Positions 1 through 64,000 of a stretch of 64,000 bases of DNA are shown one piece after another. The notes under the pieces are model-generated. The model made no database searches. It worked only from the letters and a program-made list of their open reading frames with translations, and was not told where the DNA came from. This DNA is from Saccharomonospora sp. CUA-673 (GTDB lineage Bacteria > Actinomycetota > Actinomycetes > Mycobacteriales > Pseudonocardiaceae). The stretch covers positions 1 to 64,000 of the forward strand of contig NZ_MKKE01000014.1 in the NCBI RefSeq assembly GCF_001942305.1. Reading direction: 5' to 3'. Position numbers and translations under genes: made by a program. Each line of letters begins with the position of its first letter. Within the stretch, counting starts at the first letter, position 1.

Positions 1-183
1 ACGGGATGACACTTCGCTGGGGCGGATTTGTGTGTGGGGTCTGGGGTGGTTGGCGGGGTTGCCTTGCTTCGCTTCGGCGGTGGCGGTATTTGGGGTGGCG
101 GTGGTGGGGTTACTTCGCGTGGTGGTTCTTTGTCATGCTTGTGGGTGGTGTTTGTCGATCAATTGTTCGGTATAGTTGGTTGC
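1..183. other. T/G-rich leader before the HNH gene
   Basis: This stretch is strongly G/T-rich on the + strand (runs such as ggggtggttggcgggg). A reading frame stays open through it, but the translation is a low-complexity Gly/Trp/Val string, so I treat it as untranslated leader of the HNH gene. The less GC-rich segment at 150-183 (gatcaattgttcggtatag) is the best place for a promoter. Confidence 0.4.
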
Positions 184-1410
184 GTGACAGATATTGAGGG
201 GATCGTTGATCGGGCTCGCTCGGTGCTTGCTTTGCGGGCTCGGGCTGATGCTGCTGAGGTGTCGTTTCTTGCTTCGCTCGATGACGGCGCGTCGTCGGAT
301 TCGGTGGAACGGCGGTCGTTGGCTGAGGCGTTGGCGCCTGAGCTTCGGCTTTCTCCGCAGGGTGTTCTTGATCGGATTCATACCGCTTTGGCTTTGACTT
401 ATCGCATGCCTCGGCTGTTGCAGGCTATGCGCGAGGGGCAGGTGGATCGGTATTGCGCCGAGCGGGTGCTGAATACTGTTGCGCCGGTTTCTGATGCTGA
501 TGCGCTCGAAGTGGACCGGCGGCTTGAGGAGAAGCTTTCCCGTCTGCCTCTGACGGCGTGGCAGCCTCGGAATATGGCTTGGCATGCTTCGCAGATCGTC
601 AAGCAGGTTGATCCTGGTGCTGAGACCGCTGCTGCTCGCATGGCGCACGAAGGTCGCAAGGTCACGCTCGACCACGGCGTTTATGCCCAGTCGCGGATCT
701 CGGCCGACCTGCCGTCCGACGTTGCCTCGGCCGCGTACGCGCGCGTCGACGCCATGGCTCGCAAGCTGCGGCTCGCCGACTCCTCACGCAACCTCGACCA
801 ACTACGCGCCGACGTGTTCGCCGACCTGCTGCTCGGCAACGATCCCGGCGTCACCGTGCCCCAGTCGGCGGCGATGGTCTATCTCCACATGCCCATCGAC
901 ACCGCACTGTCGATGTCCGAGACGGGCGCATCGATCGACGGCATCGGGCCGGTCCCGGCCGCGTACGCGCGCGAGATCATGACCAACCCCAAGTCGGTCT
1001 GGCGCAAAGTCCTCTGTGACCCGGCCACCGGGAACCCGGTTGACCTGGGCCGATCGTCCTATCGTCCGAATTCGACGATCCGCAAGCTGGTCGAGGTGCG
1101 CGACCGGATGTGCATCGTCCCGTGGTGCCGTAGGCCTGCCCGGCACTGCGACTTCGACCACCAACAACAGTGGGCCAAGGACAACGGCTCGACGTCCACG
1201 GATAACGCCGCACCTCGATGCCGCAAACACCACCGGCTCAAGAACGCCCCGGGCTGGATCCAGGACTACGACCCCATCCACGGCACATCCTCGACAACGA
1301 CCCCGCTCGGCATCACCTACACCGACAAACGCGAAACCGTCCTGCCACCACGATCGCCCGAAACCGACGACGCGGACGACCCACCCGACCTCGAACCGCC
1401 GCCGTTCTAG
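184..1410 (+). CDS. DUF222 / HNH endonuclease domain protein (13E12 type)
   Basis: A 408-residue protein of the DUF222 plus C-terminal HNH type that is repeated in many actinobacterial genomes (REP13E12 in mycobacteria). The helical DUF222 part fills the first ~300 residues. The HNH nuclease motif follows at about 309-353, with CxxPxC, a DFDH segment and RCRKHHRLKN. The GTG at 184 is chosen because the protein-like sequence starts there; the open frame further upstream is low complexity. The stop overlaps the stop of the convergent PhaC-like gene by two bases. The first ~480 bases use many T-ending codons while the rest is almost all C/G-ending, which suggests a chimera between two copies. 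The cellular role is unknown; members are linked to mobile or repeated elements. Confidence 0.85.
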   Translation: MTDIEGIVDRARSVLALRARADAAEVSFLASLDDGASSDSVERRSLAEALAPELRLSPQGVLDRIHTALALTYRMPRLLQAMREGQVDRYCAERVLNTVAPVSDADALEVDRRLEEKLSRLPLTAWQPRNMAWHASQIVKQVDPGAETAAARMAHEGRKVTLDHGVYAQSRISADLPSDVASAAYARVDAMARKLRLADSSRNLDQLRADVFADLLLGNDPGVTVPQSAAMVYLHMPIDTALSMSETGASIDGIGPVPAAYAREIMTNPKSVWRKVLCDPATGNPVDLGRSSYRPNSTIRKLVEVRDRMCIVPWCRRPARHCDFDHQQQWAKDNGSTSTDNAAPRCRKHHRLKNAPGWIQDYDPIHGTSSTTTPLGITYTDKRETVLPPRSPETDDADDPPDLEPPPF

Positions 1411-2480
1411 GCGTGGTCGTCCAGGAATTCGTCGATATGGCGCCACGTCGTCGTACGGGCACGCCTGCCCGTCAGCACACCCAGGTGGCCACCCGGCGCC
1501 ACCCGGAAACGCACCTCGGGGGCGTGATCCAACAGGCCCACCAGACGCTCGACCGCGCGGCGCGGCGCGATGCTGTCGGTCTCGCCGGCGACCACCAACG
1601 TCGGAACGTCCAGTTTGGACAACGAAATGGTGCGGCCGTCGAGGGCGAACGCGCCCTCGGCCAGGTCGTTGGCGCGGAAGAAACGGTGGTACAACTGGCC
1701 GAACGTCCGACCGGGGTAGGCCGCCATGTTCGACATGAAATGGTCCACCGCCTCGATCTGCGCCAGGAAGTCGCGGTCGTTCAGGTTTCGCAGGATCGCC
1801 AGCGGCTTCGTGATCTCCTTCTCGAAACCCGTCGCCCGGAACACCCGCGACACCACGGCCGACGGCGCACCACCCAACATGCGATAGAACGGCGTGAGGA
1901 TGTGCCCGCCCGTGACCTCGACCAACGGGCGGAACGGCGCCACCAACGGAATCGCCGTGTAATCGAAGGGCGCGGAGACCGTCGTCAACGAGGCGACCGG
2001 CAGATCCGGCTGATCGGACAACGTCAACACCGAGAAGATGCCGCCCAAACACCACGACACGACGTGCACCGGCACGCCACCGGCATCGTCGCTGGCCTTA
2101 CGGATCGCCCGCGGCAACACCTCGTCGACCCAATGCTCGATCCCCAGATTCCGATCGGAGAACGCCACACTGCCGTAGTCGACCAGATACGTCCGGCGCC
2201 CACCCTCCACAAGGTGCTCCGCCAGACTGCACCCGCGCCGCAGATCGAAACACAACGCCGGCGCCGCCAACGGCGGCACCAACAACACCGGCGCACCCGA
2301 CGGCGGACCGTCCGGACCCGTCATCCGATACACCGACCGGTTCGGCCCCCGATCGATCAACACCCGAGGCAACGGCCGCAGATCCGCGACACCGCCCCTG
2401 GCGACCTTGTCCCGCACATTCGTCGCCACATCGGTCGCCACCGAAGCCAGCTGGGACGGGAGCTCCACCAACACCGACAC
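1407..2480 (-). CDS. PhaC-like alpha/beta hydrolase (poly-3-hydroxyalkanoate synthase family)
   Basis: This 357-residue protein has the PHA-synthase lipase-like box SWCLGG with the nucleophile Cys at about 144, an acid in GETDSIAP (Asp ~302) and a GGHLGV histidine (~332). That is the Cys-Asp-His triad of PhaC enzymes, which polymerise 3-hydroxyacyl-CoA. The length is like the catalytic subunit of class III synthases and shorter than class I (~560-600). No PhaE, PhaB or phasin gene is near, so it may instead be one of the stand-alone actinobacterial PhaC-like hydrolases of unknown substrate. It starts at GTG 27 bp after the methionine aminopeptidase stop on the same strand, so the two are probably co-transcribed. 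Confidence 0.8.
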   Translation of the reverse strand: MSVLVELPSQLASVATDVATNVRDKVARGGVADLRPLPRVLIDRGPNRSVYRMTGPDGPPSGAPVLLVPPLAAPALCFDLRRGCSLAEHLVEGGRRTYLVDYGSVAFSDRNLGIEHWVDEVLPRAIRKASDDAGGVPVHVVSWCLGGIFSVLTLSDQPDLPVASLTTVSAPFDYTAIPLVAPFRPLVEVTGGHILTPFYRMLGGAPSAVVSRVFRATGFEKEITKPLAILRNLNDRDFLAQIEAVDHFMSNMAAYPGRTFGQLYHRFFRANDLAEGAFALDGRTISLSKLDVPTLVVAGETDSIAPRRAVERLVGLLDHAPEVRFRVAPGGHLGVLTGRRARTTTWRHIDEFLDDHA

Positions 2481-2507
2481 CTCCAGCCAGCTCGTCTCGA
2501 CAAGGCC

Positions 2508-3274
2508 CTACGGAACAGGCGTGAGAATACGCGCGTCGCCCTCGGTGATCGCGATCGTGTGCTCACTGTGCGCAGTACGCGACCCGTCCGCCGACCGGAT
2601 CGTCCACCCGTCCGGGTCGTACACGATCCGATCCGTCCCCGCCGCGAACCACGGCTCGATCGCGAGCGTCAACCCCGGCCGCAACACCATGCCCCGACCC
2701 GGCCGGCCACTGTTCGGCACATGCGGATCCTCATGCATCGTGCGCCCCAAGCCGTGCCCACCGAACTCCGTGTTCACCGGGTAGCCGTACCGCCGTGCCA
2801 CCTCGCCGATCGCCGCCGACACGTCACCGAGCCGGTTGCCCGGACGCGCCGCCGCGATCGCCTCGTCCACGCCCGCTCGGTCGCCTCGATCAAGCGCTGA
2901 TCCTCCGGACGCGGCGTACCCACGATCACCGTGCGTGCCGAATCGGCCACCCAGCCGTCGATCGACACCGCCATGTCCATCGTCAACACATCGCCGTCGC
3001 GCAGCTCGTAGTCGTGCGGCAACCCGTGCAACACCGCGTCGTTCACCGACAGGCAGACCACGTTGCGGAACGGGCCCTCCCCGAACGACGGCGCATAGTC
3101 CCAGTAGCAGGACTCCGCACCCCGATGCTTGATCATGTCCCGCGCGCGATGCTCCAGGTCCAGCACGTTCACCCCCGGCTCGGCCCTGGCAACCAGGTCG
3201 GCGAGCACGTCCGCCACGAACGCACCGGTCACCGCCATCGCCTCGACCTCGGCCGCCGTCTTCAGCTCCACCAT
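2508..3274 (-). CDS. map: Type I methionine aminopeptidase (frame broken once)
   Basis: This removes the initiator methionine from new proteins and uses a two-metal site. Metal-ligand regions are visible: SCYWDYAPSFGEGP and LTMDMAVSIDGWVADSARTV in the N-terminal part, then GGHGLGRTMHEDPHVPN and LAIEPWF further on. The N-terminal part (from ATG 3274, MVELKTAAEVEAM) and the C-terminal part lie in different frames. They join at about 2870, where ERALDEAIAAARPGN is restored by adding one base (gcgtgg to gcgctgg). Restored length is 255 residues, normal for the family. One of many single-base losses in this window and probably not a real pseudogene. Likely an operon with the downstream PhaC-like gene. 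Confidence 0.85.
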
Positions 3275-3363
3275 CGCCCGACTCCTCCGCCACGCAAACG
3301 CTCGCCACCTGTCTCGAATACCTATACCGGTATTTCTATCACAGTCGACGGCCAGTACGACGC

Positions 3364-4517
3364 TCACGTCAGGCCCAGCTCCCGCGCGATCAACATCCGC
3401 TGCACCTCGCTCGTGCCCTCGCCGACCTCGAGGATCTTGGCGTCCCGGTAGAACCGGCCCACCGGGAACTCGTTCATGAACCCGTAGCCGCCGAAGATCT
3501 GCGTCGCATCGCGCGCGTTGTCCATCGCCGCGTTCGACGACACCAGCTTGGCGATCGCGGCCTCCTTCTTGAACGGCTCGCCGCGCAGCATCTTCGCCGC
3601 CGCCTGGTAGTACGCCAGCCGCGCCGTGTGCGCCCGCGTCTCCATGTCCGCGATCTTGAACTGCATCGCCTGATACGCGCCGATCTTGTTGCCGAACGCC
3701 TCCCGCTCGTCGACGTACCGCAGGCATTCGTCGACACACCCCTGCGCCAGACCGACACTCAACGCGGCGATCGCGATCCGGCCCTCGTCCAGGATCTGCA
3801 GGAACTGCGCGTAGCCGCGGCCCTGCTCGCCGAGCAGGTTCTCCGCAGCACCCGGCAGTCGTCGAACGCCAGCTCGTGCGTGTCCGAACAGTTCCAGCCG
3901 ACCTTCGAGTACTTCGGCGCGACCGTGAACCCGGGCGTGCCCGACGGCACCAGGATCGCCGAGATCTCCTTGCCACCACCGGATTTCGTACCCGTCACCG
4001 CGGTGACCGTGACGACACGCGTGATGTCGGTGCCCGAGTTCGTGATGAACGACTTGCTGCCGTTGATCACCCACGAGTCCCCGTCGATCCGGGCATTCGT
4101 CCTCGTCGCGCCCGCGTCCGAACCGCCGCCCGGCTCGGTCAGGCCGAACGCGCCCAGCGCCTCGCCCGAGCACAGCGCAGGCAACCACTGCCGCTTCTGC
4201 TCCTCGGTACCGAACCGATAGATCGGCATCGCGCCGAGCGAGACGCCGGCCTCGACCGTCACCGCCACCGACGAATCGACCCTGGCCAGCTCCTCCAACG
4301 TCAGGCACAGGGCGAAGTAGTCGCCGCCCATCCCGCCGTACTCCTCGGGGAACGGCAGGCCGAACAGGCCCATCTCGCCCATCTTCGCCACGATCTCGTA
4401 GGGGAACTCCTCACGGATGTAGAAGTCCCCGATCACCGGCTTCACCTCGGACTGGGCGAAGTCGTGAACCGTCTTGCGCAGCGCCTCGTACTCGTCGTCG
4501 AGCCTGAAGTCGATCAT
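3364..4517 (-). CDS. Acyl-CoA dehydrogenase, FadE19 / isovaleryl-CoA dehydrogenase-like (frame broken once)
   Basis: Flavin-dependent acyl-CoA dehydrogenase. The N-terminal part starts at ATG 4517 ([17 protein letters not shown]) and contains the FAD/substrate signature [15 protein letters not shown]. The C-terminal part has [18 protein letters not shown] and [15 protein letters not shown], where the Glu fits the catalytic base of this family. The parts change frame near 3849; one extra base restores [14 protein letters not shown]. Restored length is 384 residues, typical. The ATG overlaps the stop of the biotin carboxylase gene by 4 bp. The order matches the mycobacterial accD1-accA1-fadE19 cluster, so the likely substrate is isovaleryl-CoA or another branched short acyl-CoA in leucine breakdown. 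The substrate is inferred from context. Confidence 0.85.
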
Positions 4518-6487
4518 GATGTCTGCTCCCGAGGGGTGACCAGTGCGAGCTTCTCGTCCAGCGCGACCTGCTGGCCCGCCTGAACGCACAGCTCGGCGAC
4601 GACGCCGTCGACCGGCGCCGTGATCGTGTGTTCCATCTTCATCGCCTCGACGACCGCCAGCGGCGTGCCCGCCGTGACCTCGTCGCCCGCGGCGACCTTC
4701 ACCACGAGGACCGTGCCCGGCATCGGGCTCGTCACCGGCCCGCCCTCGACGTCCTCGGCCTGTCCGGCCAGCAGATTCGGCCGCTCCCCCACCACGACCG
4801 TCACGCCGGCCCGGCCGAACCACACGCCTCCGTCCGGCTGTTCGGCCCTGGCATAACGCAGATACCGCCCGCCACAGTGGACGGACAGGGTGCCGCCGGT
4901 CCGCTCCGCCGACGCGGCCACCGGTTCGCCGTCCACGCCGACCGTGACCACGGCCTCGGCCGACGAACCCCGCACGCGCACCAGACGTTCGACGCCGTCG
5001 GCGTGCAGCAGGAACGTCACGCCCGCCTCGCCGCCGGCACGCCATCCGCTCGGCACGTCCCACGGGTCCACGACGGGTCCCGCCGGTTCCAGCGCGAGGA
5101 GCCGGTCGAGGGCCGCGGCGACGAAGAAGTCGTCCGGAACGTCGACGGCGGTCAGCTCGTCCAGCTTGCGCTCGACCAGTCCGGTGTCGAGCCGCCCTTC
5201 GCGCACGTCGGCGTCGGACAGCAGACGGCGCAGGAAGTCCACATTGGTCCGCAACCCGAGAACCGCGGTATCGGCGAGCGCCCGATCGAGACGATGCAGC
5301 GCCGCGGCGCGGTCCGGGCCCCACGCGATGACCTTGGCCAGCATCGGGTCGTAGTCCGACGACCCGGGTGCCCTCCGCGATGCCGGAGTCGACGCGAACG
5401 TACGGGCTGCGCGGCTCGGCCAGCCCCACCACCGTGCCGCCCGTGGGCACGAAACCGCGGGCGGGATCCTCGGCGTACACCCGCGCCTCCACGGCGTGCC
5501 CGTCCAGCCGGACGTCGTCCTGGCGCAGCGTCAACCGTTCGCCCGCGGCGACCCGTACCTGCCATTCGACCAGGTCGACACCCGTGACCTGCTCGGTCAC
5601 CGGATGCTCCACCTGCAGGCGGGTGTTCATCTCCATGAAGAAGAACTCGTCAGGGTCGGTCGCCGACACGATGAACTCGACCGTGCCCGCGCCGACGTAG
5701 CCGACGGACCGAGCGGCCTGCGCCGCCGACTCGCCCATGCGCGCGCGGGCGGCGTCGTCCAGCAGCGGCGACGGTGCCTCCTCGACGATCTTCTGGTGCC
5801 GTCGTTGCAGACTGCACTCCCGCTCGCCGAGATGCAGCACCGTGCCGTGCGTATCGGCCAGGACCTGCACCTCGATGTGCCGGGGCGTGTCGACGAACCG
5901 TTCGATGAGCAGCCGGTCGTCGCCGAAGCGCCGCGCGCCTCGCGCCGGGCCGCCTCGACCGCGTCCGCCAACTCCGCCGGTTCGGTGACCAGGCGCATAC
6001 CCTTGCCGCCACCGCCCGCGGACGGCTTGAGCAGCAGGGGGTAGCCGACCTCCGCCGCCGCTGCCGCGACATCGTCCACATCGGACTGTCCGGGAACGAC
6101 GGGCACACCGGCGGCCGACACCGTCTCCTTGGCCCGGATCTTGTCGCCCATCGCGTCGATCGCGCCCGGCGGCGGGCCGATGAACACGATCCCCGCCTCC
6201 GCGCACGCCGCCGCGAAGGCCGCGTTCTCGGCCAGGAAACCGTAACCCGGGTGCACCGCCTGCGCGCCCGTCTCGACGGCGGCGCGCACGACGTCCGGAA
6301 CGGACAGATAGCTCCGCGCCGCCTCGGCCGGGCCGAGGTGCACCGCGACGTCGGCCTCACGCACGTGCCGCGCGCCCGCGTCGGCGTCGCTGTACACCGC
6401 GACCGACCGGATTCCCATGCGCCGCAACGTCGCGATGACCCGCACCGCGATCTCACCGCGGTTCGCGACCAGCACCGTGTCGAACAT
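4514..6487 (-). CDS. accA1: Acyl-CoA carboxylase alpha subunit: biotin carboxylase + BCCP (frame broken twice)
   Basis: This is the biotin-carboxylating subunit of an acyl-CoA carboxylase. Biotin carboxylase motifs include [14 protein letters not shown] at the start, the ATP-grasp loop [12 protein letters not shown] and [17 protein letters not shown]. The C-terminal biotin carrier domain ends with EAMKMEH, whose Lys is biotinylated. The frame changes near 5929 (one base short) and back near 5362 (two short or one extra), so the first and third parts share a frame. Restored length is about 658 residues, normal. The start is ATG 6487; an in-frame GTG at 6517 would add ten residues. It sits between the beta subunit and the acyl-CoA dehydrogenase, as in the leucine-pathway methylcrotonyl-CoA carboxylase cluster. 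Confidence 0.87.
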
Positions 6488-6520
6488 TGCCGCACCGACC
6501 TCTCCCACAGCAGCCACCCC

Positions 6521-8134
6521 TCACATCCGGAAGACGCCGTAGCCGACGGGCTCGAGCGGGGCGTTGGCCGACGCCGACAGCGCCAGCCCCAGCACCGTGC
6601 GCGTGTCCGCCGGGTCGATGACGCCGTCGTCCCACAGCCGCGCCGTCGAGTAGTACGGGTTGCCCTGCTCCTCGTACTGCTCGCGGATCGGGTCCTTGAA
6701 CGCTTCCTCGTCGTCGGCGGGCCATTCGTCGCCGCGCGCCTCGATCGCGTCGCGGCGCACCGTGGCCAGCACCGAGGCCGCCTGCTCGCCGCCCATGACG
6801 GAGATCCGGGCGTTCGGCCACATCCACAGGAAGCGCGGCGAGTACGCCCGGCCGCACATCGAGTAGTTGCCCGCGCCGAACGAACCGCCGATGATCACGG
6901 TGAACTTCGGCACCCGCGCGCAGGCGACGGCCGTGACCATCTTGGCGCCGTGCTTGGCGATCCCGCCTGCCTCGTAGTCCTTGCCGACCATGAAGCCGGT
7001 GATGTTCTGCAGGAAGACCAACGGGATCGAGCGCTTGTCGCACAGTTCGATGAAGTGCGCGCCCTTCATCGCCGACTCGGCGAACAGCACGCCGTTGTTG
7101 GCGATGATGCCCACCGGATGCCCGTGGATGCGGGCGAACCCGGTGACGAGCGTCGTGCCGTACTCCTTCTTGAACTCGGCGAACCGGCTGCCGTCGACGA
7201 CCCGCGCGATCACCTCGCGCATGTCGTAGGGCGTGCGCGAATCGGTGGGGACGACGCCGTAGAGCTCGCGCGGGTCGACCGCGGGCTCCTCGGTGGGCGC
7301 GACGTCCCAGGGCTGCGGCTCGCGCGGGCCGAGCGTGGACACGATCGACCGGACCTTGCGCAACGCGTCCGCGTCGTCGGCGGCCAGGTGGTCGGTCACC
7401 CCGGACTGTCGCGAGTGGACGTCGCCGCCGCCGAGCTCCTCGGCGGTGACGACCTCGCCGGTCGCCGCCTTCACCAGCGGCGGCCCGCCGAGGAAGATCG
7501 TGCCCTGGTTGCGCACGATCACGGCCTCGTCGCTCATCGCCGGGACGTACGCCCCGCCCGCGGTGCAGGAACCGAGCACGGCGGCGATCTGCGGAATCCC
7601 GCGCGCCGACATCGTGGCCTGGTTGTAGAAGATGCGGCCGAAGTGCTCACGGTCGGGGAACACCTCGTCCTGCCGCGGCAGGAACGCACCGCCCGAGTCG
7701 ACGAGGTAGATGCACGGCAGATTGTTGTGCAACGCCACTTCCTGGGCGCGCAGGTGCTTCTTGACCGTCACCGGGTAGTAGGTGCCGCCCTTGACGGTGG
7801 CGTCGTTGGCGACGATGACGCACTCCCGACCGGACACGCGGCCGATACCGGTGATGATGCCGGCCGCCGGCGCCTCGTCGTCGTACATGCCGGTGGCGGC
7901 GAGCCCGGAGAGCTCGAGGAAAGGCGACCCGGGGTCGAGCAGCGCGTCGACCCGGTCGCGCGGCAGCAGCTTGCCACGTTCCACATGACGGGAGCGCGAC
8001 CTCTCGGGGCCGCCCAGCCGCGCGGCGGCGAGCCGCTTCCGCAGATCTTCGACCAGCTCACCGTGTCCTGCGACGTTGCGGGAGAACGCCTCCGAGCGAG
8101 GATCGGCGTGGGTGGTGAGCGCCGGACCGTCCAT
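6521..8134 (-). CDS. accD1: Acyl-CoA carboxylase beta subunit (methylcrotonyl-CoA carboxylase-like)
   Basis: A 537-residue carboxyltransferase. It is intact and shows the crotonase-fold oxyanion regions [17 protein letters not shown] and [16 protein letters not shown], plus [19 protein letters not shown]. These are typical of the methylcrotonyl/geranyl-CoA carboxylase branch rather than PccB. It transfers carboxyl from biotin on the alpha subunit to the acyl-CoA. It is the first gene of the operon accD1-accA1-acyl-CoA dehydrogenase, with a double TetR-type operator just upstream of its start. Together these genes would carry isovaleryl-CoA to 3-methylglutaconyl-CoA. Substrate preference is inferred from sequence type and gene order. 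Confidence 0.88.
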
Positions 8135-8140
8135 GACACA

Positions 8141-8198
8141 CCTCAGGGTTAGCAGCCGTTAACACCAGACTCGATGTTAGCGGCTACTAACCCTGAGG
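8141..8198. promoter_or_regulatory. Double TetR-type operator upstream of the acc operon
   Basis: Two 16 bp sites, GTTAGCAGCCGTTAAC (8148-8163) and GTTAGCGGCTACTAAC (8176-8191), share the form GTTAGC-N4-(G/A)YTAAC. Together they form a larger imperfect inverted repeat with ~24 bp arms (8141-8164 against 8175-8198). They lie 13-57 bp upstream of the accD1 start at 8134. The same motif precedes the TetR gene at 9159. The binding protein is inferred to be that TetR. Confidence 0.75.
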
Positions 8199-8243
8199 TC
8201 CAGCCTGCTCGCCGTCGCCCTGAACGAGGACGCCGACGGGAAC

Positions 8244-9041
8244 TCAGCCCATGGCGCTCTGCAACGCGGGCAGATACCCGGAGGCCTGACCCGCCACGTT
8301 CGGGTGGTACGACTCGTCGACCGGCCACGTGACGCTGTTGAGCCACCAGTCGGCCGAGCAGATCTCGTGCCCGGTGAAGTTGGGCCGCACGTCGACGAAG
8401 GTGAAACCGGCCGCGGACGCCCGCGCCTCGGTCACCTCGGCGAGCTTGTCGGCCCCGGAGTTGATCGCCTCGCGCTTGGTGTCACTGAGGCCGGCGTTGC
8501 ACGAACCGCCGATCTCGTAGAAGCGCGGGTAGCCGAGCACGTAGACCTCGGCGTTCGGCGAGTTGGCGCTGATCGCCGCGTAGACGTCGTCGAGCAGCCC
8601 GGGAAGCGTGTCGTCCGCGTAGGACTTGGCCTCCTCGACCCGGTTGATGCAGCCCTGGTCGGAACTGGTCGTGCAGGAGATCATGACATCGGTGAACCCC
8701 GCGTCGTTGCCGCCGACCGACACCGTGACCAGATCGGTGTCGGCGGACAGGGAATCGGTCTGGCTCACCACGTCGCCCGTGCGGGCGCCGAGGCAGGCCA
8801 CGAAGGTGAAGTCGCCGACACCGGCCTCGTCGGCGTACAGCTGAGGGAAGGCGTTGGCACTGCGTTTGCAGTTGCCCGAATCGCCGTAGGCACCGGCGCC
8901 CACGCCACTGGAGTAGGAGTCGCCGAGGGCGACGTAGCTGTCGTATGCGGTCGTTTCCGCCGCGCCCGCCGTGGTCGCACCACCGACCAGTGCCAGACAG
9001 GCGATCATCGCGGTGCCCAGAAGACGGGAACCCTTGACCAT
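8244..9041 (-). CDS. Secreted SGNH-family esterase/lipase
   Basis: A 265-residue secreted hydrolase of the GDSL/SGNH family. It has a clear signal peptide (basic start, hydrophobic core ending in AGAAE). Block I is GDSYSSG (nucleophile Ser), block III GGNDAG, and the catalytic His is in the C-terminal DESYHPN. Paired cysteines (e.g. SGNCKRS/VACLG) suit an exported, disulfide-bonded enzyme like streptomycete esterases. ATG 9041 is chosen because AAAGG lies 8-12 bases upstream; a GTG three codons earlier is possible. The acyl substrate cannot be told from the sequence. It is monocistronic and separates the acc operon from its presumed TetR. Confidence 0.87.
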   Translation of the reverse strand: MVKGSRLLGTAMIACLALVGGATTAGAAETTAYDSYVALGDSYSSGVGAGAYGDSGNCKRSANAFPQLYADEAGVGDFTFVACLGARTGDVVSQTDSLSADTDLVTVSVGGNDAGFTDVMISCTTSSDQGCINRVEEAKSYADDTLPGLLDDVYAAISANSPNAEVYVLGYPRFYEIGGSCNAGLSDTKREAINSGADKLAEVTEARASAAGFTFVDVRPNFTGHEICSADWWLNSVTWPVDESYHPNVAGQASGYLPALQSAMG

Positions 9042-9158
9042 GAGGGCCACCTTTCCGTTTGCCGTTGGCCGACAAAACGAATATCAGTGGTCCACGTCTC
9101 GGCCGAGGGTTCGGCGCGGAGTTACACCTCATGGCGCAGGACGTAAGTCGGGGCAGAT

Positions 9159-9174
9159 GTTAGCGTTCGCTAAC
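9159..9174. promoter_or_regulatory. TetR auto-operator
   Basis: The perfect palindrome GTTAGCG-TT-CGCTAAC lies 21 bp upstream of the TetR start codon. It has the same half-sites as the pair upstream of accD1, so autoregulation is likely. Confidence 0.75.
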
Positions 9175-9195
9175 TGTTTCCCGTATGATGGGCCG

Positions 9196-9801
9196 ATGAT
9201 CACGGGCTCGACTCCGAGGGACGATAACGACGCTCGTGCGCGCGTGAAACCGTCCCGGCGTGATCAGATCCTCGCCGCGGCCGCGGAGTTGTTCGCCCAG
9301 CACGGCTTCCGCGGCGTCGGGATCGACGACATCGGCGCGGCCGTCGGCATCACCGGCCCCGCACTCTACCGGCACTTCCGGAGCAAGGACGCCATGCTGG
9401 GCGAAATGCTGACCAAGATCAGCGAGTACCTGCTCGCCGGTGGCACCGCACGCCTGGAACGCGACGGCGACCCCGACGAGATCCTCGCCGGCCTCGTGCG
9501 CTTCCACGTCGACTTCGCCCTGAAGCAGCCCGCGCTGATCACCGTGCAGGAACGCAGCCTCGCCAGCCTCGCCGACGACGACCGTCGCACGGTCCGGGGA
9601 ATTCAGCGTCGCTACGTCGAGGTGTGGGTCTCGGCCGTGCGGGCCGCGGTGCCGCGACTCGACGAGGCAGGCGCCCGATCGGCCGCACACGCCGTGTTCG
9701 GCCTGATGAACTCCACCCCGTACCACCGCCACCTGCCCGACGACGAGCTCGCCGAACTGCTCATCCGGCTCGCGCTCGGGGCGCTGTACGCCGCCAAGTA
9801 A
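9196..9801 (+). CDS. TetR-family repressor, probable regulator of the acc operon
   Basis: A 201-residue TetR-type regulator. The N-terminal helix-turn-helix is classic: RRDQILAAAAELFAQHGFRGVGIDDIGAAVGITGPALYRHF, where residues ~45-60 form the recognition helix. The C-terminal two thirds is the ligand-binding and dimer domain; the ligand is unknown. The gene is preceded by a perfect palindrome that recurs twice in front of accD1, so it most likely represses itself and the leucine-type acyl-CoA degradation operon and is released by an acyl-CoA. TetR regulators also accompany this operon in mycobacteria. ATG 9196 is chosen since it lies just downstream of the operator and begins the conserved region. 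Confidence 0.87.
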   Translation: MITGSTPRDDNDARARVKPSRRDQILAAAAELFAQHGFRGVGIDDIGAAVGITGPALYRHFRSKDAMLGEMLTKISEYLLAGGTARLERDGDPDEILAGLVRFHVDFALKQPALITVQERSLASLADDDRRTVRGIQRRYVEVWVSAVRAAVPRLDEAGARSAAHAVFGLMNSTPYHRHLPDDELAELLIRLALGALYAAK

Positions 9802-9861
9802 CCGCCGTGCGGGCATGATCACCCCTGCGGCGCGCGACGATCACACCGACTCTGGTGTTTG

Positions 9862-10350
9862 ATGACATCCGTGCACGAGGACCGAACGCCACCACGGCTC
9901 GTCGAGACGGCGCAGCGAGCACTGCTCGCCATGCGCCTGGGCGACGACGCCGGCGCACTCGAGGCCGCCGCGCTCGAGGCGCTGGCGGCCGACGACACGC
10001 GCGAACTGATGCTGCTGCTGTTCGGCGCGTGCAGCGAGATGGTCGCGACGCTCGGCGACGGCGGCGCGGCGCCGGTCAAGGTTCAGGTCTTCGACGCCGA
10101 GGGCGAGGAGGTGCCCATCGACGACGCCGACCCACCCGTGCGCACGGCCGTGCGCACGCTGCTCGCCGAGGTCCACGGCAACACCGAGGACGCGCGTCAA
10201 CAGCTCGAGATCGCCCTCGACAACGCCTCCGCCGACGAGGTCGAGAGCCTCGTCGTGCAGGCGCTGCGCTGGACGATGCGCCTGTCGACGGCCTGCCTCG
10301 AACGGGGCCTCGACGTCGAACCGTGGATCGCCGAGGCCCTGACCGACTAG
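9862..10350 (+). CDS. Conserved hypothetical protein, acidic helical
   Basis: I do not recognise this 162-residue protein. It is acidic and Ala/Leu/Glu-rich and predicted largely helical. It has no signal peptide, no membrane segment and no cysteine cluster. The codon pattern is typical for the host (third positions G/C). It lies downstream of the TetR gene on the same strand with a ~60 bp gap and converges with the VOC gene, whose stop is 25 bp away. No function is proposed. Confidence 0.65.
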   Translation: MTSVHEDRTPPRLVETAQRALLAMRLGDDAGALEAAALEALAADDTRELMLLLFGACSEMVATLGDGGAAPVKVQVFDAEGEEVPIDDADPPVRTAVRTLLAEVHGNTEDARQQLEIALDNASADEVESLVVQALRWTMRLSTACLERGLDVEPWIAEALTD

Positions 10351-10375
10351 GCAGGCGTCGTCGTCAGCGCTCTCG

Positions 10376-10761
10376 TCAGCGTTGTTGGAGGGCGAAGCGG
10401 TTGCCCTCCGAGTCGACGAACGTCGACCACCAGCCCCACGGCTGCCGTGACGGCGGCGCGGGGAACTCCACGCCCTTCGCCGACAGCTCCGCGTAGGTGC
10501 CCTCGAGGTCGTCGGCGTAGAAGAACACGTTGGTGTTGGGCCGCTCGGGACCGGTGTCGGCGCGGTACCGGCCTCCGGGTCCGGGCCGAGGATCAGCACG
10601 GTCGCACCGTCCGGTGACGTCACCTCCAGCCACCGCGTCCCCGCGTCGTCGTACGGCGCGTCCGTCGTCACCGTGAAGCCGAGCAGGTCGACCCAGAACT
10701 CCTTCGCCCGCTGCTGGTCGGTCACGCCGATCAGCACCTTCGCCACTCCGCGCACAGCCAT
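10376..10761 (-). CDS. VOC/glyoxalase-fold protein (frame broken once)
   Basis: A vicinal-oxygen-chelate fold protein of about 128 residues after repair. The N-terminal half, MAVRGVAKVLIGVTDQQRAK, carries the first beta-alpha-beta unit with DLLGFTVTTDAPYDD. The second half has NTNVFFYADDLEGTYAEL and a C-terminal TFVDSEGNRFALQQR, where the final Glu/Asp segment is the usual metal-ligand strand. The two halves change frame near 10570; one extra base restores the join between DPEAG and the RADTGPERPN segment. Small one-domain members act as glyoxalases, fosfomycin or bleomycin resistance proteins or dioxygenases; I cannot say which. Confidence 0.75.
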
Positions 10762-10866
10762 GTCGCACTCCTCGTGTTCGGGCCCGCAGGCCGACTGTCA
10801 CGGTAGGCTGCTCGGCCATGACGAGCAGCATCCGCGAGCCGCGATGAGCAGTTTGTCCGGACTCCG

Positions 10867-12429
10867 ATGAGCACGGTCCGGAGTGTCGTCGACCGCGTCG
10901 GGCCGACGTTGCTGCACGCGCTGCACCTGCCGGACGAGGCGGTCGCGGTGACCGACGTCGTGATCGCCGAGCCCGACGTCGCGGCGAATCCGGGCGCGGG
11001 CGATCTGGTGCTGGCCGTGGCCGCACGGGACACCGCAGCCGTCACCGCGCTGCTCGAGGACGCCGCCGCGGCCGAGGCGGCCGGGGTGCTGGTCAAGGCT
11101 CCGCTGGCGGCGCAGGCGGCTGTGCGCAAGGCCGCCCGCCGCGCGGGCATCGGCCTGGTCGAGGTGCACCGGGCGACGGCGTGGGCCCAGCTCGTGTGGC
11201 TGCTGCGTACGGTGCTCGACGCCGAGGGTGACGACTCGGACGCCGTCGACGCCGACCCGGCCGCGGGCGACCTGTTCCGGCTCGCCGACGCGGTCGCCTC
11301 GGTCGTCGACGCGCCGGTGACCATCGAGGACACCAACTCGCGGGTGCTCGCCTACTCGGCCCGCCAGGACCTCACGGACCCGGCGCGCGTGGCCACGATC
11401 GTCGGCAGGCGCATCCCCGACGACGTGCTCGCCCGGTTCCGGTCCCGCGGCGTGTTCCGCGACCTCAGCCGCGGCCGGCAGACGATCTTCGTACCCGGGC
11501 AGAAGGACGGTACGTTGCCCCGGCTGATCGCACCGGTGCGGATGGGCGGCGAACTGCTCGGGTCGATCTGGGCGGTCGTCGACGGCCCGGTGTCCGACGA
11601 GCGGGCCGCCGCGTTCGCCGACACGGCCCCGGTGGTCGCGCTGCACCTGCTGCGCCGGCGGGCCCACGCCGACGTCCGCAGGCGGGCGTCTGCGGAACTG
11701 CTGCGGGCCCTGCTGCACGGCGAGGTGGGACCGCGCAAGGCCGTCGCGGAACTGGGGCTGCCCGACGAACCGCACCGCGTCGTCGCGGTCGACACCCCGG
11801 GCGGGGACACCCTCGACGGCGAGGGCATGCGACTGGCGTTGTCGGAACGGTTGTCGCAGGGCATCGGCCGGCGGCCGGTCGCAGCCGAGCACGCCGGCCT
11901 GCTGTACGCGGTGGTTCCCGAGGGCGACGGTCCGGGCTCGTGGCCGGAACTGCGCTGCGCGCTCGACGACGTTCAGGCCGGTCCGAAGGCGGGCGAGCTG
12001 CACGCCGCGGCGGGCGGCGCGTATCCGTTGGGGGCGCTGGCGCAGTCCCGGGCCGAGGCCGACGAGGCGCTCGGCCTGCTCCGGTCCGGTGTCGTGCCGG
12101 GCCGGACGGTGACGTTCGACGAGGTGTGGACGCCGCTGACGTTGCATCGCACCGCGACGGTGGCCCGCACCGCCGACGTGCCGGGGCTCGGTCCGCTGCG
12201 GGTACTGGTCGAGCACGACCATGCGCACGGCACGGAGTACGTCGACACGCTGTACCACTGGTTGCGGCGGCCCGGCGATCCGCGCGGCGCGGCGGCGGAC
12301 CTGCGCGTGCATCCCAACACGTTGCGGTATCGGATGCGCAAGCTGCTCGAGGTGGCCGGGGTGGATCTCGACGATCCGGATGTCCGGTTGGCGCTCACGG
12401 CGCAGTTGATCACGCTGCGCTGGTCCTGA
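10867..12429 (+). CDS. PucR-family transcriptional regulator (probable regulator of ald)
   Basis: A 520-residue regulator of the PucR/CdaR type. It has an N-terminal sensor-like region (residues ~1-130), a GAF-like middle with DAPVTIEDTNSRVLAYSARQ, and a C-terminal helix-turn-helix of the HTH_30 type, RVHPNTLRYRMRKLLEVAGV, at about 475-495. These proteins usually activate amino-acid or purine use genes. The next gene downstream on the same strand is alanine dehydrogenase, a pairing I know from other actinobacteria, so control of ald by alanine is the likely role (inference). The frame is intact. Confidence 0.83.
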   Translation: MSTVRSVVDRVGPTLLHALHLPDEAVAVTDVVIAEPDVAANPGAGDLVLAVAARDTAAVTALLEDAAAAEAAGVLVKAPLAAQAAVRKAARRAGIGLVEVHRATAWAQLVWLLRTVLDAEGDDSDAVDADPAAGDLFRLADAVASVVDAPVTIEDTNSRVLAYSARQDLTDPARVATIVGRRIPDDVLARFRSRGVFRDLSRGRQTIFVPGQKDGTLPRLIAPVRMGGELLGSIWAVVDGPVSDERAAAFADTAPVVALHLLRRRAHADVRRRASAELLRALLHGEVGPRKAVAELGLPDEPHRVVAVDTPGGDTLDGEGMRLALSERLSQGIGRRPVAAEHAGLLYAVVPEGDGPGSWPELRCALDDVQAGPKAGELHAAAGGAYPLGALAQSRAEADEALGLLRSGVVPGRTVTFDEVWTPLTLHRTATVARTADVPGLGPLRVLVEHDHAHGTEYVDTLYHWLRRPGDPRGAAADLRVHPNTLRYRMRKLLEVAGVDLDDPDVRLALTAQLITLRWS

Positions 12430-12607
12430 CGGCCGCTGGTCCTGACGCTGCTGGTTCCGGTTCCGGCTTGTCGCGCCGGAACCACCCGTCGGGGCGATAA
12501 TTGTCTTCTCGGCATGATGACACCGCTGTCCGGGTGGTTCACCGTGGTCGAAGACACCTCTGCTGCCGATCAGTGCTCCCACAAGGAGCCGTCTCCCAGG
12601 AGGAACC

Positions 12608-13710
12608 GTGCGGATCGCCGTCCCGAAGGAAGTCAAGAAGCACGAGTACCGGGTCGCGTTGACCCCGGCCGGTACGCACGAGTTGGTGCAGCGCGGCCAC
12701 CAGGTGGTGGTCGAGGCCGGGGCCGGGGAGGGCTCGGCGATCCGCGACGAGGAGTACATGGCGGCGGGCGCGAAGATCCTGCCGGGCGCGGCCGACACGT
12801 GGGCCGAGGGCGACGTGGTGCTCAAGGTGAAGGAGCCGATCGCCGAGGAGTACGGCCGGTTGCGGTCGGGGCAGGTGTTGTTCACGTATCTGCATCTGGC
12901 CGCGGATCGGGCGTTGACCGAGGCGTTGTTGGCGGCGGGGACGACGTCGATCGCGTACGAGACGGTGCAGGGCGTGGACGGCGGTCTGCCGTTGTTGGCG
13001 CCGATGTCGGAGGTCGCGGGCCGCTGGCGCCGCAGGTCGGGGCGTATTCGCTGATGCAGCCCGGTGGTGGCCGGGGTGTGTTGATCGGCGGCGTTCCGGG
13101 GGTGCATCCGGCGCGGGTCGTGGTGATCGGCGGCGGCGTGGCCGGGTTGAACGCGGCGCGCGTGGCGTTGGGCCTGGGTGCCGATGTCGAGGTGTTGGAC
13201 ACGAACGTGGACCGCCTGCGGCAGATCGACAAGGACTTCGGTGGCCGGATCCGCACGGTGACGTCGAACGCGTTCTCGTTGGAGCAGGCGGTGTTGGAGG
13301 CCGATCTGGTCGTCGGCGCCGTGCTGGTGGCCGGGGCGAAGGCGCCGAAGTTGGTGTCGAACGATCTGGTGGCGCGGATGAAGCCGGGCAGCGTGCTGGT
13401 CGACATCTCGATCGACCAGGGCGGGTGCTTCGCGGACTCGCGGCCGACGACGCACGACGAGCCGACCTACCAGGTGCACGGTTCGGTGTTCTATTGCGTG
13501 GCGAACATGCCGGGCGCGGTGCCGCGCACGTCGACGTACGGCCTGACGAACGTGACCCTGCCGTACGTGTTGCGTCTGGCGGAGCAGGGTTGGGAAGCGG
13601 CCCTGGCGTCCGACCCCGGCCTGGCCAAGGGCCTCAACACGCACGCAGGAACCCTGACGAACGCCCCGGTGGCCGAAGCCCACGACCTCCCGCACACCCC
13701 CATGCAGTAA
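12608..13710 (+). CDS. ald: Alanine dehydrogenase (frame broken once)
   Basis: NAD-dependent alanine dehydrogenase, which interconverts L-alanine and pyruvate + ammonia. The start MRIAVPKEVKKHEYRVALTP is diagnostic and contains the substrate-binding Arg. Then come KVKEPIAEEY, the NAD-binding VVVIGGGVAGLNAARVALGLGA, and a C-terminal YCVANMPGAVPRTST segment. GTG 12608 is preceded by AGGAGGAAC. The frame breaks near 13023; one extra C (cgctggcg to cgcctggcg) restores EVAGRLAPQVGAYSL. Restored length is 367 residues, within the family's ~370. It lies downstream of a PucR-type regulator that probably senses alanine. Confidence 0.9.
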
Positions 13711-14123
13711 CCCCAACCAGGCCGGCCCACCGATCTCGCAGGGTGACGGACGAGCGGCGAGGTGACGACCGTGATGGGGGTCCGGGGGCGGAGCCCGCCG
13801 GCCTGGGGGGTGTGGGGGCGGGCCCCACAGACGACGCGAAGTTGAGCGAGAGGGAGCGAAGGCGAAAGCCGAAAGCGACTAGGGGCGCCCGCTCAACCAG
13901 CCTGGGGGTCACCGGGAGCGGGCCGCCACGTTCCAGTTTAGGGCCTCGTTCGCGGGTTCGCCGCCCCGGGGTGGGCAACGGTGGTGGTTTTTTGTCCACG
14001 TCACACTGTCGGTTCCGGCAAATTGCGCACGTCGGGTCGTTCACCACACGCGCACCACGGGGTATGGGGCAGGATGGCGCCCGCAGTGCGCACCCAAGCA
14101 ACGGCGCAGCTGAGGGGAGATCC
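13711..14123. other. Intergenic region with G/C-rich hairpins
   Basis: About 410 bp without a convincing gene. It contains stacked G/C-rich inverted repeats (for example tgtggggg-cgg-gccccaca near 13810-13830) that could end ald transcription, then a purine-rich stretch with repeated gcgaa/gcgaaag units (13846-13878). The promoter of the ABC-2 type ATPase should lie in the less GC-rich part around 13980-14040. Confidence 0.4.
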
Positions 14124-15197
14124 ATGCACGACGGCAGTGGCCGCATCGCGGTGCAGAACCTGACGAAGCAGTTCGGGCCCGTGACGGCCGTGCAGAACCT
14201 GAGCTTCACGGTGGAGCCGGGTTCGGTGACCGGCTTTCTCGGTCCGAACGGCGCGGGCAAGACGACGACCCTGCGCATGATCCTGGGGCTGGTGGCACCG
14301 ACCTCGGGTTCGGCGACGATCAACGGACGTCCGTACACCCAGTTGGGCAATCCTGCCCGGGTGGCGGGGGCGGTCCTGGAGAACGAGGGGTTCCATCCGA
14401 GGCGCACGGCGCGTCATCACCTGCGGGTGTATGCGGCGGCGATCGGGGTGCCCGATCAGCGGGTCGACGAGTTGTTGGGTCTGGTCGGTTTGTCCCCGGC
14501 GGCGGATCGGGCGGCGGGCGAGTTCTCGTTGGGTATGCGCCAGCGGTTGTCGTTGGCGACGGCGTTGTTGGGCGACCCGCAGGTGTTGGTGCTCGACGAA
14601 CCGTCGAACGGTCTGGACCCGGAGGGCATCGTGTGGCTGCGGGGGTTCCTGCAGTCGTTCGCGAAGCAGGGGCGCACGGTGTTGGTGTCGAGCCATCTGC
14701 TGTCCGAGGTGGAGCAGATGATCGACCAGGTCGTGATCGTGAGTGCCGGGATGACGCGGTACTACGGTCCGCTCGAGCAGTTGCGGGCCTCGCAGCAGTC
14801 GCGGGTGATCGTGCAGCCTGCCGATCCGAACGCGTTGATCTCGGCGTTGTACGAGGCGGGCCTGACGGAGGTGCAGCCGACGCCGGACGGCAAGGTCGCG
14901 GTGGCGGGCGCCACGGTGCAGCAGATCGGTGATGCGGCGGCGAAGGCCGGTGTCGCCGTGTACGGCATGGAGGAGGACAAGGCGGATCTGGAGCAGTTGT
15001 TCTTCCGGATGACCAGTCCGCAGTACATGGGCCAGCCGTATCAGCAGGCGCCGAATCCGTACCAGCAGCCGCCCGGACCGCCGGGGCCGCCGGGTCCGCC
15101 GCCCGGAGCGCCACCGGGAGCCCCGCCCGGTCCGCCGCCGGGGATGCCGCCGCAGAACCCGTATCAGCAGGGTCAGGGCTGGGGAGGTGGCCACTGA
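14124..15197 (+). CDS. ABC-2 type transporter ATP-binding protein with Pro/Gly-rich tail
   Basis: A 357-residue ATPase of the CcmA/DrrA type. It has Walker A GPNGAGKTTT, the signature FSLGMRQRLSLA and Walker B VLVLDEPSNGLDP, followed by the H-loop segment SSHLLSEVE. After the ~300-residue nucleotide-binding part comes an unusual tail of about 45 residues made of PPGPPGPPGPPPGAP-like repeats and ending in YQQGQGWGGGH. It overlaps the permease gene by one base (TGATG), so the two form one transporter that uses ATP to move an unknown substrate. ATG 14124 follows GAGGGGAG and begins the conserved domain. Confidence 0.85.
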   Translation: MHDGSGRIAVQNLTKQFGPVTAVQNLSFTVEPGSVTGFLGPNGAGKTTTLRMILGLVAPTSGSATINGRPYTQLGNPARVAGAVLENEGFHPRRTARHHLRVYAAAIGVPDQRVDELLGLVGLSPAADRAAGEFSLGMRQRLSLATALLGDPQVLVLDEPSNGLDPEGIVWLRGFLQSFAKQGRTVLVSSHLLSEVEQMIDQVVIVSAGMTRYYGPLEQLRASQQSRVIVQPADPNALISALYEAGLTEVQPTPDGKVAVAGATVQQIGDAAAKAGVAVYGMEEDKADLEQLFFRMTSPQYMGQPYQQAPNPYQQPPGPPGPPGPPPGAPPGAPPGPPPGMPPQNPYQQGQGWGGGH

Positions 15198-16090
15198 TGA
15201 TGGGCAATCTCGTCAAGTCCGAGTTCCGCAAGATCCTCACCACGAACGGCTGGTGGGCACTGCTCGTTCCGGCGGCCACGTTGGCGTTCGTGATCGCGCT
15301 CGGGTTGGGCTACACCGCGAACGGGGTCGGCAACCTCCTGAGCGGCCGGGAGACCGAACAGTTGGCCACGGCACTGGGGGTCGAGACCGGCAACCTGCCG
15401 ATGGGCATGTTGGCCTTCGGACGCGCGATCAACCTGGCGTTGATGTTCGCCGTCATCTTCGGCGTGTTCGCGGTGGCCGGCGAGTACGGCCGGAAGACGA
15501 TCACCACGACGTTCCTCACCGCGCCCAACCGGGCGACGGCGCTGGCGTCGAAGATGATCACCTACGTCAGCTGGGGCGCGCTGTACGGCCTGCTCTTCGC
15601 GGGCGTGTCGAGCCTGGCCATCGTCCTCACCGTCGAGTCGGAACGGCTGCCGAGCGCCACGCAGTGGCTGGCCGTCATGGGCGCGTCGGTACTGGCCGGT
15701 GCGCTGGCGACCCTGTTCGGTGTCGGACTCGGCGCGCTGTGGAACAGCGTGGCCGGTTCGGTCGTCACGTTGCTGCTCTACATGGTCGTCCTCGAGAACC
15801 TGTGGATCTGGGTCTCGTACGGGATCTGGGGACCGAGTGCCGCGTGGATGGGCGGCGTGCTGCCCAACGGTGCGCTCAACGGCGTCGTGGGTGCGCTCGG
15901 CGCCGAGGCCGCCGGTGCTGCGGGAGTGCGCGTCCCGGGCGTCGACGAGTATCTGGCGTGGGGGCTGCAGTTCATCGCCGGTGCCCCTGGGGCATTCTCG
16001 TGGTGGGCCTCGGCGCTGATCTTCGGCGGCTGGGTGCTGGCGGCCTTCGGCGGCGGCTGGCTGATCAACCAGAAGCGCGACATCACGTAA
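15197..16090 (+). CDS. ABC-2 type transporter permease
   Basis: A 297-residue membrane protein with about six hydrophobic segments (e.g. ALLVPAATLAFVIALGLGY, LMFAVIFGVFAVAGEYG, VVTLLLYMVVLENLWIWV). The GEYGRKTITTTFLTAPNR motif after the second segment is typical of ABC-2/DrrB-type permeases. The start overlaps the stop of the ATPase gene, so both proteins are made together. The substrate is unknown; related systems export drugs, lipids or antibiotics, or keep bacteriocin immunity. Confidence 0.82.
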   Translation: MMGNLVKSEFRKILTTNGWWALLVPAATLAFVIALGLGYTANGVGNLLSGRETEQLATALGVETGNLPMGMLAFGRAINLALMFAVIFGVFAVAGEYGRKTITTTFLTAPNRATALASKMITYVSWGALYGLLFAGVSSLAIVLTVESERLPSATQWLAVMGASVLAGALATLFGVGLGALWNSVAGSVVTLLLYMVVLENLWIWVSYGIWGPSAAWMGGVLPNGALNGVVGALGAEAAGAAGVRVPGVDEYLAWGLQFIAGAPGAFSWWASALIFGGWVLAAFGGGWLINQKRDIT

Positions 16091-16111
16091 CGAACGAGGA
16101 GGGAACCGGGC

Positions 16112-19100
16112 GTGTCGGGGCAGGTCGGTAACGCGGAGACCGGAGCTACGGCCGACCGACCCGACACTCCCGGTAACCCCGCTGCCCCCACCGCCCCCTC
16201 TGCCCCCGACCGGCCGCACGTGGGCTGGGTCCGGCGGATCGCCGCGGCGTGCTGGCGGCATCCGGTGTTGGTCGTGCTCTCGCTCGGGGCTGCGATCCTC
16301 GGTGTCGGCGTCCAGGCGGTCAGCCCGCTGCTGATCCGCGACGGCATCGACACCGCCGTCGCCGGGTCCACCGAGGGGCTCGGCCTGCTGGCGCTGGTGC
16401 TGCTGGCGTTGCACCTCGTGGCGTTCGGCGCCGCGTTCGGCAGGCGCTACGTCGGCGGCCGGTTGGCCCTCGACGTCCAACACGACCTGCGTCGGTCGGT
16501 GTTCGCCGCAGTGTCGCGACTCGACGGCGGCAAGCAGGACTCGCTCCGAACGGGGCAGATCGCCTCCCGCGCCATCACCGATCTGCAACTCGTCACCGGT
16601 TTCCTGATGCAGGTGCCGCTGTCGGCGGGTTCGGTGGTGTTCGCCCTGCTCGCGCTCGGCGCGATGCTGTGGATGTCCCCGCTGCTGACCGTGATCGCGC
16701 TGATCGTCGCGCCCGCGGTCGCCATCGTGCTGGCGGTGAGCAGACGCACGCTGTTCCCCGCGACGTGGGCGGCCCAGCAACGGGCCGCCGAGATCGCCCA
16801 GCACGTCGAGGAGACCGTCACCGGTGTCCGCGTCGTGAAGGGTTTCGGCCAGGAGGCCCGCGAGACGAGCCGGCTGTCGCGCACCGCGCGCGCCCTGTTC
16901 GCCGAGCGGCTGCGCGCGGCGAACCTGTCGGCCGTGCCGACGGCCACCACCGCCGCGCTGCCGGCGGCAGGGCAGATCGCCGTCCTGGCCGTCGGCGGCA
17001 TCCTCGCGCTGCGCGGTGAGATCAGCCTCGGCACGTTCCTCGCGTTCGCCACGTACGTCTCGTCGTTGACCGGTCCGGCCCGCATGCTGGCGAGCCTGGT
17101 CGTGCAGGCGCAGCTCACGCGCGCGGGCGCCGAGCGCGTGCACGAACTGATCGACGCCCAGCCCGAGGTGCGCGAGAAGCCCGATCCCGCGCCGGTGCCC
17201 GACGGCCCGCTCGACGTCGAGCTGCGTGACGTCCGGTTCGGCTACACGCTGTCCGAGCCCGTCCTCGACGGGATGACACTCACGGCCCGCCAGGGCGAGA
17301 CACTCGCCCTTGTCGGTACCGCCGGCTCCGGCAAGTCGACGATCTCGCTGCTGCTGCCCCGCTTCTACGACGTGCACGAGGGCGAGGTCCGCATCGGCGG
17401 CACCGACGTGCGCGACCTCGGACTGACCGAGCTGCGCCGCACCGTCGGCGTGGTGTTCGAGGAGGCGTTCCTGTTCTCGACGTCGGTGCGCGACAACATC
17501 GCCTACGGCAGGCGGACGCCTCCGACGCCGAGGTGATCGCCGCCGCGAAGGCGGCCGAGGCGCACGAGTTCATCAGCGCCCTGCCCGACGGCTACGACAC
17601 CCTGGTCGGCGAACGCGGGCTCACCCTCTCCGGCGGCCAGCGGCAACGCCTCGGACTGGCCCGCGCACTGCTCACCGATCCGCGGGTCCTCGTGCTCGAC
17701 GACGCGACGTCCGCCGTCGACACCGCCACCGAGGCCGCCATCCACGACACGCTGCGCGCCGTGATGCGCGACCGGACCACCCTGCTCGTGGCGCACCGCC
17801 GTTCGACGCTGTCACTGGCCGACCGGATCGCGGTCCTCGACGGCGGCCGCGTCGTCGACGTCGGCACCGCCGCCGAGCTCGAGGGCCGTTGCGCGCTGTA
17901 CCGCGACCTGGTGTCCGGTCCCGACGACGACGCGGAGGCGCCCGGCCGGACGCCCCCGCGCGAACCGGGCCCCGACGGCATCACCCCCGAGCTGTGGCCG
18001 GACCTCGGGACCGACTCGACGGGACCATCGGTCTCGACAAACACCGCGGCCGCTGCCGCTGCCGGCCCCGGCCGCGGTTCGAGCGCCTCCCTCGAACAGC
18101 CGCCGACCCCGGAACTGCTCGAACGGGTGCAGGCACTCGCCCCCGCGACCGCGCGGCCCGACCTGGGCGACGTCGACCCGACCGCCCCGGACCCGCGCTT
18201 CCGGCTCGCCGGCCTGCTACGGCCGGTGCGCGGCCTGCTGGCGGCGGTCATCGCGCTCGTCACCGTGGACGCGCTCGCGACCCTGGCCATCCCCGCGCTC
18301 TACCAACGGGGCGTCGACGAGGGCGTGCGGACCGGTGTCGAATCGGTCGTGCTCATCGCGGCCGCCGTCGGCCTCGGCGTCATCCTCGTCGACTGGCTCG
18401 TCGTGGCCCTGCAGACCCGACTCACCGCCCGCACCGGCGAATCAGTGCTGTACCTGCTGCGGGTTCGCAGCTACGCCCATCTGCAGCGGCTCGGGCTCGA
18501 CTACTACGAACGGGAACTGTCCGGGCGGATCATGACCCGGATGACCACCGACGTCGACGCGCTGTCGACGTTCCTGCAGACCGGTCTGGCGACCGCCGTC
18601 GTCAGCATCCTCACGCTCGCCGGGATCAGCGTCGCCCTGATCGTCACCGACCCGAGCCTCGCGATGTACGTGTTCGCGGTGCTGCCCGTGCTGATCGTCG
18701 CGACCGTGGTGTTCCGCAGGCTCGCCTCGGCCGCCTACACCGAGGCGCGCGAACGCGTCAGCGCCGTCAACGCCGACATGCAGGAGAACGTGAGCGGCCT
18801 GCGCGTCGCGCAGGCCTACACGCGCGAGGAGCGTTCCGCGGCCGACTTCGCCTCCCGCAGCGACGCCTACCGCCGTTCCCGGCTGCGTGCGCAGCGCTAC
18901 GTCGCCACCTACTTCCCGTTCGTGACGCTGCTGTCCGGCGTCGCCGAGGTGCTCGTCCTGGCGGTCGGCGCGAGCCGCGTCGCCGAGGGCACGCTCTCGC
19001 CCGGCGTGCTGATGGCGTTCGTGCTGTACCTCGGCCTGTTCTTCACCCCGGTCCAACAGCTGTCGTCGGTGTTCGACGGTTACCAGCAGGCGAAGGTCGG

Positions 19101-19926
19101 CCTGCGGCGCATCGGCGACCTGCTGCGCACCCCGACGTCGGTCCCGTCGCCGGAGACGCCGGTCGGCGTGGGCGAGCGCCTGCGCGGGCACGTCCGCCTC
19201 GACGACGTCGGCTTCCACTACCCCGGCACCGAGACGCCCGCCCTGGCCGACGTCTCGCTCGACGTGCCGCCGGGCACCACGGTGGCGTTCGTCGGCTCGA
19301 CCGGCGCGGGCAAGTCGACGGCGGTGAAGCTGCTCGCCCGGTTCTACGACGCCACCTCGGGAAGCGTCCGCATCGACGGGGTCGACGTGCGTGAGTACGA
19401 CCTCGCGGCGCTGCGCACCCGCGTGGGCGTCGTCCCCCAGGAACCGCACCTGTTCGCGGGCACGGTCGCCGACAACGTCCGCTACGGACGTCCCGAGGCG
19501 AGCGACGCCGACGTCGAACGCGCCGTCCGCGCCGTCGGCGCCCTCGACGGCATCGCCGGCCTGCCCGGCGGCTTCGCCCACCAGGTCGGCGAGCGCGGAC
19601 GGGCGCTGTCGGCCGGCCAACGGCAGCTCGTCGCACTCGCCAGGGCCGAGCTCGTCGATCCCGACGTGCTGCTGCTCGACGAGGCGACCGCCGCGCTCGA
19701 CCCCGCCACCGAGGACGCCGTGCTGCGGGCGACCGACCGGCTCGCCGCGACCCGCACCACGTTCGTCGTGGCCCATCGGCTCGCGACCGCGGCCCGCGCG
19801 GACCGGATCGTGGTGCTCGACCACGGGCGCGTCGTCGAGGAGGGCACGCACGCCGACCTCGTCGCCGCGGGCGGGGCCTACGCCACGCTGTGGGAGCTCG
19901 GCGACGGCGCACCCGCCCACCGGTGA
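16112..19926 (+). CDS. Fused two-half ABC exporter, TMD-NBD-TMD-NBD (frame broken once)
   Basis: A heterodimeric-type ABC multidrug/lipid exporter joined into one chain of about 1271 residues. Half 1: six membrane helices, then Walker A GTAGSGKST, signature LSGGQRQRLG and Walker B VLVLDDATSAVD. Half 2: membrane helices from about residue 700, then Walker A GSTGAGKST, signature LSAGQRQLVA and Walker B LLLDEATAALD. The first site has Asp where the catalytic Glu is expected, and the second has an altered signature, so only one ATP site should be fully active. The frame breaks near 17513; one extra base restores AYGRxDASDAEVIAAAK. It begins 22 bp after the permease gene. The substrate is unknown. 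Confidence 0.85.
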
Positions 19927-20218
19927 CCGGCACCGACCCGCCGTCGCCCGCACCGCCGGTGGCGGGTTGGTGCGAACGGGTGGCCGGTCGCATGAGACGT
20001 CTCACGAACTCCTGCCCCCACCGGGCCGTTCCGTACCCTCCGGGGTGTGTAGAGGCCCACACCCCGCTACCCGTATCGATTCAGCGACAAGCCGGGGGGC
20101 TTGTGCGTGGACGAAACCGGTCCGAAGTGCGAGTTCGGTGACCGAGGTGACGAGCCGGGGGGTTAGCCTGGTACGCGCGTAATTGGCACATCGAGACAGA
20201 TAGAGGCGAGTCCCAGCC
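19927..20218. promoter_or_regulatory. Leader/promoter region of kgd with a 12 bp perfect palindrome
   Basis: A non-coding gap of 292 bp between the exporter and kgd. It contains TGAGACGTCTCA (19993-20004), a perfect 12 bp palindrome that could be an operator, and two similar gagccggggggtta/aagccggggggctt segments closer to the start. GAGGCGAG (20203-20210) is the likely ribosome site for the GTG at 20219. Confidence 0.5.
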
Positions 20219-23200
20219 GTGTCCAGCAGTCCTGCGTCACAGTTCGGCCCCAACGAGTGGCTCGTCGAGGAAATGTACGACCAGTTCCTCGCCGATCCCT
20301 CCTCCGTCGACGCCGCGTGGCATGAGTTCTTTGCCGACTTCTCCCCCACGCAGCAGCGAAAGCCGGACACGACCGACACGACCGACGCGGCGCCCTCGGC
20401 CAACGGTCACGGATCGGCGAGCCAGGCCGCCCCGGCCGCAGCCCAGGCACCCGCGGCGCCCGCAGCGGCCGCCGCGCCTGCCGAGTCGAAGCCCGCGGCC
20501 CCGGCCAAGCCCGCCCAGCAGCCCGCCAAGGCCGCCGACAAGGCGGACCAGGGCGGTGGCAAGGCAGACAAGGCCGAGAAGGCGGACAAGGGTGGCGACA
20601 AGAGCGAGCCCGAGTCGAAGGTTCTCCGCGGTGCCGCGGCGGCGATCGCGAAGAACATGGACGCCTCGCTGACCGTTCCGACGGCCACGAGCGTGCGCGC
20701 CGTTCCGGCGAAGCTGATGGGCGACAACCGCATCGTCATCAACAACCACCTCAAGCGCACGCGCGGCGGGAAGATCTCGTTCACCCACCTCATCGGCTAC
20801 GCCATGATCCGTGGGCTGCACGACTTCCCGAACATGAACCGGCACTACAAGCTCATCGACGGCAAGCCGCACGCGGTCACGCCCGAGCACGTCAACATCG
20901 GCCTCGCGATCGACATGAAGGGCAAGGACGGCGGCCGCAACCTCGTCGTCGCGTCGATCAAGAACTGCGAGAACATGTCGTTCCTGCAGTTCTGGCAGGC
21001 CTACGAGGACATCGTCCGCAAGGCGCGCAACAACAAGCTCACCGCCGACGACTTCTCCGGCACCACGATCTCGCTGACCAACCCGGGCGGCATCGGCACC
21101 AACCACTCGGTGCCGCGACTGCAGTCCGGGCAGGGCACGATCATCGGCGTCGGCGCGATGCAGTACCCGGCCCACTACGAGGGCACGAGCGAGAAGACCC
21201 TCATCGACCTGGGCGTCAGCAAGATCATGACGCTCACGTCGACCTACGACCACCGCATCATCCAGGGCGCCGAGTCGGGCGAGTTCCTCAAGCGCATCCA
21301 CGAGCTGCTGCTCGGCGCGGACGGCTTCTACGACGACATCTTCACGTCGCTGCGCATCCCGTACGAGCCGGTGCGCTGGGTCTCCGACATCCCCGAGGGC
21401 GAGATCGACAAGACCGCCCGCGTGCTCGAGCTGATCGACGCGTACCGGATGCGCGGCCACCTGATGGCCGACACCGACCCGCTGAACTACCGCCAGCGCC
21501 GGCACGAGGACCTCGACGTCCTCTCGCACGGGCTGACGCTGTGGGACCTGGACCGCGAGTTCGCCGTCGGCGGTTTCGCGGGCCAGGAGAAGATGAAGCT
21601 GCGCGATGTCCTGGGCGTGCTGCGCGACTCGTACTGCCGCACGGTCGGCGTCGAGTACACGCACATCCTCGACCCGGAGGAACGCCTCTGGATCCAGGAG
21701 CGCGTCGAGGTCCCGCACGACAAGCCCGAGCCCACGGTGCAGAAGTACGTGCTGAGCAAGCTCAACGCGGCCGAGGCGTTCGAGACGTTCCTGCAGACCA
21801 AGTACGTCGGCCAGAAGCGGTTCTCGCTCGAGGGCGGCGAGACGGTCATCCCGATGCTCGACACGCTGCTGGACAAGGCCGCCGAGCACAGCCTCGACGA
21901 GGTCGTCGTCGGCATGCCGCACCGCGGCCGGCTGAACGTGCTCGCCAACATCGTCGGCAAGCCGATCTCGCAGATCTTCCAGGAGTTCGAGGGCAACCTC
22001 GACCCGGGTCAGGCGCACGGCTCCGGTGACGTCAAGTACCACCTGGGCGCCGAGGGCAAGTACTTCCGCATGTTCGGCGACGGCGAGACGCGCGTGTCGC
22101 TGACCGCCAACCCGTCGCACCTGGAGACGGTCGACCCGGTGCTCGAGGGCATCGTCCGCGCCAAGCAGGACATCCTCGACAAGGGCGGCGACGCCGACGG
22201 CTTCACCGTGCTGCCCGTGCTGCTGCACGGCGACGCGGCGTTCGCCGGCCAGGGCGTGGTGGCCGAGACGCTGAACCTCTCGCTCCTGCGCGGGTACCGC
22301 ACCGGCGGCACCGTGCACGTGATCATCAACAACCAGGTGGGCTTCACGACGGCGCCCGAGCACGCGCGGTCCTCGCAGTACGCCACCGACGTCGCGAAGA
22401 TGATCGGCGCGCCGATCATCCACGTGAACGGCGACGACCCGGAGGCGGCGTACTGGGTCGCCCGCCTCGCGGTCGACTACCGCCAGGCGTTCAACAAGGA
22501 CATCGTGATCGACATGATCTGCTACCGGCGCCGCGGTCACAACGAGGGTGACGATCCCTCGATGACCCAGCCCGGGATGTACGACATCATCGACAAGAAG
22601 CGCAGCGTCCGGAAGACCTACACCGAGTCGCTCATCGGCCGCGGCGACCTGTCGGTCGAGGACGCCGAGGCCGCGCTGCGGGACTTCTCCAGCCAGCTCG
22701 AGCACGTCTTCAACGAGGTGCGCGAGCTCGAGAAGCACCCGCCGGTTCCGAGCCCGTCGGTCGAGGGCAAGCAGCAGGTGCCGGCGAACCTGCCGACCGC
22801 GGTGTCCCGCGAGACCGTCGAGCGCATCGGCGACGCGTTCGTCAACGTGCCCGAGGGCTTCACCCCGCACCCGCGCGTCAAGCCGGTCATGGACCGGCGG
22901 CAGAAGATGTCCCGCGAGGGCGGCATCGACTGGGCGTTCGGCGAACTGCTGGCGTACGGCTCGCTGGCCCTCGAGGGTCACCTCGTCCGACTGTCCGGTC
23001 AGGACTCCCGCCGCGGCACGTTCACCCAACGCCACTCGGTGCTGATCGACCGGCACACCGGCAAGGAGTACGCCCCGCTGCAGCACCTGGCCGACGAGCA
23101 GGGCCGCGTGATGATCTACGACTCGGCGCTGTCCGAGTACGCGGCCGTCGGCTTCGAGTACGGCTACTCCGTGGCCAACTCCGAGGCGCTGGTGATGTGG

Positions 23201-23953
23201 GAGGCGCAGTTCGGCGACTTCGTCAACGGCGCCCAGTCGGTCATCGACGAGTACATCTCGTCCGGTGAGGCCAAGTGGGGCCAGCTGTCCGACGTCGTGC
23301 TGCTGCTGCCGCACGGCCACGAGGGCCAGGGCCCCGACCACACGTCCGGCCGGATCGAGCGGTTCCTGCAGCTGTGCGCCGAGGGTTCGATGACCGTGGC
23401 GGTGCCGTCGACCCCGGCGAACTACTTCCACCTGCTGCGCAGGCACACGCTCGACGGTGTGAAGCGTCCGCTGATCGTCTTCACCCCGAAGTCGATGCTG
23501 CGCAACAAGGCCGCGACGTCGAACGTCGAGGACTTCATCGGCGACTCGAAGTTCCTGTCCGTCATCGACGACACCGACGTGGACCCCGCGAAGGCGCGCA
23601 AGGTGCTGATGACCTCGGGCAAGCTCTACTGGGAGCTCGTGGCCGAGCGGGCCAAGCGCGAGATCGACGACGTCGCGATCGTGCGCATCGAGCAGTACTA
23701 CCCGCTGCCGAAGCGGAAGATCGCCGCGGCGCTCGAGCGCTACTCGTCGAACGCGGAGCTCGTGTGGGTGCAGGAGGAGCCGGAGAACCAGGGCGCCTGG
23801 CCGTTCTTCGGGCTGAACCTGCCGCGCAGGCTGCCGGAGCTGTTCCCCCGCCTCGACGTGGTGGCACGGCGTCCGATGGCCGCCCCGTCGGCCGGTTCGT
23901 CCAAGGTGCACGAGGTCGAGCAGAAGGCCCTCATCACGAAGGCCTTCGAGTAA
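20219..23953 (+). CDS. kgd: Multifunctional 2-oxoglutarate decarboxylase/dehydrogenase (E2-like + E1 fusion)
   Basis: A 1244-residue enzyme of the actinobacterial SucA/Kgd/OdhA type. It links the TCA cycle by decarboxylating 2-oxoglutarate on thiamine diphosphate. The order is visible: a short N-terminal segment ([18 protein letters not shown]), an Ala/Pro/Lys linker at about 40-135, a succinyltransferase-like domain at about 140-360 with [10 protein letters not shown] and [15 protein letters not shown], and then the E1 part. The E1 part has [25 protein letters not shown] and NNQVGFTT for ThDP and Mg binding, and [16 protein letters not shown]. The frame is complete, in contrast with many neighbours. 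In relatives it is controlled by the FHA protein OdhI/GarA, which is not in this window. A strong terminator follows. Confidence 0.95.
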
Positions 23954-23967
23954 GCCGCTGAACCGCT

Positions 23968-24008
23968 AAAAGCACCCGAGGGCCCCATAGGGGCCCTCGG
24001 GTGCTTTT
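23968..24008. terminator. Bidirectional intrinsic terminator after kgd
   Basis: Perfect 19 bp stem (23968-23986 with 23990-24008) around an ATA loop. A run of four A precedes it and four T follows it, so it can act on both strands. It ends kgd (+) and the convergent subtilase (-). Confidence 0.92.
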
Positions 24009-24019
24009 CGGGCGGAACC

Positions 24020-25582
24020 TCAGGGGGTGAGGGTCCAGCTGTTGAGGGTGCCGGTGTCGAAGACGAACGCGTCGGTCACCGTCAGGGTCCACTCGCCGTT
24101 GAGCTCGGCGACGTCGGAGAGGTCGACGGTGTAGGTCTCGGAGATGTCGGCGCCCGGGTCGGCCGAGGCCTCCTTCAGCGAGAACTCCGCACCGTCCGGG
24201 GCGACGAGGTCGAGGGCGATGTCACCGCGGTAGGTGTGGGTGATGTCGACCTCGACGGTCGCCTCGGTCGAGCCGGCCTCGCAGCCGGACACGGTGACCG
24301 TGCTGTCGATCGAGTCGGCGTCCGGGATGGCGGTGACCTCGTCGTTGGTCACGGCCGCACAGGTGCCCGGATCGGGGTCCGGTTCCGGGTCGGGGTCGGG
24401 TGCCGATCCGGAGTCGACGACGTTCAGCAGCACGTTGGGCGAACCCGAACCGGGGTTGCCGACGACGCCCTCGGACCCGCCGTCGACGATTGCGCCGTGG
24501 ACCTCCGACGGGGCGGCCGAGGTGTTGGCGGCCAGGTAGATCGCGGCGGCGCCGGCGACGTGCGGGGCCGCCATCGACGTGCCGGAGATCGTGTTGTCGG
24601 CCGTGTCGCCGGTGTGCCACGCCGAGGTGATGTCGCTGCCCGGCGCGAAGATGTCCACGCACGAGCCGACGTTCGAGAAGCTCGACCGCGCGTCGGTGTC
24701 GGTCGTCGACCCCACGGTCAGGCCGTCGGCCACGCGGGCGGGCGAGGAGTTGCACGCGTCGGCGTTCTCGTTGCCCGCGGCGAGGGCGTAGGTGACGCCG
24801 GCGGCGATGGAGTTCTCCACGGCGTCGTCGACGGCGGTAGAGGCCGTGCCGCCGAGGCTCATGTTGGCCACCGACGGGCCCGAGGCGTTCTCGGTGACCC
24901 AGTCGATACCGGCGATCACGCCCGCGTTGGTGCCGCTGCCCTCGCAGCCCAGCACACGCACGGGGACGAGGTCGACGCTCTTGGCCACGCCGTACTCGGC
25001 GCCGCCCACGGTGCCGGCGACGTGCGTGCCGTGGCCGTTGCAGTCGTCGGCGTCGCCGCCGCTGTCGATGGCGTCGAAACCGTCGGTGACCCGGCCGCCG
25101 AAGTCCTCGTGCGAGGCGCGGATGCCCGTGTCGATGATGTACGCGGTGACGCCCTCGCCCTCGTTCGGGTAGGCGTACGTGTCGTCGAGCGGCAGCTCGG
25201 CCTGGTCGATGCGGTCCAGCCCCCACGACGGCGGGTCGGTCTGCTCGTCCATCGTGTGCATGGTCTGCACCTGCTCGACGTACTCGACCGCGGGGTTGGC
25301 CGCGATCCGCTTCGCCAGCGCCTCGGACATGTCGGCCGAGTAGCCGTTGAACACGCTCGAGAACGTGTGGGTGACGTCGCCGCCGAGATCGGCGGCGGTG
25401 GTCTGCACCCCGTCCTTCAACGCCACGATGTATTCGCCCTCGACCGCGGTCGCGGCGTCGGCACCGAGGATCGTGCCTTCCTGCGGTGCGGCGTGGGCGG
25501 TGCCCGCCATGCCCAGCACCAGGGCGGCCGCGGTGGTGCTCACCCCCGCAACGCGGGCGATCCTGCGTCTGTCACTTCGCAC
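24020..25582 (-). CDS. Secreted subtilisin-like serine protease (S8) with P-type C-terminal domain
   Basis: A 520-residue exported protease. It has a signal peptide ending in GTAHAAP, an I9 propeptide (GEYIVALKDG to about residue 100), then the S8 catalytic triad: Asp in AYIIDTGI, His in NGHGTHVAG and Ser in GTSMAAPHVAG. A linker of Pro-Asp/Glu repeats leads to a ~120-residue C-terminal domain of the proprotein-convertase P type (EATVEVDITHTYRGDIALDL, ending in TGTLNSWTLTP). GTG 25582 is chosen because GGAAGGGA lies just upstream and it begins the signal peptide. It is likely monocistronic, and its substrate range is probably broad extracellular protein. Confidence 0.92.
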   Translation of the reverse strand: MRSDRRRIARVAGVSTTAAALVLGMAGTAHAAPQEGTILGADAATAVEGEYIVALKDGVQTTAADLGGDVTHTFSSVFNGYSADMSEALAKRIAANPAVEYVEQVQTMHTMDEQTDPPSWGLDRIDQAELPLDDTYAYPNEGEGVTAYIIDTGIRASHEDFGGRVTDGFDAIDSGGDADDCNGHGTHVAGTVGGAEYGVAKSVDLVPVRVLGCEGSGTNAGVIAGIDWVTENASGPSVANMSLGGTASTAVDDAVENSIAAGVTYALAAGNENADACNSSPARVADGLTVGSTTDTDARSSFSNVGSCVDIFAPGSDITSAWHTGDTADNTISGTSMAAPHVAGAAAIYLAANTSAAPSEVHGAIVDGGSEGVVGNPGSGSPNVLLNVVDSGSAPDPDPEPDPDPGTCAAVTNDEVTAIPDADSIDSTVTVSGCEAGSTEATVEVDITHTYRGDIALDLVAPDGAEFSLKEASADPGADISETYTVDLSDVAELNGEWTLTVTDAFVFDTGTLNSWTLTP

Positions 25583-25894
25583 GTTTTTCCCTTCCGTCGA
25601 ACTTTGTCCGGAATGGGCTGACAGTAAGCGGAAAGGCAACGAGACGACACGGTCGAATGATTTACGGAGATCGCGACGAAAGTCGGGGCATTGGACCGTT
25701 CTGCGCAACCGTTTCGGCGCCTCGGCCCACGACGGGCGGGGAAATGCATCCGGGCCGTGACCGTCCGGTGCGGATTCCGTTGCACGGCGCGGAGAAAACC
25801 CGCCGCTCGAACCCCGACCAAAGTACCGGACCAAGGTGGTGAATCCGGCGACCCCGGGCGCCGACACTCGGCTCCGGGGCACCCCGAGCGTCGG
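25583..25894. other. Intergenic region upstream of the subtilase
   Basis: About 310 bp between the subtilase start and the stop of the osmoprotectant operon, both on the - strand. The first ~110 bp upstream of the protease are less GC-rich (e.g. cgaatgatttacggagatcg) and probably hold its promoter. The rest shows no gene or clear repeat. Confidence 0.4.
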
Positions 25895-26812
25895 TCAGCG
25901 GTCGCCGATCCCGGCCAGGAATTCGTCGGCGATGTCGGCGGGGTTGCGCTTCCGTTCGGAGAACTCGACGTTCAACTCGGTCAGTTTCTCGGTGGTGAGT
26001 GCGGCCGAGATCCGGTCGAGTGCCGCGCGTTCGCGGTCCGACAACGATCCCGTGGCCGCCAGCGGCACGATGTTCTGCGCGGGGAACATGTTCCGGTCGT
26101 CATCGAGGGGTACGAAGCCGTTGGCGTCGACCGACGCCGACGTGCTGAACATGTTGGCGACCTGCACCTCGCCGGAACGCAGCGCCTCGACCGTCACCGG
26201 ACCGCCCGTGTCGGTGGTGCGGATCTCGGCGAACTCGCAGCCGTACAGCGCGCGGATCTCCTCGCGCCAACGCTCGGCCCACTGCCCCGGGCCACCCAGG
26301 ACGAGCCGCTCGCAGCGCGGCGCAAGGTCCGAGATCGACCGGATGCCCTGTTCGGCGAGGTCGCGGCGCACCACGAGCATGTCGGTGTTCTCGGCGGGCG
26401 AGCGCTCGAGCACCTCGAGCTCCGGCGGCAGAGCACGCGGCAGTGCTCGGTCGACCTCCTGCGACGTCGTCGCCTCGGTGTCGGGGTCGAAATGGCGGAG
26501 CAGGTTGCCGCTGTAGTCGGGGGCGAGCGTCAACGAGCGGTCCTGCAGCGCCTGCACCAACACCTCGCGTCCGCCGACGGGCGGGCGGACGGTGACGTCG
26601 TCGGCTCCCGCGGCGCGCAACGCGCCGGCGTAGATCTCGGCGAGCAACAGACCCTCACCGACGTCGGACGCACCGATGACGATGCTCCCGTCGTCACCGC
26701 CCTCGGCTCCCCCGCGCAGCGGATTGCCACACGAGGTCACCAGCAGCAGCACCGCACACAGCACGGCCACGACTCCCCGGCGCCGAAAAGCGCCCCGACG
26801 ATCATCGTTCAC
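25895..26812 (-). CDS. Osmoprotectant (glycine betaine/choline) ABC transporter substrate-binding lipoprotein
   Basis: A 305-residue lipoprotein of the OpuCC/ProX family. A basic N-terminus and hydrophobic segment end in the lipobox VTSCGN, so the Cys becomes the lipid anchor. The core motifs are IVIGASDVGEGLLLAEIYAGAL, LAPDYSGNLLRHFDP and the second-lobe segment QVANMFSTSASVDANGF. It binds quaternary-amine osmolytes outside the cell and hands them to the two permeases upstream in the operon. GTG 26812 overlaps the permease stop by four bases. It is last of a four-gene operon: ATPase, permease, permease, binding protein. Confidence 0.87.
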   Translation of the reverse strand: MNDDRRGAFRRRGVVAVLCAVLLLVTSCGNPLRGGAEGGDDGSIVIGASDVGEGLLLAEIYAGALRAAGADDVTVRPPVGGREVLVQALQDRSLTLAPDYSGNLLRHFDPDTEATTSQEVDRALPRALPPELEVLERSPAENTDMLVVRRDLAEQGIRSISDLAPRCERLVLGGPGQWAERWREEIRALYGCEFAEIRTTDTGGPVTVEALRSGEVQVANMFSTSASVDANGFVPLDDDRNMFPAQNIVPLAATGSLSDRERAALDRISAALTTEKLTELNVEFSERKRNPADIADEFLAGIGDR

Positions 26813-27495
26813 GCGGCCTCCTGTGTTCCGGCGCGTTCGGCCAGACGCACGCCCCGTGGCACGACGAGACGTTGCAGCGCCGCCAACAGCAGGTCCAGCA
26901 CGACCGCGAGCGCCGCCGTCAGCACCGCGCCCGCGACGACCTGTCCGTAGTCGAGGACGGCCAGTCCGTCCATGAGGTAGCGGCCGAGTCCGCCGAGTCC
27001 GACGTAGGCGGCCACGGCGGCCGTCGCGACGAGCTGCAGCACCGCGTTGCGCACACCGCCGAGCAACATGGGCAACGCGATGGGCACCTCGACCTGCCAC
27101 AACCGCTGCATACCGCGCATGCCGACGCCGCTCGCCGCGTCGACGACGTGCGGATCGACAGCCTCGACCCCGGCATACGTGCCCGCCATGATCGGCGGTA
27201 CGGCCAGCACGACCAGACCGACGAGCGCCGCCGGGGTGCTCTCGGCCAGCAGCAGGAAGAACAGCGTCACGACGCCGAGCGTCGGCAGGGCGCGCACGAT
27301 GTTGCCGGTGCCGACGAGCAGTACCGCGCCCCGGCCGGTGTGGCCGACGATCAGGCCGATGGGCACGGCGATCACCAACGCCACGGCCAGGGCGAGGGCG
27401 ACGTAACCGAGGTGTTCCAGCACGCGCATCGGCACGCCGCCGGGGCCGCCCCAGTTCGCCGCGTCGCCGAACCACGCGAGGGTCTCGGGAATCAT
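26809..27495 (-). CDS. Osmoprotectant ABC transporter permease (second)
   Basis: A 228-residue inner-membrane permease of the OpuCB/OpuCD type with five or six hydrophobic helices. The EAA-like loop VVDAASGVGMRGMQRLWQVEVPIALPMLLGGVRNA contacts the ATPase. The start ATG 27495 overlaps the stop of the upstream permease, and its own stop overlaps the binding-protein start. It forms the channel with the other permease. Confidence 0.86.
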   Translation of the reverse strand: MIPETLAWFGDAANWGGPGGVPMRVLEHLGYVALALAVALVIAVPIGLIVGHTGRGAVLLVGTGNIVRALPTLGVVTLFFLLLAESTPAALVGLVVLAVPPIMAGTYAGVEAVDPHVVDAASGVGMRGMQRLWQVEVPIALPMLLGGVRNAVLQLVATAAVAAYVGLGGLGRYLMDGLAVLDYGQVVAGAVLTAALAVVLDLLLAALQRLVVPRGVRLAERAGTQEAA

Positions 27496-28184
27496 GCCGA
27501 CACCTCCCGCCCGGTGCTCGCCGGCGCGGGCCGCTGCCAGGGTGTGAGGACCCGGCGCAGCAGCACCAGCAGCAGGTCGACGACGAGCGCGAGCAGGAGC
27601 GTCAACGCGACGCCGACCAGGATGGGCGCGTAGTACTCACGCTGGAAGCCGTCGGTGAACAGCCTGCCGAGCCCGCCGACGCCGATCAACGCCCCGACGC
27701 TGACGAGGCTGATGTTGCTCACGGCCGCGACCCGGACGCCCGCGGCGAGCACCGGCACGGCCAGCGGGAGCTCGACACCGAAGAACCGCCGGGCGGGCCG
27801 ATACCCCATCGCCGTGGCGGATGCGGTGACGGCGGGCGGCACGGCGTCGAGCGCGTCGAGCATCGGCCGCACCAGCAGCGCCGCGGTGTACAGCGACAGG
27901 GCGATGACGACGTTGATGCTGTCGAGGATCGTCGTGCCGATGATGCCGGGGATGACGACGAACAGCGCGAGCGACGGGATCGTGTAGACGAGGTTGGCCA
28001 CGACGCCGAGCGTCGGCCGGATCGGCGGCCACATTCGCCCGACCCAGCCGGCGCCGATGGCGAGCAGCACGCCCAGCACGATCGGCACCAGCGCCAGGTA
28101 GCAGTGCTCGAGCAGCCCGGACCAGAGCTGGGCCCGCGTGTTGGCGCTGCCGAGATAGGTGCCGAGCTCGTCGAGCAGGGTCAT
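27492..28184 (-). CDS. Osmoprotectant ABC transporter permease (first)
   Basis: A 230-residue permease paralogous to the next one, starting MTLLDELGTYLGSANTRAQLWSG. The EAA loop is visible in the segment VPPAVTASATAMGYRPARRF. The open frame continues far upstream, but ATG 28184 is chosen because it overlaps the ATPase stop by four bases and begins the typical sequence. It works as a heterodimer with the downstream permease. Confidence 0.85.
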   Translation of the reverse strand: MTLLDELGTYLGSANTRAQLWSGLLEHCYLALVPIVLGVLLAIGAGWVGRMWPPIRPTLGVVANLVYTIPSLALFVVIPGIIGTTILDSINVVIALSLYTAALLVRPMLDALDAVPPAVTASATAMGYRPARRFFGVELPLAVPVLAAGVRVAAVSNISLVSVGALIGVGGLGRLFTDGFQREYYAPILVGVALTLLLALVVDLLLVLLRRVLTPWQRPAPASTGREVSA

Positions 28185-29293
28185 GGCGCACCCGCGCTCT
28201 CCGGGTGCCCTTCGATCACGTCGAGCACGTGCCGTGCGGTGACGGCCCCGACGACCGCACCGTCGCCGTCGACCACGACGCCGAGGCTCGCGGGCGAGGA
28301 CAACGCGGCGTCGAGGGCGCCCCGCAGCGACGTGCCCTCCCGGTACAGCGAACCGCCCGCCACGAGGTCCGCCTCGACCAGCTCGCCGTCCACTGTGGAC
28401 CCCGGCGCGAGCCAGCCGCGGGGCCTGCGGTCGGCGTCGACCGCGAGCCGCCACTCGCCGGTGGGCGAGGCCGGGGCGCCGAGCGACACGGTCGGCACGT
28501 CCGCGACGTCCAGACCACGCGCCGACAGGAACGACAGTCCGCGGTATCCGCGGTCCTTGCCGACGAACTCGGCGACGAAATCGTCGACGGGATGGCGCAG
28601 CACCTCGGCGGGCGTTCCGTACTGGGCCAGCCGGCCGCCCACGCGCAGCACGGCGACGCGGTCGCCCATCCGCACGGCCTCGTCGATGTCGTGGGTGACG
28701 AACACGATGGTCTTGCCGAGCCGCCTTTGCAGATCGAGCAGTTCGTCCTGCAGCCCCTCGCGCACGACCGGGTCGACGGCCGAGAACGGTTCGTCCATGA
28801 GCAGCACCGGCGGATCGGCCGCCAGCGCGCGGGCCACCCCGACCCGCTGTTGCTGTCCGCCGGACAGCTGCGCCGGGTACCGCGACCCCAGATCGGCGGG
28901 CAGGCCCACCGTCTCGAGGAGCTCACCGGCACGGCGCCGCGCCGCCCGGCGGCTCCAGCCGGACAGCATCGGCACGGTCGCGATGTTGCCGAGCACGGTC
29001 CGATGTGGAAACAGGCCCGCGTGCTGGATGACGTAGCCGATGCCGCGGCGCAACTCGGCCGGGTCGACCGCGCGCACGTCCCGCCCGTCCAGCAGCACCT
29101 CGCCGGCGGTGGGCTCGACCATGCGGTTCACCATGCGCAGCGAGGTCGTCTTGCCGCAGCCCGAGGGGCCGACGAACACGGTCATGCTGCCGTCGGGCAC
29201 CGTCAGCGACAGGTCGTCGACCGCGACCGCACCGCCGCCGGAACCGTCGTGGCCCTCGTAGCGCTTGGTGACGCCACGGAACTCGATCGTCAT
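28181..29293 (-). CDS. Osmoprotectant ABC transporter ATP-binding protein with CBS-like tail
   Basis: A 370-residue ATPase (OpuCA/ProV type). Walker A is GPSGCGKTTS, the signature LSGGQQQRVGVA and Walker B VLLMDEPFSAVDP, with the H-loop VTHDIDEA. After residue ~260 a C-terminal region resembling CBS repeats (LAPGSTVDGELVEADL, SLRGALDAALSSPASLGVVVDGDG) may sense ionic strength, as known for OpuA/OpuC. First gene of the operon; ATG 29293 begins the conserved domain. Import of betaine-like solutes fits a soil or saline life style. Confidence 0.88.
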   Translation of the reverse strand: MTIEFRGVTKRYEGHDGSGGGAVAVDDLSLTVPDGSMTVFVGPSGCGKTTSLRMVNRMVEPTAGEVLLDGRDVRAVDPAELRRGIGYVIQHAGLFPHRTVLGNIATVPMLSGWSRRAARRRAGELLETVGLPADLGSRYPAQLSGGQQQRVGVARALAADPPVLLMDEPFSAVDPVVREGLQDELLDLQRRLGKTIVFVTHDIDEAVRMGDRVAVLRVGGRLAQYGTPAEVLRHPVDDFVAEFVGKDRGYRGLSFLSARGLDVADVPTVSLGAPASPTGEWRLAVDADRRPRGWLAPGSTVDGELVEADLVAGGSLYREGTSLRGALDAALSSPASLGVVVDGDGAVVGAVTARHVLDVIEGHPESAGAP

Positions 29294-29471
29294 CGTGGTG
29301 TCCTGCTCCCCTCGCGGCGGGTGGCCGGGCGCGAAATGTGACCCGGATGACGCGTTCGAACGACCGTAACCGACAGGCCCGACAGAACCGAGTTCCCGCT
29401 CGTGACGTGGCCCGGCGGGCGGCGGCGGCCGGGCGGCAGCTCCGCTGGTCACGGCATCTAGGGTGGGCGCC

Positions 29472-30899
29472 ATGAACTCGGTGCGTCAGGTGTTCGGCGT
29501 GGACGCGAAATCGCTGCGACACGCCATCGCGTTGCTTGCCGAACGGCGCTGGCTGTTCGACGACCTGGTGCGCGAACTCGCCGCCCCGCGGCGCACCGTC
29601 GAGGAACTGCTGCAGGCGATCGGCGGCGACCTCCACCGCGAAGGAGACTCGGTGTGGCTGCGCGCCGACGCCGCCGAGACCTACCGTGAGCACGCCGGCA
29701 GCCCGCACACCACGGACGGCCTCGAGACCGAGGTCGCCCGGCACATCGCCCACGTGCCGCCGCCGCTGCCCGCGCTCGACCACGTGCAGGCCACGGCCGA
29801 CACGGTCGTGCGCCGCGCGCGGTGGCTCGACGAGCACTACGACCTGCGCACCACGCGGTTGACGTTCCTCGGCGACCACGACCTGACGTCGCTGGCCGTG
29901 CGCGCCCTGCGACCCGAGGCCGACCTGACCGTCATCGACGTCGACGACCGCATCCTCGACTACGTCGACCGGCAGAGCTCGCGCACGATCCGCACCGTGC
30001 ACGCCGACCTGCGCTTTGGCCTGCCGCTGTCGGTGATGGGCAAGGCCGACGTCGTGTTCAGCGATCCGCCGTACACCCCCGAGGGCATGGCGCTGTTCGC
30101 CACGCGCGGGCTCGAATGCCTCGCCGATCCGCCCGCGGGCAGGCTCGTGCTCGCCTACGGCTACAGCCCGCGGCATCCGGCGCTGGGCCACCGCACGCAG
30201 CGGGCGCTGATCGGACTGGGGCTGGCGTTCGAGTCCATCGTGCCCGGCTTCCACCGGTACAGCGGCGCCCAGGCGATCGGCAGCGCCGCGGACCTCTACG
30301 TGTGCCAGCCGACGACGAAGGCACGCAAGGGCGGGCGGAAGACGAGCAAGCAGACGATCTACACACGCGGTGCGCAGTCCCTCGAGGCGGGCGAGACGAC
30401 GCCCGAGCTGCTGGAGGCGCTGCGCGGGTTCGCGGGCCAGAACGGGCTGCGGGTCGAGGAACGCGGCGCGGACTGGACCAAACCGGTCGCGACGAAGCCG
30501 GGCACGGCCGTGGCCGTCGACCTCGGCGCCGACCCCGGGCCGTGGCTGCTGCGCACCCTGCTGGGGGTCAACGCGGACCGCGTCGCCGTGCTGCTGCCGA
30601 ACTCCCACCCCGACCTCGTCGACGCCGCCTCACAGCAGGCGCTGACGCAACTGATCGGCCCGAAGTACCGGCTGCGCCTGCTCCGCAGCACGCCCACCAA
30701 CACGCACGCGATCGTCGTGGCCGAACCGCCGGCGAGCGCCACCGGGCACACCGACGCCACCGTGCGCGCCGTGCTCACCCGCGCGCACGCCCGCCTCGGC
30801 AACATCTGGCCCGACGCCCCCGACGACGTCGCCGACCAACGCCTCATCGACCTGCCCCGCCACCGCGTCGCCGAGGTCCGCGACCGCCTCGGCGACTGA
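29472..30899 (+). CDS. BpsA-like bis-aminopropyl spermidine synthase family protein
   Basis: A 475-residue protein. The N-terminal winged-helix-like part (residues ~1-110) is followed by an aminopropyltransferase/methyltransferase-like Rossmann domain with TRLTFLGDHDLTSLAVRAL, VIDVDDRILDYVD and the diagnostic FSDPPYTPEGMALF. That combination is the DUF43/BpsA family, which in thermophiles adds two aminopropyl groups to spermidine to make branched polyamines. The C-terminal ~170 residues are less conserved. No speD or speE gene is close, so the donor supply and true product are unknown. The frame is intact; a long hairpin follows. Confidence 0.75.
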   Translation: MNSVRQVFGVDAKSLRHAIALLAERRWLFDDLVRELAAPRRTVEELLQAIGGDLHREGDSVWLRADAAETYREHAGSPHTTDGLETEVARHIAHVPPPLPALDHVQATADTVVRRARWLDEHYDLRTTRLTFLGDHDLTSLAVRALRPEADLTVIDVDDRILDYVDRQSSRTIRTVHADLRFGLPLSVMGKADVVFSDPPYTPEGMALFATRGLECLADPPAGRLVLAYGYSPRHPALGHRTQRALIGLGLAFESIVPGFHRYSGAQAIGSAADLYVCQPTTKARKGGRKTSKQTIYTRGAQSLEAGETTPELLEALRGFAGQNGLRVEERGADWTKPVATKPGTAVAVDLGADPGPWLLRTLLGVNADRVAVLLPNSHPDLVDAASQQALTQLIGPKYRLRLLRSTPTNTHAIVVAEPPASATGHTDATVRAVLTRAHARLGNIWPDAPDDVADQRLIDLPRHRVAEVRDRLGD

Positions 30900-30914
30900 C
30901 GCAGCTCCGACACT

Positions 30915-30964
30915 GCTCCCAAGGGCCCCATAGTCGCGTTCAACGCGACTATGCCCTTGGGAGC
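30915..30964 (+). terminator. Long hairpin terminator after the BpsA-like gene
   Basis: gctcccaaggg...catagtcgcgtt pairs with aacgcgactatg...cccttgggagc: a stem of more than 20 bp with a small bulge. No U-run follows, as is common in GC-rich actinobacteria. Confidence 0.8.
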
Positions 30965-30972
30965 TCCGAACA

Positions 30973-31015
30973 CAGAGGTGCCCCCCGGGGGACGGTCGTC
31001 CTCGGGGCACCTCTG
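30973..31015 (-). terminator. Hairpin terminator after the malic enzyme gene
   Basis: CAGAGGTGCCCC (30973-30984) pairs perfectly with GGGGCACCTCTG (31004-31015), 10 bp beyond the malic enzyme stop. Confidence 0.8.
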
Positions 31016-31025
31016 GATTGCTACG

Positions 31026-32191
31026 TCAGCTGACGACGCCGTCGTCCTCCGCGGCCTTCGCGACCGCGGTCGCGACCTCCTCGGCGACCCTCGGGTCGAG
31101 CGGGCTCGGCACGATGCGGTCGGCGGACAGCTCGTCGGCCGCCACCGACACGATCGCCTCGGCCGCGGCCAGCTTCATGTTCTCCGTGATCGCCCGCGCG
31201 CCGGCGTCGAGCGCACCACGGAACACGCCGGGGAAGGCGAGCACGTTGTTGATCTGGTTCGGGAAGTCGCTCCGGCCGGTGGCCACGACCGCCGCGTACT
31301 TCGCCGCGATGTCCGGGTGGACCTCCGGGTCCGGGTTGGACAGCGCGAACACGATCGGCTCGGGCGCCATGGTCGCGAGCAGGTTCTCGTCGATCCTCGC
31401 GCTCGAGAGTCCGATGAACACGTCCGCACCAGCCATCGCGTCGGCCAGATCGCCGCGCAGGCCCGCCTTGTTCGTGGTCTCGGCGAGCTCCTCCTTGACG
31501 GCGTTGAGGTTCTCGCGGCCGGTGTGGATGATGCCGCGCGAGTCGAGCATCGTCACGTCGCCGACACCGGCGGCCTGCAGGATCTTCGCGCAGGCCACGC
31601 CCGCGGCGCCCGCACCGGAGATCACGACCCGCTGCTGGGCGATGTCGCGGCCGGTGACGAGGTTCGCACCACGCAGCGCGGCGAGCACCACGATGGCCGT
31701 GCCGTGCTGGTCGTCATGCATGACCGGGCAGTCGAGGGCGTCCTTGAGCTTGGCCTCGAGCTCGAAGCACCGCGGCGCCGAGACGTCCTCGAGGTTGACG
31801 GCGCCGAACGAGGGCCGCAGCCGCACGAGCGTCTCGACGATCTCGTCGACGTCGGAGGTCTCGAGCACCAGCGGGATGGAGTCCAGCCCGGCGAAGGTCT
31901 TGAACAGGACCGACTTGCCCTCCATGACCGGCAGCGAGGCGCTCGCGCCGATGTCACCGAGTCCGAGTACCGCCGATCCGTCGCTGACCACCGCCACAAG
32001 CCGGTCCGCCCACGTGTACCGCTTCGCAAGAGCAGGCTCCTGCTCGATGGCGCGGCTGACCTTCGCTACCCCAGGGGTGTAGGCGATGGACAGATCACGC
32101 GCTCCGTGATCGGACGGGTGGCCGACACCGAGAGCTTGCCGCCCTCGTGTCCGCCGAAGATATCGTCGTCGCTCACCTGAGCTTGAGACAC
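31026..32191 (-). CDS. NAD(P)-dependent malic enzyme (frame broken once)
   Basis: Oxidative decarboxylation of malate to pyruvate. It starts at GTG 32191 (VSQAQVSDDDIFGGHEGGKL) with GGAG upstream. After the break near 32101, where one base restores ERRDLSIAYTPGVAKVSRAI, it continues with DRLVAVVSDGSAVLGLGDIG, the NAD motif VISGAGAAGVACAKIL and FALSNPDPEVHP. Restored length is 388 residues, typical of the short bacterial type. A hairpin plus T-run in its 5' leader might control it. Convergent with the BpsA-like gene, each with its own terminator. Confidence 0.88.
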
Positions 32192-32509
32192 GTTTAACTC
32201 CAGGGCTGAAAAAGGGAAGGTCCGACGGGCAGCTCCCGTCGGTAGAGGGCTCCTTGGTCCCGGCTGACTCGGCGCGGTAGCGCCGTCTGCCGGCAAGGTG
32301 TCCGTCAAGGCCCTTGGTCAGGCGTAGCCGCGGACGCGGCGGTCGTATCAGTGTGACATCCCTTCCGGCACTCAGCGTGCCGGTGCGGTCCGGATCACAG
32401 ATTCGACCTTGTTTCGCAGGTCATGCCTCTAATAGCAAGACGGACGTCCGACTTGGGTGGCTTGGGTGGCTTCGTTGTCGCCGAACGGGGTCCCGCTAGT
32501 CTTCGCGGT
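32192..32509. promoter_or_regulatory. Divergent promoter region with a structured leader before malic enzyme
   Basis: About 318 bp between divergent genes. Read on the - strand, the leader of the malic enzyme holds a strong hairpin CCGACGGG-AGCT-CCCGTCGG (near 32230-32250) followed within ~12 bases by CCCTTTTTC, like an attenuator. Further upstream there are more G/C stems and an AT-richer block (tgtcacactgatacg). Close to the epimerase start there is a repeat, gggtggctt twice (32454-32472), and the palindrome GGACGTCC. Confidence 0.5.
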
Positions 32510-33118
32510 ATGCAAGCCCGCACGCTGGCCGTCCCGGATGCCGTCGAGTTCACCCCGCCCGCCTTCCCCGACCACAGGGGGCTGTTCGCGGCGCCGTTCC
32601 AGGAGGCGGCGTTCGTCGAGGCCGTGGGGCATCCGCTGACGTTGGCGCAGGTCAACCACAGCGTGTCGCGCCGGGGGACGCTCCGCGGGGTGCACTTCAG
32701 CGACGTCCCGCCCGGGCAGGCGAAGTACGTCTACTGCCCGCGGGGATCGCTGCTGGACGTCGTCGTCGACCTGCGCGTGGGATCACCGACGTTCGGCGTG
32801 CACGACTCGGTGGTGCTCGACAGCACGACGTATCGCGCGCTGTACATCCCCGAGGGCCTCGGCCACGCGTTCGTGGCCCTCGAGGACGACACCGTCATGA
32901 CGTACCTGTGCTCGACGCCGTACAACCCACCCACCGAACACGGCGTCAACCCGCTCGACCCCGAACTCGGCCTGCCGTGGCCCGACGACCTCGAGTTCCT
33001 GCAGTCCGACAAGGACCGCACCGCCCCGTCGGTGGCCGAGGCCCGCGAGCGCGGCTTCCTGCCCAGCCACGCCGACTGCCTGGCCCACTACGACCGACTC
33101 CGCAGCGCGGCCGGCTGA
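32510..33118 (+). CDS. dTDP-4-dehydrorhamnose 3,5-epimerase family protein (RmlC-like)
   Basis: A 202-residue cupin of the RmlC/RfbC family, which epimerises dTDP-4-keto-6-deoxy-sugars in L-rhamnose or deoxysugar synthesis. Motifs: PDHRGLFAAPFQE, NHSVSRRGTLRGVHFS with the catalytic His in the HF pair, QAKYVYCPRGSLLDVVVDLR, and IPEGLGHAFVALED with the Tyr/Asp active-site partners further on. No other rml gene lies in the window, so the pathway cannot be fixed. ATG 32510 is chosen as the only start just ahead of the conserved part. Confidence 0.87.
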   Translation: MQARTLAVPDAVEFTPPAFPDHRGLFAAPFQEAAFVEAVGHPLTLAQVNHSVSRRGTLRGVHFSDVPPGQAKYVYCPRGSLLDVVVDLRVGSPTFGVHDSVVLDSTTYRALYIPEGLGHAFVALEDDTVMTYLCSTPYNPPTEHGVNPLDPELGLPWPDDLEFLQSDKDRTAPSVAEARERGFLPSHADCLAHYDRLRSAAG

Positions 33119-33121
33119 CCG

Positions 33122-34881
<1,760 letters not shown>

Positions 34882-35178
34882 TCAGCCGCGTGGGGTGATC
34901 CAGACGGTGATGTCGGCGGTGACCACGGTGGTCCCGGCGGTGTCGGTGACGACCACGGGAACGACGACCTCGGTGCCCTCGTCGGACAGCTCCGGCAGTT
35001 CCGGCAGCTCGGCGACGGCCGTCAGCGAGGTCTTCGCCTTGGCCACATAGGACACCGACATGCCCTTGGGGATCCAGCGGTGCGTGGTCGGGACGGTCGC
35101 CTCGGCGAGCATGCCCATGGCGATCTCGGCCAGGTTGCAGGCCGCGATCGCGTGGAACGTGCCGAGGTGGTTGTGCAC
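34882..35178 (-). pseudogene. DUF4442 hotdog-fold protein, C-terminal part (split by prophage)
   Basis: This is the C-terminal 98 codons (VHNHLGTFHAIAACNLAEIAMG onward) of a thioesterase-like hotdog protein. Its N-terminal part is at 60773-60991. The cut falls inside the codons for VHNH, which both parts share in the 13 bp att core. Joined, they give an uninterrupted protein of about 165 residues, so excision would repair the gene exactly. A GTG at 35178 could start this fragment, but the promoter and N-terminal third are 25.6 kb away, so it is probably silent in the lysogen. Function: DUF4442 members resemble acyl-CoA thioesterases; the substrate is unknown. Confidence 0.8.
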
Positions 35179-35180
35179 GC
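35168..35180. repeat. attL core
   Basis: TGGTTGTGCACGC, identical to the attR core at 60780-60792. To its left is host DNA coding for the DUF4442 C-terminal part; to its right is phage DNA, with the integrase start 33 bp away. The phage-side arm contains TAGTGGG (35192-35198), the mirror of CCCACTA beside attR, so the circular attP had inverted arms as expected for serine integrases. Confidence 0.9.
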
Positions 35181-35213
35181 ATAAGCCTCGTTAGTGGGTG
35201 CTACTGTAGCGGC

Positions 35214-36764
35214 ATGGTCCCGACCACGCCACCCCACCCCGTCGCCCGCGAGTACCTGCGCGTTTCGGTCGACCGGTGGGGGAACCAGCAGTCGCAAGGC
35301 GAGCAGCACGAGCACAACGCCCGAGCCGCCGACGCGCACGGCTGGACACTCGGCGAACCCTACGACGACACAGGCTCGGCGAGCCGCTACGCGCGCAAGG
35401 CGCGTACGGGGTTCGACCGTCTGCTCGCCGACCTCCGGGCCGGCCGGTTCGGCGCGCACGTGCTGATCATCTGGGAGTCGTCGCGCGGTTCCCGGCGGGT
35501 CGGCGAGTGGGTCGAGCTCGTCGAGCTGTGCGAGGACAACGGGGTGCGCATCTACGTCACCACGCACGGGCGCATCTACGACGCCGGCAACGCGCGCGAC
35601 CGGCGCTCACTCCTCGAGGACGCCGTCGACTCTGAGTACGAGTCGGGCAAGACGTCCGACCGCGTGACGCGCAACCACGCCGCACGCGCGGCGGCCGGCA
35701 AACCGGCGGGCGCAGTCCCCTACGGCTACGCCCGCGAGTACGACCCCGGAACCGGCCGGCTACTCGGCCGCGTGCCCAACCCGGCCGAGGCCGGCCTCGT
35801 GCGCGAGGCGTTCGACCGGTTCACCGCCGGCGCGTCGATACGGTCGATCGTGCGCGAGTGGACCGACCGCGGCGTGCGCAACCGCGCCGGCCGCCCGTTC
35901 ACCCCCGTGGCGCTGCGCGAGATGCTGCGGAACCGAAGCTACGTCGCCGAGCGCGTGCACATCCCCGGCCAGAACACGCGATGGTGGCTCGCCCGCGACT
36001 CGGCGCAGATCACGCCGGCCGAGTGGGAACCGATCGTCGACCGCGCCACGTTCGCGACCGCGCAAGCGGTCCTCGACGACCCGCAGCGCGTCACCCGCCG
36101 GCCCGGCGGCGCCCGTCACCTGCTGTCGATGATCGCCCGGTGCGACGTGTGCGGCGGGCCGCTGTCGGTGCGGGTGACGCGGGGCCGGCCGGCGTACCGG
36201 TGCCACACGTCGGGATGCGTGACCGTGCCGCGCGACGAGCTCGACGAGATCGCCGAACGCGTGATCGTCGCGTGGCTCGCGGCGCCCGAGGTGCACGAGG
36301 CGTTGCGCCACGACGGCGAGGTCGCCGGCGACGAGCTCGCGACGGTCGAGGCCGAGCTCGCCGAGGCACGCGCCGAGCTCGAGAACCTCGCCGCGCGGGT
36401 GTCGGCCGGCGACCTGTCGGTGTCGTTCGCGGCTCGTGTCGAACCGGGGTTGCGTGCCAGGGTCGACGAGCTCGCCGCGCGACACCGCGAGCTGTCGACC
36501 CCGCCCGTGCTGCGAAGCCTGATCGAGCCGGGCGAGGACGTCGCGCGCCGCTGGGAAGCGATCGACGACCCGGCCGCGCGCCGGCGGATCGTCGAGGTTG
36601 TGCTCAGTCCGGGGCATGTGGGCGAGCTGCGCGTCATGCGTGCAGGTGGGCGCGGTGTGCCGGTTCATGCGCGCATCACGTTCTCGCACGAAGCACCGTC
36701 AGGCCGCACCAGTGGCACGGACGCGCCGGCGCAACAGTCCGTGTCGCTTGCCCCTCCCGAATGA
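35214..36764 (+). CDS. int: Large serine integrase
   Basis: A 516-residue site-specific recombinase. The catalytic domain starts at about residue 12 with REYLRVSVDRW (Ser of the active site) and continues with the GFDRLLADLRAG and ESSRGSRR segments. A recombinase domain follows (GAVPYGYAREYD), then a zinc-ribbon (CDVCGGPLSV...CHTSGC) near residues 308-330 and a coiled-coil region (~365-450). It joined attP and attB and made the 13 bp core ends. Its start lies only 33 bp from attL, so its promoter in the circular form would extend across attP. No excisionase (RDF) is recognised by sequence; one of the small early genes is the likely candidate. Confidence 0.95.
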   Translation: MVPTTPPHPVAREYLRVSVDRWGNQQSQGEQHEHNARAADAHGWTLGEPYDDTGSASRYARKARTGFDRLLADLRAGRFGAHVLIIWESSRGSRRVGEWVELVELCEDNGVRIYVTTHGRIYDAGNARDRRSLLEDAVDSEYESGKTSDRVTRNHAARAAAGKPAGAVPYGYAREYDPGTGRLLGRVPNPAEAGLVREAFDRFTAGASIRSIVREWTDRGVRNRAGRPFTPVALREMLRNRSYVAERVHIPGQNTRWWLARDSAQITPAEWEPIVDRATFATAQAVLDDPQRVTRRPGGARHLLSMIARCDVCGGPLSVRVTRGRPAYRCHTSGCVTVPRDELDEIAERVIVAWLAAPEVHEALRHDGEVAGDELATVEAELAEARAELENLAARVSAGDLSVSFAARVEPGLRARVDELAARHRELSTPPVLRSLIEPGEDVARRWEAIDDPAARRRIVEVVLSPGHVGELRVMRAGGRGVPVHARITFSHEAPSGRTSGTDAPAQQSVSLAPPE

Positions 36765-36876
36765 CCCGCAGGGCGGGCCGCTGTGTTCCCCCTTTTAGCC
36801 TATTGATTTCGTCGCGTACGTCCCGTAATTGAGCCTCGATTCTGTCGAGGCGTGTTTTAATTCGTCTTTCAACCAC
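36676..36876 (-). CDS. Small coiled-coil/CxxC protein, overlaps integrase end
   Basis: A 66-codon frame opposite the 3' end of the integrase. The first ~30 residues (MVERRIKTRLDRIEAQLRDV then RDEINRLK) look like a genuine heptad coiled coil and lie in the less GC-rich non-overlapping part. The end carries CHWC. It could be a short regulatory protein transcribed together with the repressor, which lies upstream on the same strand. The overlapping half may be chance. Confidence 0.4.
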   Translation of the reverse strand: MVERRIKTRLDRIEAQLRDVRDEINRLKGGTQRPALRVIREGQATRTVAPARPCHWCGLTVLRART

Positions 36877-36930
36877 TCGCCGGAAACTACCCGCGGCGTA
36901 CGGAAACGCCCAAATGTCGTAAGCAGGTCG

Positions 36931-37314
36931 TTACACACCGCGTGGTTCGTCGAGCTCCTCGAGCTGTCTGCGCAGGTCGCGCGCCATTGCCTCGAGGCGT
37001 TCGGCTGTTGCCTCGAGTTCGGCTATCCGGTCGGCGCGTGTTTGTTCCGGTTCCGGTTCTGATTCCGGTTGGTTGTCGATCGGTCGCCGGCCGTTAAGAA
37101 TCGCTTCAATACTTCCGGCCCCCCATCTGAGGGATCTTTCGATTCCCTTCCGCGTAGTCGTGCGCATCCGTGTCGGGTCGTCAGCATTCCGCCGCAGCGT
37201 CTCGGGCGAGACGTTCGCGCGCTCGGCGACCTCGTCCCACGTAAGCCCAAGCTCGCCGCGCCGGTCGTCCATCCACCAACCGAGGGTTCCGGGTTCGTAC
37301 TCACGCCTAGTCAC
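36931..37314 (-). CDS. Probable phage repressor, HTH plus C-terminal coiled coil
   Basis: A 127-residue protein from GTG 37314. The segment LGLTWDEVAERANVSPETLRR (residues ~23-43) is a helix-turn-helix. The C-terminal third, AELEATAERLEAMARDLRRQLEEL, is a coiled coil for oligomerisation. It is transcribed leftward, divergent from the Cro-like gene, across a 158 bp region with paired GGCCCACATT sites, the layout of an immunity control region. No peptidase (LexA/CI-type) domain is present, so induction would not be by RecA-driven self-cleavage. Base composition is lower in G+C than neighbours, which fits phage regulatory DNA. Confidence 0.7.
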   Translation of the reverse strand: MTRREYEPGTLGWWMDDRRGELGLTWDEVAERANVSPETLRRNADDPTRMRTTTRKGIERSLRWGAGSIEAILNGRRPIDNQPESEPEPEQTRADRIAELEATAERLEAMARDLRRQLEELDEPRGV

Positions 37315-37472
37315 GCGCCCATGTTGGGTGGGAAAACGTGGGTTGTCTAGTCGTAATCTGGAGTCGTTTTGCCTGCTAGAAGTGTTACAGGCCCACATTT
37401 ACCCACGTACAGGGACTGACGTCGCCCCCTCGTGCGTTGCTATGGGGGTTTACGGGGGTTAATGTGGGCCCC
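37315..37472. promoter_or_regulatory. Divergent immunity operator/promoter region
   Basis: Two inverted copies of GGCCCACATTTAC / GTTAATGTGGGCC (37390-37402 and 37458-37470, one mismatch) flank the likely rightward promoter. A second inverted pair, ACGTGGGT (37336-37343) and ACCCACGT (37401-37408), lies on the left. The region is AT-richer than the prophage average. The right-hand copy touches the start of the Cro-like gene, so binding there would block it. Confidence 0.7.
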
Positions 37473-37703
37473 ATGAGATCAGCAAGCGTGAACGGCCCGG
37501 CGGTGAAGCGGGCACGCGAGATGGCCGGACTCACACAGGGCGAGCTCGCCGCGACGTTGGGCGTCGACCGCTCCACCGTCGGCCACTGGGAGTCCACCCG
37601 GCGCCCCGACGAACCGAGCGCGCCGAACTTCAAACGGCTCTGCAAGGTGCTGCGCGTCAAGGCGGCCGACCTGCTGGCGGTTCCCAGTGACAAGGCCGCG
37701 TGA
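37473..37703 (+). CDS. XRE/Cro-family DNA-binding protein
   Basis: A 76-residue protein with an XRE helix-turn-helix, KRAREMAGLTQGELAATLGVDRSTVGHWE. This is the canonical Q/T-S-x-W pattern (residues ~9-37). ATG 37473 lies just after an operator copy. It is divergent from the repressor and first of the rightward early operon, so Cro-like control of lysis versus lysogeny, or an RDF/activator role, is likely. Confidence 0.82.
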   Translation: MRSASVNGPAVKRAREMAGLTQGELAATLGVDRSTVGHWESTRRPDEPSAPNFKRLCKVLRVKAADLLAVPSDKAA

Positions 37704-37974
37704 ATGCCCCCGTTCGCCAAGTCCCAGCCAGGACACGGGGCCCCGAAACGGTGGCCATGCCAGATGTGCAACGGCACCGGAACCGTGCCCGCCGACCCGA
37801 GCGACCGGCGATCGGGACACGTCACGTGCCACCAGTGCAACGGACGCGGCGAAGTCTGAACTTGTCGCCCGCGTCATCGCGAACGCCGGCCAGCCCCGGC
37901 CCGACGCGCTCGCCACGCTGCGCCGCCTACTGCCCCCCGTGCACGTCCCCCACGACATCACCCACGCCGCATGA
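37687..37974 (+). CDS. Overlapping small frame, C-terminal half protein-like
   Basis: A 95-codon frame that overlaps the Cro-like gene end and the zinc protein. Only its last ~40 residues (SELVARVIANAGQPRPDALATL...LPPVHVP) look like a real protein, and no good start lies just before them. It may be a translated short gene with an unusual start or a fragment. Listed because nothing else covers 37860-37974. Confidence 0.3.
   Translation: MTRPRECPRSPSPSQDTGPRNGGHARCATAPEPCPPTRATGDRDTSRATSATDAAKSELVARVIANAGQPRPDALATLRRLLPPVHVPHDITHAA
37704..37859 (+). CDS. 51-residue DnaJ-type zinc-ribbon protein
   Basis: A short gene starting right after the Cro-like gene stop (TGAATG). The protein has two CxxCxGxG units, CQMCNGTG and CHQCNGRG, separated by 22 residues. 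This is the pattern of the DnaJ cysteine-rich domain, with no J-domain. Two cousins with the same motif lie at the right end of the prophage (59042-59420). Role unknown; protein or nucleic-acid contact through one zinc is likely. Confidence 0.7.
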   Translation: MPPFAKSQPGHGAPKRWPCQMCNGTGTVPADPSDRRSGHVTCHQCNGRGEV

Positions 37975-38038
37975 GCGCGGCCCCGGCGCTGCAACGCCGA
38001 GGCCGCCGAACACCGGCACCAACAGGAAGGAAACACCG

Positions 38039-38365
38039 GTGAACAACACACACGATATCGACCGACTCCAGTCCGTCATCGCTCACACCTACGAGCACGG
38101 CCTCGCCGGCACGATCTGCTCGGTTGGCACGTTCCCCAACATCGACACGTCGGTGCACCTCGAGGAGCGCGTCGACTTCGTGGCGTGGGCGCGCAGCGTC
38201 GGCGCCACGAATGTCACCCGCGGCCAGTACGGATACCTCGCGTACGGACGACTCAGCGACGGCACGCCGGTCACGGTCAAGACCCGCAAGTCACCCATCC
38301 CCGTGCCCGAGCCGATCGTCGCGTTCACCCTCGACGAATTCGCCGCCGGGGCGGGTGTCGAGTGA
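38039..38365 (+). CDS. Phage early hypothetical protein (108 aa)
   Basis: From GTG 38039, preceded by AGGAAGGA. The protein (VNNTHDIDRLQSVIAHTYEHG...) is a mixed alpha/beta domain with a repeated-strand look (NVTRGQYGYLAYGRLSDGTPVTVKTRK). The sequence upstream in the same open frame is not protein-like, which supports this start. No motif is recognised. The stop overlaps the next start (GTGATG), so it is translated in one operon with the small membrane protein and methyltransferase. Confidence 0.7.
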   Translation: MNNTHDIDRLQSVIAHTYEHGLAGTICSVGTFPNIDTSVHLEERVDFVAWARSVGATNVTRGQYGYLAYGRLSDGTPVTVKTRKSPIPVPEPIVAFTLDEFAAGAGVE

Positions 38366-38514
38366 TGGCCGCCCGCTGGCACGAGACGCCGCGCCGCGAG
38401 CGGCGAGAGGACGCCGGCCCCGGCGGGATCGTCGGGTGCGCGTTCGTGGCGTTCGCCGCGGTCTACATGGGACTGCACATCGCCACGTGGGCAGTGTCGG
38501 CGGTGATCGCGTGA
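38365..38514 (+). CDS. Small membrane protein (49 aa)
   Basis: Starts ATG 38365 overlapping the previous stop. A charged N-terminus (MAARWHETPRRERREDAG) precedes one membrane helix (IVGCAFVAFAAVYMGLHIATWAVSAVIA). The stop overlaps the methyltransferase start. Likely a single-pass phage protein of unknown role. Confidence 0.6.
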   Translation: MAARWHETPRRERREDAGPGGIVGCAFVAFAAVYMGLHIATWAVSAVIA

Positions 38515-39521
38515 GACTCGGCAGCCTGTTCAGCGGTTACGGCGGACTTGACATCGCCGCCGAGTGCGTGTTCGGCGCGTCGCCCGTGTGGTTCGCCGAC
38601 AACGAACCGGCGGCGGCCGCCGTGCTCGCCCACCACTACCCGCACGTGCCGAACCTCGGCGACATCACCGCCGTCGACTGGCCAGCCGTGGAACCGGTCG
38701 ACGTGCTCACGGGCGGGTTCCCCTGCCAGGACGTGTCGAGCGCGGGCAAGCGCGCCGGGATGCGACCCGACACCCGATCCGGACTGTGGACGCACATGGC
38801 ACGCGCGATCGCCGTGCTCCGCCCGCAGGTCGTGGTCGCCGAGAACGTGAGAGGACTGCTCAGTGCCGCAGCCGATAGCGCAGTGGAACCGTGCCCGTGG
38901 TGTCTGGGAGACGGACGCGACGAGCCTCATGTGCGGGCACTCGGTGCCGTACTCGGCGACCTGGCCGAGCTCGGGTATGACGCGGCGTGGCACGGCCTAC
39001 GCGCTGCCGACGTCGGCGCACCGCACGGCCGGTTCCGGGTGTTCGTCGTTGCTACCGACACCCGAGGCGAAACTGTCCCACTCGGGTCCGGACTACGCGC
39101 GAGCGAACCGGGCCGCATCGGGTGGCGACGATCTGGCGACGACAGCGGCGCGGCTGCTGCCGACGCCGACGGCGACGGACGCGAAGGGCAGCCGGAACGC
39201 GACGGCGAACCGCGCAACGAGCGGTCACCACAGCGGGACGACGCTCACGGACGTGTTCTGGACTGTGGCCAGTACGGACCCGCCGTCGAACGCTGGGAGC
39301 ACCTGACCGGACGCGTCGCACCCGCGCCGACCGAGTTCGGCGCGCGTGGTGGCGCGGTGCTGTCGCCGCCGTTCGTCGAGTGGCTCATGGGCCTGCCCGA
39401 CGGGCATGTGACCGACGTGCCCGGGTTGAAGCGGGCCGAGCAACTGCGGCTGCTCGGTAACGGCGTCGTGCCACAGCAAGCGTCGGCCGCGCTCGACCAC
39501 CTCGCGGAGGTGATCGCGTGA
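38511..39521 (+). CDS. DNA (cytosine-5) methyltransferase
   Basis: A 336-residue C5 methyltransferase. Motif I is LFSGYGGLD (AdoMet binding), motif IV GGFPCQDVSSAG with the catalytic Cys, motif VI VVAENVRG, motif VIII GRFRVFV, and the C-terminal motif X LLGNGVVPQQA. The region between VIII and X (about 185-265) is the target-recognition part. It is Asp/Gly/Arg-rich and is also open in another frame that looks like a second protein. No restriction enzyme gene is adjacent, so it is an orphan enzyme, probably protecting phage DNA from host restriction. GTG 38511 overlaps the upstream stop. Confidence 0.92.
   Translation: MRLGSLFSGYGGLDIAAECVFGASPVWFADNEPAAAAVLAHHYPHVPNLGDITAVDWPAVEPVDVLTGGFPCQDVSSAGKRAGMRPDTRSGLWTHMARAIAVLRPQVVVAENVRGLLSAAADSAVEPCPWCLGDGRDEPHVRALGAVLGDLAELGYDAAWHGLRAADVGAPHGRFRVFVVATDTRGETVPLGSGLRASEPGRIGWRRSGDDSGAAAADADGDGREGQPERDGEPRNERSPQRDDAHGRVLDCGQYGPAVERWEHLTGRVAPAPTEFGARGGAVLSPPFVEWLMGLPDGHVTDVPGLKRAEQLRLLGNGVVPQQASAALDHLAEVIA
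38863..39306 (+). CDS. Possible second protein encoded inside the methyltransferase gene
   Basis: This frame is open for 147 codons, fully inside the methyltransferase coding region but in a different frame. Unlike ordinary shadows it contains QWNRARGVWETDATSL, VPYSATWPSSGMTRRGTAYA and two repeated units starting LLPTP (LLPTPEAKLSHSG, LLPTPTATDAKGSRN). From memory, LLPTPTAxDAKGSRN-like units are common in phage proteins near methyltransferases. Either both frames are used or related families descend from different readings of the same DNA. Confidence 0.4.
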   Translation: MPQPIAQWNRARGVWETDATSLMCGHSVPYSATWPSSGMTRRGTAYALPTSAHRTAGSGCSSLLPTPEAKLSHSGPDYARANRAASGGDDLATTAARLLPTPTATDAKGSRNATANRATSGHHSGTTLTDVFWTVASTDPPSNAGST

Positions 39522-39715
39522 CCGACTCCCGCCCCCACCCGCTCTACCCGCTGCGCGGCGTGCCGTGCGTCGTGTGCGGCCTGCCCGCCGCCGGTGTCGT
39601 CCTCACCGAGCACGGCACCACCGCCACCGCACACGGCCGCGTCGACCCGAAAACCGGGCTCACGCGTATCTGTCCGCATCCGCCGAAGGGAGACACCACC
39701 CATGGCAACGGTTGA
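39518..39715 (+). CDS. Small cysteine-containing phage protein (65 aa)
   Basis: Starts GTG 39518 overlapping the methyltransferase stop. It has a CVVCGLPAAG pair near residue 17 and a late CPHPPKG, with His residues between, a likely single zinc ribbon. The end overlaps the YqaJ start. Unknown role. Confidence 0.6.
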   Translation: MTDSRPHPLYPLRGVPCVVCGLPAAGVVLTEHGTTATAHGRVDPKTGLTRICPHPPKGDTTHGNG

Positions 39716-40379
39716 GTTTCCGGACGTGGTTCAGGGGTCCGACGAGTGGCTCGCGCAGCGCGCCGGCATCGTCACCGCGTCCGTCGTCGGCCAGCTCGTC
39801 ACCGGGAAAACGCTCAAGGTCGCGCAGAACGAGTCGAGCCGGGCGCTCACCGCGCGACTGGTGGCCGAGCGCATCACCGGATGGACCGATCCGACGTACG
39901 TCAGCGACGACATGTTGCGCGGCATCGAGGACGAGCCACGGGCCCGCGAGCGGTACGCCGAGCACCACGGGCACACCGTGACCGAGATCGGGTTTCTTCG
40001 CCGCGACGAGGACACGTGGACGCTTGGTTACTCGCCCGACGGGCTCGTCGGCGACGACGGTCTCCTCGAGGTGAAAGCACCGCGCGCCAAGGGCCATTTG
40101 CGCACGATCCTCGCCGGCGAGGTGCCCGAACAGTACGTCGCGCAGTGTCAGGCCGGCCTGCTCGTGACCGGCCGCGCGTGGCTCGACTTCGTGAGCTACT
40201 GCGGCGGCATGCCGATGTGGACGAAACGCCTCTACCCCGATCCCGCGTGGCACGAGGCGATCGTCGCGGCCTGCCAGCAGTTCGAGACGACGGCCGCGCA
40301 GATGGTCGCCGACTACCGGGCCGCAACCGAGGGACTGCCCGCCACCGAGCGGATCATCTACGAGGAGATCACGATCTGA
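39702..40379 (+). CDS. YqaJ-family viral recombinase / exonuclease
   Basis: A 225-residue lambda-exonuclease-like nuclease for phage recombination and end processing. Motifs: QGSDEWLAQRAGIVTAS, then GIEDEPRARERYAEHHG, and the PD-(D/E)xK core LGYSPDGLVGDDGLLEVKAP, where Asp, Glu and Lys are catalytic. A late GGMPMWTKRLYPDPAWHE follows. ATG 39702 is preceded by GAAGGGAG. It works with a single-strand annealing protein in relatives; the next gene may fill part of that role but is not recognised as one. Stop overlaps the next start. Confidence 0.88.
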   Translation: MATVEFPDVVQGSDEWLAQRAGIVTASVVGQLVTGKTLKVAQNESSRALTARLVAERITGWTDPTYVSDDMLRGIEDEPRARERYAEHHGHTVTEIGFLRRDEDTWTLGYSPDGLVGDDGLLEVKAPRAKGHLRTILAGEVPEQYVAQCQAGLLVTGRAWLDFVSYCGGMPMWTKRLYPDPAWHEAIVAACQQFETTAAQMVADYRAATEGLPATERIIYEEITI

Positions 40380-40884
40380 TGGACCTCTCCGACACCATCG
40401 CGCCCACCAGCGACCAGCTCGACGCCGTCGACCTGCTGTCCGGGCCGCGCACGTTCACTATCGAACGCGTCACCGCGGGCAACTCCGAGCAACCCGTCAA
40501 CATCCACTTCGCCGAGTTCCCGCGACCATGGCGCCCCGGCAAGTCCATGCGCCGCGTGCTCGTGTCCTGTTGGGGTGCCGACGCTACGGCCTACGTCGGC
40601 CGGCGCGTAACGCTCTACTGCGACCCGGCGGTGCGGTTCGGCGGCGCCGAGGTCGGCGGCACCCGCATTAGCCACCTGTCCCATCTGGACAAGCCGAAGC
40701 AGGTGCCGCTGCTCGTGGCTCGCGGAAAGTCAGCGATGTTCGTCGTGCGACCGCTCACCGAAACGCGCCTCGACCAGCTCCGCCGCGAGTGGCAGACCGC
40801 CGACGCGACCGACGCCAAGTCATCGAGGCCGAGGTCGCCGAACTGACCGCCGACGACGCGCAGGACGGGGGCGACGACTCGTGA
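40379..40884 (+). CDS. Phage protein downstream of YqaJ, beta-rich (frame broken once)
   Basis: Starts ATG 40379 overlapping the YqaJ stop. The ~150-residue main part, TIERVTAGNSEQPVNIHFAE then RVLVSCWGADATAYVGRRVT, is beta-rich like an OB or small barrel fold and could be a DNA-binding partner of the exonuclease (inference). Near 40820 one missing base turns the acidic natural end (VIEAEVAELTADDAQDGGDDS) into an SSRPRSPN stop. With repair the stop overlaps the next start (GTGA) by four bases, as for its neighbours, which supports the repair. The acidic tail is typical of ssDNA-binding proteins. Confidence 0.65.
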
Positions 40885-41159
40885 CCGACCTCGCCGAGGC
40901 ACCCATCTACCCGCTCGCCCCTAGCCGGCGCCCGATCGACCGACAGCGGTACCCGCAGCGCGGCCAGCCCCTCACCACACGCGAGCGCGAGGTACTGCCG
41001 CACATCGCGAGCGGACTGGACAACGACGGAATCGGCCGCGCCATGGGCATCACCCGCGAGACGGTCAAATCCCACGTTCGCCGACTGCTCGTCAAAATGG
41101 GCGCCCGCAACCGCGCCCACGCCGTCCACATCGCACACCAACGGGGGTGGATGTCGTGA
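40881..41159 (+). CDS. LuxR-type HTH protein
   Basis: A 92-residue protein that is mostly one GerE/LuxR helix-turn-helix: LTTREREVLPHIASGLDNDGIGRAMGITRETVKSHVRRLLVKMG. It has no sensor domain. Small stand-alone LuxR-type proteins are common in actinophage early regions and act as transcription factors. Its start overlaps the repaired upstream stop and its stop overlaps the next start. Confidence 0.82.
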   Translation: MTDLAEAPIYPLAPSRRPIDRQRYPQRGQPLTTREREVLPHIASGLDNDGIGRAMGITRETVKSHVRRLLVKMGARNRAHAVHIAHQRGWMS

Positions 41160-41431
41160 ACATCGCCCGCCGCACCCTGTTGCAGCACTCCGCCCGGTGC
41201 CGCTCGTGTAACGGCCGGATCGTGTGGGCCCGCACCGCCGACGGCGAGCGGATGCCCGTCGACGACACCCCCGCCCGCGGCGGAAACGTGCTGCTGATGC
41301 TGCAAGGCGTGCAGCTCGTCGCCGGGGTGCTCGGCAAGGCCGACGCCACCCGACGCCGCGCCGGCGGGATCGAACTCTACGTCCCCCACTTCGCAACCTG
41401 CCCGAACGCCGACCGGCACCGGCGGCGCTGA
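41156..41431 (+). CDS. Zinc-finger-like phage protein (91 aa)
   Basis: Starts GTG 41156 overlapping the LuxR-type gene. A CRSCNGRIVWART pair at residue ~17, then a beta-rich middle and a C-terminal HFATCPNADRH complete a likely zinc site. DGERMPVDD is a common motif in this small actinophage family. Function unknown. Confidence 0.68.
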   Translation: MNIARRTLLQHSARCRSCNGRIVWARTADGERMPVDDTPARGGNVLLMLQGVQLVAGVLGKADATRRRAGGIELYVPHFATCPNADRHRRR

Positions 41432-41497
41432 CCCGGTGGCCGGCCGTGCCGTGCAGGGGCGGACACGGCCGGCCACTCCAACCCGAGGAGACACCCC

Positions 41498-41821
41498 ATG
41501 GCCAAGATCAGCACCAGCCTTCCCGTCGACAACCGCAACGGCCTTGACAAAATCGCCGCGTCGATGGTCGACAACCCCGAGCAGCGACACATCATCGTGG
41601 CGATCGTCGACACCAAGACCATCGCCACCGACTGTGACACCGGCGACGTCACACCCACCGCCCGCATCCGGGCGATCGAAGGGCTCACGGTCGATTCCGC
41701 CGACGGGAAAGAGGCCCGCCGCCTGTGGCGCCGCGCGTTCGAACGGCGTACCGGGCAGGTCGAGCTGCCCATCGAGCTCGAACGCGAACTCGACGGCCTG
41801 TCCGGTGATGGGGACATGTGA
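41498..41821 (+). CDS. Conserved actinophage early protein (107 aa)
   Basis: Starts ATG 41498 after GAGGAGAC. The sequence has a beta-alpha pattern (RHIIVAIVDTKTIATDCDTGD) and a C-terminal helix rich in Glu/Arg (KEARRLWRRAFERRTGQVELPIEL). I recognise it only as a type seen in other actinophage replication regions, without known role. Its stop overlaps the next start. Confidence 0.65.
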   Translation: MAKISTSLPVDNRNGLDKIAASMVDNPEQRHIIVAIVDTKTIATDCDTGDVTPTARIRAIEGLTVDSADGKEARRLWRRAFERRTGQVELPIELERELDGLSGDGDM

Positions 41822-42039
41822 TGCGGCCACGCACACGCCGCTACGCGCTCGCACGATCCGGGGACCTGCCCGCCGAAGCGCTCACCACGCGCGAGCGGGA
41901 ACGGCTCGTCGCCGACCTCGCCGCGCTCGGATGGACGGTCCCCGAGATCGCCGAGCACACCCATCAGACGACCTACACGACGGCCCGCATCCTCGACAAC
42001 GCGAAGCGGGCGCAATACGCACGAGAGGCAACCGCGTAA
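41821..42039 (+). CDS. Small HTH protein (72 aa)
   Basis: Starts ATG 41821 overlapping the previous stop (TGATG). The middle, TTRERERLVADLAALGWTVPEIAEHTHQTTYTTARILDN, is a helix-turn-helix of the homeodomain-like class. The stop overlaps the replication gene start (TAATG). Probably a regulator or origin-binding accessory protein. Confidence 0.65.
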   Translation: MRPRTRRYALARSGDLPAEALTTRERERLVADLAALGWTVPEIAEHTHQTTYTTARILDNAKRAQYAREATA

Positions 42040-42853
42040 TGCCCTGGTTCAAGACCGACGACTCGTTCTACCGACACCGCAAGGTGCGCAAGCTCGGCCG
42101 CGACAAGCTCGCTGCGGTCGGGCTGTGGCAGCTCGCCGGCGCGTGGTGCGCCGACAACGTCGACACGAACACGGCCGACGGGTTCGTCCCGGACGAACAA
42201 GTCGAGCTGTGGGACGCGCGGCATCGGTACGCGAAACGGCTCGTCGAGGTCGGATTGTGGGAGCGCTCCGAAGTGGACGGCGAGCACGGCTACGTGTTCC
42301 ACGACTGGGCCGACTATCAACCGACGCGCGCCGTCGTCGAGGCCGAGCGCGAAGCATGGCGGCAGCGCAAGGAACGATCACGCGAAAAGTCACGGCGTGA
42401 CACCCGGCGTGACTCACGCAGGGAATCCCGCGAGGACTCACGCGAGGAGTCCACCCCCGATTCACACGAGAGTCACGCTGCACCCGTTCCCGTCCCCGTT
42501 CCCGTCCCTACTAGTGGTCACCTTGGGGAGGGGGTGTCACCTATCGACGCGCGGACGCGCCCCCCGCCCCGAACAACCCCGACGAACGACCGAGCGAGCG
42601 GTGCCCGCGACACCGCCACGTCGACGACCCGCCGAACTGCGGCCAGTGCGCCGACGCCCGCCGAACCGCGAAGCAGTGGGAATCCGCCCGCGACGCCGAA
42701 CGCGACCAGCTCTCCGCAGCGATCGACCGCGCCAAGCGCGACCGCCGCCAGGACTGCGAACACGGCACCCCCGGCGGCCTGTTCATCCGACCCGACACCG
42801 GCGCATCGGCCACATGCCCGCAGTGCCGCCAACACGAGAGGACATCCGCATGA
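42039..42853 (+). CDS. Phage replication initiator-like protein (frame broken once)
   Basis: The N-terminal winged-helix part (MPWFKTDDSFYRHRKVRKLG...GYVFHDWADYQPTRA) is the replisome-organiser type fold of actinophage and firmicute-phage replication proteins. The middle is an Arg/Asp/Ser/Glu repeat region (RRDTRRDSRRESREDSREES) whose DNA holds clustered dyads, a possible origin. Near 42531 a G run is one short; restoring it links to ADAPPAPNNPDERPSERCP and a zinc domain with CPRHRH, CGQCADARR and CEHG, then a late CPQCRQHER. Restored length is 271 residues and the repaired stop overlaps the next start. Confidence 0.72.
42389..42452. repeat. Cluster of short dyads inside the replication gene (candidate origin)
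   Basis: Within 64 bp: GTCAC-GGC-GTGAC (42389-42401), GCGTGACTCACGC (42407-42419, near-palindrome) and GGACTC/GAGTCC (42434-42439 and 42447-42452). gtgac/actcacgc words recur further to 42475. Placement inside the initiator gene mirrors lambda O. Confidence 0.5.
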
Positions 42854-43086
42854 GAAAGGCCGACGCGGTCGACATCGTCGCCCGGCACGTGCTCGAAACG
42901 ACATGGACCCGCGCACTCAGCCACGAGCTCGTGACCCACGCCGACTACCCGCTCATCCCCGAACCCGACTGGTGCGACGTGCTCGACCTGGCCGACCTCA
43001 AGGCGCGCGGCACACGCGTCTACACCATTCAGCAGGCCTACCAGGCGCTACAGCAACCGGAACGCCACGGGCCAGGTGCGTCCTGA
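42850..43086 (+). CDS. Phage hypothetical protein (78 aa)
   Basis: Starts ATG 42850 overlapping the repaired replication gene stop. MRKADAVDIVARHVLETTWTRALSHELVTHADYPLIPEPDWCDVL is mixed helical; DWCDVLDLADLKARGTRVYTIQQAYQAL looks like a compact domain. No motif recognised. The stop overlaps the next start. Confidence 0.65.
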   Translation: MRKADAVDIVARHVLETTWTRALSHELVTHADYPLIPEPDWCDVLDLADLKARGTRVYTIQQAYQALQQPERHGPGAS

Positions 43087-43323
43087 TGGACGCCGACACC
43101 GCGACGTGGATCCGCACCCACGTGTGGACCCGCGACCTCCGCCGCGACCACGACAACGTGCCCGGCGCGTTCACACGAAGCGTGGCTCACCACCCCGCCC
43201 GGATCGAAACGCGCCATCTACAAGCCCGTGTGGCTCGCCGACCGCGCCTGCAACTGGACCTGCCCCTGCACAGCCACCCACACCCGACAGCCCACCCAGC
43301 CCGAACAGCTCGCGCTGATCTGA
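43086..43323 (+). CDS. Small cysteine-rich phage protein (frame broken once)
   Basis: The start MDADTATWIRTHVWTRDLRR and the end KRAIYKPVWLADRACNWTCP then CTATHTRQPTQPEQLALI are in different frames. They join near 43171 if two C are restored (ttcacacg to ttcacccacg), giving GAFTHEAWLTTPPGS. The restored 79-residue protein has a CxxxCxC cluster. It lies in the tightly packed early operon. Function unknown. Confidence 0.5.
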
Positions 43324-43333
43324 GGAGACCCAC

Positions 43334-43719
43334 ATGACCCGAAACCGCCGCAGCGCGAAAACGGCCGCGCCCGGTTCGAACGGCAGATCGCCGACTACCT
43401 CGCCGAGGTCGTCGACGACCGCATCGACCGACGCGTCCGCAACGGCGCCAAAGACCGCGGCGACCTCTCCGGCGTCCGTATGTCGCCCGCTTTGCGGTCT
43501 CAGCGCGTCGTGTGCGAGCTGAAAGACACCACCCGGTGTGATCTCCCGGGGTGGACACGAGAAGCCGCCACAGAGCGAATGAACGACGATGCCGCCGTCG
43601 GTCTGGTGATCCACAAGCGACACGGCAACGCCAACCCCGCCGAACAGTGGGTATCGATGACGGTCGCCGACCTCGTGGCGCTCCTCACCGGCGAACGACC
43701 CGAAGGGGCCGACGAATGA
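43334..43719 (+). CDS. Holliday junction resolvase-like PD-(D/E)xK nuclease (frame broken once)
   Basis: After restoring one base near 43371 the protein reads AARRFERQIADYLAEVVDDR then DRRVRNGAKDRGDLSGVR and VVCELKDT. The Glu of FERQIADYL, the Asp of GD and the ELK form the nuclease core of the actinophage resolvase family (usually ECK). The restored length of 128 residues fits. It would cut branched DNA before packaging. The stop overlaps the next gene's ATG by three bases, as throughout this operon. Confidence 0.72.
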
Positions 43720-44009
43720 AACACGACCTCGACGAGATCGCCGACGTCTACCGCGCCGCCGTCGAGCGAACCGAGCACCCGCGGCGCGCGGTGATGAACG
43801 CATTCGGCATGACGCGGCAGACCGCCGCCCGGTGGATACGACTTGCCCGCGAGGCCGGGAACCTGCCGCCCGAGCAGGGGAAGGCATTCGCGGCGGGCGA
43901 GCACTACCCACGACGCGCACGGTTCGGCAGCGACCGCGCTACATGGCTCGCGTGCGCCGAATGCCGCCACCCCTGGCCATGCCCCAACCGAGGAGGACGG
44001 AACCAGTGA
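43716..44009 (+). CDS. HTH/zinc phage protein (97 aa)
   Basis: MKHDLDEIADVYRAAVERTEHPRRAVMNAFGMTRQTAARWIRLARE is a helix-turn-helix (MTRQTAARWI recognition helix). A C-terminal CAECRHPWPCPNRG holds three Cys and one His, a likely zinc site. Typical of small regulators near actinophage packaging genes. Start and stop overlap both neighbours. Confidence 0.7.
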   Translation: MKHDLDEIADVYRAAVERTEHPRRAVMNAFGMTRQTAARWIRLAREAGNLPPEQGKAFAAGEHYPRRARFGSDRATWLACAECRHPWPCPNRGGRNQ

Positions 44010-44188
44010 GCATCGACAGCGACCGCACCCGCCTCACAGCGCAGATCGGGTCCAACGTCACCAATACCCCCATTGAACGAGCGAAAGCGAGGCTCACCGT
44101 CGTGGAACGAGCCCACGACGCCGACGACATGGCCGAACTACTCGCCATGCTCGGACTCGACGACGAGAGGCCCCGCGATGCCGTTTGA
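44006..44188 (+). CDS. Small phage protein (60 aa)
   Basis: Starts GTG 44006 overlapping the previous stop. VSIDSDRTRLTAQIGSNVTN then an acidic helix (AHDADDMAELLAMLGLDDE). Placed immediately before the HNH gene, whose start it overlaps by 11 bp. Unknown role. Confidence 0.5.
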   Translation: MSIDSDRTRLTAQIGSNVTNTPIERAKARLTVVERAHDADDMAELLAMLGLDDERPRDAV

Positions 44189-44452
44189 CCGCGAGACGCA
44201 GGCACGCCGCTACGGCCGCCGACACCGACGACTCCGCGCTTACTGGCTGCCCTACGTCACCGAGGACGGGTGGACTGTGCCCGCTGCGGACAGCGGATAC
44301 ACCCCACCGACCTGTGGGACCTGGGGCACCGGGACGACGGGAAACCGGGGTACTGGGGTCCCGAGCACAGGGGGTGCAACCGCACCGCCGGCGCCAGCAA
44401 CTCGAACACCACACCCACCGACCCCAAACCGAGGAGGTACACCAGGTGGTGA
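44178..44452 (+). CDS. HNH homing-type endonuclease beside terminase (frame broken once)
   Basis: The basic start MPFDRETQARRYGRRHRRLRA and the HNH core are in different frames. A G run at 44268-44270 that is one short explains this. Repaired, it reads EDGVDCARCGQRIHPTDLWD then LGHRDDGKPGYWGPEHRGCN. That is the H-N-H pattern with a CxxC zinc site, 91 residues in total. HNH proteins next to the small terminase are needed for cos cleavage in several phages, so a packaging role is likely. Confidence 0.75.
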
Positions 44453-44698
44453 ACGCTCGCGCCGAGCTGCGAAACAAGCAGGGCACCAGGGGGGAGGGGG
44501 TGCCCCTCGCTGATCGCAGCAGAAACAGAACAACCAGACGAGAGGGCACACTCAGCGTGGAATGTCAACAGCTCGACGCGCGAAATTCTGTTCACAGTGG
44601 ACAGAGCTCGAGCCGGTTTTCCCCGCCGAGAGGGCCCCGGGACATCCCTGCCCCTGTCTTTCTCTCTCCCCGCACACGCGATCACGTGAGGTAGGCAC
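44449..44698 (+). other. Gap before the terminases, possible cos region
   Basis: About 250 bp. An 81-codon frame from GTG 44449 is open to 44694, but its product is Arg/Ser-rich and unlike a protein, so I do not call a gene. The DNA mixes AT-richer words (gaaattctgttcacagtgg) with a pyrimidine tract (ccctgtctttctctctcccc, 44654-44673). The position between HNH and terminase is where cos sites usually lie. Confidence 0.4.
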
Positions 44699-45097
44699 AT
44701 GACACGCGAACACATGCAGGCTGCTGACCACACGTTCGCCGCGTCGGTCGCGGAAACGCTCGATTCGCTCGAGTTGCAGGCAGAAGACCGCGCAGCGGGC
44801 CGATTGGCCGAGAAGTACGCCCGGGCGCTCGACGAGGCGCGCGCGGCCGAGGTTCAGGCGGACAAGGTGCTGCGGCGCCTCGACGACGACGATCCCGACC
44901 CCGAGCTCGCCGAGTTGGTGTCGGCGTTGCGGGGCAAGCTGTCGGCGCGTACGGCGCTCGAGTCGCTGGGGCCCAAGTTGCTGTCCGTGCTCGACGCGCT
45001 CGGCGGCTCGCCGAAGGCTCGAGCGTCGGCCGGCAAGACTGCGGGGAAGGGTGGCAAGGGTGGCAAGCTCGCCGAGCTCCGCGCTGCTCGGGCGTGA
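44699..45097 (+). CDS. Terminase small subunit
   Basis: A 132-residue helical, charged protein. It starts MTREHMQAADHTFAASVAET and has a long helical middle (AAGRLAEKYARALDEARAAE) and a Gly/Lys-rich end (SAGKTAGKGGKGGKLAELR). It precedes and overlaps the large terminase, as expected for the DNA-recognition subunit that brings the genome to the packaging motor. Sequence alone is weakly diagnostic; position decides. Confidence 0.78.
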   Translation: MTREHMQAADHTFAASVAETLDSLELQAEDRAAGRLAEKYARALDEARAAEVQADKVLRRLDDDDPDPELAELVSALRGKLSARTALESLGPKLLSVLDALGGSPKARASAGKTAGKGGKGGKLAELRAARA

Positions 45098-46547
45098 GTG
45101 TCCGCGCCTGTTCACCGAGCCGGCGCGCAAGCTGACCAGGAAGACGACGCTCGGTTTCGAGGCGATCGCGTTCGCCGAGGACATGCTCGGCATGACGTTG
45201 CTCCCGTGGCAGCGTTGGTGGTTGATTCATGCGCTCGAGCTCGAGCCGGGCGGCTCGTTCCGATACCGCACCGTACTAACGCTGGTGGCGCGGCAGAACG
45301 GCAAGACGACGCTACTCAAGGCGTTGAGCCTGTATTTCATGTACATGGGGCGGGCGCGCCTGGTGCTCGGTGCGGCGCAGTCCCTCGACATCGCCCGCGA
45401 GTCGTGGTCGGGCGCGGTCGATCTGGCCGAGGGTGACGCCGAGCTCGCCGACGAGATCGACCTCGTGCGCCGAGCGAACGGCGAGCAAGAGTTGCGGCTC
45501 GTCAACGGCGCCCGGTATCGCATCGCTGCGGCCACGGGCGCCGCCGGCCGCGGCCTGTCGGTCGACCTGTTGATCCTCGACGAGCTGCGCCAACACCAGA
45601 CGTGGGCCGCGTGGGGTGCGCTGTCGAAAACGACGATGGCGCGGCCGGACGCGCTCACGGTGGGCATCTCGAACGCCGGCGACGACCAGTCGGTCGTGCT
45701 GAACGCGCTACGCGAGGCCGCGCTCGCCGGCGCCGACCCCACCATCGGCCTGTTTGAGTGGTCCGCGCCGGACGGGTGCGAGCTCGACGACCGCGACGCG
45801 TGGGCGCAGGCCAACCCCGGACTTGGGCACACGATCACCGAGCAGGCGATCGCCACGGCGCAGGCCACCGACCCGCCGGCGGTGTTCCGAACCGAGGTGC
45901 TGTGCCAGCGGGTCGACGTGCTCGACTCGGCGGTCGACCCGGGCGGGTGGAGCACGGGCGCGGACCCGGGCGGGTCCCTCGAGGGTGCGCGCGACCGGGT
46001 CGCCGTCGGGCTCGACGTCGCACCGGACGGGGCGCACGTGGCGCTACTGGCGGCGGCGGACGCCGGCGACGGGCGGGTGCGTGTCGAGCCGGTCGCCGCG
46101 TGGGACTCGACGGACGCCGCGCGCGACGAGCTCGACGAGCTGCTCGACCGGATCGCCCCGCGGGCGCTCGCGTGGTTCCCGTCGGGGCCGGCGGCCGCGC
46201 TCGGCGCGGTGATCCGTCGTGACCGTCTTGCGCCGGCCGGCGGGAACCGGAAGGGCCGGCGGCCGGGCCGTCCGTTCGAGCTCGTCGAGTTGACGGGGCA
46301 GAAGGTCGCCGAGACGTGTCAGTCGTTCGCTGATTTGGTCGCTGCGGGCCGCGTGTTGCATCCGGCGGACCCGATGCTCGACGCGCACGTGATGAACGCG
46401 CAGCGGCTCGACCAGGGCGACGGGTGGCGGTTCGCTCGTCGCGGGGCGGGGCACGTGTCGGCGGTGTACGCGGCGGCCGGCGCGGTTCAGGCGGCGTTGA
46501 CGTTGCCTCGTCCGGCGGGGCGGCCGCGGGTGATCGTCGCTCGGTAG
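45051..46547 (+). CDS. Terminase large subunit
   Basis: A 498-residue packaging ATPase/nuclease. The ATPase part has LLPWQRWWLIHAL, the Walker-like VLTLVARQNGKTTLLKAL and the Walker B/catalytic block VDLLILDELRQHQ. The nuclease half carries VAVGLDVAPDGAHVAL with the first metal Asp and later MLDAHVMNA. It starts upstream of the small terminase stop (GTG 45051, 47 bp overlap; GTG 45060 also possible). The frame is complete. Confidence 0.93.
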   Translation: MARVASSPSSALLGRECPRLFTEPARKLTRKTTLGFEAIAFAEDMLGMTLLPWQRWWLIHALELEPGGSFRYRTVLTLVARQNGKTTLLKALSLYFMYMGRARLVLGAAQSLDIARESWSGAVDLAEGDAELADEIDLVRRANGEQELRLVNGARYRIAAATGAAGRGLSVDLLILDELRQHQTWAAWGALSKTTMARPDALTVGISNAGDDQSVVLNALREAALAGADPTIGLFEWSAPDGCELDDRDAWAQANPGLGHTITEQAIATAQATDPPAVFRTEVLCQRVDVLDSAVDPGGWSTGADPGGSLEGARDRVAVGLDVAPDGAHVALLAAADAGDGRVRVEPVAAWDSTDAARDELDELLDRIAPRALAWFPSGPAAALGAVIRRDRLAPAGGNRKGRRPGRPFELVELTGQKVAETCQSFADLVAAGRVLHPADPMLDAHVMNAQRLDQGDGWRFARRGAGHVSAVYAAAGAVQAALTLPRPAGRPRVIVAR

Positions 46548-46574
46548 CGCCACGCCGGCGGCCACAGTGGACGC

Positions 46575-46590
46575 CGGTATTTCTATACCG
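46575..46590. promoter_or_regulatory. Inverted repeat upstream of the head polyprotein gene
   Basis: CGGTAT-TTCT-ATACCG, perfect 6 bp arms, in an AT-rich 57 bp gap between terminase and head genes. Its 13 bp ccggtatttctat also occurs at 3327-3339 upstream of map, next to the palindrome ATACCGGTAT. Candidate late promoter element or regulator site. Confidence 0.45.
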
Positions 46591-46604
46591 TTATAGTTAT
46601 CGGT

Positions 46605-49589
46605 GTGGGATTCGTGCGGACGGTGCTGAGGTGGGCCGGCGTGCCAGACACGCCGGCCCCCGAGCCGCACGTGTCGTTCTCGTGGGACCTGCACACGTCC
46701 CCCATCGACGATCTGATCACCCGCGAGGGCCGCGAACTGTCCAATGTGCCGGTGGCGCGTGACCGGGCGCTCACGGTGCCCGCGGTGCTGCGCGGGCGGA
46801 ACATGATCTGCTCTATCGCCACGCTGCCGTTGGTGACGAAGGCATCCGACCGCACCGAGACGCGTACGCCGTTGCTCGAGCAGATCGACGACGCCGTGCC
46901 CAACATCGTCACGATGTCGCAGACGGTCGAGGACTTGCTCCTCGAGGGTGTCGCGTGGTGGCGGGTGCGGTCGCGGCTGGCGGATGGGTTCCCGCGGTCG
47001 GCCGAGTTCGTCAACGCGCACCGGGTGTCGGTCAACCCGCCCGCCGGCGCGCCGCCGCGGCGCCTGCCGTCGGGTCTGTACCCCGGCGAGTCGGTGCTGT
47101 GGGTCGACGGCGAGCCGGTGCGCGGTCGGGACATGATCCGGTTCGACTCGCCCAACCCCGGAATTCTGACGGCGGCCGCGCGTGCGATTCGTCGGGCGAT
47201 CGTGTTCGAGCGTGCGTCGGCGATGTACGCGCGGAACCCGCGGCCTGTCGAGTACTTCACCCCGTTGGAGGGTGCCGACCCGACGACCGACGAGGAGATC
47301 GAGGAGATTCTCACGGCGTGGGGCGAGGCTCGCCGCGCGGGCTCGACCGCGTACGTGCCGGCGTCGCTCAAGTACAACACCGTGGACATGCCGTCGCCGG
47401 CCGAGTTGCAGCTCGTCGAAATGCAGAAACAGGCGACGGTTGAGATCGCTAACGTGATGGGCCTCGACTCCGAGGATTTGCAGGTGTCGACGACGTCGCG
47501 CACCTATCAGTCCGCTGTGGACCGTCGGCGCGACCGGATCAACGACGTGCTGTCGCCGTTCATGAGCGCGATCACCGACCGCCTGTCGATGAACGACGTC
47601 ACTCGCAGGGGGCAGCGTGTCGCGTTCAAGTTGGACGACTACATGCGCGCCGACCCCACTACGCGGTGGGGCACATACCAGACCGGACTACAGAACGGCG
47701 TCGTGTCGGTCGCCGAGGTGCGCGCGATGGAAGGTTTGCCCGACATCCCGGTCGAGCCGCGGCCCGTGGCGCCCGTGCGGCGGCCGGGCGTTCGCCGCCA
47801 AGTGGAGGAACCACGCATGTCACACACGAGCGGCGCGCAGTTCGCCGACGACACCGACGACGGGCTCGAGCGCATCGCGTTCGACGGTCCGCCGGTCGAC
47901 GCCGAGTTCCGCGTCGACCGTGAGCGGCGCACCGTCGAGGGTCTGCTCGTGCCGTGGGGCAAGGTCGCCCGGTCCGCCGGCGCGGCCTACACGTTCGCCC
48001 GCGGTTCGCTGTCGTGGTCGGAGGTGTCGCGGGTGAAGCTCAACCGCGAACACGCCCGGTTCGACGTGGTCGGCGTGGCGCGGCGCCTCGAGGTCACCGA
48101 CGAGGGCCTCGTCGGCACCTTCAAGATCGCCCGCGGTGAGGACGGCGACCGCGTGTTGTCGCTCGCCGAGGACGGAATCCTCGACGGTTTCTCGATCGAG
48201 GCCGAGTTCGACGAGGGCGGGGTCGAGTGGTCCCGCACCGGTGACGACGGTGGGGTTCGGCGCGTGTCGCGTGCTCGGCTCGCCGGCGTCGCGATCACCA
48301 GTAGCCCAGCATTCGACGACGCCCGCGTGTCGGGTGTCGCAGCGTCCAGAAAGGACACACACGTGTATAAGCCCGACGAGGGTCAGAACGAGGCGCCGGC
48401 CCCCGGGCCGGACGCTGCCGCATTCACGAGCGCAGTCGAGGCCATGGCCGGCGCGGTCGAGCGTCTCGGCCAGGTTCAGGCCGAGCTGCCGCAGAAGATC
48501 GCCGACGAGGTCGCCAACACGGCGGGGCCGGCGTTCGTCGACCCGGCCGGCCGCGAGCAGCAGAAGTTCAGCGTGAACGAAGAGCCGTTGTACCGGTTCG
48601 ACGGTATCGGCGGCCAGCACGATTTCAGTTCGGACATGATCGCCGGCGCCAAGGGTGACGACGAGGCGCGCGCCCGCGTCGAGGAGTGGATCGGCGCGAA
48701 CTTCTCGGTTGAGACTGGCGACGTCGAGTCGCTGAACCCGGCGCGGCAGCGGCCCGACATGTACGTCGACCAGCTCGATTACGTCACGCCGATTTGGGAC
48801 TCGATCAACAAGGGCTCGATCAGCGACAACACGCCGTTCGTGCTGCCGAAGTTCGAGAGTTCGGCGAACCTGGTCAACGAGCACACCGAGGGCACCGAGC
48901 CCGACTCGGGCACGTTCACGACGACGTCGCAGACGATCACGCCGCAGGCGGTGTCCGGCAAGGTTGAGATCACCCGGGAGACGTGGGACCAGGGCGGTAA
49001 CCCGCAGCTCTCGTCCATCCTGTGGCGGCAGATCGTGCGCGCCTACCGTGAGGGCCTCGAGAATTCGGCGGCGTCGATGCTGGCCGACCTGTCGGTCGCG
49101 ACGATCGCCCTCACCGGGTCCGACGTCGAGCTCACCGACGAACTGAAGCAGGCGCTCGCCGCGCTCCAGTTCGTCCGCGGCGGTAACCGGTTCCGTGACT
49201 TCAAGTTGCACGGCGAGCTCTACAACGCGCTTGCGGGCGCGAAGGACGGCAACGGCCGGCCCATGTTCCCCGTGCTGTCGCCGTCGAACGCCGACGGCAC
49301 CGCGGATGCGTTCTTCGGGTCGATCGCCGTCGGTGGCCTCGCCGGCGTGCCCGCGTGGGCGCTCAACGACGCCGGCGGCGGTTCCTCGTTCCTGTACAAC
49401 CGCGAGGACGTGCACGGCTGGGCAAGCGCGCCCAACCGGTTGGAGTTCCAGTACCGCGTCGCGTACGTCGACGTTGGGGTGTGGGGCTACAAGGCGGTTG
49501 CGTGCACCCGTGAGGACGGCGTCCGCGAGATCACCTACGCGCCGAGCGACAACGGCGGCGACAACGGCGGCGACGGCGGCGGGGCCTGA
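46605..49589 (+). CDS. Portal - prohead protease - major capsid protein in one 994-codon frame
   Basis: HK97-type head morphogenesis in a single frame. Residues 1-404: portal (AVLRGRNMICSIATLPL, LQLVEMQKQATVEIANVMGL, QVSTTSRTYQSAVDRRRD). Residues 405-586: S78-type maturation protease (RTVEGLLVPWGKV, catalytic His in LNREHARFD, Ser in LDGFSIEAEF). Residues 587-994: capsid with an N-terminal helical scaffold part (about 600-640) and the HK97 fold (QLDYVTPIWDSINKGSI to VACTREDGVREITYAPS), ending in a Gly/Asp/Asn tail. There is no stop at either boundary, yet each is preceded by a ribosome site: GGAGG 8 bp before ATG 47817 and AGAAAGGA 7 bp before GTG 48363. Either a triple polyprotein or a nested set of starts. 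Confidence 0.9.
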   Translation: MGFVRTVLRWAGVPDTPAPEPHVSFSWDLHTSPIDDLITREGRELSNVPVARDRALTVPAVLRGRNMICSIATLPLVTKASDRTETRTPLLEQIDDAVPNIVTMSQTVEDLLLEGVAWWRVRSRLADGFPRSAEFVNAHRVSVNPPAGAPPRRLPSGLYPGESVLWVDGEPVRGRDMIRFDSPNPGILTAAARAIRRAIVFERASAMYARNPRPVEYFTPLEGADPTTDEEIEEILTAWGEARRAGSTAYVPASLKYNTVDMPSPAELQLVEMQKQATVEIANVMGLDSEDLQVSTTSRTYQSAVDRRRDRINDVLSPFMSAITDRLSMNDVTRRGQRVAFKLDDYMRADPTTRWGTYQTGLQNGVVSVAEVRAMEGLPDIPVEPRPVAPVRRPGVRRQVEEPRMSHTSGAQFADDTDDGLERIAFDGPPVDAEFRVDRERRTVEGLLVPWGKVARSAGAAYTFARGSLSWSEVSRVKLNREHARFDVVGVARRLEVTDEGLVGTFKIARGEDGDRVLSLAEDGILDGFSIEAEFDEGGVEWSRTGDDGGVRRVSRARLAGVAITSSPAFDDARVSGVAASRKDTHVYKPDEGQNEAPAPGPDAAAFTSAVEAMAGAVERLGQVQAELPQKIADEVANTAGPAFVDPAGREQQKFSVNEEPLYRFDGIGGQHDFSSDMIAGAKGDDEARARVEEWIGANFSVETGDVESLNPARQRPDMYVDQLDYVTPIWDSINKGSISDNTPFVLPKFESSANLVNEHTEGTEPDSGTFTTTSQTITPQAVSGKVEITRETWDQGGNPQLSSILWRQIVRAYREGLENSAASMLADLSVATIALTGSDVELTDELKQALAALQFVRGGNRFRDFKLHGELYNALAGAKDGNGRPMFPVLSPSNADGTADAFFGSIAVGGLAGVPAWALNDAGGGSSFLYNREDVHGWASAPNRLEFQYRVAYVDVGVWGYKAVACTREDGVREITYAPSDNGGDNGGDGGGA

Positions 49590-49591
49590 TC

Positions 49592-49789
49592 ATGGCGACG
49601 CGGAAGAGGTCACGGCCGGCCACCGCGCCGGCCGTGACCCCTGACGACGAGCCGGTCGTCGACGAGGCGCCGGCCACCGAGCCGGCCGAGCCGGCGCCGG
49701 CCGCGCGGCCGCGCCGGCGGCGTCCGGTGTGGATGATCCCCACGCCCGACGGGCTCGTCCCGGAACACGAGCTGCGACGGGGGCGGTGA
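49592..49789 (+). CDS. Small Pro/Ala-rich head protein (65 aa)
   Basis: Begins two bases after the capsid stop. MATRKRSRPATAPAVTPDDE then a Glu/Pro/Ala linker and a basic RPRRRRPVWMIPTPDGLVPE. Disordered and basic; small proteins like this follow capsid genes in actinophages. Its role (head decoration or stabiliser) is not known. Confidence 0.6.
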   Translation: MATRKRSRPATAPAVTPDDEPVVDEAPATEPAEPAPAARPRRRRPVWMIPTPDGLVPEHELRRGR

Positions 49790-49791
49790 CC

Positions 49792-50145
49792 ATGCCCGGG
49801 TGGCTCACGCTCGCCGACCTGAAAGCCGAGATGGACATCGACGAGTCGGACACGCGCGACGACGAGCGCCTCGAGACTGCCCTCGAGGCAGCCGAGGTGT
49901 TCGTCGAGCGTGTGCGGCGCGGTGACTTCAACTTCGACCAGGACCCGGCGTCCGATCTGCCCGCACCGACCGCTGACGTGCGTCTCGGAACGCTCATGCT
50001 CGCCCGCCGGTGGAACACCCGCCGGCGCTCGCCCGACGGCATGGTGTCCATGTCCGAACAGGGCACGGCAACGGTCGTGGCCAACGACCCCGACATCGCC
50101 CGTCTGTTGCGGATCGGGCGGCACGCACGGGCGCGCGTCGGATGA
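49792..50145 (+). CDS. Head-tail connector (gp6-like)
   Basis: A 117-residue protein of the HK97 gp6/SPP1 gp15 type: MPGWLTLADLKAEMDIDESD, helices with ALEAAEVFVERVRRGDF, then RLGTLMLARRWNTRRRSPDG. It forms the ring under the portal that joins the tail. ATG 49792 starts the conserved part; the stop overlaps the next ATG. Confidence 0.78.
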   Translation: MPGWLTLADLKAEMDIDESDTRDDERLETALEAAEVFVERVRRGDFNFDQDPASDLPAPTADVRLGTLMLARRWNTRRRSPDGMVSMSEQGTATVVANDPDIARLLRIGRHARARVG

Positions 50146-50501
50146 GCGTGCAGCAGGCGGCTACCGCCCTCGAGGACGCGCTCCGCCACGTCGACGGGGC
50201 GCGGGTCTACCGCGATCCGGCGGGTGCGGTGGCGGACCCGCCGGCGTTGCTCGTGGGCCCGCCGCGGCTCACGTGGGAAGGCATATGCGGCGGGCCGACG
50301 TCGGCGACGTTCGTCGTCTACGTCATGGCGGCGATGGATGAGCGCGCGGTGTCGCGGTTGTGGGAACTGGTGCCGGTCGTGGCCGCAGCGATCGACGAGC
50401 ACGTGCGCGACGCGGTCGTTACCGAGGCCAACCCCGGTGTGTTCGACGCCGGCGGCAACAACCTACCCAGCTACGAACTAACGGTGGAGGTCGCACTATG
50501 A
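50142..50501 (+). CDS. Tail terminator / minor tail-joining protein
   Basis: A 119-residue protein with a beta-rich middle (DPPALLVGPPRLTWEGICGG) and a helix with DERAVSRLWELVPVVAAAIDEHV. This pattern and the place just before the major tail gene fit a tail terminator (gpU/gp10-like). Sequence alone is not decisive. Confidence 0.68.
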   Translation: MSVQQAATALEDALRHVDGARVYRDPAGAVADPPALLVGPPRLTWEGICGGPTSATFVVYVMAAMDERAVSRLWELVPVVAAAIDEHVRDAVVTEANPGVFDAGGNNLPSYELTVEVAL

Positions 50502-50968
50502 GCGTGCACCACAGGAAGCTAAAGCAGATCGAGTTCTCGATCGACGGGACACAGTTCGAGTGCCAGGTGCAGTCGTGGAACCTCGACCCCGGTATCGGCG
50601 ACGGTGAGCGCAACTACGCGTTCTGTCCCGACGGCGAGTTCATCGAGGACCCCGAGCCCGAGCCCACGCTCGAGCTGACGTTCTACGCAGACTGGAGGTC
50701 GGAGGGAATCTCGGCATTCCTGTGGGAGCACGCCGGCGAGCAGGCCGAGTTCACCCTCGACCACCACCCGGACATTCCGGCCGAGCACGTGCGGTGGACC
50801 GGTCAGGTTCGTCTGCGTCCGGGGCCGGCCGGCGGTGAGGCGCGCGAAACGGAAATGACGGAGGTGACGCTCGAGGTCGTCGGCGTCCCGGATTTCGAGC
50901 GGGTCGGCAGCGGCGACAACGGCGACGGCGGTAACGGCGGCGACAACGGAGACGAGGGTACGTTCTGA
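50498..50968 (+). CDS. Major tail protein
   Basis: A 156-residue beta-rich protein (KLKQIEFSIDGTQFECQVQS, EPTLELTFYADWRSEGISAF, EMTEVTLEVVGVPDFERV) of the tail-tube fold, placed before the tail chaperones and tape measure. It ends in a GSGDNGDGGNGGDNGDEG tail that resembles the capsid's Gly/Asp/Asn tail. Start and stop overlap neighbours by 4 and 1 bases. Confidence 0.8.
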   Translation: MSVHHRKLKQIEFSIDGTQFECQVQSWNLDPGIGDGERNYAFCPDGEFIEDPEPEPTLELTFYADWRSEGISAFLWEHAGEQAEFTLDHHPDIPAEHVRWTGQVRLRPGPAGGEARETEMTEVTLEVVGVPDFERVGSGDNGDGGNGGDNGDEGTF

Positions 50969-51243
50969 TGTTCGAGTTTAAGGTGCAGCCGGTGGACGGT
51001 GGCGACGAGTACCGCGTCACCGCCGATTCCCGTGACATCTACGTGTGGGAGAAGACCGGCAAGGGCCGCTCGTTGGCGACGTTGCGCGACAACCCGACCA
51101 TGGCGGCCAACTACGAGATTGCCTATCAGGCGGCCCGCCGTCAGCGGCTGTTTGTCGGCACCATGGCCGAGTTCGCCGAGCTCAACGTCTTGGACTTCAC
51201 CGAGGACGGAGAGGACGAGGACCCTACCCACGGGGAAGCCTGA
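50968..51243 (+). CDS. Tail assembly chaperone, short form (G-like)
   Basis: A 91-residue protein MFEFKVQPVDGGDEYRVTAD then VWEKTGKGRSLATLRDN and an acidic end (NVLDFTEDGEDEDPTHGEA). It sits between major tail and tape measure genes, where phages make two chaperone products by frameshifting. The continuation in the -1 frame starts right at its stop. Confidence 0.75.
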   Translation: MFEFKVQPVDGGDEYRVTADSRDIYVWEKTGKGRSLATLRDNPTMAANYEIAYQAARRQRLFVGTMAEFAELNVLDFTEDGEDEDPTHGEA

Positions 51244-51425
51244 ACCGCGCGTTAGTCGCGCTGGCGATCGAAACAGGTATTCCCCCGTCGGTGTGGGTCG
51301 AGGAGGGCGGCCCGGCGATCGCGACCGCGCTCGAGCTGTTCAGGGAACGGGCCGACGAGCAGGAACGCAGCAAGCGCAGCAGCAGGGCCCCGACCGACCG
51401 GTCGGGGCGACAGTACTCGGGGTGA
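51244..51425 (+). CDS. Tail assembly chaperone extension (T-like), read in the -1 frame
   Basis: The sequence LNRALVALAIETGIPPSVWVEEGGPAIATALELF is typical chaperone C-terminal sequence but has no start codon of its own. It is in the -1 frame relative to the previous gene, with overlap at GGGGAAGCCTGA near 51234-51243. A programmed -1 frameshift would fuse about 60 residues to most of the short form. A single missing base, as elsewhere here, would look the same. Confidence 0.65.
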
Positions 51426-51435
51426 AGGGCACGCG

Positions 51436-51900
51436 ATGAGTAAGACAGCGCTCACGGTGAACATGCCCATTGAGGGCGCCCGCGAGACGCTGCGCGCGTT
51501 CCGTCGTCTCCCGAAAGAGGCATCGCAGGAGTTGCGGGACCGGTCGCAGAAGTTGTCCGAGACGCTCGCGACGCGGGCGCGGCAGGCCGCGCAGTCTGAC
51601 TCGCCGCAGGCGGCGCTTATGGCGTCGACGATCAAGGCGCGCCGCGACCGTCTGCCCTCGCTACAGGTCGGCGGGTCGAAACGGGTCGGCCGGAACAAGG
51701 CGCCGGCGTACAAGATCCTGTTCGGCGCCGAGTTCGGGTCGAACAGTCTCGCGCAGTTCCGGCCGCACAACGGGCAGCAGGGGTATTGGTTCTTCCCTGT
51801 GGCCGAGAACCAGTCGGCCGACATCCGCCGCGCGTGGCAGGACGTCGCCGACGAGATCGAACGCCGGTTCACCGCCGACGACATAGGCGGTGGTAGCTGA
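51436..51900 (+). CDS. Tail-associated protein (154 aa)
   Basis: MSKTALTVNMPIEGARETLR with a long charged N-terminal helix (LPKEASQELRDRSQKLSETL), then a beta part (APAYKILFGAEFGSNSLAQF, YWFFPVAENQSADIRRAWQD). This is like the HK97-gp10/neck or minor tail proteins usually placed before the connector genes. Here it is after the chaperones. The stop overlaps the tape measure ATG. Confidence 0.62.
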   Translation: MSKTALTVNMPIEGARETLRAFRRLPKEASQELRDRSQKLSETLATRARQAAQSDSPQAALMASTIKARRDRLPSLQVGGSKRVGRNKAPAYKILFGAEFGSNSLAQFRPHNGQQGYWFFPVAENQSADIRRAWQDVADEIERRFTADDIGGGS

Positions 51901-53492
51901 TGGCGCTCGGCGTGCGGAACATCCGCATCAGGTTCGACGGGTCGACGAAGGGTCTCGAGGACGCGACCAAGCAGGGCGAGCGGCAGCTCAGCCGGTGGGA
52001 ACGTGGCTTCGAGAAGATGAACAAAGTCGCCACGGGCGTGTTGGTGGGCATGGGCGCGGCGATCGCCGGCGCGGTCACCAAGACGGCGCGGGCGGGCGAC
52101 GAGATCGCCACCACGGCCCCGAAGCTCGGCGTGACCACCGACGCGTTGCAGGAAATGCGCTACTGGGCCGAGCAGAACGGCCTGTCGCAAGACAGGCTCG
52201 ACCGTGCGGTCGGGCGGCTCAACCAGCGTATTGGGCGGGCGATCGACGGTAACCAGAAGTACGCCGACGCGTTCGCGAATCTCGGCGTGTCCGTTGAGGA
52301 CACCAACGGCAAGGCGCGCGACACCGAGGTCGTGATGCGCGAGACCATCGCCGCCTTGCAGGGCATCGAGTCGCCGGCCGAGCGGTCCGCGGCGGCGGCC
52401 GAGGTGTTCGGCACCAAGATGGCCAGGGAGTTGATGCCGGCGCTCGAGGACGGCTCGATGTCGCTCGACGAGGCTGCGCAAAAGGCGCACGACCTGGGCA
52501 TCATCATGGACGGCGACGCGATCGACGCGTCGACCAAGTTCGCCGCGGCGATGGACGATTTGAAGACTGTCGGCGCCGGCCTCATTCAGAATTTCGCGAT
52601 ACCGTTCCTGTCGGTGATCGCCGATAGCATCATCCCGGCGATGGAAAACCACCTTTTGCCGGTGCTGACGCAGGTCGGCGATTGGATGCGCGAGAACCCG
52701 CAGGCGATCCTGCTCGTCACGGGCACGATCGCCGGTCTCGCCGCGGCGGTCAAGGTCGCTTATATCGGATTGCGTACGTACCGGGCGGTTATGGCCGCGG
52801 CGACGATCGCGCAGACCGCGCTGAATGCTGCCATGCGCGCCAACCCGATTGGTATCGTGATTACCGCGCTCGCGGCGCTCGCGGCCGGCCTGGTGTACGC
52901 GTGGAACAACTCTGAGACGTTCCGGAACATCGTCACGGGCGCGTGGGAAGCGATCCAGCGCGCCGCGCAATGGGCTTGGAACAACGTAATTAGACCGGTG
53001 TTCGACGCTTTCCGCTCGGCGGGTAGTTCGCTCGGTTCTGCGTTCCAATCCGTCGGAAATACTATTTCGAACGTGTGGGCTAGTATTCGCAGTGGTGCCC
53101 GTAGCGCACTCAACGGCGTGATTAGCCTGCTTAACTCGGCGATCGGGGCGATAAACGGACTGATCAACGGCGTTAACCGCGTGTCCGGCGCGGTCGGTGT
53201 CCCGTCGATCCCGAACATTCCGAGCATCCCCCATCTCGCCCGCGGTGGAACGGCCCGGTCCGGTCGAATGCACCTCGTGGGCGAGGAGGGGCCCGAGCTG
53301 TTCATGCCCGGCCGAACCGGGCGCGTGGTCAACGCCGGCGCGACCGCCGACGCGCTCGGCGGCGGGCCGCAGGTCGTCGAGGTGCACGTCGAGGTCGGCG
53401 GCGAGGTTGTGCGCGTGGTGCGGCAGGAGATCGACGAGGACAACAGGCGCACCCGCCGGCGGGTCCGCGCCGGCGCTGGGGGTGCCGCGTGA
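51900..53492 (+). CDS. Tape measure protein (short)
   Basis: A 530-residue protein that sets tail length. Coiled-coil N-terminus (LEDATKQGERQLSRWERGFE), a repeated pair of hydrophobic patches (IPFLSVIADSIIPAMENHLL; LLVTGTIAGLAAAVKVAYIG; IGIVITALAALAAGLVYAWN), then a Gly/Ser-rich part and GEEGPELFMPGRTGRVVNAG, a motif common near tape measure ends. At roughly 1.5 angstrom per residue the tail would be near 80 nm. The central hydrophobic segments likely enter the host membrane. Confidence 0.88.
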   Translation: MALGVRNIRIRFDGSTKGLEDATKQGERQLSRWERGFEKMNKVATGVLVGMGAAIAGAVTKTARAGDEIATTAPKLGVTTDALQEMRYWAEQNGLSQDRLDRAVGRLNQRIGRAIDGNQKYADAFANLGVSVEDTNGKARDTEVVMRETIAALQGIESPAERSAAAAEVFGTKMARELMPALEDGSMSLDEAAQKAHDLGIIMDGDAIDASTKFAAAMDDLKTVGAGLIQNFAIPFLSVIADSIIPAMENHLLPVLTQVGDWMRENPQAILLVTGTIAGLAAAVKVAYIGLRTYRAVMAAATIAQTALNAAMRANPIGIVITALAALAAGLVYAWNNSETFRNIVTGAWEAIQRAAQWAWNNVIRPVFDAFRSAGSSLGSAFQSVGNTISNVWASIRSGARSALNGVISLLNSAIGAINGLINGVNRVSGAVGVPSIPNIPSIPHLARGGTARSGRMHLVGEEGPELFMPGRTGRVVNAGATADALGGGPQVVEVHVEVGGEVVRVVRQEIDEDNRRTRRRVRAGAGGAA

Positions 53493-54892
53493 CGTTCACA
53501 GCGACCTATGACGACAGGCTCGGCCGGGTGCGGCTCGTCGTCGACGAGCTGCCCGACGGTGCCGAACAGGTGCGGTTCGAGCGCTCCACCGACGGGATTC
53601 GGTGGCGCACGGTGCGCGGTGGCGACGCCGTCGGGGTGTCGGCCGGCATGGCGCGGCTCGACGACTACGAGTTCGCCGGCAACGTCCCGAACACGTACCG
53701 GGCGTCGGTGCTCGGCACGACCACCGTCGACACGTTCGACCGGACGGTGTCCGACGGGTGGGGAACGGCCGACGGCGGGCAGGACTGGTCGACCACCGAC
53801 GCGGCGGCGTTCGACGTCGCCGACGGGGCCGGCACGGTCGCGGTCGCCGAGGCCGGCACGGACTACTGGGCCACGCTCGACCTGATCACCGCGGACGCCG
53901 ACATCACGGTCGATGTGTCGTTCAGCGAGGCGCCCGGCGACGACGCGCACGCCGCCTATCTGGGCGCGCGGTTCTACTCGCCCGACGACCACTATTTCGC
54001 GCACCTGTATTGCGTGGACACCATCGTGCAACTGTCGATTGGGCATGTGGCCGGCGGCGACCTGCCGATGCCCGAGTCGTATCTCGCGCCCTACGACCCG
54101 CAGGACGAGTCCGAGTTTCGCGTGCGGTTCGCGGTCGTCGGCGACACGCTGCGCGGCAAGGTGTGGCTACAGGGCGAGGACGAGCCGGCCGAGTGGCAGG
54201 TCGAGACCACCGACACCGTCCACACCGAACCGGGCCCGGTCGCGCTCGGCGGCGCGCGGGGCGAGGGTACGAGCGACAGCGTGGTGGTGTCGTTCGCCGA
54301 CCTGTCGGTGCGGCACGAGTCCGACCCGCTGATCGTCTCGACCCAGACCACCGACATCACCCCGCCACTGTCGACGGTGTGGATCAAGAACATTGCGCGC
54401 CCGTTCCTGAACCGGCAAGTGACGGTGACCGATTGGTCGGCGATCTCGCGGCCGGCGCGGGGTGGCACGTTCGAGGTCGTCGGCCGCACGATGCCGGTCG
54501 CGGTGACCGACGTGCGCGGCTCGCGCCGCTATGAGCTGACGATCACGTTCCCGAACCCGCACGACGCCGACGATTTCGACACCGTCATGTCGTCGGGCGA
54601 CCCGGTGTTCGTGCACGTGCCGTCCGGGCCCGACTGCCTCGTGCCCCGCAGCATGTACGCCGTCGTGGGCGAGTACGAGATCGACCGGCGCACCCCGCGC
54701 GCCCGCCGGCGGTACGTCACCCTCCCACTGACCGAGGTCGCCGCGCCGGCCCCGTCGATCGTCGGCGCCACCGTAACGTGGCAGTCCATCGTGGACACGT
54801 TCGCCACGTGGGACGAGCTGATCGACGTCGAGGACACATGGGAATCGGTGGCCGAGCGTATCGGCGACCCCGACGAGGTGATCGTGCCGTGA
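53489..54892 (+). CDS. Distal tail / minor tail protein with LamG-like middle
   Basis: A 467-residue beta-rich protein. It has an N-terminal fibronectin-like part (RVRLVVDELPDGAEQVRFER), then at about 90-280 a jelly-roll lectin-like region (TFDRTVSDGWGTADGGQDWS, RFYSPDDHYFAHLYCVDT) and a C-terminal distal-tail-like domain (ARPFLNRQVTVTDWSAISRP, RRYELTITFPNPHDADDF). Insertion of a sugar-binding type domain in a tail-tip protein suggests host surface recognition. Confidence 0.75.
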   Translation: MTFTATYDDRLGRVRLVVDELPDGAEQVRFERSTDGIRWRTVRGGDAVGVSAGMARLDDYEFAGNVPNTYRASVLGTTTVDTFDRTVSDGWGTADGGQDWSTTDAAAFDVADGAGTVAVAEAGTDYWATLDLITADADITVDVSFSEAPGDDAHAAYLGARFYSPDDHYFAHLYCVDTIVQLSIGHVAGGDLPMPESYLAPYDPQDESEFRVRFAVVGDTLRGKVWLQGEDEPAEWQVETTDTVHTEPGPVALGGARGEGTSDSVVVSFADLSVRHESDPLIVSTQTTDITPPLSTVWIKNIARPFLNRQVTVTDWSAISRPARGGTFEVVGRTMPVAVTDVRGSRRYELTITFPNPHDADDFDTVMSSGDPVFVHVPSGPDCLVPRSMYAVVGEYEIDRRTPRARRRYVTLPLTEVAAPAPSIVGATVTWQSIVDTFATWDELIDVEDTWESVAERIGDPDEVIVP

Positions 54893-56001
54893 GGCCGGTG
54901 TCGGATGCGTTTCTCGACGCGGTGCGCGGGTCGCACCGCATGTGCGCCCGCGCCCGCGTGTGCCCGCCCGGGCAGACCGGCGTCGACCCCGACGGCGTCG
55001 AAATCCCGATCGTGGCCGGGCAGGTCGAGCAGGACTCGACCGCGGACGTGCGCGCCACCGTCGACCTGACGACCGACGGGTCGTCGTGGACTGCGCGCGT
55101 GGGCGACATGCTCACCCCCTACGGTAACGAGCTGTTCGTCGAGCGCGGGATCGTGTTCGGCAACGGTGATCGCGAGTGGGTGTCGCAGGGTTTCTTCCGG
55201 ATCGAGTCCGTCGAGCAGGACGATGCGCCGCGCGGCCGGGTGCGTGTCGCGGGGTCGGACCGTATGGCCGGCATTATCGACGCCCGTCCGTTGTGGCCTA
55301 TGCAGTTCGGCGGCGGCTCGACCGTCGAGTCGGTGTTCGATTTCCTGGTGCGGGACGTCTACCCCGACGCCGAGATCGTGTTCGACTTCGACGCGTCGGT
55401 GACGCTGCGCTCGGCGCACGTGGTCGAGGACGACCGGTACGGGTTCCTGGCCGACCTCGCCGACGCTCACGGCAAGGTCATGTATTGGGATCACGAGGGC
55501 CGGTTGCGGGTCGAGTCGCCCCCGCCGGCTGACGTGCCGGTCGTCGAGGTCGACTATGGCGAGCGCGGCGTCATGGTGTCCATGTCCCGCGCGCTGAACC
55601 GAGACGGCGTGTACAACGCCGTAGTTGCGCGCGGCGAGGAGGTCGGCGAGCTGCCGCCGGTGTCGGCGGCCGCCTACGACATGGACCCCGATTCGCCGAC
55701 CTACTGGGAGGGCCCGTTCGGGCACGTGCCGCGGTTCTACGCGTCGTCGTTCGTGACCACGGTGCAGCAGGCGCGCGACGCGGCACAGTCGATGCTCGAG
55801 CGCTCGACCGGCCTGCCGCACGAAATGGATCTGACCGCGGTGCCGAATCCGGCGTTGCAGGTGCTCGACCCGGTGCGCGTGGTGTCGCCGGCCGGTGACG
55901 AGGGGGTTCACGTGCTCGAGTCGATCAGTCTCGGCCTGCTCGCCGACGGTGGCATGTCCGCGACGACGAAACTCAAACGACGAGGTGACAGCAATGGCTA
56001 G
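54889..56001 (+). CDS. Minor tail protein, DUF5047-like
   Basis: A 370-residue protein VRPVSDAFLDAVRGSHRMCA ... FFRIESVEQDDAPRGRVRVAG, SDRMAGIIDARPLWPMQ and LEISRALN-like ERGVMVSMSRALNRDGVYNA. It is a known actinophage tail-tip family. It overlaps both neighbours. Probable baseplate hub or receptor-binding complex part. Confidence 0.8.
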   Translation: MRPVSDAFLDAVRGSHRMCARARVCPPGQTGVDPDGVEIPIVAGQVEQDSTADVRATVDLTTDGSSWTARVGDMLTPYGNELFVERGIVFGNGDREWVSQGFFRIESVEQDDAPRGRVRVAGSDRMAGIIDARPLWPMQFGGGSTVESVFDFLVRDVYPDAEIVFDFDASVTLRSAHVVEDDRYGFLADLADAHGKVMYWDHEGRLRVESPPPADVPVVEVDYGERGVMVSMSRALNRDGVYNAVVARGEEVGELPPVSAAAYDMDPDSPTYWEGPFGHVPRFYASSFVTTVQQARDAAQSMLERSTGLPHEMDLTAVPNPALQVLDPVRVVSPAGDEGVHVLESISLGLLADGGMSATTKLKRRGDSNG

Positions 56002-56686
56002 AGACATGGCGTCGGTGCTCGTGCCGCGGCTCGAGCAGGCCGCGCAATCGTCCGATGTGGGCTGGCATACGGGCGTGATCCAGTCGTGGGACGAAATCAC
56101 CGGGCTCAACACGGTGGAGATCGCCGGCACGGTGTTCAACAACGTGCTGGTGTTGTCGACGGGCGCGCCGCAGGCGTACGTGCCGGGCGACGTGGTGATC
56201 GTCCTCCGGATGCGCACGCAGTACTTCATTATGGGCAAGGTGCGCGAACCGGGATATGGCGCCGGCGAGCGCATCGCGTCGGACCGGGTGCCCCATTGGC
56301 AGCAGATCTGGAGCGACTCTTACACGCAGGCTGAGGCGCCCGGACCAGAGGTCACCGTCTATATCGGTTCGTCCCGGCGCGCGCTCGTCATCCACAGTTT
56401 CGAGGCGGTGGTCTCCGGCGACGTCGTCATCACACAGTGGGGGCGAATCGACCAGGCTGTGCAGATCACCGGAGCGTCGAGCCGGCCGCCAGGCACGGCC
56501 GTCACTAACGCGTGGTTGAAGGGCGTGGGCGGTATCGAGTCGACTGTCTCGGCCACGACGTTGGTCACTGCTGCGGATGGGCTGGAGCAGGGGCAGAACA
56601 CGTTCAGTTGTCTCTACCGGTCCGATCGGTCGCCTAATCAAACGACGTCGATCAACAACCGCGTTTTGACCGTTATCCCATTCTAG
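55994..56686 (+). CDS. Tail tip/baseplate protein (230 aa)
   Basis: N-terminal OB-like region (VGWHTGVIQSWDEITGLNTV, GDVVIVLRMRTQYFIMGKVR), then a beta-sandwich with EVTVYIGSSRRALVIHSFEA. The first half is like the gpV/OB adhesion domain at tail tips. Start overlaps the DUF5047-type gene. Confidence 0.68.
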   Translation: MARDMASVLVPRLEQAAQSSDVGWHTGVIQSWDEITGLNTVEIAGTVFNNVLVLSTGAPQAYVPGDVVIVLRMRTQYFIMGKVREPGYGAGERIASDRVPHWQQIWSDSYTQAEAPGPEVTVYIGSSRRALVIHSFEAVVSGDVVITQWGRIDQAVQITGASSRPPGTAVTNAWLKGVGGIESTVSATTLVTAADGLEQGQNTFSCLYRSDRSPNQTTSINNRVLTVIPF

Positions 56687-56699
56687 GAAGGAACCAGCT

Positions 56700-57044
56700 A
56701 TGCCTGTACAGAACCCGGAAATCAACGAGCCGAAGTATACCGCGATTCAGTGGAACGGAGACAACGCCGACGAGGTACAGGCCGCGCTCGGCGGGGCGGG
56801 ATTCGCGCGGTACCACGTGTGTTACGAGGCGTCCCCCGAGTCGTCCCAGGGGCCGAGCTTGTTTCTCGTCCCGTCGTCCTTTGTAGAGCCTGAATTTCTT
56901 CGGGTGAGTCCCGGCGGGTGGATTGTGAGTGCGCCGTATTACGCCGAGGAACACCGGGACTCGATCGGGATGCAGTTCGAAATCATGTCGGACGCCGATT
57001 ACCAGGCGAAGTTCGGGGAACCGGAAGAGGAGGTGTTCCCCTGA
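56700..57044 (+). CDS. Phage hypothetical protein (114 aa), less GC-rich
   Basis: MPVQNPEINEPKYTAIQWNGDN ... FLVPSSFVEPEFLRVSPGGW. Similar in style to small proteins that place ligand or decorate tail tips, but no motif recognised. Preceded by AGGAAGG. Its G+C is visibly lower than neighbours (for example 56870-56960), a sign of a recently acquired gene. Stop overlaps the next ATG. Confidence 0.6.
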   Translation: MPVQNPEINEPKYTAIQWNGDNADEVQAALGGAGFARYHVCYEASPESSQGPSLFLVPSSFVEPEFLRVSPGGWIVSAPYYAEEHRDSIGMQFEIMSDADYQAKFGEPEEEVFP

Positions 57045-57606
57045 TGCCCAGCACACCGAACTACGGGTTTCCGTATCCCGATCTGACCGACCCGCCCGAC
57101 GGGCCGGCCAGATGGGCGCGCTCGCGAACGCAGTCGACGACCAGCTCGAGGCCGCGCAGACCGAGAACCGGCAGGCGCGCGAGCTGTTGATCCCGTACGC
57201 CGACACCATCGCGCTACCGCAGGTGCGGAACCCGACGCGCGCCACCTACAACGATTGGGGAGGCCTGATCACGTTCCCCAACCCGGGCGGCCCCGTCCTG
57301 ATCATGGCGTGGGGGTCCGGGAACGCGACCAACGACGACGCGGGGTCGCAGTTCCGCATGCGTATCGGTATTTCCACAGACGGCGGCTCGTCCTACGCGT
57401 GGGGCAGCCCGGCGGTCGACCAGTCCGGCGGCGGGGCAAGCACCCGCCGCGCCGGTTTCTCGCCTATCCACATGTTGTCCACGTCGGACCCGGCCGCCGG
57501 AATCACCGTGCGCGCCCAGAACTATTGGACCGACTCGAGCAACACGGCTACCGACTTGTCGTTCGACAACGGCCGGATTATCGCGCTCGTGATCCCGCAG
57601 GGGTGA
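57044..57606 (+). CDS. Tail fibre-like protein (frame broken once)
   Basis: Starts ATG 57044 (MPSTPNYGFPYPDLTDPPDG), the typical start of small actinophage tail-fibre/collar proteins. One base restored near 57109 gives PAQMGALANAVDDQLEAAQT. The rest is a trimeric coiled coil (ENRQARELLIPYADTI) and a beta-rich head (RATYNDWGGLITFPNPGGPV, FRMRIGISTDGGSSYAWGSP). Restored length is 187 residues. It likely contacts the host surface. Confidence 0.7.
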
Positions 57607-57609
57607 GAC

Positions 57610-57801
57610 ATGACCACGGCAGGCGAAGGGATGTCTGAACGACTCGCCCGCATAGAGACCAAGCTCGACGCGCTGATCGACCAGCGCACCGACCATGAAC
57701 AACGGCTGCGCAAGCTCGAGCGGTGGGCGTTGATCGTCGCCGTCGGGGCCGGCGCTGGCGGCGGCACGGTCGCGCAACTCGTGCCCGCGATCGGAGGGTG
57801 A
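57610..57801 (+). CDS. XhlA-like holin or membrane-anchored coiled coil (63 aa)
   Basis: MTTAGEGMSERLARIETKLDALIDQRTDHEQRLRKLE is a coiled coil, followed by one membrane helix (WALIVAVGAGAGGGTVAQLV). This hemolysin XhlA layout is known in phage lysis modules and lies right before the endolysin. Confidence 0.72.
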   Translation: MTTAGEGMSERLARIETKLDALIDQRTDHEQRLRKLERWALIVAVGAGAGGGTVAQLVPAIGG

Positions 57802-57804
57802 CAT

Positions 57805-58720
57805 ATGGCGTGGCTTCACCAGCTCGCAGACGTAGCGCGCCGTACCGGATTCCCCGTCGTGGAAGAAAACGGCTGGAGAAACCGAGGCCACGGCGGCATG
57901 GGCAAGGTGCGATCAGTCATCGCCCACCACGACGCCGCACGCCACGACCCCGGCACGTTCAACACCGTGATCCGCGACGGACACAGCAAGCTCGCCGGCC
58001 CGTTGTCGCACTACGCGCTGCGGCGCGACGGCACGATCCACGTCGTCGCGGCCGGCCGCTGCTGGCACGCCGGCGCGAACATCAACCCGCTGATCTACGG
58101 CAACAAGCACGCGATCGGGATCGAGGCCGGTAACGACGGCGTCGGCGAGCCGTGGCCACGCCGCCAGCTCGAGGCGTACGAGGCATTGTGCGCGCGAGCT
58201 GGTGCGCGAGTTCGGCAAGCCACCGAAGCGCGTCCGCGGACACAAGGAGATCGCGCCGGCGCGGAAGATCGACCCCCACGGGATCAACATGCACATGTTC
58301 CGGAACCGGGTCGCTGACTACCTGGCGAGGGGCAACACCGATAGTGAGGAGATTGCAGTGCACGTACCCATGGACCCGGGCGGGACGCTCCGCCCCGGCG
58401 GTGCCGACGGCGTCGCGTGGCGCGCCGTTCCCGTGCCGTTCGTCGGCCGGGAACGCGAGCTGCTGATCAGCCCCGGCGAGGGCGAAGCGGCCGGCGTGCA
58501 CATCGACACGATCAACACGTGGAAGACGATCAACGCCAACCAGGCGGCCGCGCGGTGGGGCGCGTCGACGTCCAACCCCGGCGGGGTCGGTCCGCTCGGC
58601 CGGAACATGTGGGTGCACCGGCACGCTTCGCTGCGCCTGGTGATCCCGCCCGACGTCGGCAAGATCGACGTTGGCTACGCGTCCGACACGTCGTGGTCGC
58701 TGACCGTGGCGCCGATCTGA
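57805..58720 (+). CDS. Endolysin, N-acetylmuramoyl-L-alanine amidase (frame broken once)
   Basis: Amidase_2-type zinc amidase that cuts peptidoglycan at lysis. It has HHDAARHDPGTFNTVIRDGH (first zinc His), SHYALRRDGTIHVVAAGRCW, and YGNKHAIGIEAGNDGVGEPW. After the break near 58195 it continues VREFGKPPKRVRGHKEIAPARKIDPHG with the second His. The break is restored by two bases in a gcgcgc run. A C-terminal ~130 residues (VPMDPGGTLRPGGADGVAWRAV, NTWKTINANQAAARWG) may bind the wall. Restored length is 305 residues. Confidence 0.83.
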
Positions 58721-58734
58721 TGGAGGGCAAGCCC

Positions 58735-58980
58735 ATGTCTGATCGCCTCACCTCGTGGGTGCGCACCGTCGTGCCCGCACTGTGGGCCGCGCTCGTGGCG
58801 TGGTTCGTCGGGCTCGGCCTGCCTGCCGAGTTCGCCGACACGCTCGGCGGGCTCGCCGATGAACTGATCGTCCCGGCCGCCCTCGCCGGCGTGTACGCGC
58901 TCGTGCGCTGGGTTGAGCCGCGGCTGCCGCAGTGGCTCGCCCGGCTGCTGCTCGGCTCGAGCCGGCCGCCGGCCTACTGA
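58735..58980 (+). CDS. Holin
   Basis: An 81-residue protein with two membrane segments (VPALWAALVAWFVGLGLPAEF and LIVPAALAGVYALVRW) and a basic end (RLPQWLARLLLGSSR). It follows the endolysin. ATG 58735 is chosen for the GGAGGGC just upstream; an in-frame ATG at 58720 would add five residues. Confidence 0.77.
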   Translation: MSDRLTSWVRTVVPALWAALVAWFVGLGLPAEFADTLGGLADELIVPAALAGVYALVRWVEPRLPQWLARLLLGSSRPPAY

Positions 58981-58991
58981 CCAACAACGGG

Positions 58992-59033
58992 GACAGCCCC
59001 CGCACTCCCGGGGCTGGGGGTGCGGGGGCTGTC
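58992..59033. terminator. Terminator at the end of the late operon
   Basis: Perfect 14 bp stem GACAGCCCCCGCAC / GTGCGGGGGCTGTC (58992-59005, 59020-59033), 14 bp loop. It separates the late genes from the convergent right-end genes. Confidence 0.9.
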
Positions 59034-59041
59034 TCGGTGTG

Positions 59042-59347
59042 TCATCGGGGGTTGCTGAAACCCCAGTTCGCCAGGGCCTGCCGGATGAAGTCGGCGCCGA
59101 TCTCTTGCGACTCGTCGACACGGCCGCGCACGCGGGCCGGTCGGTCGTCGGGCTGATCGACTACCCGATGCCGCTCGGCGTGCGGATGCTTCCACGAGGC
59201 GCCGCAACCGTTCGGGCAGTCCATCTCGATCGTGCGCAGAACCGACCCATCCGGCGAGGGCTGCTGCCACGACATCGTGCCCGTGCCCTGGCACAGGTCG
59301 CAGGTTTCGTCAGCCGGCGACTTCGCCAATTCCCCCGCAGGTCCCAC
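59042..59347 (-). CDS. DnaJ-type zinc-ribbon protein (101 aa)
   Basis: Contains CDLCQGTG (CxxCxGxG) at residue ~16 and a second pair in CPNGCGASWKHPH, so one zinc site. It also has a charged C-terminal part (VRGRVDESQEIGADFIRQALA). It starts GTG 59347 inside the end of the upstream 36-residue gene, so the two are translated together. Same motif family as the early gene at 37704. Unknown role, possibly interference with host protein folding or transcription. Confidence 0.65.
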   Translation of the reverse strand: MGPAGELAKSPADETCDLCQGTGTMSWQQPSPDGSVLRTIEMDCPNGCGASWKHPHAERHRVVDQPDDRPARVRGRVDESQEIGADFIRQALANWGFSNPR

Positions 59348-59420
59348 AGAAATCCTTCCGGTTCGGTGCGAGTCCCGAGCCGTAGCACGTCGGGCACGTC
59401 TTCATCGGTGGTCCAGCCAT
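59310..59420 (-). CDS. 36-residue DnaJ-type zinc-ribbon peptide
   Basis: A very short gene. From ATG 59420 it reads MAGPPMKTCPTCYGSGLAPN then CGTCGGIGEVAG. It has two CxxCxGxG motifs 13 residues apart, enough for one zinc. It overlaps the downstream zinc protein gene by 38 bp. Its repeat of the motif seen at the left end of the prophage supports that it is real. Confidence 0.65.
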   Translation of the reverse strand: MAGPPMKTCPTCYGSGLAPNRKDFCGTCGGIGEVAG

Positions 59421-59445
59421 AGCAAACCATTCCTTCCGCTTGCTG

Positions 59446-59559
59446 TCAGTACCAGCACGGACACGGTGCGCTCGCGATCAGCATGGCCAGAACCCACACG
59501 ACACCGGCGAGCGTCAGTGCGAGCAGCGTCATCACCACGCGGTATCGGGCCTTACTCAC
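59446..59559 (-). CDS. 37-residue single-pass membrane peptide
   Basis: GTG 59559: VSKARYRVVMTLLALTLAGV then VWVLAMLIASAPCPCWY. It has a basic start, one membrane helix and a CPC end. It heads the small leftward operon and lies just beside the GntR operator sites, so the regulator probably controls it. Could be an exclusion protein of the lysogen (inference). Confidence 0.55.
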   Translation of the reverse strand: MSKARYRVVMTLLALTLAGVVWVLAMLIASAPCPCWY

Positions 59560-59570
59560 GTCCACACCGC

Positions 59571-59634
59571 CAACTGGTCAACACGTCATTACCAGTTGGA
59601 CAGTGGCACACCCCCGGCAAGTGGTCAACACGTC
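59571..59634. promoter_or_regulatory. Operator region of the GntR/UTRA regulator
   Basis: Dyad CAACTGGT...ACCAGTTG (59571-59578 / 59591-59598) plus the 13 bp direct repeat TGGTCAACACGTC at 59575-59587 and 59622-59634. It sits between the leftward membrane-peptide gene and the rightward regulator, so one regulator could control both. Confidence 0.65.
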
Positions 59635-59649
59635 CGTACGGGTGGAACA

Positions 59650-60420
59650 ATGCGGGTGATGGTGGATCGAACGAGTGGTGTTCCGGCGTTTCGGCAGGTC
59701 GCGGCCGATTTGCGCGAGCGCATCGCCGCGGGCGAGCTCACCGCCGGCGCCCGCCTACCGAGTGAACGCGAGCTCGTCGACAGCTACGGCGTGTCGCGGC
59801 CGACCATCCGCGACGCTGTCAACCTGCTGCGCACCGAAGGTGTCGTGGTGGCCGAGCACGGGCGCGGCGTGTTTGTCCGCCGCGCTGCCCAGATTCAACG
59901 ACTCGCCCGCACACGCCTATCCCGCGCCGCCCGAGCGCAGAACAAGGGCGCGTTCCTCGCCGACGCCGCCGAGCAGGGATTCACCCCCACGACGACTGTC
60001 ACGGTGCGGTTCGAGCCGGCCAACGACCGCGTCGCGGGGATCCTTGCCCTCGAGGCCGGCGCCGAGGTGACCGTCCGCGACCGCGTCATGAGCGCCGACG
60101 GACAGGCCGTGCAGCTCGCCGTGTCGCGCCTGCCGCGCGTGTTCACCCGCGGCACGGCCGCCGAGCAGGAAGACACGGGCGCCGGCGGCGTGTACGCCCG
60201 CCTCGAGGAAGCCGGCCACGCCATCGGGACGTATGCCGAGCACGTCGGGTCGCGGATGCCCACACCCGACGAGCTGTCGACGCTGCAACTGCAATCCGGG
60301 ACGCCCGTGATCACCGTGACGCGCGTGGCCTACCGCGAGGACGGAACGCCGCTCGAGGTCAACGACATGACGGTCCCAGCCGACCGATACGGATTGTCCT
60401 ACGAATGGGCCGCCGACTAG
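59650..60420 (+). CDS. GntR/UTRA-family repressor (KorSA-like)
   Basis: A 256-residue regulator. The winged helix (PAFRQVAADLRERIAAGELT, RLPSERELVDSYGVSRPTIRDAVNLL) is followed by a UTRA ligand domain (VTVRDRVMSADGQAVQLAVS to PLEVNDMTVPADRYGLSYEW). This type is typical of KorSA-like repressors of actinobacterial integrative elements such as pSAM2 and less usual in siphoviruses. ATG 59650 lies 15 bp after an operator repeat. Autoregulation and control of the small leftward operon are inferred. Confidence 0.85.
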   Translation: MRVMVDRTSGVPAFRQVAADLRERIAAGELTAGARLPSERELVDSYGVSRPTIRDAVNLLRTEGVVVAEHGRGVFVRRAAQIQRLARTRLSRAARAQNKGAFLADAAEQGFTPTTTVTVRFEPANDRVAGILALEAGAEVTVRDRVMSADGQAVQLAVSRLPRVFTRGTAAEQEDTGAGGVYARLEEAGHAIGTYAEHVGSRMPTPDELSTLQLQSGTPVITVTRVAYREDGTPLEVNDMTVPADRYGLSYEWAAD

Positions 60421-60437
60421 CGCGTCCAGGCGAGGTG

Positions 60438-60533
60438 TCACCACACCCGGTCGTCGGGGTCGCCGCGGTCGGGCGGGTCGGTGGCCAGCCACACGCGCAC
60501 GCGGGCCCACAGTCGGCGTAGCGCGGCGATCAC
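60438..60533 (-). CDS. 31-residue basic peptide
   Basis: GTG 60533 overlaps the stop of the upstream small membrane protein by four bases (GTGA): VIAALRRLWARVRVWLATDP then DRGDPDDRVW. An amphipathic basic helix with an acidic end. Translation coupling supports reality; role unknown. Confidence 0.4.
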   Translation of the reverse strand: MIAALRRLWARVRVWLATDPPDRGDPDDRVW

Positions 60534-60733
60534 TCGTGCACCCGCACGCGCACGCCGTCAACGATCATGTCGGTGAAGATCGACGGGTCGGCCGCGCCCA
60601 TGACGGCGACGACGCCGGCCGCGGCCATGATCGGGTAGCAGATGAGCCGGGTGATGATCCATCGCCGGTCACGGGTGAGTCGCGAGTGTGGGCGGCGGTA
60701 GGCGCGGACGAGCGCTGCGGACAGTTGGGACAC
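60530..60733 (-). CDS. Small membrane protein next to attR (67 aa)
   Basis: MSQLSAALVRAYRRPHSRLTRDRRWIITRLICYPIMAAAGVVAVMG has a basic N-terminal half and one membrane helix, then a short outside part (ADPSIFTDMIVDGVRVRVHE). In the circular phage it would be divergent from the integrase across attP. It is a type seen at the right end of many actinophage genomes. Confidence 0.6.
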   Translation of the reverse strand: MSQLSAALVRAYRRPHSRLTRDRRWIITRLICYPIMAAAGVVAVMGAADPSIFTDMIVDGVRVRVHE

Positions 60734-60772
60734 GTGGGGGGCCTCTCATGCTCGTGAGGCCCAACGTGCCCA

Positions 60773-60991
60773 CTAGGGATGGTTGTGCACGCCCCACCAC
60801 TTCGGCGCGGCGACCTCGCAGCGGCCGGGACGCATGTCGCGCACCATCGGCAGCACCGTCCGGAAGTACGGCACGCGCAGGCACATCGCCGTCGAGAACA
60901 CGCCGCGCCCGAGCGTCGAGCCCGAGAACTTGCGCCACATCGCGTACGTCGCGTTCACGGCCGTGCTCGCCGCCGCATCCACAGAACCCAT
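60773..60991 (-). pseudogene. DUF4442 hotdog-fold protein, N-terminal part (split by prophage)
   Basis: From ATG 60991, MGSVDAAASTAVNATYAMWR to APKWWGVHNHP, then a stop made by phage DNA two codons after the core. It keeps the gene's own promoter but only 71 native residues. The rest (98 codons) is at 34882-35178. The loss probably removes activity, as the hotdog central helix and strands are in the lost part. An upstream in-frame ATG (61021) would add ten residues. Confidence 0.8.
60780..60792. repeat. attR core
   Basis: TGGTTGTGCACGC, same as attL at 35168-35180. The phage arm on its left has CCCACTA (60769-60775), the inverted partner of TAGTGGG beside attL. To the right are host codons of the DUF4442 N-terminal part. 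Together they give attB ending in ...CCGAGG-core-CCCACC.... Confidence 0.9.
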
Positions 60992-61095
60992 GCGGCAGAT
61001 ATTACCCATGAGTAACACCATCGGTCACCCCGCCGCCCGACACCGCCGGACTCGTCTCCGTGGCCCCCACCGCCTGCGCGGACTACGGTGCACCC

Positions 61096-61686
61096 GTGTC
61101 CGAACACAGCCTTCTGCTCATCCGGCACGGCGAGACCGAATGGTCGGCCACCGGCAGGCACACGAGCCGCACCGACCTGCCGCTCACCGGTGTCGGCGAG
61201 CGGCAGGCACACGCGGCGGGTCGCACGTACGCCCTGCTGCACCGCGGCGACGACCCCGCGCTCGTCCTGTCGAGTCCGCGCGAGCGCGCCGTGCGCACCG
61301 CCGAGCTGGTCGGGATCGGTGTCGACGAGCAGTCCGCCGAGCTCGCCGAATGGGACTACGGCGACTACGAGGGCACCACCACCGCCGAGATCCGGCGCAC
61401 CGTCCCCGGTTGGTCGCTGTGGACCGACGGCGCCCCGCACGGCGAGACCCCGGCCGAGGTGGGCGCGCGTGCCGACCGCGTCCTCGACCGCATCCGCGGC
61501 GCGCTCGCCGACGGCGAGGTCGTCCTGATCGGCCACGGCCATTTCACCCGGGTCGTCATCGCCCGCTGGCTCGGCCTGGACGTGGCCGCCGGCGAGCACT
61601 TCCGCGTCGACCCGGCGAGCATCTCCGTGCTCGGCCACGAGCACGGCGCCCCGCAGATCCGCCACCTCAACGTCCCGCCGGCCTGA
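61096..61686 (+). CDS. Histidine phosphatase superfamily protein (acid phosphatase/Gpm2-like)
   Basis: A 196-residue phosphatase. The catalytic motif is LLIRHGETEWSATGRH (RHG His forms the phospho-intermediate), then SSPRERAVRTAEL, and the second His in VVLIGHGHFTRVVIARW. GTG 61096 begins the domain. It heads a block (phosphatase, GNAT, membrane protein, DAG kinase) like the mycobacterial genes next to whiB1. Physiological substrate unknown; the mycobacterial homologue is an acid phosphatase. Confidence 0.88.
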   Translation: MSEHSLLLIRHGETEWSATGRHTSRTDLPLTGVGERQAHAAGRTYALLHRGDDPALVLSSPRERAVRTAELVGIGVDEQSAELAEWDYGDYEGTTTAEIRRTVPGWSLWTDGAPHGETPAEVGARADRVLDRIRGALADGEVVLIGHGHFTRVVIARWLGLDVAAGEHFRVDPASISVLGHEHGAPQIRHLNVPPA

Positions 61687-61726
61687 GCGCTCCACCCCCA
61701 CCGCCCACCGGTGCGATCATGGAGCG

Positions 61727-62203
61727 GTGACCATCCGCCGAGTCCGTCCCCACGACACCGAGGCCGTCGTCGCGCTCGTCCACGCCCTGGCGGCGTACGA
61801 GAAGGCGCCCGACGAATGCCATCTGACGCCGGACCAGCTCCGTGCCGCCCTGTTCGCCGACAAGCCCGCGCTCTACGGCCACGTGGCCGAGATCGACGGT
61901 GAGGTCGTCGGGTTCGCGCTGTGGTTCCTCAACTTCTCCACATGGCGCGGCGTGCACGGCATCTACCTCGAGGACCTGTTCGTGCTGCCCGAGCACCGCG
62001 GCTCGGGGCTCGGCAAGGCCCTGCTGGCGACGCTGGCCGCCGAATGCGTCGACCGTGGCTACGCGCGCCTCGAATGGTGGGTGCTGAACTGGAATCCGGC
62101 GCGGAAGTTCTACGAGTCCCTCGCCGCCGAGGCCATGGACGAGTGGACCGTCTACCGCCTCACCGACGACCCGCTGCGCGCGCTCGCGAACGAGGCCCGC
62201 TGA
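61727..62203 (+). CDS. GNAT-family N-acetyltransferase
   Basis: A 158-residue acetyltransferase of the diamine/thialysine (SAT-like) branch: IRRVRPHDTEAVVALVHALA, GFALWFLNFSTWRGVHGIYL, EDLFVLPEHRGSGLGKALL (acetyl-CoA loop) and ARLEWWVLNWNPARKFYESL. It probably acetylates a polyamine or amino acid. Same strand and 40 bp after the phosphatase. Confidence 0.87.
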   Translation: MTIRRVRPHDTEAVVALVHALAAYEKAPDECHLTPDQLRAALFADKPALYGHVAEIDGEVVGFALWFLNFSTWRGVHGIYLEDLFVLPEHRGSGLGKALLATLAAECVDRGYARLEWWVLNWNPARKFYESLAAEAMDEWTVYRLTDDPLRALANEAR

Positions 62204-62249
62204 CCGGGACCGGGGCTCCGCGGGACTCGGCGCCCCGGAACTCGGCGGC

Positions 62250-62711
62250 TCAGAACTCGTCGCGTTCGCGTTCGGCGGCGCGCCCGGACATGCCGCCGCG
62301 GCGCGCGGCCTCCTCCTCGGTCTCGTCGGGACGCAGCCCGAGGACCCAGGCACGCGAGTCACGACGGAACAGCAGCACGATCACCACGACGCCCGCGATC
62401 ATGATCGGCACGCCGTAGCCCGACTGGTCCGACGGTCCGGTGGCGTACCAGCCGACGCCGATCAGGATCATCGCCACCACCAGGGCGGGCGACCGCGCCC
62501 ACGTCTTGCCCAGCAGCAGTCCGACGGCGCACGCGAGCACCGCGACCCCGAGGATGACGTAGTAGCTGACCTCGGCGATCAGATCCTCGCTCGTGCCGGT
62601 GACCGCGAGGATGAACGCGATCACGAGGAGCCCGACACCGGGCAGCGCCGTGAGCAGTCCGGCATACCGGACCTCGCGGGGCGCGGGAGAGATCTTGTCG
62701 GCGAGCGCCAC
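62250..62711 (-). CDS. Small integral membrane protein (153 aa)
   Basis: Four membrane helices (LLTALPGVGLLVIAFILAVT; YYVILGVAVLACAVGLLLG; ALVVAMILIGVGWYATG; GVPIMIAGVVVIVLLF), then a charged tail (LRPDETEEEAARRGGMSGR). It is the counterpart in place of the conserved membrane protein beside the DAG kinase in mycobacteria. Function unknown. Convergent with the GNAT gene and divergent from the kinase. Confidence 0.8.
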   Translation of the reverse strand: MALADKISPAPREVRYAGLLTALPGVGLLVIAFILAVTGTSEDLIAEVSYYVILGVAVLACAVGLLLGKTWARSPALVVAMILIGVGWYATGPSDQSGYGVPIMIAGVVVIVLLFRRDSRAWVLGLRPDETEEEAARRGGMSGRAAERERDEF

Positions 62712-62942
62712 GGGTGGCCTTCCCCTCGGACGTGACCGTGCGTGAACGCCTCCCAGGGTATGCCACCCGGACGGCCGTTTTCCGCCGCCCGGGGTTGGGG
62801 CAAGGATTCAGGTGTCGTCGATGAGCCGGCGGTCGTCCGGGGTGCACTCGTCGCGGTGGCAGTGGCGCGTTCGCGCGCGAACCCGAGTGAGCTGGAGGCA
62901 GCAACGAGCAGAGCGGGCCGGAGGTTCACCTAGGCTGAACGA

Positions 62943-63915
62943 GTGCGCGCAGTACTCGTCGTGAATCCGCAGGCCACCGCCACCTCCCAGGGCGGGCGTG
63001 ACGTCCTCGCACACGCCCTGGCGAGCCGCGTCAAGCTCGAGGTGGTGGAGACCGAGCATCGCGGGCACGCGATGACCGTGGCGCGCAAGGCCGCGCGCGG
63101 GGAGCTCGGCGACGTCGGTCTCGTGGTGGCACACGGCGGGGACGGCACGGTCAACGAGGTCGTCAACGGCCTCATGGCCGGCGCCGAACCGCCCGGTCGA
63201 CCGCGTCTCCGGTGGCTCGCGCGGTTCCGGTCTCACCGGCCGCACGCCGCCCGCGCCCGCGCTCGGCGTGGTGCCCGGCGGTTCGGCGAACGTCTTCGCG
63301 CGCGCACTCGGACTGCCCCGTGATCCGGTCGAGGCGACGCATCGCCTGTTGCACGCCGTCGAGACGGGCACGCGCCGCCGCGTCGGGCTCGGCAACGCCG
63401 ACGGACGGTGGTTCACCTTCAACGCGGGCCTCGGCTGGGACGCCGACGTCGTCGCGGGCGTCGACGCCAAACGCGGCAAGCGCGCCAGTCCCTCCCTCTA
63501 CGCCAGGACGGCCGTGTCGGCGTACCTGCGGCCGCCGAAGGGCAGGCCGGCGCTCACCGTCGAGGTCCCCGGCGAGGACTCGGCCGATACGCGCACGGTG
63601 TTCGTGTCCAACACCGACCCGTGGAGCTACCTGGGGTCGCGTCCGGTCCACCTCAACACCGGCTGCTCGTTCGACACCGGACTCGGCCTGTTCGCGCTTC
63701 GCACGATGGGCCTCGGCACCGTCGCCCGGCACCTGAACCAGGCCCTGCGCCGCGGCAAGCACCGCGGCCGCAACCTCGTACGCAGCGACGATCTGTCATT
63801 CGTCTGCGTGACGGCCGAAAAACCCGTACACTTTCAGGTCGACGGAGACCTGGTCGGAAGACGGACCAGGGTGGAGTTCCGGAGCGTCCCGCAGGCGCTC
63901 ACCGTCGCGGTATGA
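62943..63915 (+). CDS. Diacylglycerol/lipid kinase family protein (frame broken once)
   Basis: Phosphorylates diacylglycerol or a related lipid. The N-terminal part VLVVNPQATATSQGGRDVLA and the ATP site VVAHGGDGTVNEVVNGLM are in one frame, the rest (LGVVPGGSANVFARALGLPR, DGRWFTFNAGLGWDADVVAG, VQVDGD-like FQVDGDLVGRR) in another. They join near 63184 if two C are restored. Restored length is 324 residues. GTG 62943 follows GAGG within 10 bp. whiB1 is expected just beyond the window's end (from gene order elsewhere). Confidence 0.85.
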
Positions 63916-64000
63916 CTGATCGCGGGCGGTGAACAGCAGCAGCTGATCACCTCCGGCAAACCCGGTGTTGCCGCTCATCGACGCAGAGGCTCCACTCGCC

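Follow-up and report, generated by a model that had tools for sequence, protein, structure and literature searches.

A portal-protease-scaffold-capsid gene in one open frame and the putative start sites of its products in a temperate siphophage family

The portal, protease and capsid proteins of phage heads are normally encoded by separate genes and are required in very different numbers. In a 64,000-nucleotide stretch of the genome of Saccharomonospora sp. CUA-673 (contig NZ_MKKE01000014.1, positions 1 to 64,000; hereafter the window), the three appear in one open frame of 994 codons, which raises the question of whether the fusion is real and how a single gene could supply its parts in unequal amounts. 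The first-pass annotation had proposed that the frame holds HK97-type portal, protease and capsid proteins, and this was confirmed both by the frame, the translation of which contains no internal stop, and by Pfam (coordinates of all features are given in Table 1). Phage_portal (PF04860) matched residues 70-377 (E 2.3e-26, above the cut-off), Peptidase_S78 (PF04586) residues 442-581 (E 1.7e-6, 28.7 bits against a cut-off of 21) and Phage_capsid_4 (PF25209) residues 729-965 (E 1.2e-9). The NCBIfam models TIGR01537 (portal), TIGR01543 (protease) and TIGR01554 (capsid) all matched below their curated cut-offs, and the match to phrog_2263 covered residues 434-979 of the 994-residue product. The gene lies in a prophage context with terminase, head-tail connector, major tail protein and tape measure. 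The ORF at 35214-36764, judged by eye, resembles a large serine integrase and probably forms the prophage's left part. No Rfam family reached its gathering score between positions 44000 and 52000.

Table 1. Features of the fused locus (window coordinates) and, in the last rows, cultured fusion genes with a nested site (coordinates in the record named)
Feature	Position	Strand	Remarks
Terminase large subunit, upstream neighbour	45051..46547	+	phrog_9, E 1.7e-78
Promoter-like TGGACG-18-TATAGT	46568..46597 (-10 at 46592-46597)	+	-10 ends 7 nt before GTG
Palindrome CGGTATTTCTATACCG, operator-like	46575..46590	.	between -35 and -10
Portal-protease-scaffold-capsid gene	46605..49589	+	single open frame, 994 codons, GTG start
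Portal region, residues 1-390	46605..47774	+	Pfam PF04860; Foldseek 3kdr, 8fql; SD energy +1.0; GTG start, probably leaderless
Linker 1, residues 391-432	47775..47900	+	predicted disordered (pLDDT <50); presumed cleavage region
Boundary-1 SD GGAGG and in-frame ATG 47817	47804..47819 (SD 47804-47808)	+	minority of wider family
Prohead protease, residues 433-572	47901..48320	+	Pfam PF04586
Candidate catalytic His483 and Ser530	48051-48053, 48192-48194	+	alignment of 74 rows
Linker 2, residues 573-605	48321..48419	+	predicted disordered (AlphaFold2)
Boundary-2 SD AAAGGA and in-frame GTG 48363	48350..48365 (SD 48350-48355)	+	SD and start here in 92/95 representatives
Scaffold (delta-domain-like) helix, residues 607-638	48423..48518	+	AlphaFold2; role by analogy
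HK97-fold major capsid, residues 655-994	48567..49589	+	Pfam PF25209; Foldseek 1ohg, 2fs3
Cultured fusion gene, L016	3704-5287		nested site
Cultured fusion gene, L103	3242-4870		nested site
Cultured fusion gene, L104	2941-4527		nested site
Cultured fusion gene, L105	3490-5055		nested site
Cultured fusion gene, L106	2593-4644		nested site
Cultured fusion gene, L107	2435-4051		nested site
Cultured fusion gene, L108	2456-4036		nested site
Cultured fusion gene, L109	2396-3982		nested site

The AlphaFold2 model built on 74 aligned rows (mean pLDDT 76.9, pTM 0.45) predicts the portal, protease and capsid with confidence, together with a scaffold helix. Its low-confidence stretches (pLDDT below 50) include residues 391-432 and 573-605, which are the two boundaries; a model from 11 rows, with a mean pLDDT of 41.4, was left unused. 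Foldseek related the portal to 3kdr (E 9.9e-19) and the capsid to 1ohg (E 3.3e-10), and among the 50 matches listed, HK97-family portals and HK97 capsids were present and the protease fold was absent. Ser530 is kept in all 74 rows and His483 in 70, the other four not conserving it. We take these two residues to be candidates for the catalytic residues of an S78 prohead protease. The linkers showed no conserved cleavage motif.

The dN/dS ratios were below 1 for the portal, the protease and the capsid in all seven pairs compared. The linkers often, though not always, gave higher values than the domains, and one linker-scaffold value was 1.5. The ratios of the three domains speak against a functionless fusion in a prophage locus that has decayed or been domesticated, and so do the adjoining terminase, connector and tail genes and the wide spread of the gene in viral contigs. 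We regard such a locus as highly improbable, even if its position in a bacterial genome, and cultured phage records that show no triple match at the sensitivity used, would be in keeping with it.

The first-pass annotation had kept open an artefact at the second boundary, where a TAA at 48368-48370 lies in another frame; for the first boundary it had pointed out that neither of the other frames meets a stop for more than 100 bp, which is indeed seen in the sequence. A sequencing or assembly error that joined separate genes is excluded by the recurrence of the same uninterrupted frame in other contigs and genomes, and we give this explanation practically no weight. The matches listed in three scans come from 103 viral contigs with distinct names; 101 of these have the three domains in one stop-free frame, and the remaining two (L011 and L088) begin at the contig edge. 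The first scans recovered the uninterrupted frame both from viral contigs and from Amycolatopsis deserti (L012), with best-segment identities as low as 43 %, and over all relatives it persists down to about 40-43 % identity. In the profile scan, 79 of the best 80 of 206 relatives were fused, L088 with its contig edge being the exception; the best 80 of 214 relatives in a scan that started from a distant member included 21 new contigs, all fused (21/21).

The gene was also found in 14 of 390 genomes of the host's family, the host's own included, several of them assembled in one or two contigs (G755, G562, G626, G590 and G600). Other proteins with all three domains, which the first-pass annotation had suggested searching for, exist in viral contigs and bacterial genomes alike. 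In this family scan, which scored at most two candidate places per genome, 52 of the 390 genomes had any match, mostly weak matches of ordinary portals or proteases. Sixteen matched the protease-capsid part at E <1e-90: the 14 fused ones, one in which the gene is broken across contigs (G689) and one in which it is split (G684). The portal-protease-capsid triple was present in a genome from another family of the host's class as well (G985), and a phylum-wide search with an 11-row profile in 396 genomes returned the window's own copy and weak partial matches in four others. As the collections of viral contigs and genomes overlap, these counts are not additive. An identical gene (100 %) sits on the 24,134-base IMG/VR contig L002, which is probably the same genome as the window. 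The Streptomyces acidicola contig L013 (title coverage 1.43) looks near-identical to the Amycolatopsis contig L012 and may be a contamination. In one metagenome contig (L003 near 7838, L019 near 6838) the reading frame of the capsid is interrupted close to the 3′ end, either by error or by a real frameshift.

Across the 95 fused representatives, the 12,408 linker codons contain no in-frame stop (0/3953 in linker 1 and 0/8455 in linker 2), compared with 72 and 84 stops in the other two frames of the first linker and 158 and 79 in those of the second, and this over 36 and 48 distinct linker lengths. The absence of stops is partly a matter of choice because the representatives counted are the fused ones; the unselected figure is that of the 103 contigs. 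We searched 50,697 phage records by tblastn (E 1e-5) and obtained no match over at least 80 % of P0001, L096 or L060, a search that a very divergent triple could escape. In the nearest phage records the portal is separate and is accompanied by the known protease-scaffold-capsid fusion. The matches to 'Pseudomonas phage Hadban' (H44 and H45) fall at the coordinates of Arthrobacter phage Adaia, and its host label may be wrong.

Within the frame, the ribosome sites claimed earlier, GGAGG with ATG 47817 at boundary 1 and AAAGGA with GTG 48363 at boundary 2, are both present. At boundary 2, 92 of the 95 non-redundant members retain a Shine-Dalgarno (SD) sequence with a start (cut-off -5.5, with TTG counted as a start codon), and the start sits 3-11 codons past the protease end. 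Relative to the codons, the SD core falls in each of the three phases (60, 25 and 7 of the 92) and the six residues preceding the start make up 88 different strings in 92 members; since phases and peptides vary, the conserved item is the DNA signal and not the peptide. We compared SD energies in 81 rows, some of them near-identical, with in-frame control windows, taking the best in-frame ATG or GTG up to 30 codons after the protease. Energies of -8 kcal/mol or lower were found in 46/81 rows against 35/2056 control windows, and energies of -5.5 or lower in 77/81 against 316/2056, the latter being a lax cut-off in view of the number of control windows that reach it. An earlier control with the other reading frames (at -6 or lower, 69 in frame versus 13 and 25 out of frame, n=81) was replaced by the in-frame windows because the frequency of start codons differs by frame. 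The window's own SD is modest (-5.6, with 5 of 26 control windows equal or better), and its site is supported by its conserved position in relatives and is unexceptional by energy alone. A nested scaffold-capsid product from internal initiation is likely on this evidence. It is very unlikely that the SD-like sites, which are located between domains, serve as elongation pauses for domain-wise folding and have no role as starts: a pause needs no start codon, yet one lies in frame and at start spacing shortly after the protease.

Regarding boundary 1, the site was kept in 9 of the 11 rows of the first relatives (absent in L007 and L008). In the larger set an SD of -8 kcal/mol or lower was found in 16/81 rows, which is still above the control rate, and the number rose to 28/81 when the whole linker and TTG were allowed. 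The other-frame control gave 32 in frame versus 5 and 0 out of frame (at -6 or lower, n=81). We dropped boundary 1 as a general internal start, given 16 rows here against 46 at boundary 2. The boundary-1 site noted in the first-pass annotation is present in the window but is not general in the family.

The start of the portal looks different. The promoter-like sequence is the sole match in 46300-50000 (shuffles gave a mean of 0.0) and, from the distance of its -10 to the GTG, transcription should begin at or next to the start codon. A TANNNT hexamer about 10-12 nt upstream together with a missing SD has been described as a mark of leaderless actinobacterial genes (PMC3160421, PMC3898074). The window displays this pattern, with the first T of TATAGT 13 nt upstream of the GTG and an SD energy of +1.0. 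The portal start could be recognised by a Gly-hydrophobic motif in 58 of the 95 representatives, the remaining 37 being unscored. TANNNT lies 4-10 nt ahead of it in 49 of these 58 (the other nine have no hexamer), as compared with 8/1970 internal ATG or GTG codons and 1/58 at a position 14 nt further upstream, and an SD of -6 or lower precedes it in 1/58. We propose a leaderless start because the portal start usually has no SD but a close -10 hexamer, and translation of the full-length product is probably leaderless. Palindromes with arms of at least 6, like the operator-like one in the window, were found in 18/58 upstream regions of the relatives, where base shuffles predict 3.5. They differ in sequence among relatives, as if bound by a putative lineage-specific regulator.

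Taken together, we think that a family of temperate siphophages probably uses this fusion as a functional head gene, from which a leaderless polyprotein and an internally initiated scaffold-capsid protein would be made and then separated by the built-in protease. The promoter adjoining the portal start codon would place the 5′ end of the mRNA at or near that codon. Ribosomes starting there without an SD would produce small amounts of the full-length portal-protease-scaffold-capsid chain, and those starting at the SD-led codon just past the protease domain would produce an excess of scaffold-capsid; a third start in the subclade of the window may add protease-scaffold-capsid. Products with a common C-terminus could co-assemble, and the portal and protease would thereby enter the prohead in proportions that the start sites determine. 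The S78-type protease would then cut the disordered linkers and remove the scaffold, giving free portal and mature capsid. Since fused members have no stop between the portal and the rest, free portal requires proteolysis, and since the scaffold-capsid start is kept, excess capsid likely comes from internal initiation. The first-pass annotation had offered a polyprotein or a nested set of products; each has support, the former from the missing stops and the latter from the conserved start, and they are better read together than as alternatives.

Were all head proteins instead cut from full-length chains, the internal SD-starts would be relics of separate genes. This agrees with the lack of a stop at either boundary in fused members, and boundary-1 sites are missing in most members, as expected of decaying relics, but the boundary-2 site is kept despite its varied peptides and phases. 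Moreover, HK97-type heads contain 12 portal subunits and hundreds of capsid subunits, a stoichiometry that equimolar portal and capsid would misfit, and we consider it unlikely that the full-length chain is the only product. The combined reading, a leaderless polyprotein with an internal start, could be taken further by analogy. We tentatively suggest, as a quite possible elaboration, a counterpart of Gag/Gag-Pol by dual initiation, in which the portal and protease, borne by the leaderless polyprotein at the N-terminus of capsid subunits, would be carried into the prohead, the internal start would supply excess capsid, and the portal would first nucleate assembly and be freed, by cleavage, only thereafter.

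This phage family of soil bacteria is widespread and joins all three proteins while retaining a start for extra capsid, which makes it testable how their ratio is set and how portal and protease enter each prohead. The fused arrangement could explain the unequal amounts of head parts. If the Gag/Gag-Pol-like reading is true, both the ratio and the incorporation of the portal would be built into one gene. If leaderless and SD-led starts do share one message, the locus would offer a natural system to compare the two modes of initiation.

As for the origin of the portal fusion, portal and protease-capsid are encoded in the G684 prophage (L183 1233-4002) by two genes that overlap in different frames. 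Its portal stop lies just beyond the protease ATG; with this ATG as the start, the overlap would be 8 bases. An overlap of 4 bases between the same two genes is found in the cultured phages Maggie, Kels, Hulk, Penoan, Sputnik, phiExGM16 and PaoPu. A quick tree built from 166 rows thinned to 102 representatives (95 fused and 7 split) groups the fused rows with G684, to the exclusion of the cultured phages (SH-aLRT 99), and the fewest changes between fused and split states are two. The portal fusion may have a single origin; G684 is on a long branch, and its split state may be ancestral or the result of a second split.

Among known systems, lambda has Nu3 nested in C, and to our knowledge neither lambda nor HK97 has portal, protease and capsid all in one frame. 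The lambda scaffold-protease and the HK97 capsid-scaffold are described as head functions combined in one gene (PMC5513430). In herpesviruses, UL26 and UL26.5 give nested in-frame products, protease-scaffold and scaffold alone, with a common C-terminus (PMC2949831). UL26.5 has its own promoter inside UL26, and capsid and portal are outside the frame, so the analogy is one of logic only. Portal-MuF fusions, known from actinophage clusters AK, EB and some EA (PMC5513430, PMC7302621), likewise join the portal to a neighbouring head protein, the partner being MuF and not protease and capsid as here. In the literature searched, outside which most subscription papers lie, we found no portal-protease-capsid fusion.

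The closest counterpart is the protease-scaffold-capsid fusion, an apparent common trait of siphoviruses with uncommonly small genomes (PMC7302621) that has also been described in Arthrobacter phages (PMC5513430); in Rhodococcus cluster CF, capsid and protease form a single gene (PMC13313380). The passages of these three papers that treat the fusion make no mention of the portal as part of it. We examined ten cultured fusions, from Arthrobacter phages Maggie, Kels and Sputnik, Microbacterium phages Hulk and PaoPu, Gordonia phages Emperor, Coeur and SallySpecial, Curtobacterium phage Penoan and Exiguobacterium phage phiExGM16. They resemble the gene of the window in their gene order and in that protease and capsid share a frame, and they differ in that the portal is a gene of its own, overlapping in the seven phages listed above and separated by lysin genes in three. 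Their capsid half barely matches the capsid profile of the fused family (best E 0.0012), and the leaderless pattern is seen at the portal start in 3/10. An in-frame SD-like site with an ATG follows the protease by 3-12 codons in 8/10 of them, phages that are not independent (three Paopuvirus, two Decurrovirus) and whose SD energies, mostly only about -5.8, were taken without control windows; Emperor has no such site, and that of SallySpecial comes only 20 codons on. Of six further prophage loci whose portal is a gene of its own, two have the site 11-14 codons after the protease, two at about 20 codons and two not at all. Given the nested start in eight of the ten, some genes annotated as 'capsid and protease fusion' may encode two proteins. 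The gene of the window likewise holds protease, scaffold and capsid in one frame and has no separate portal gene: the protease-scaffold-capsid fusion is already known, and the portal in the same frame is the feature added here.
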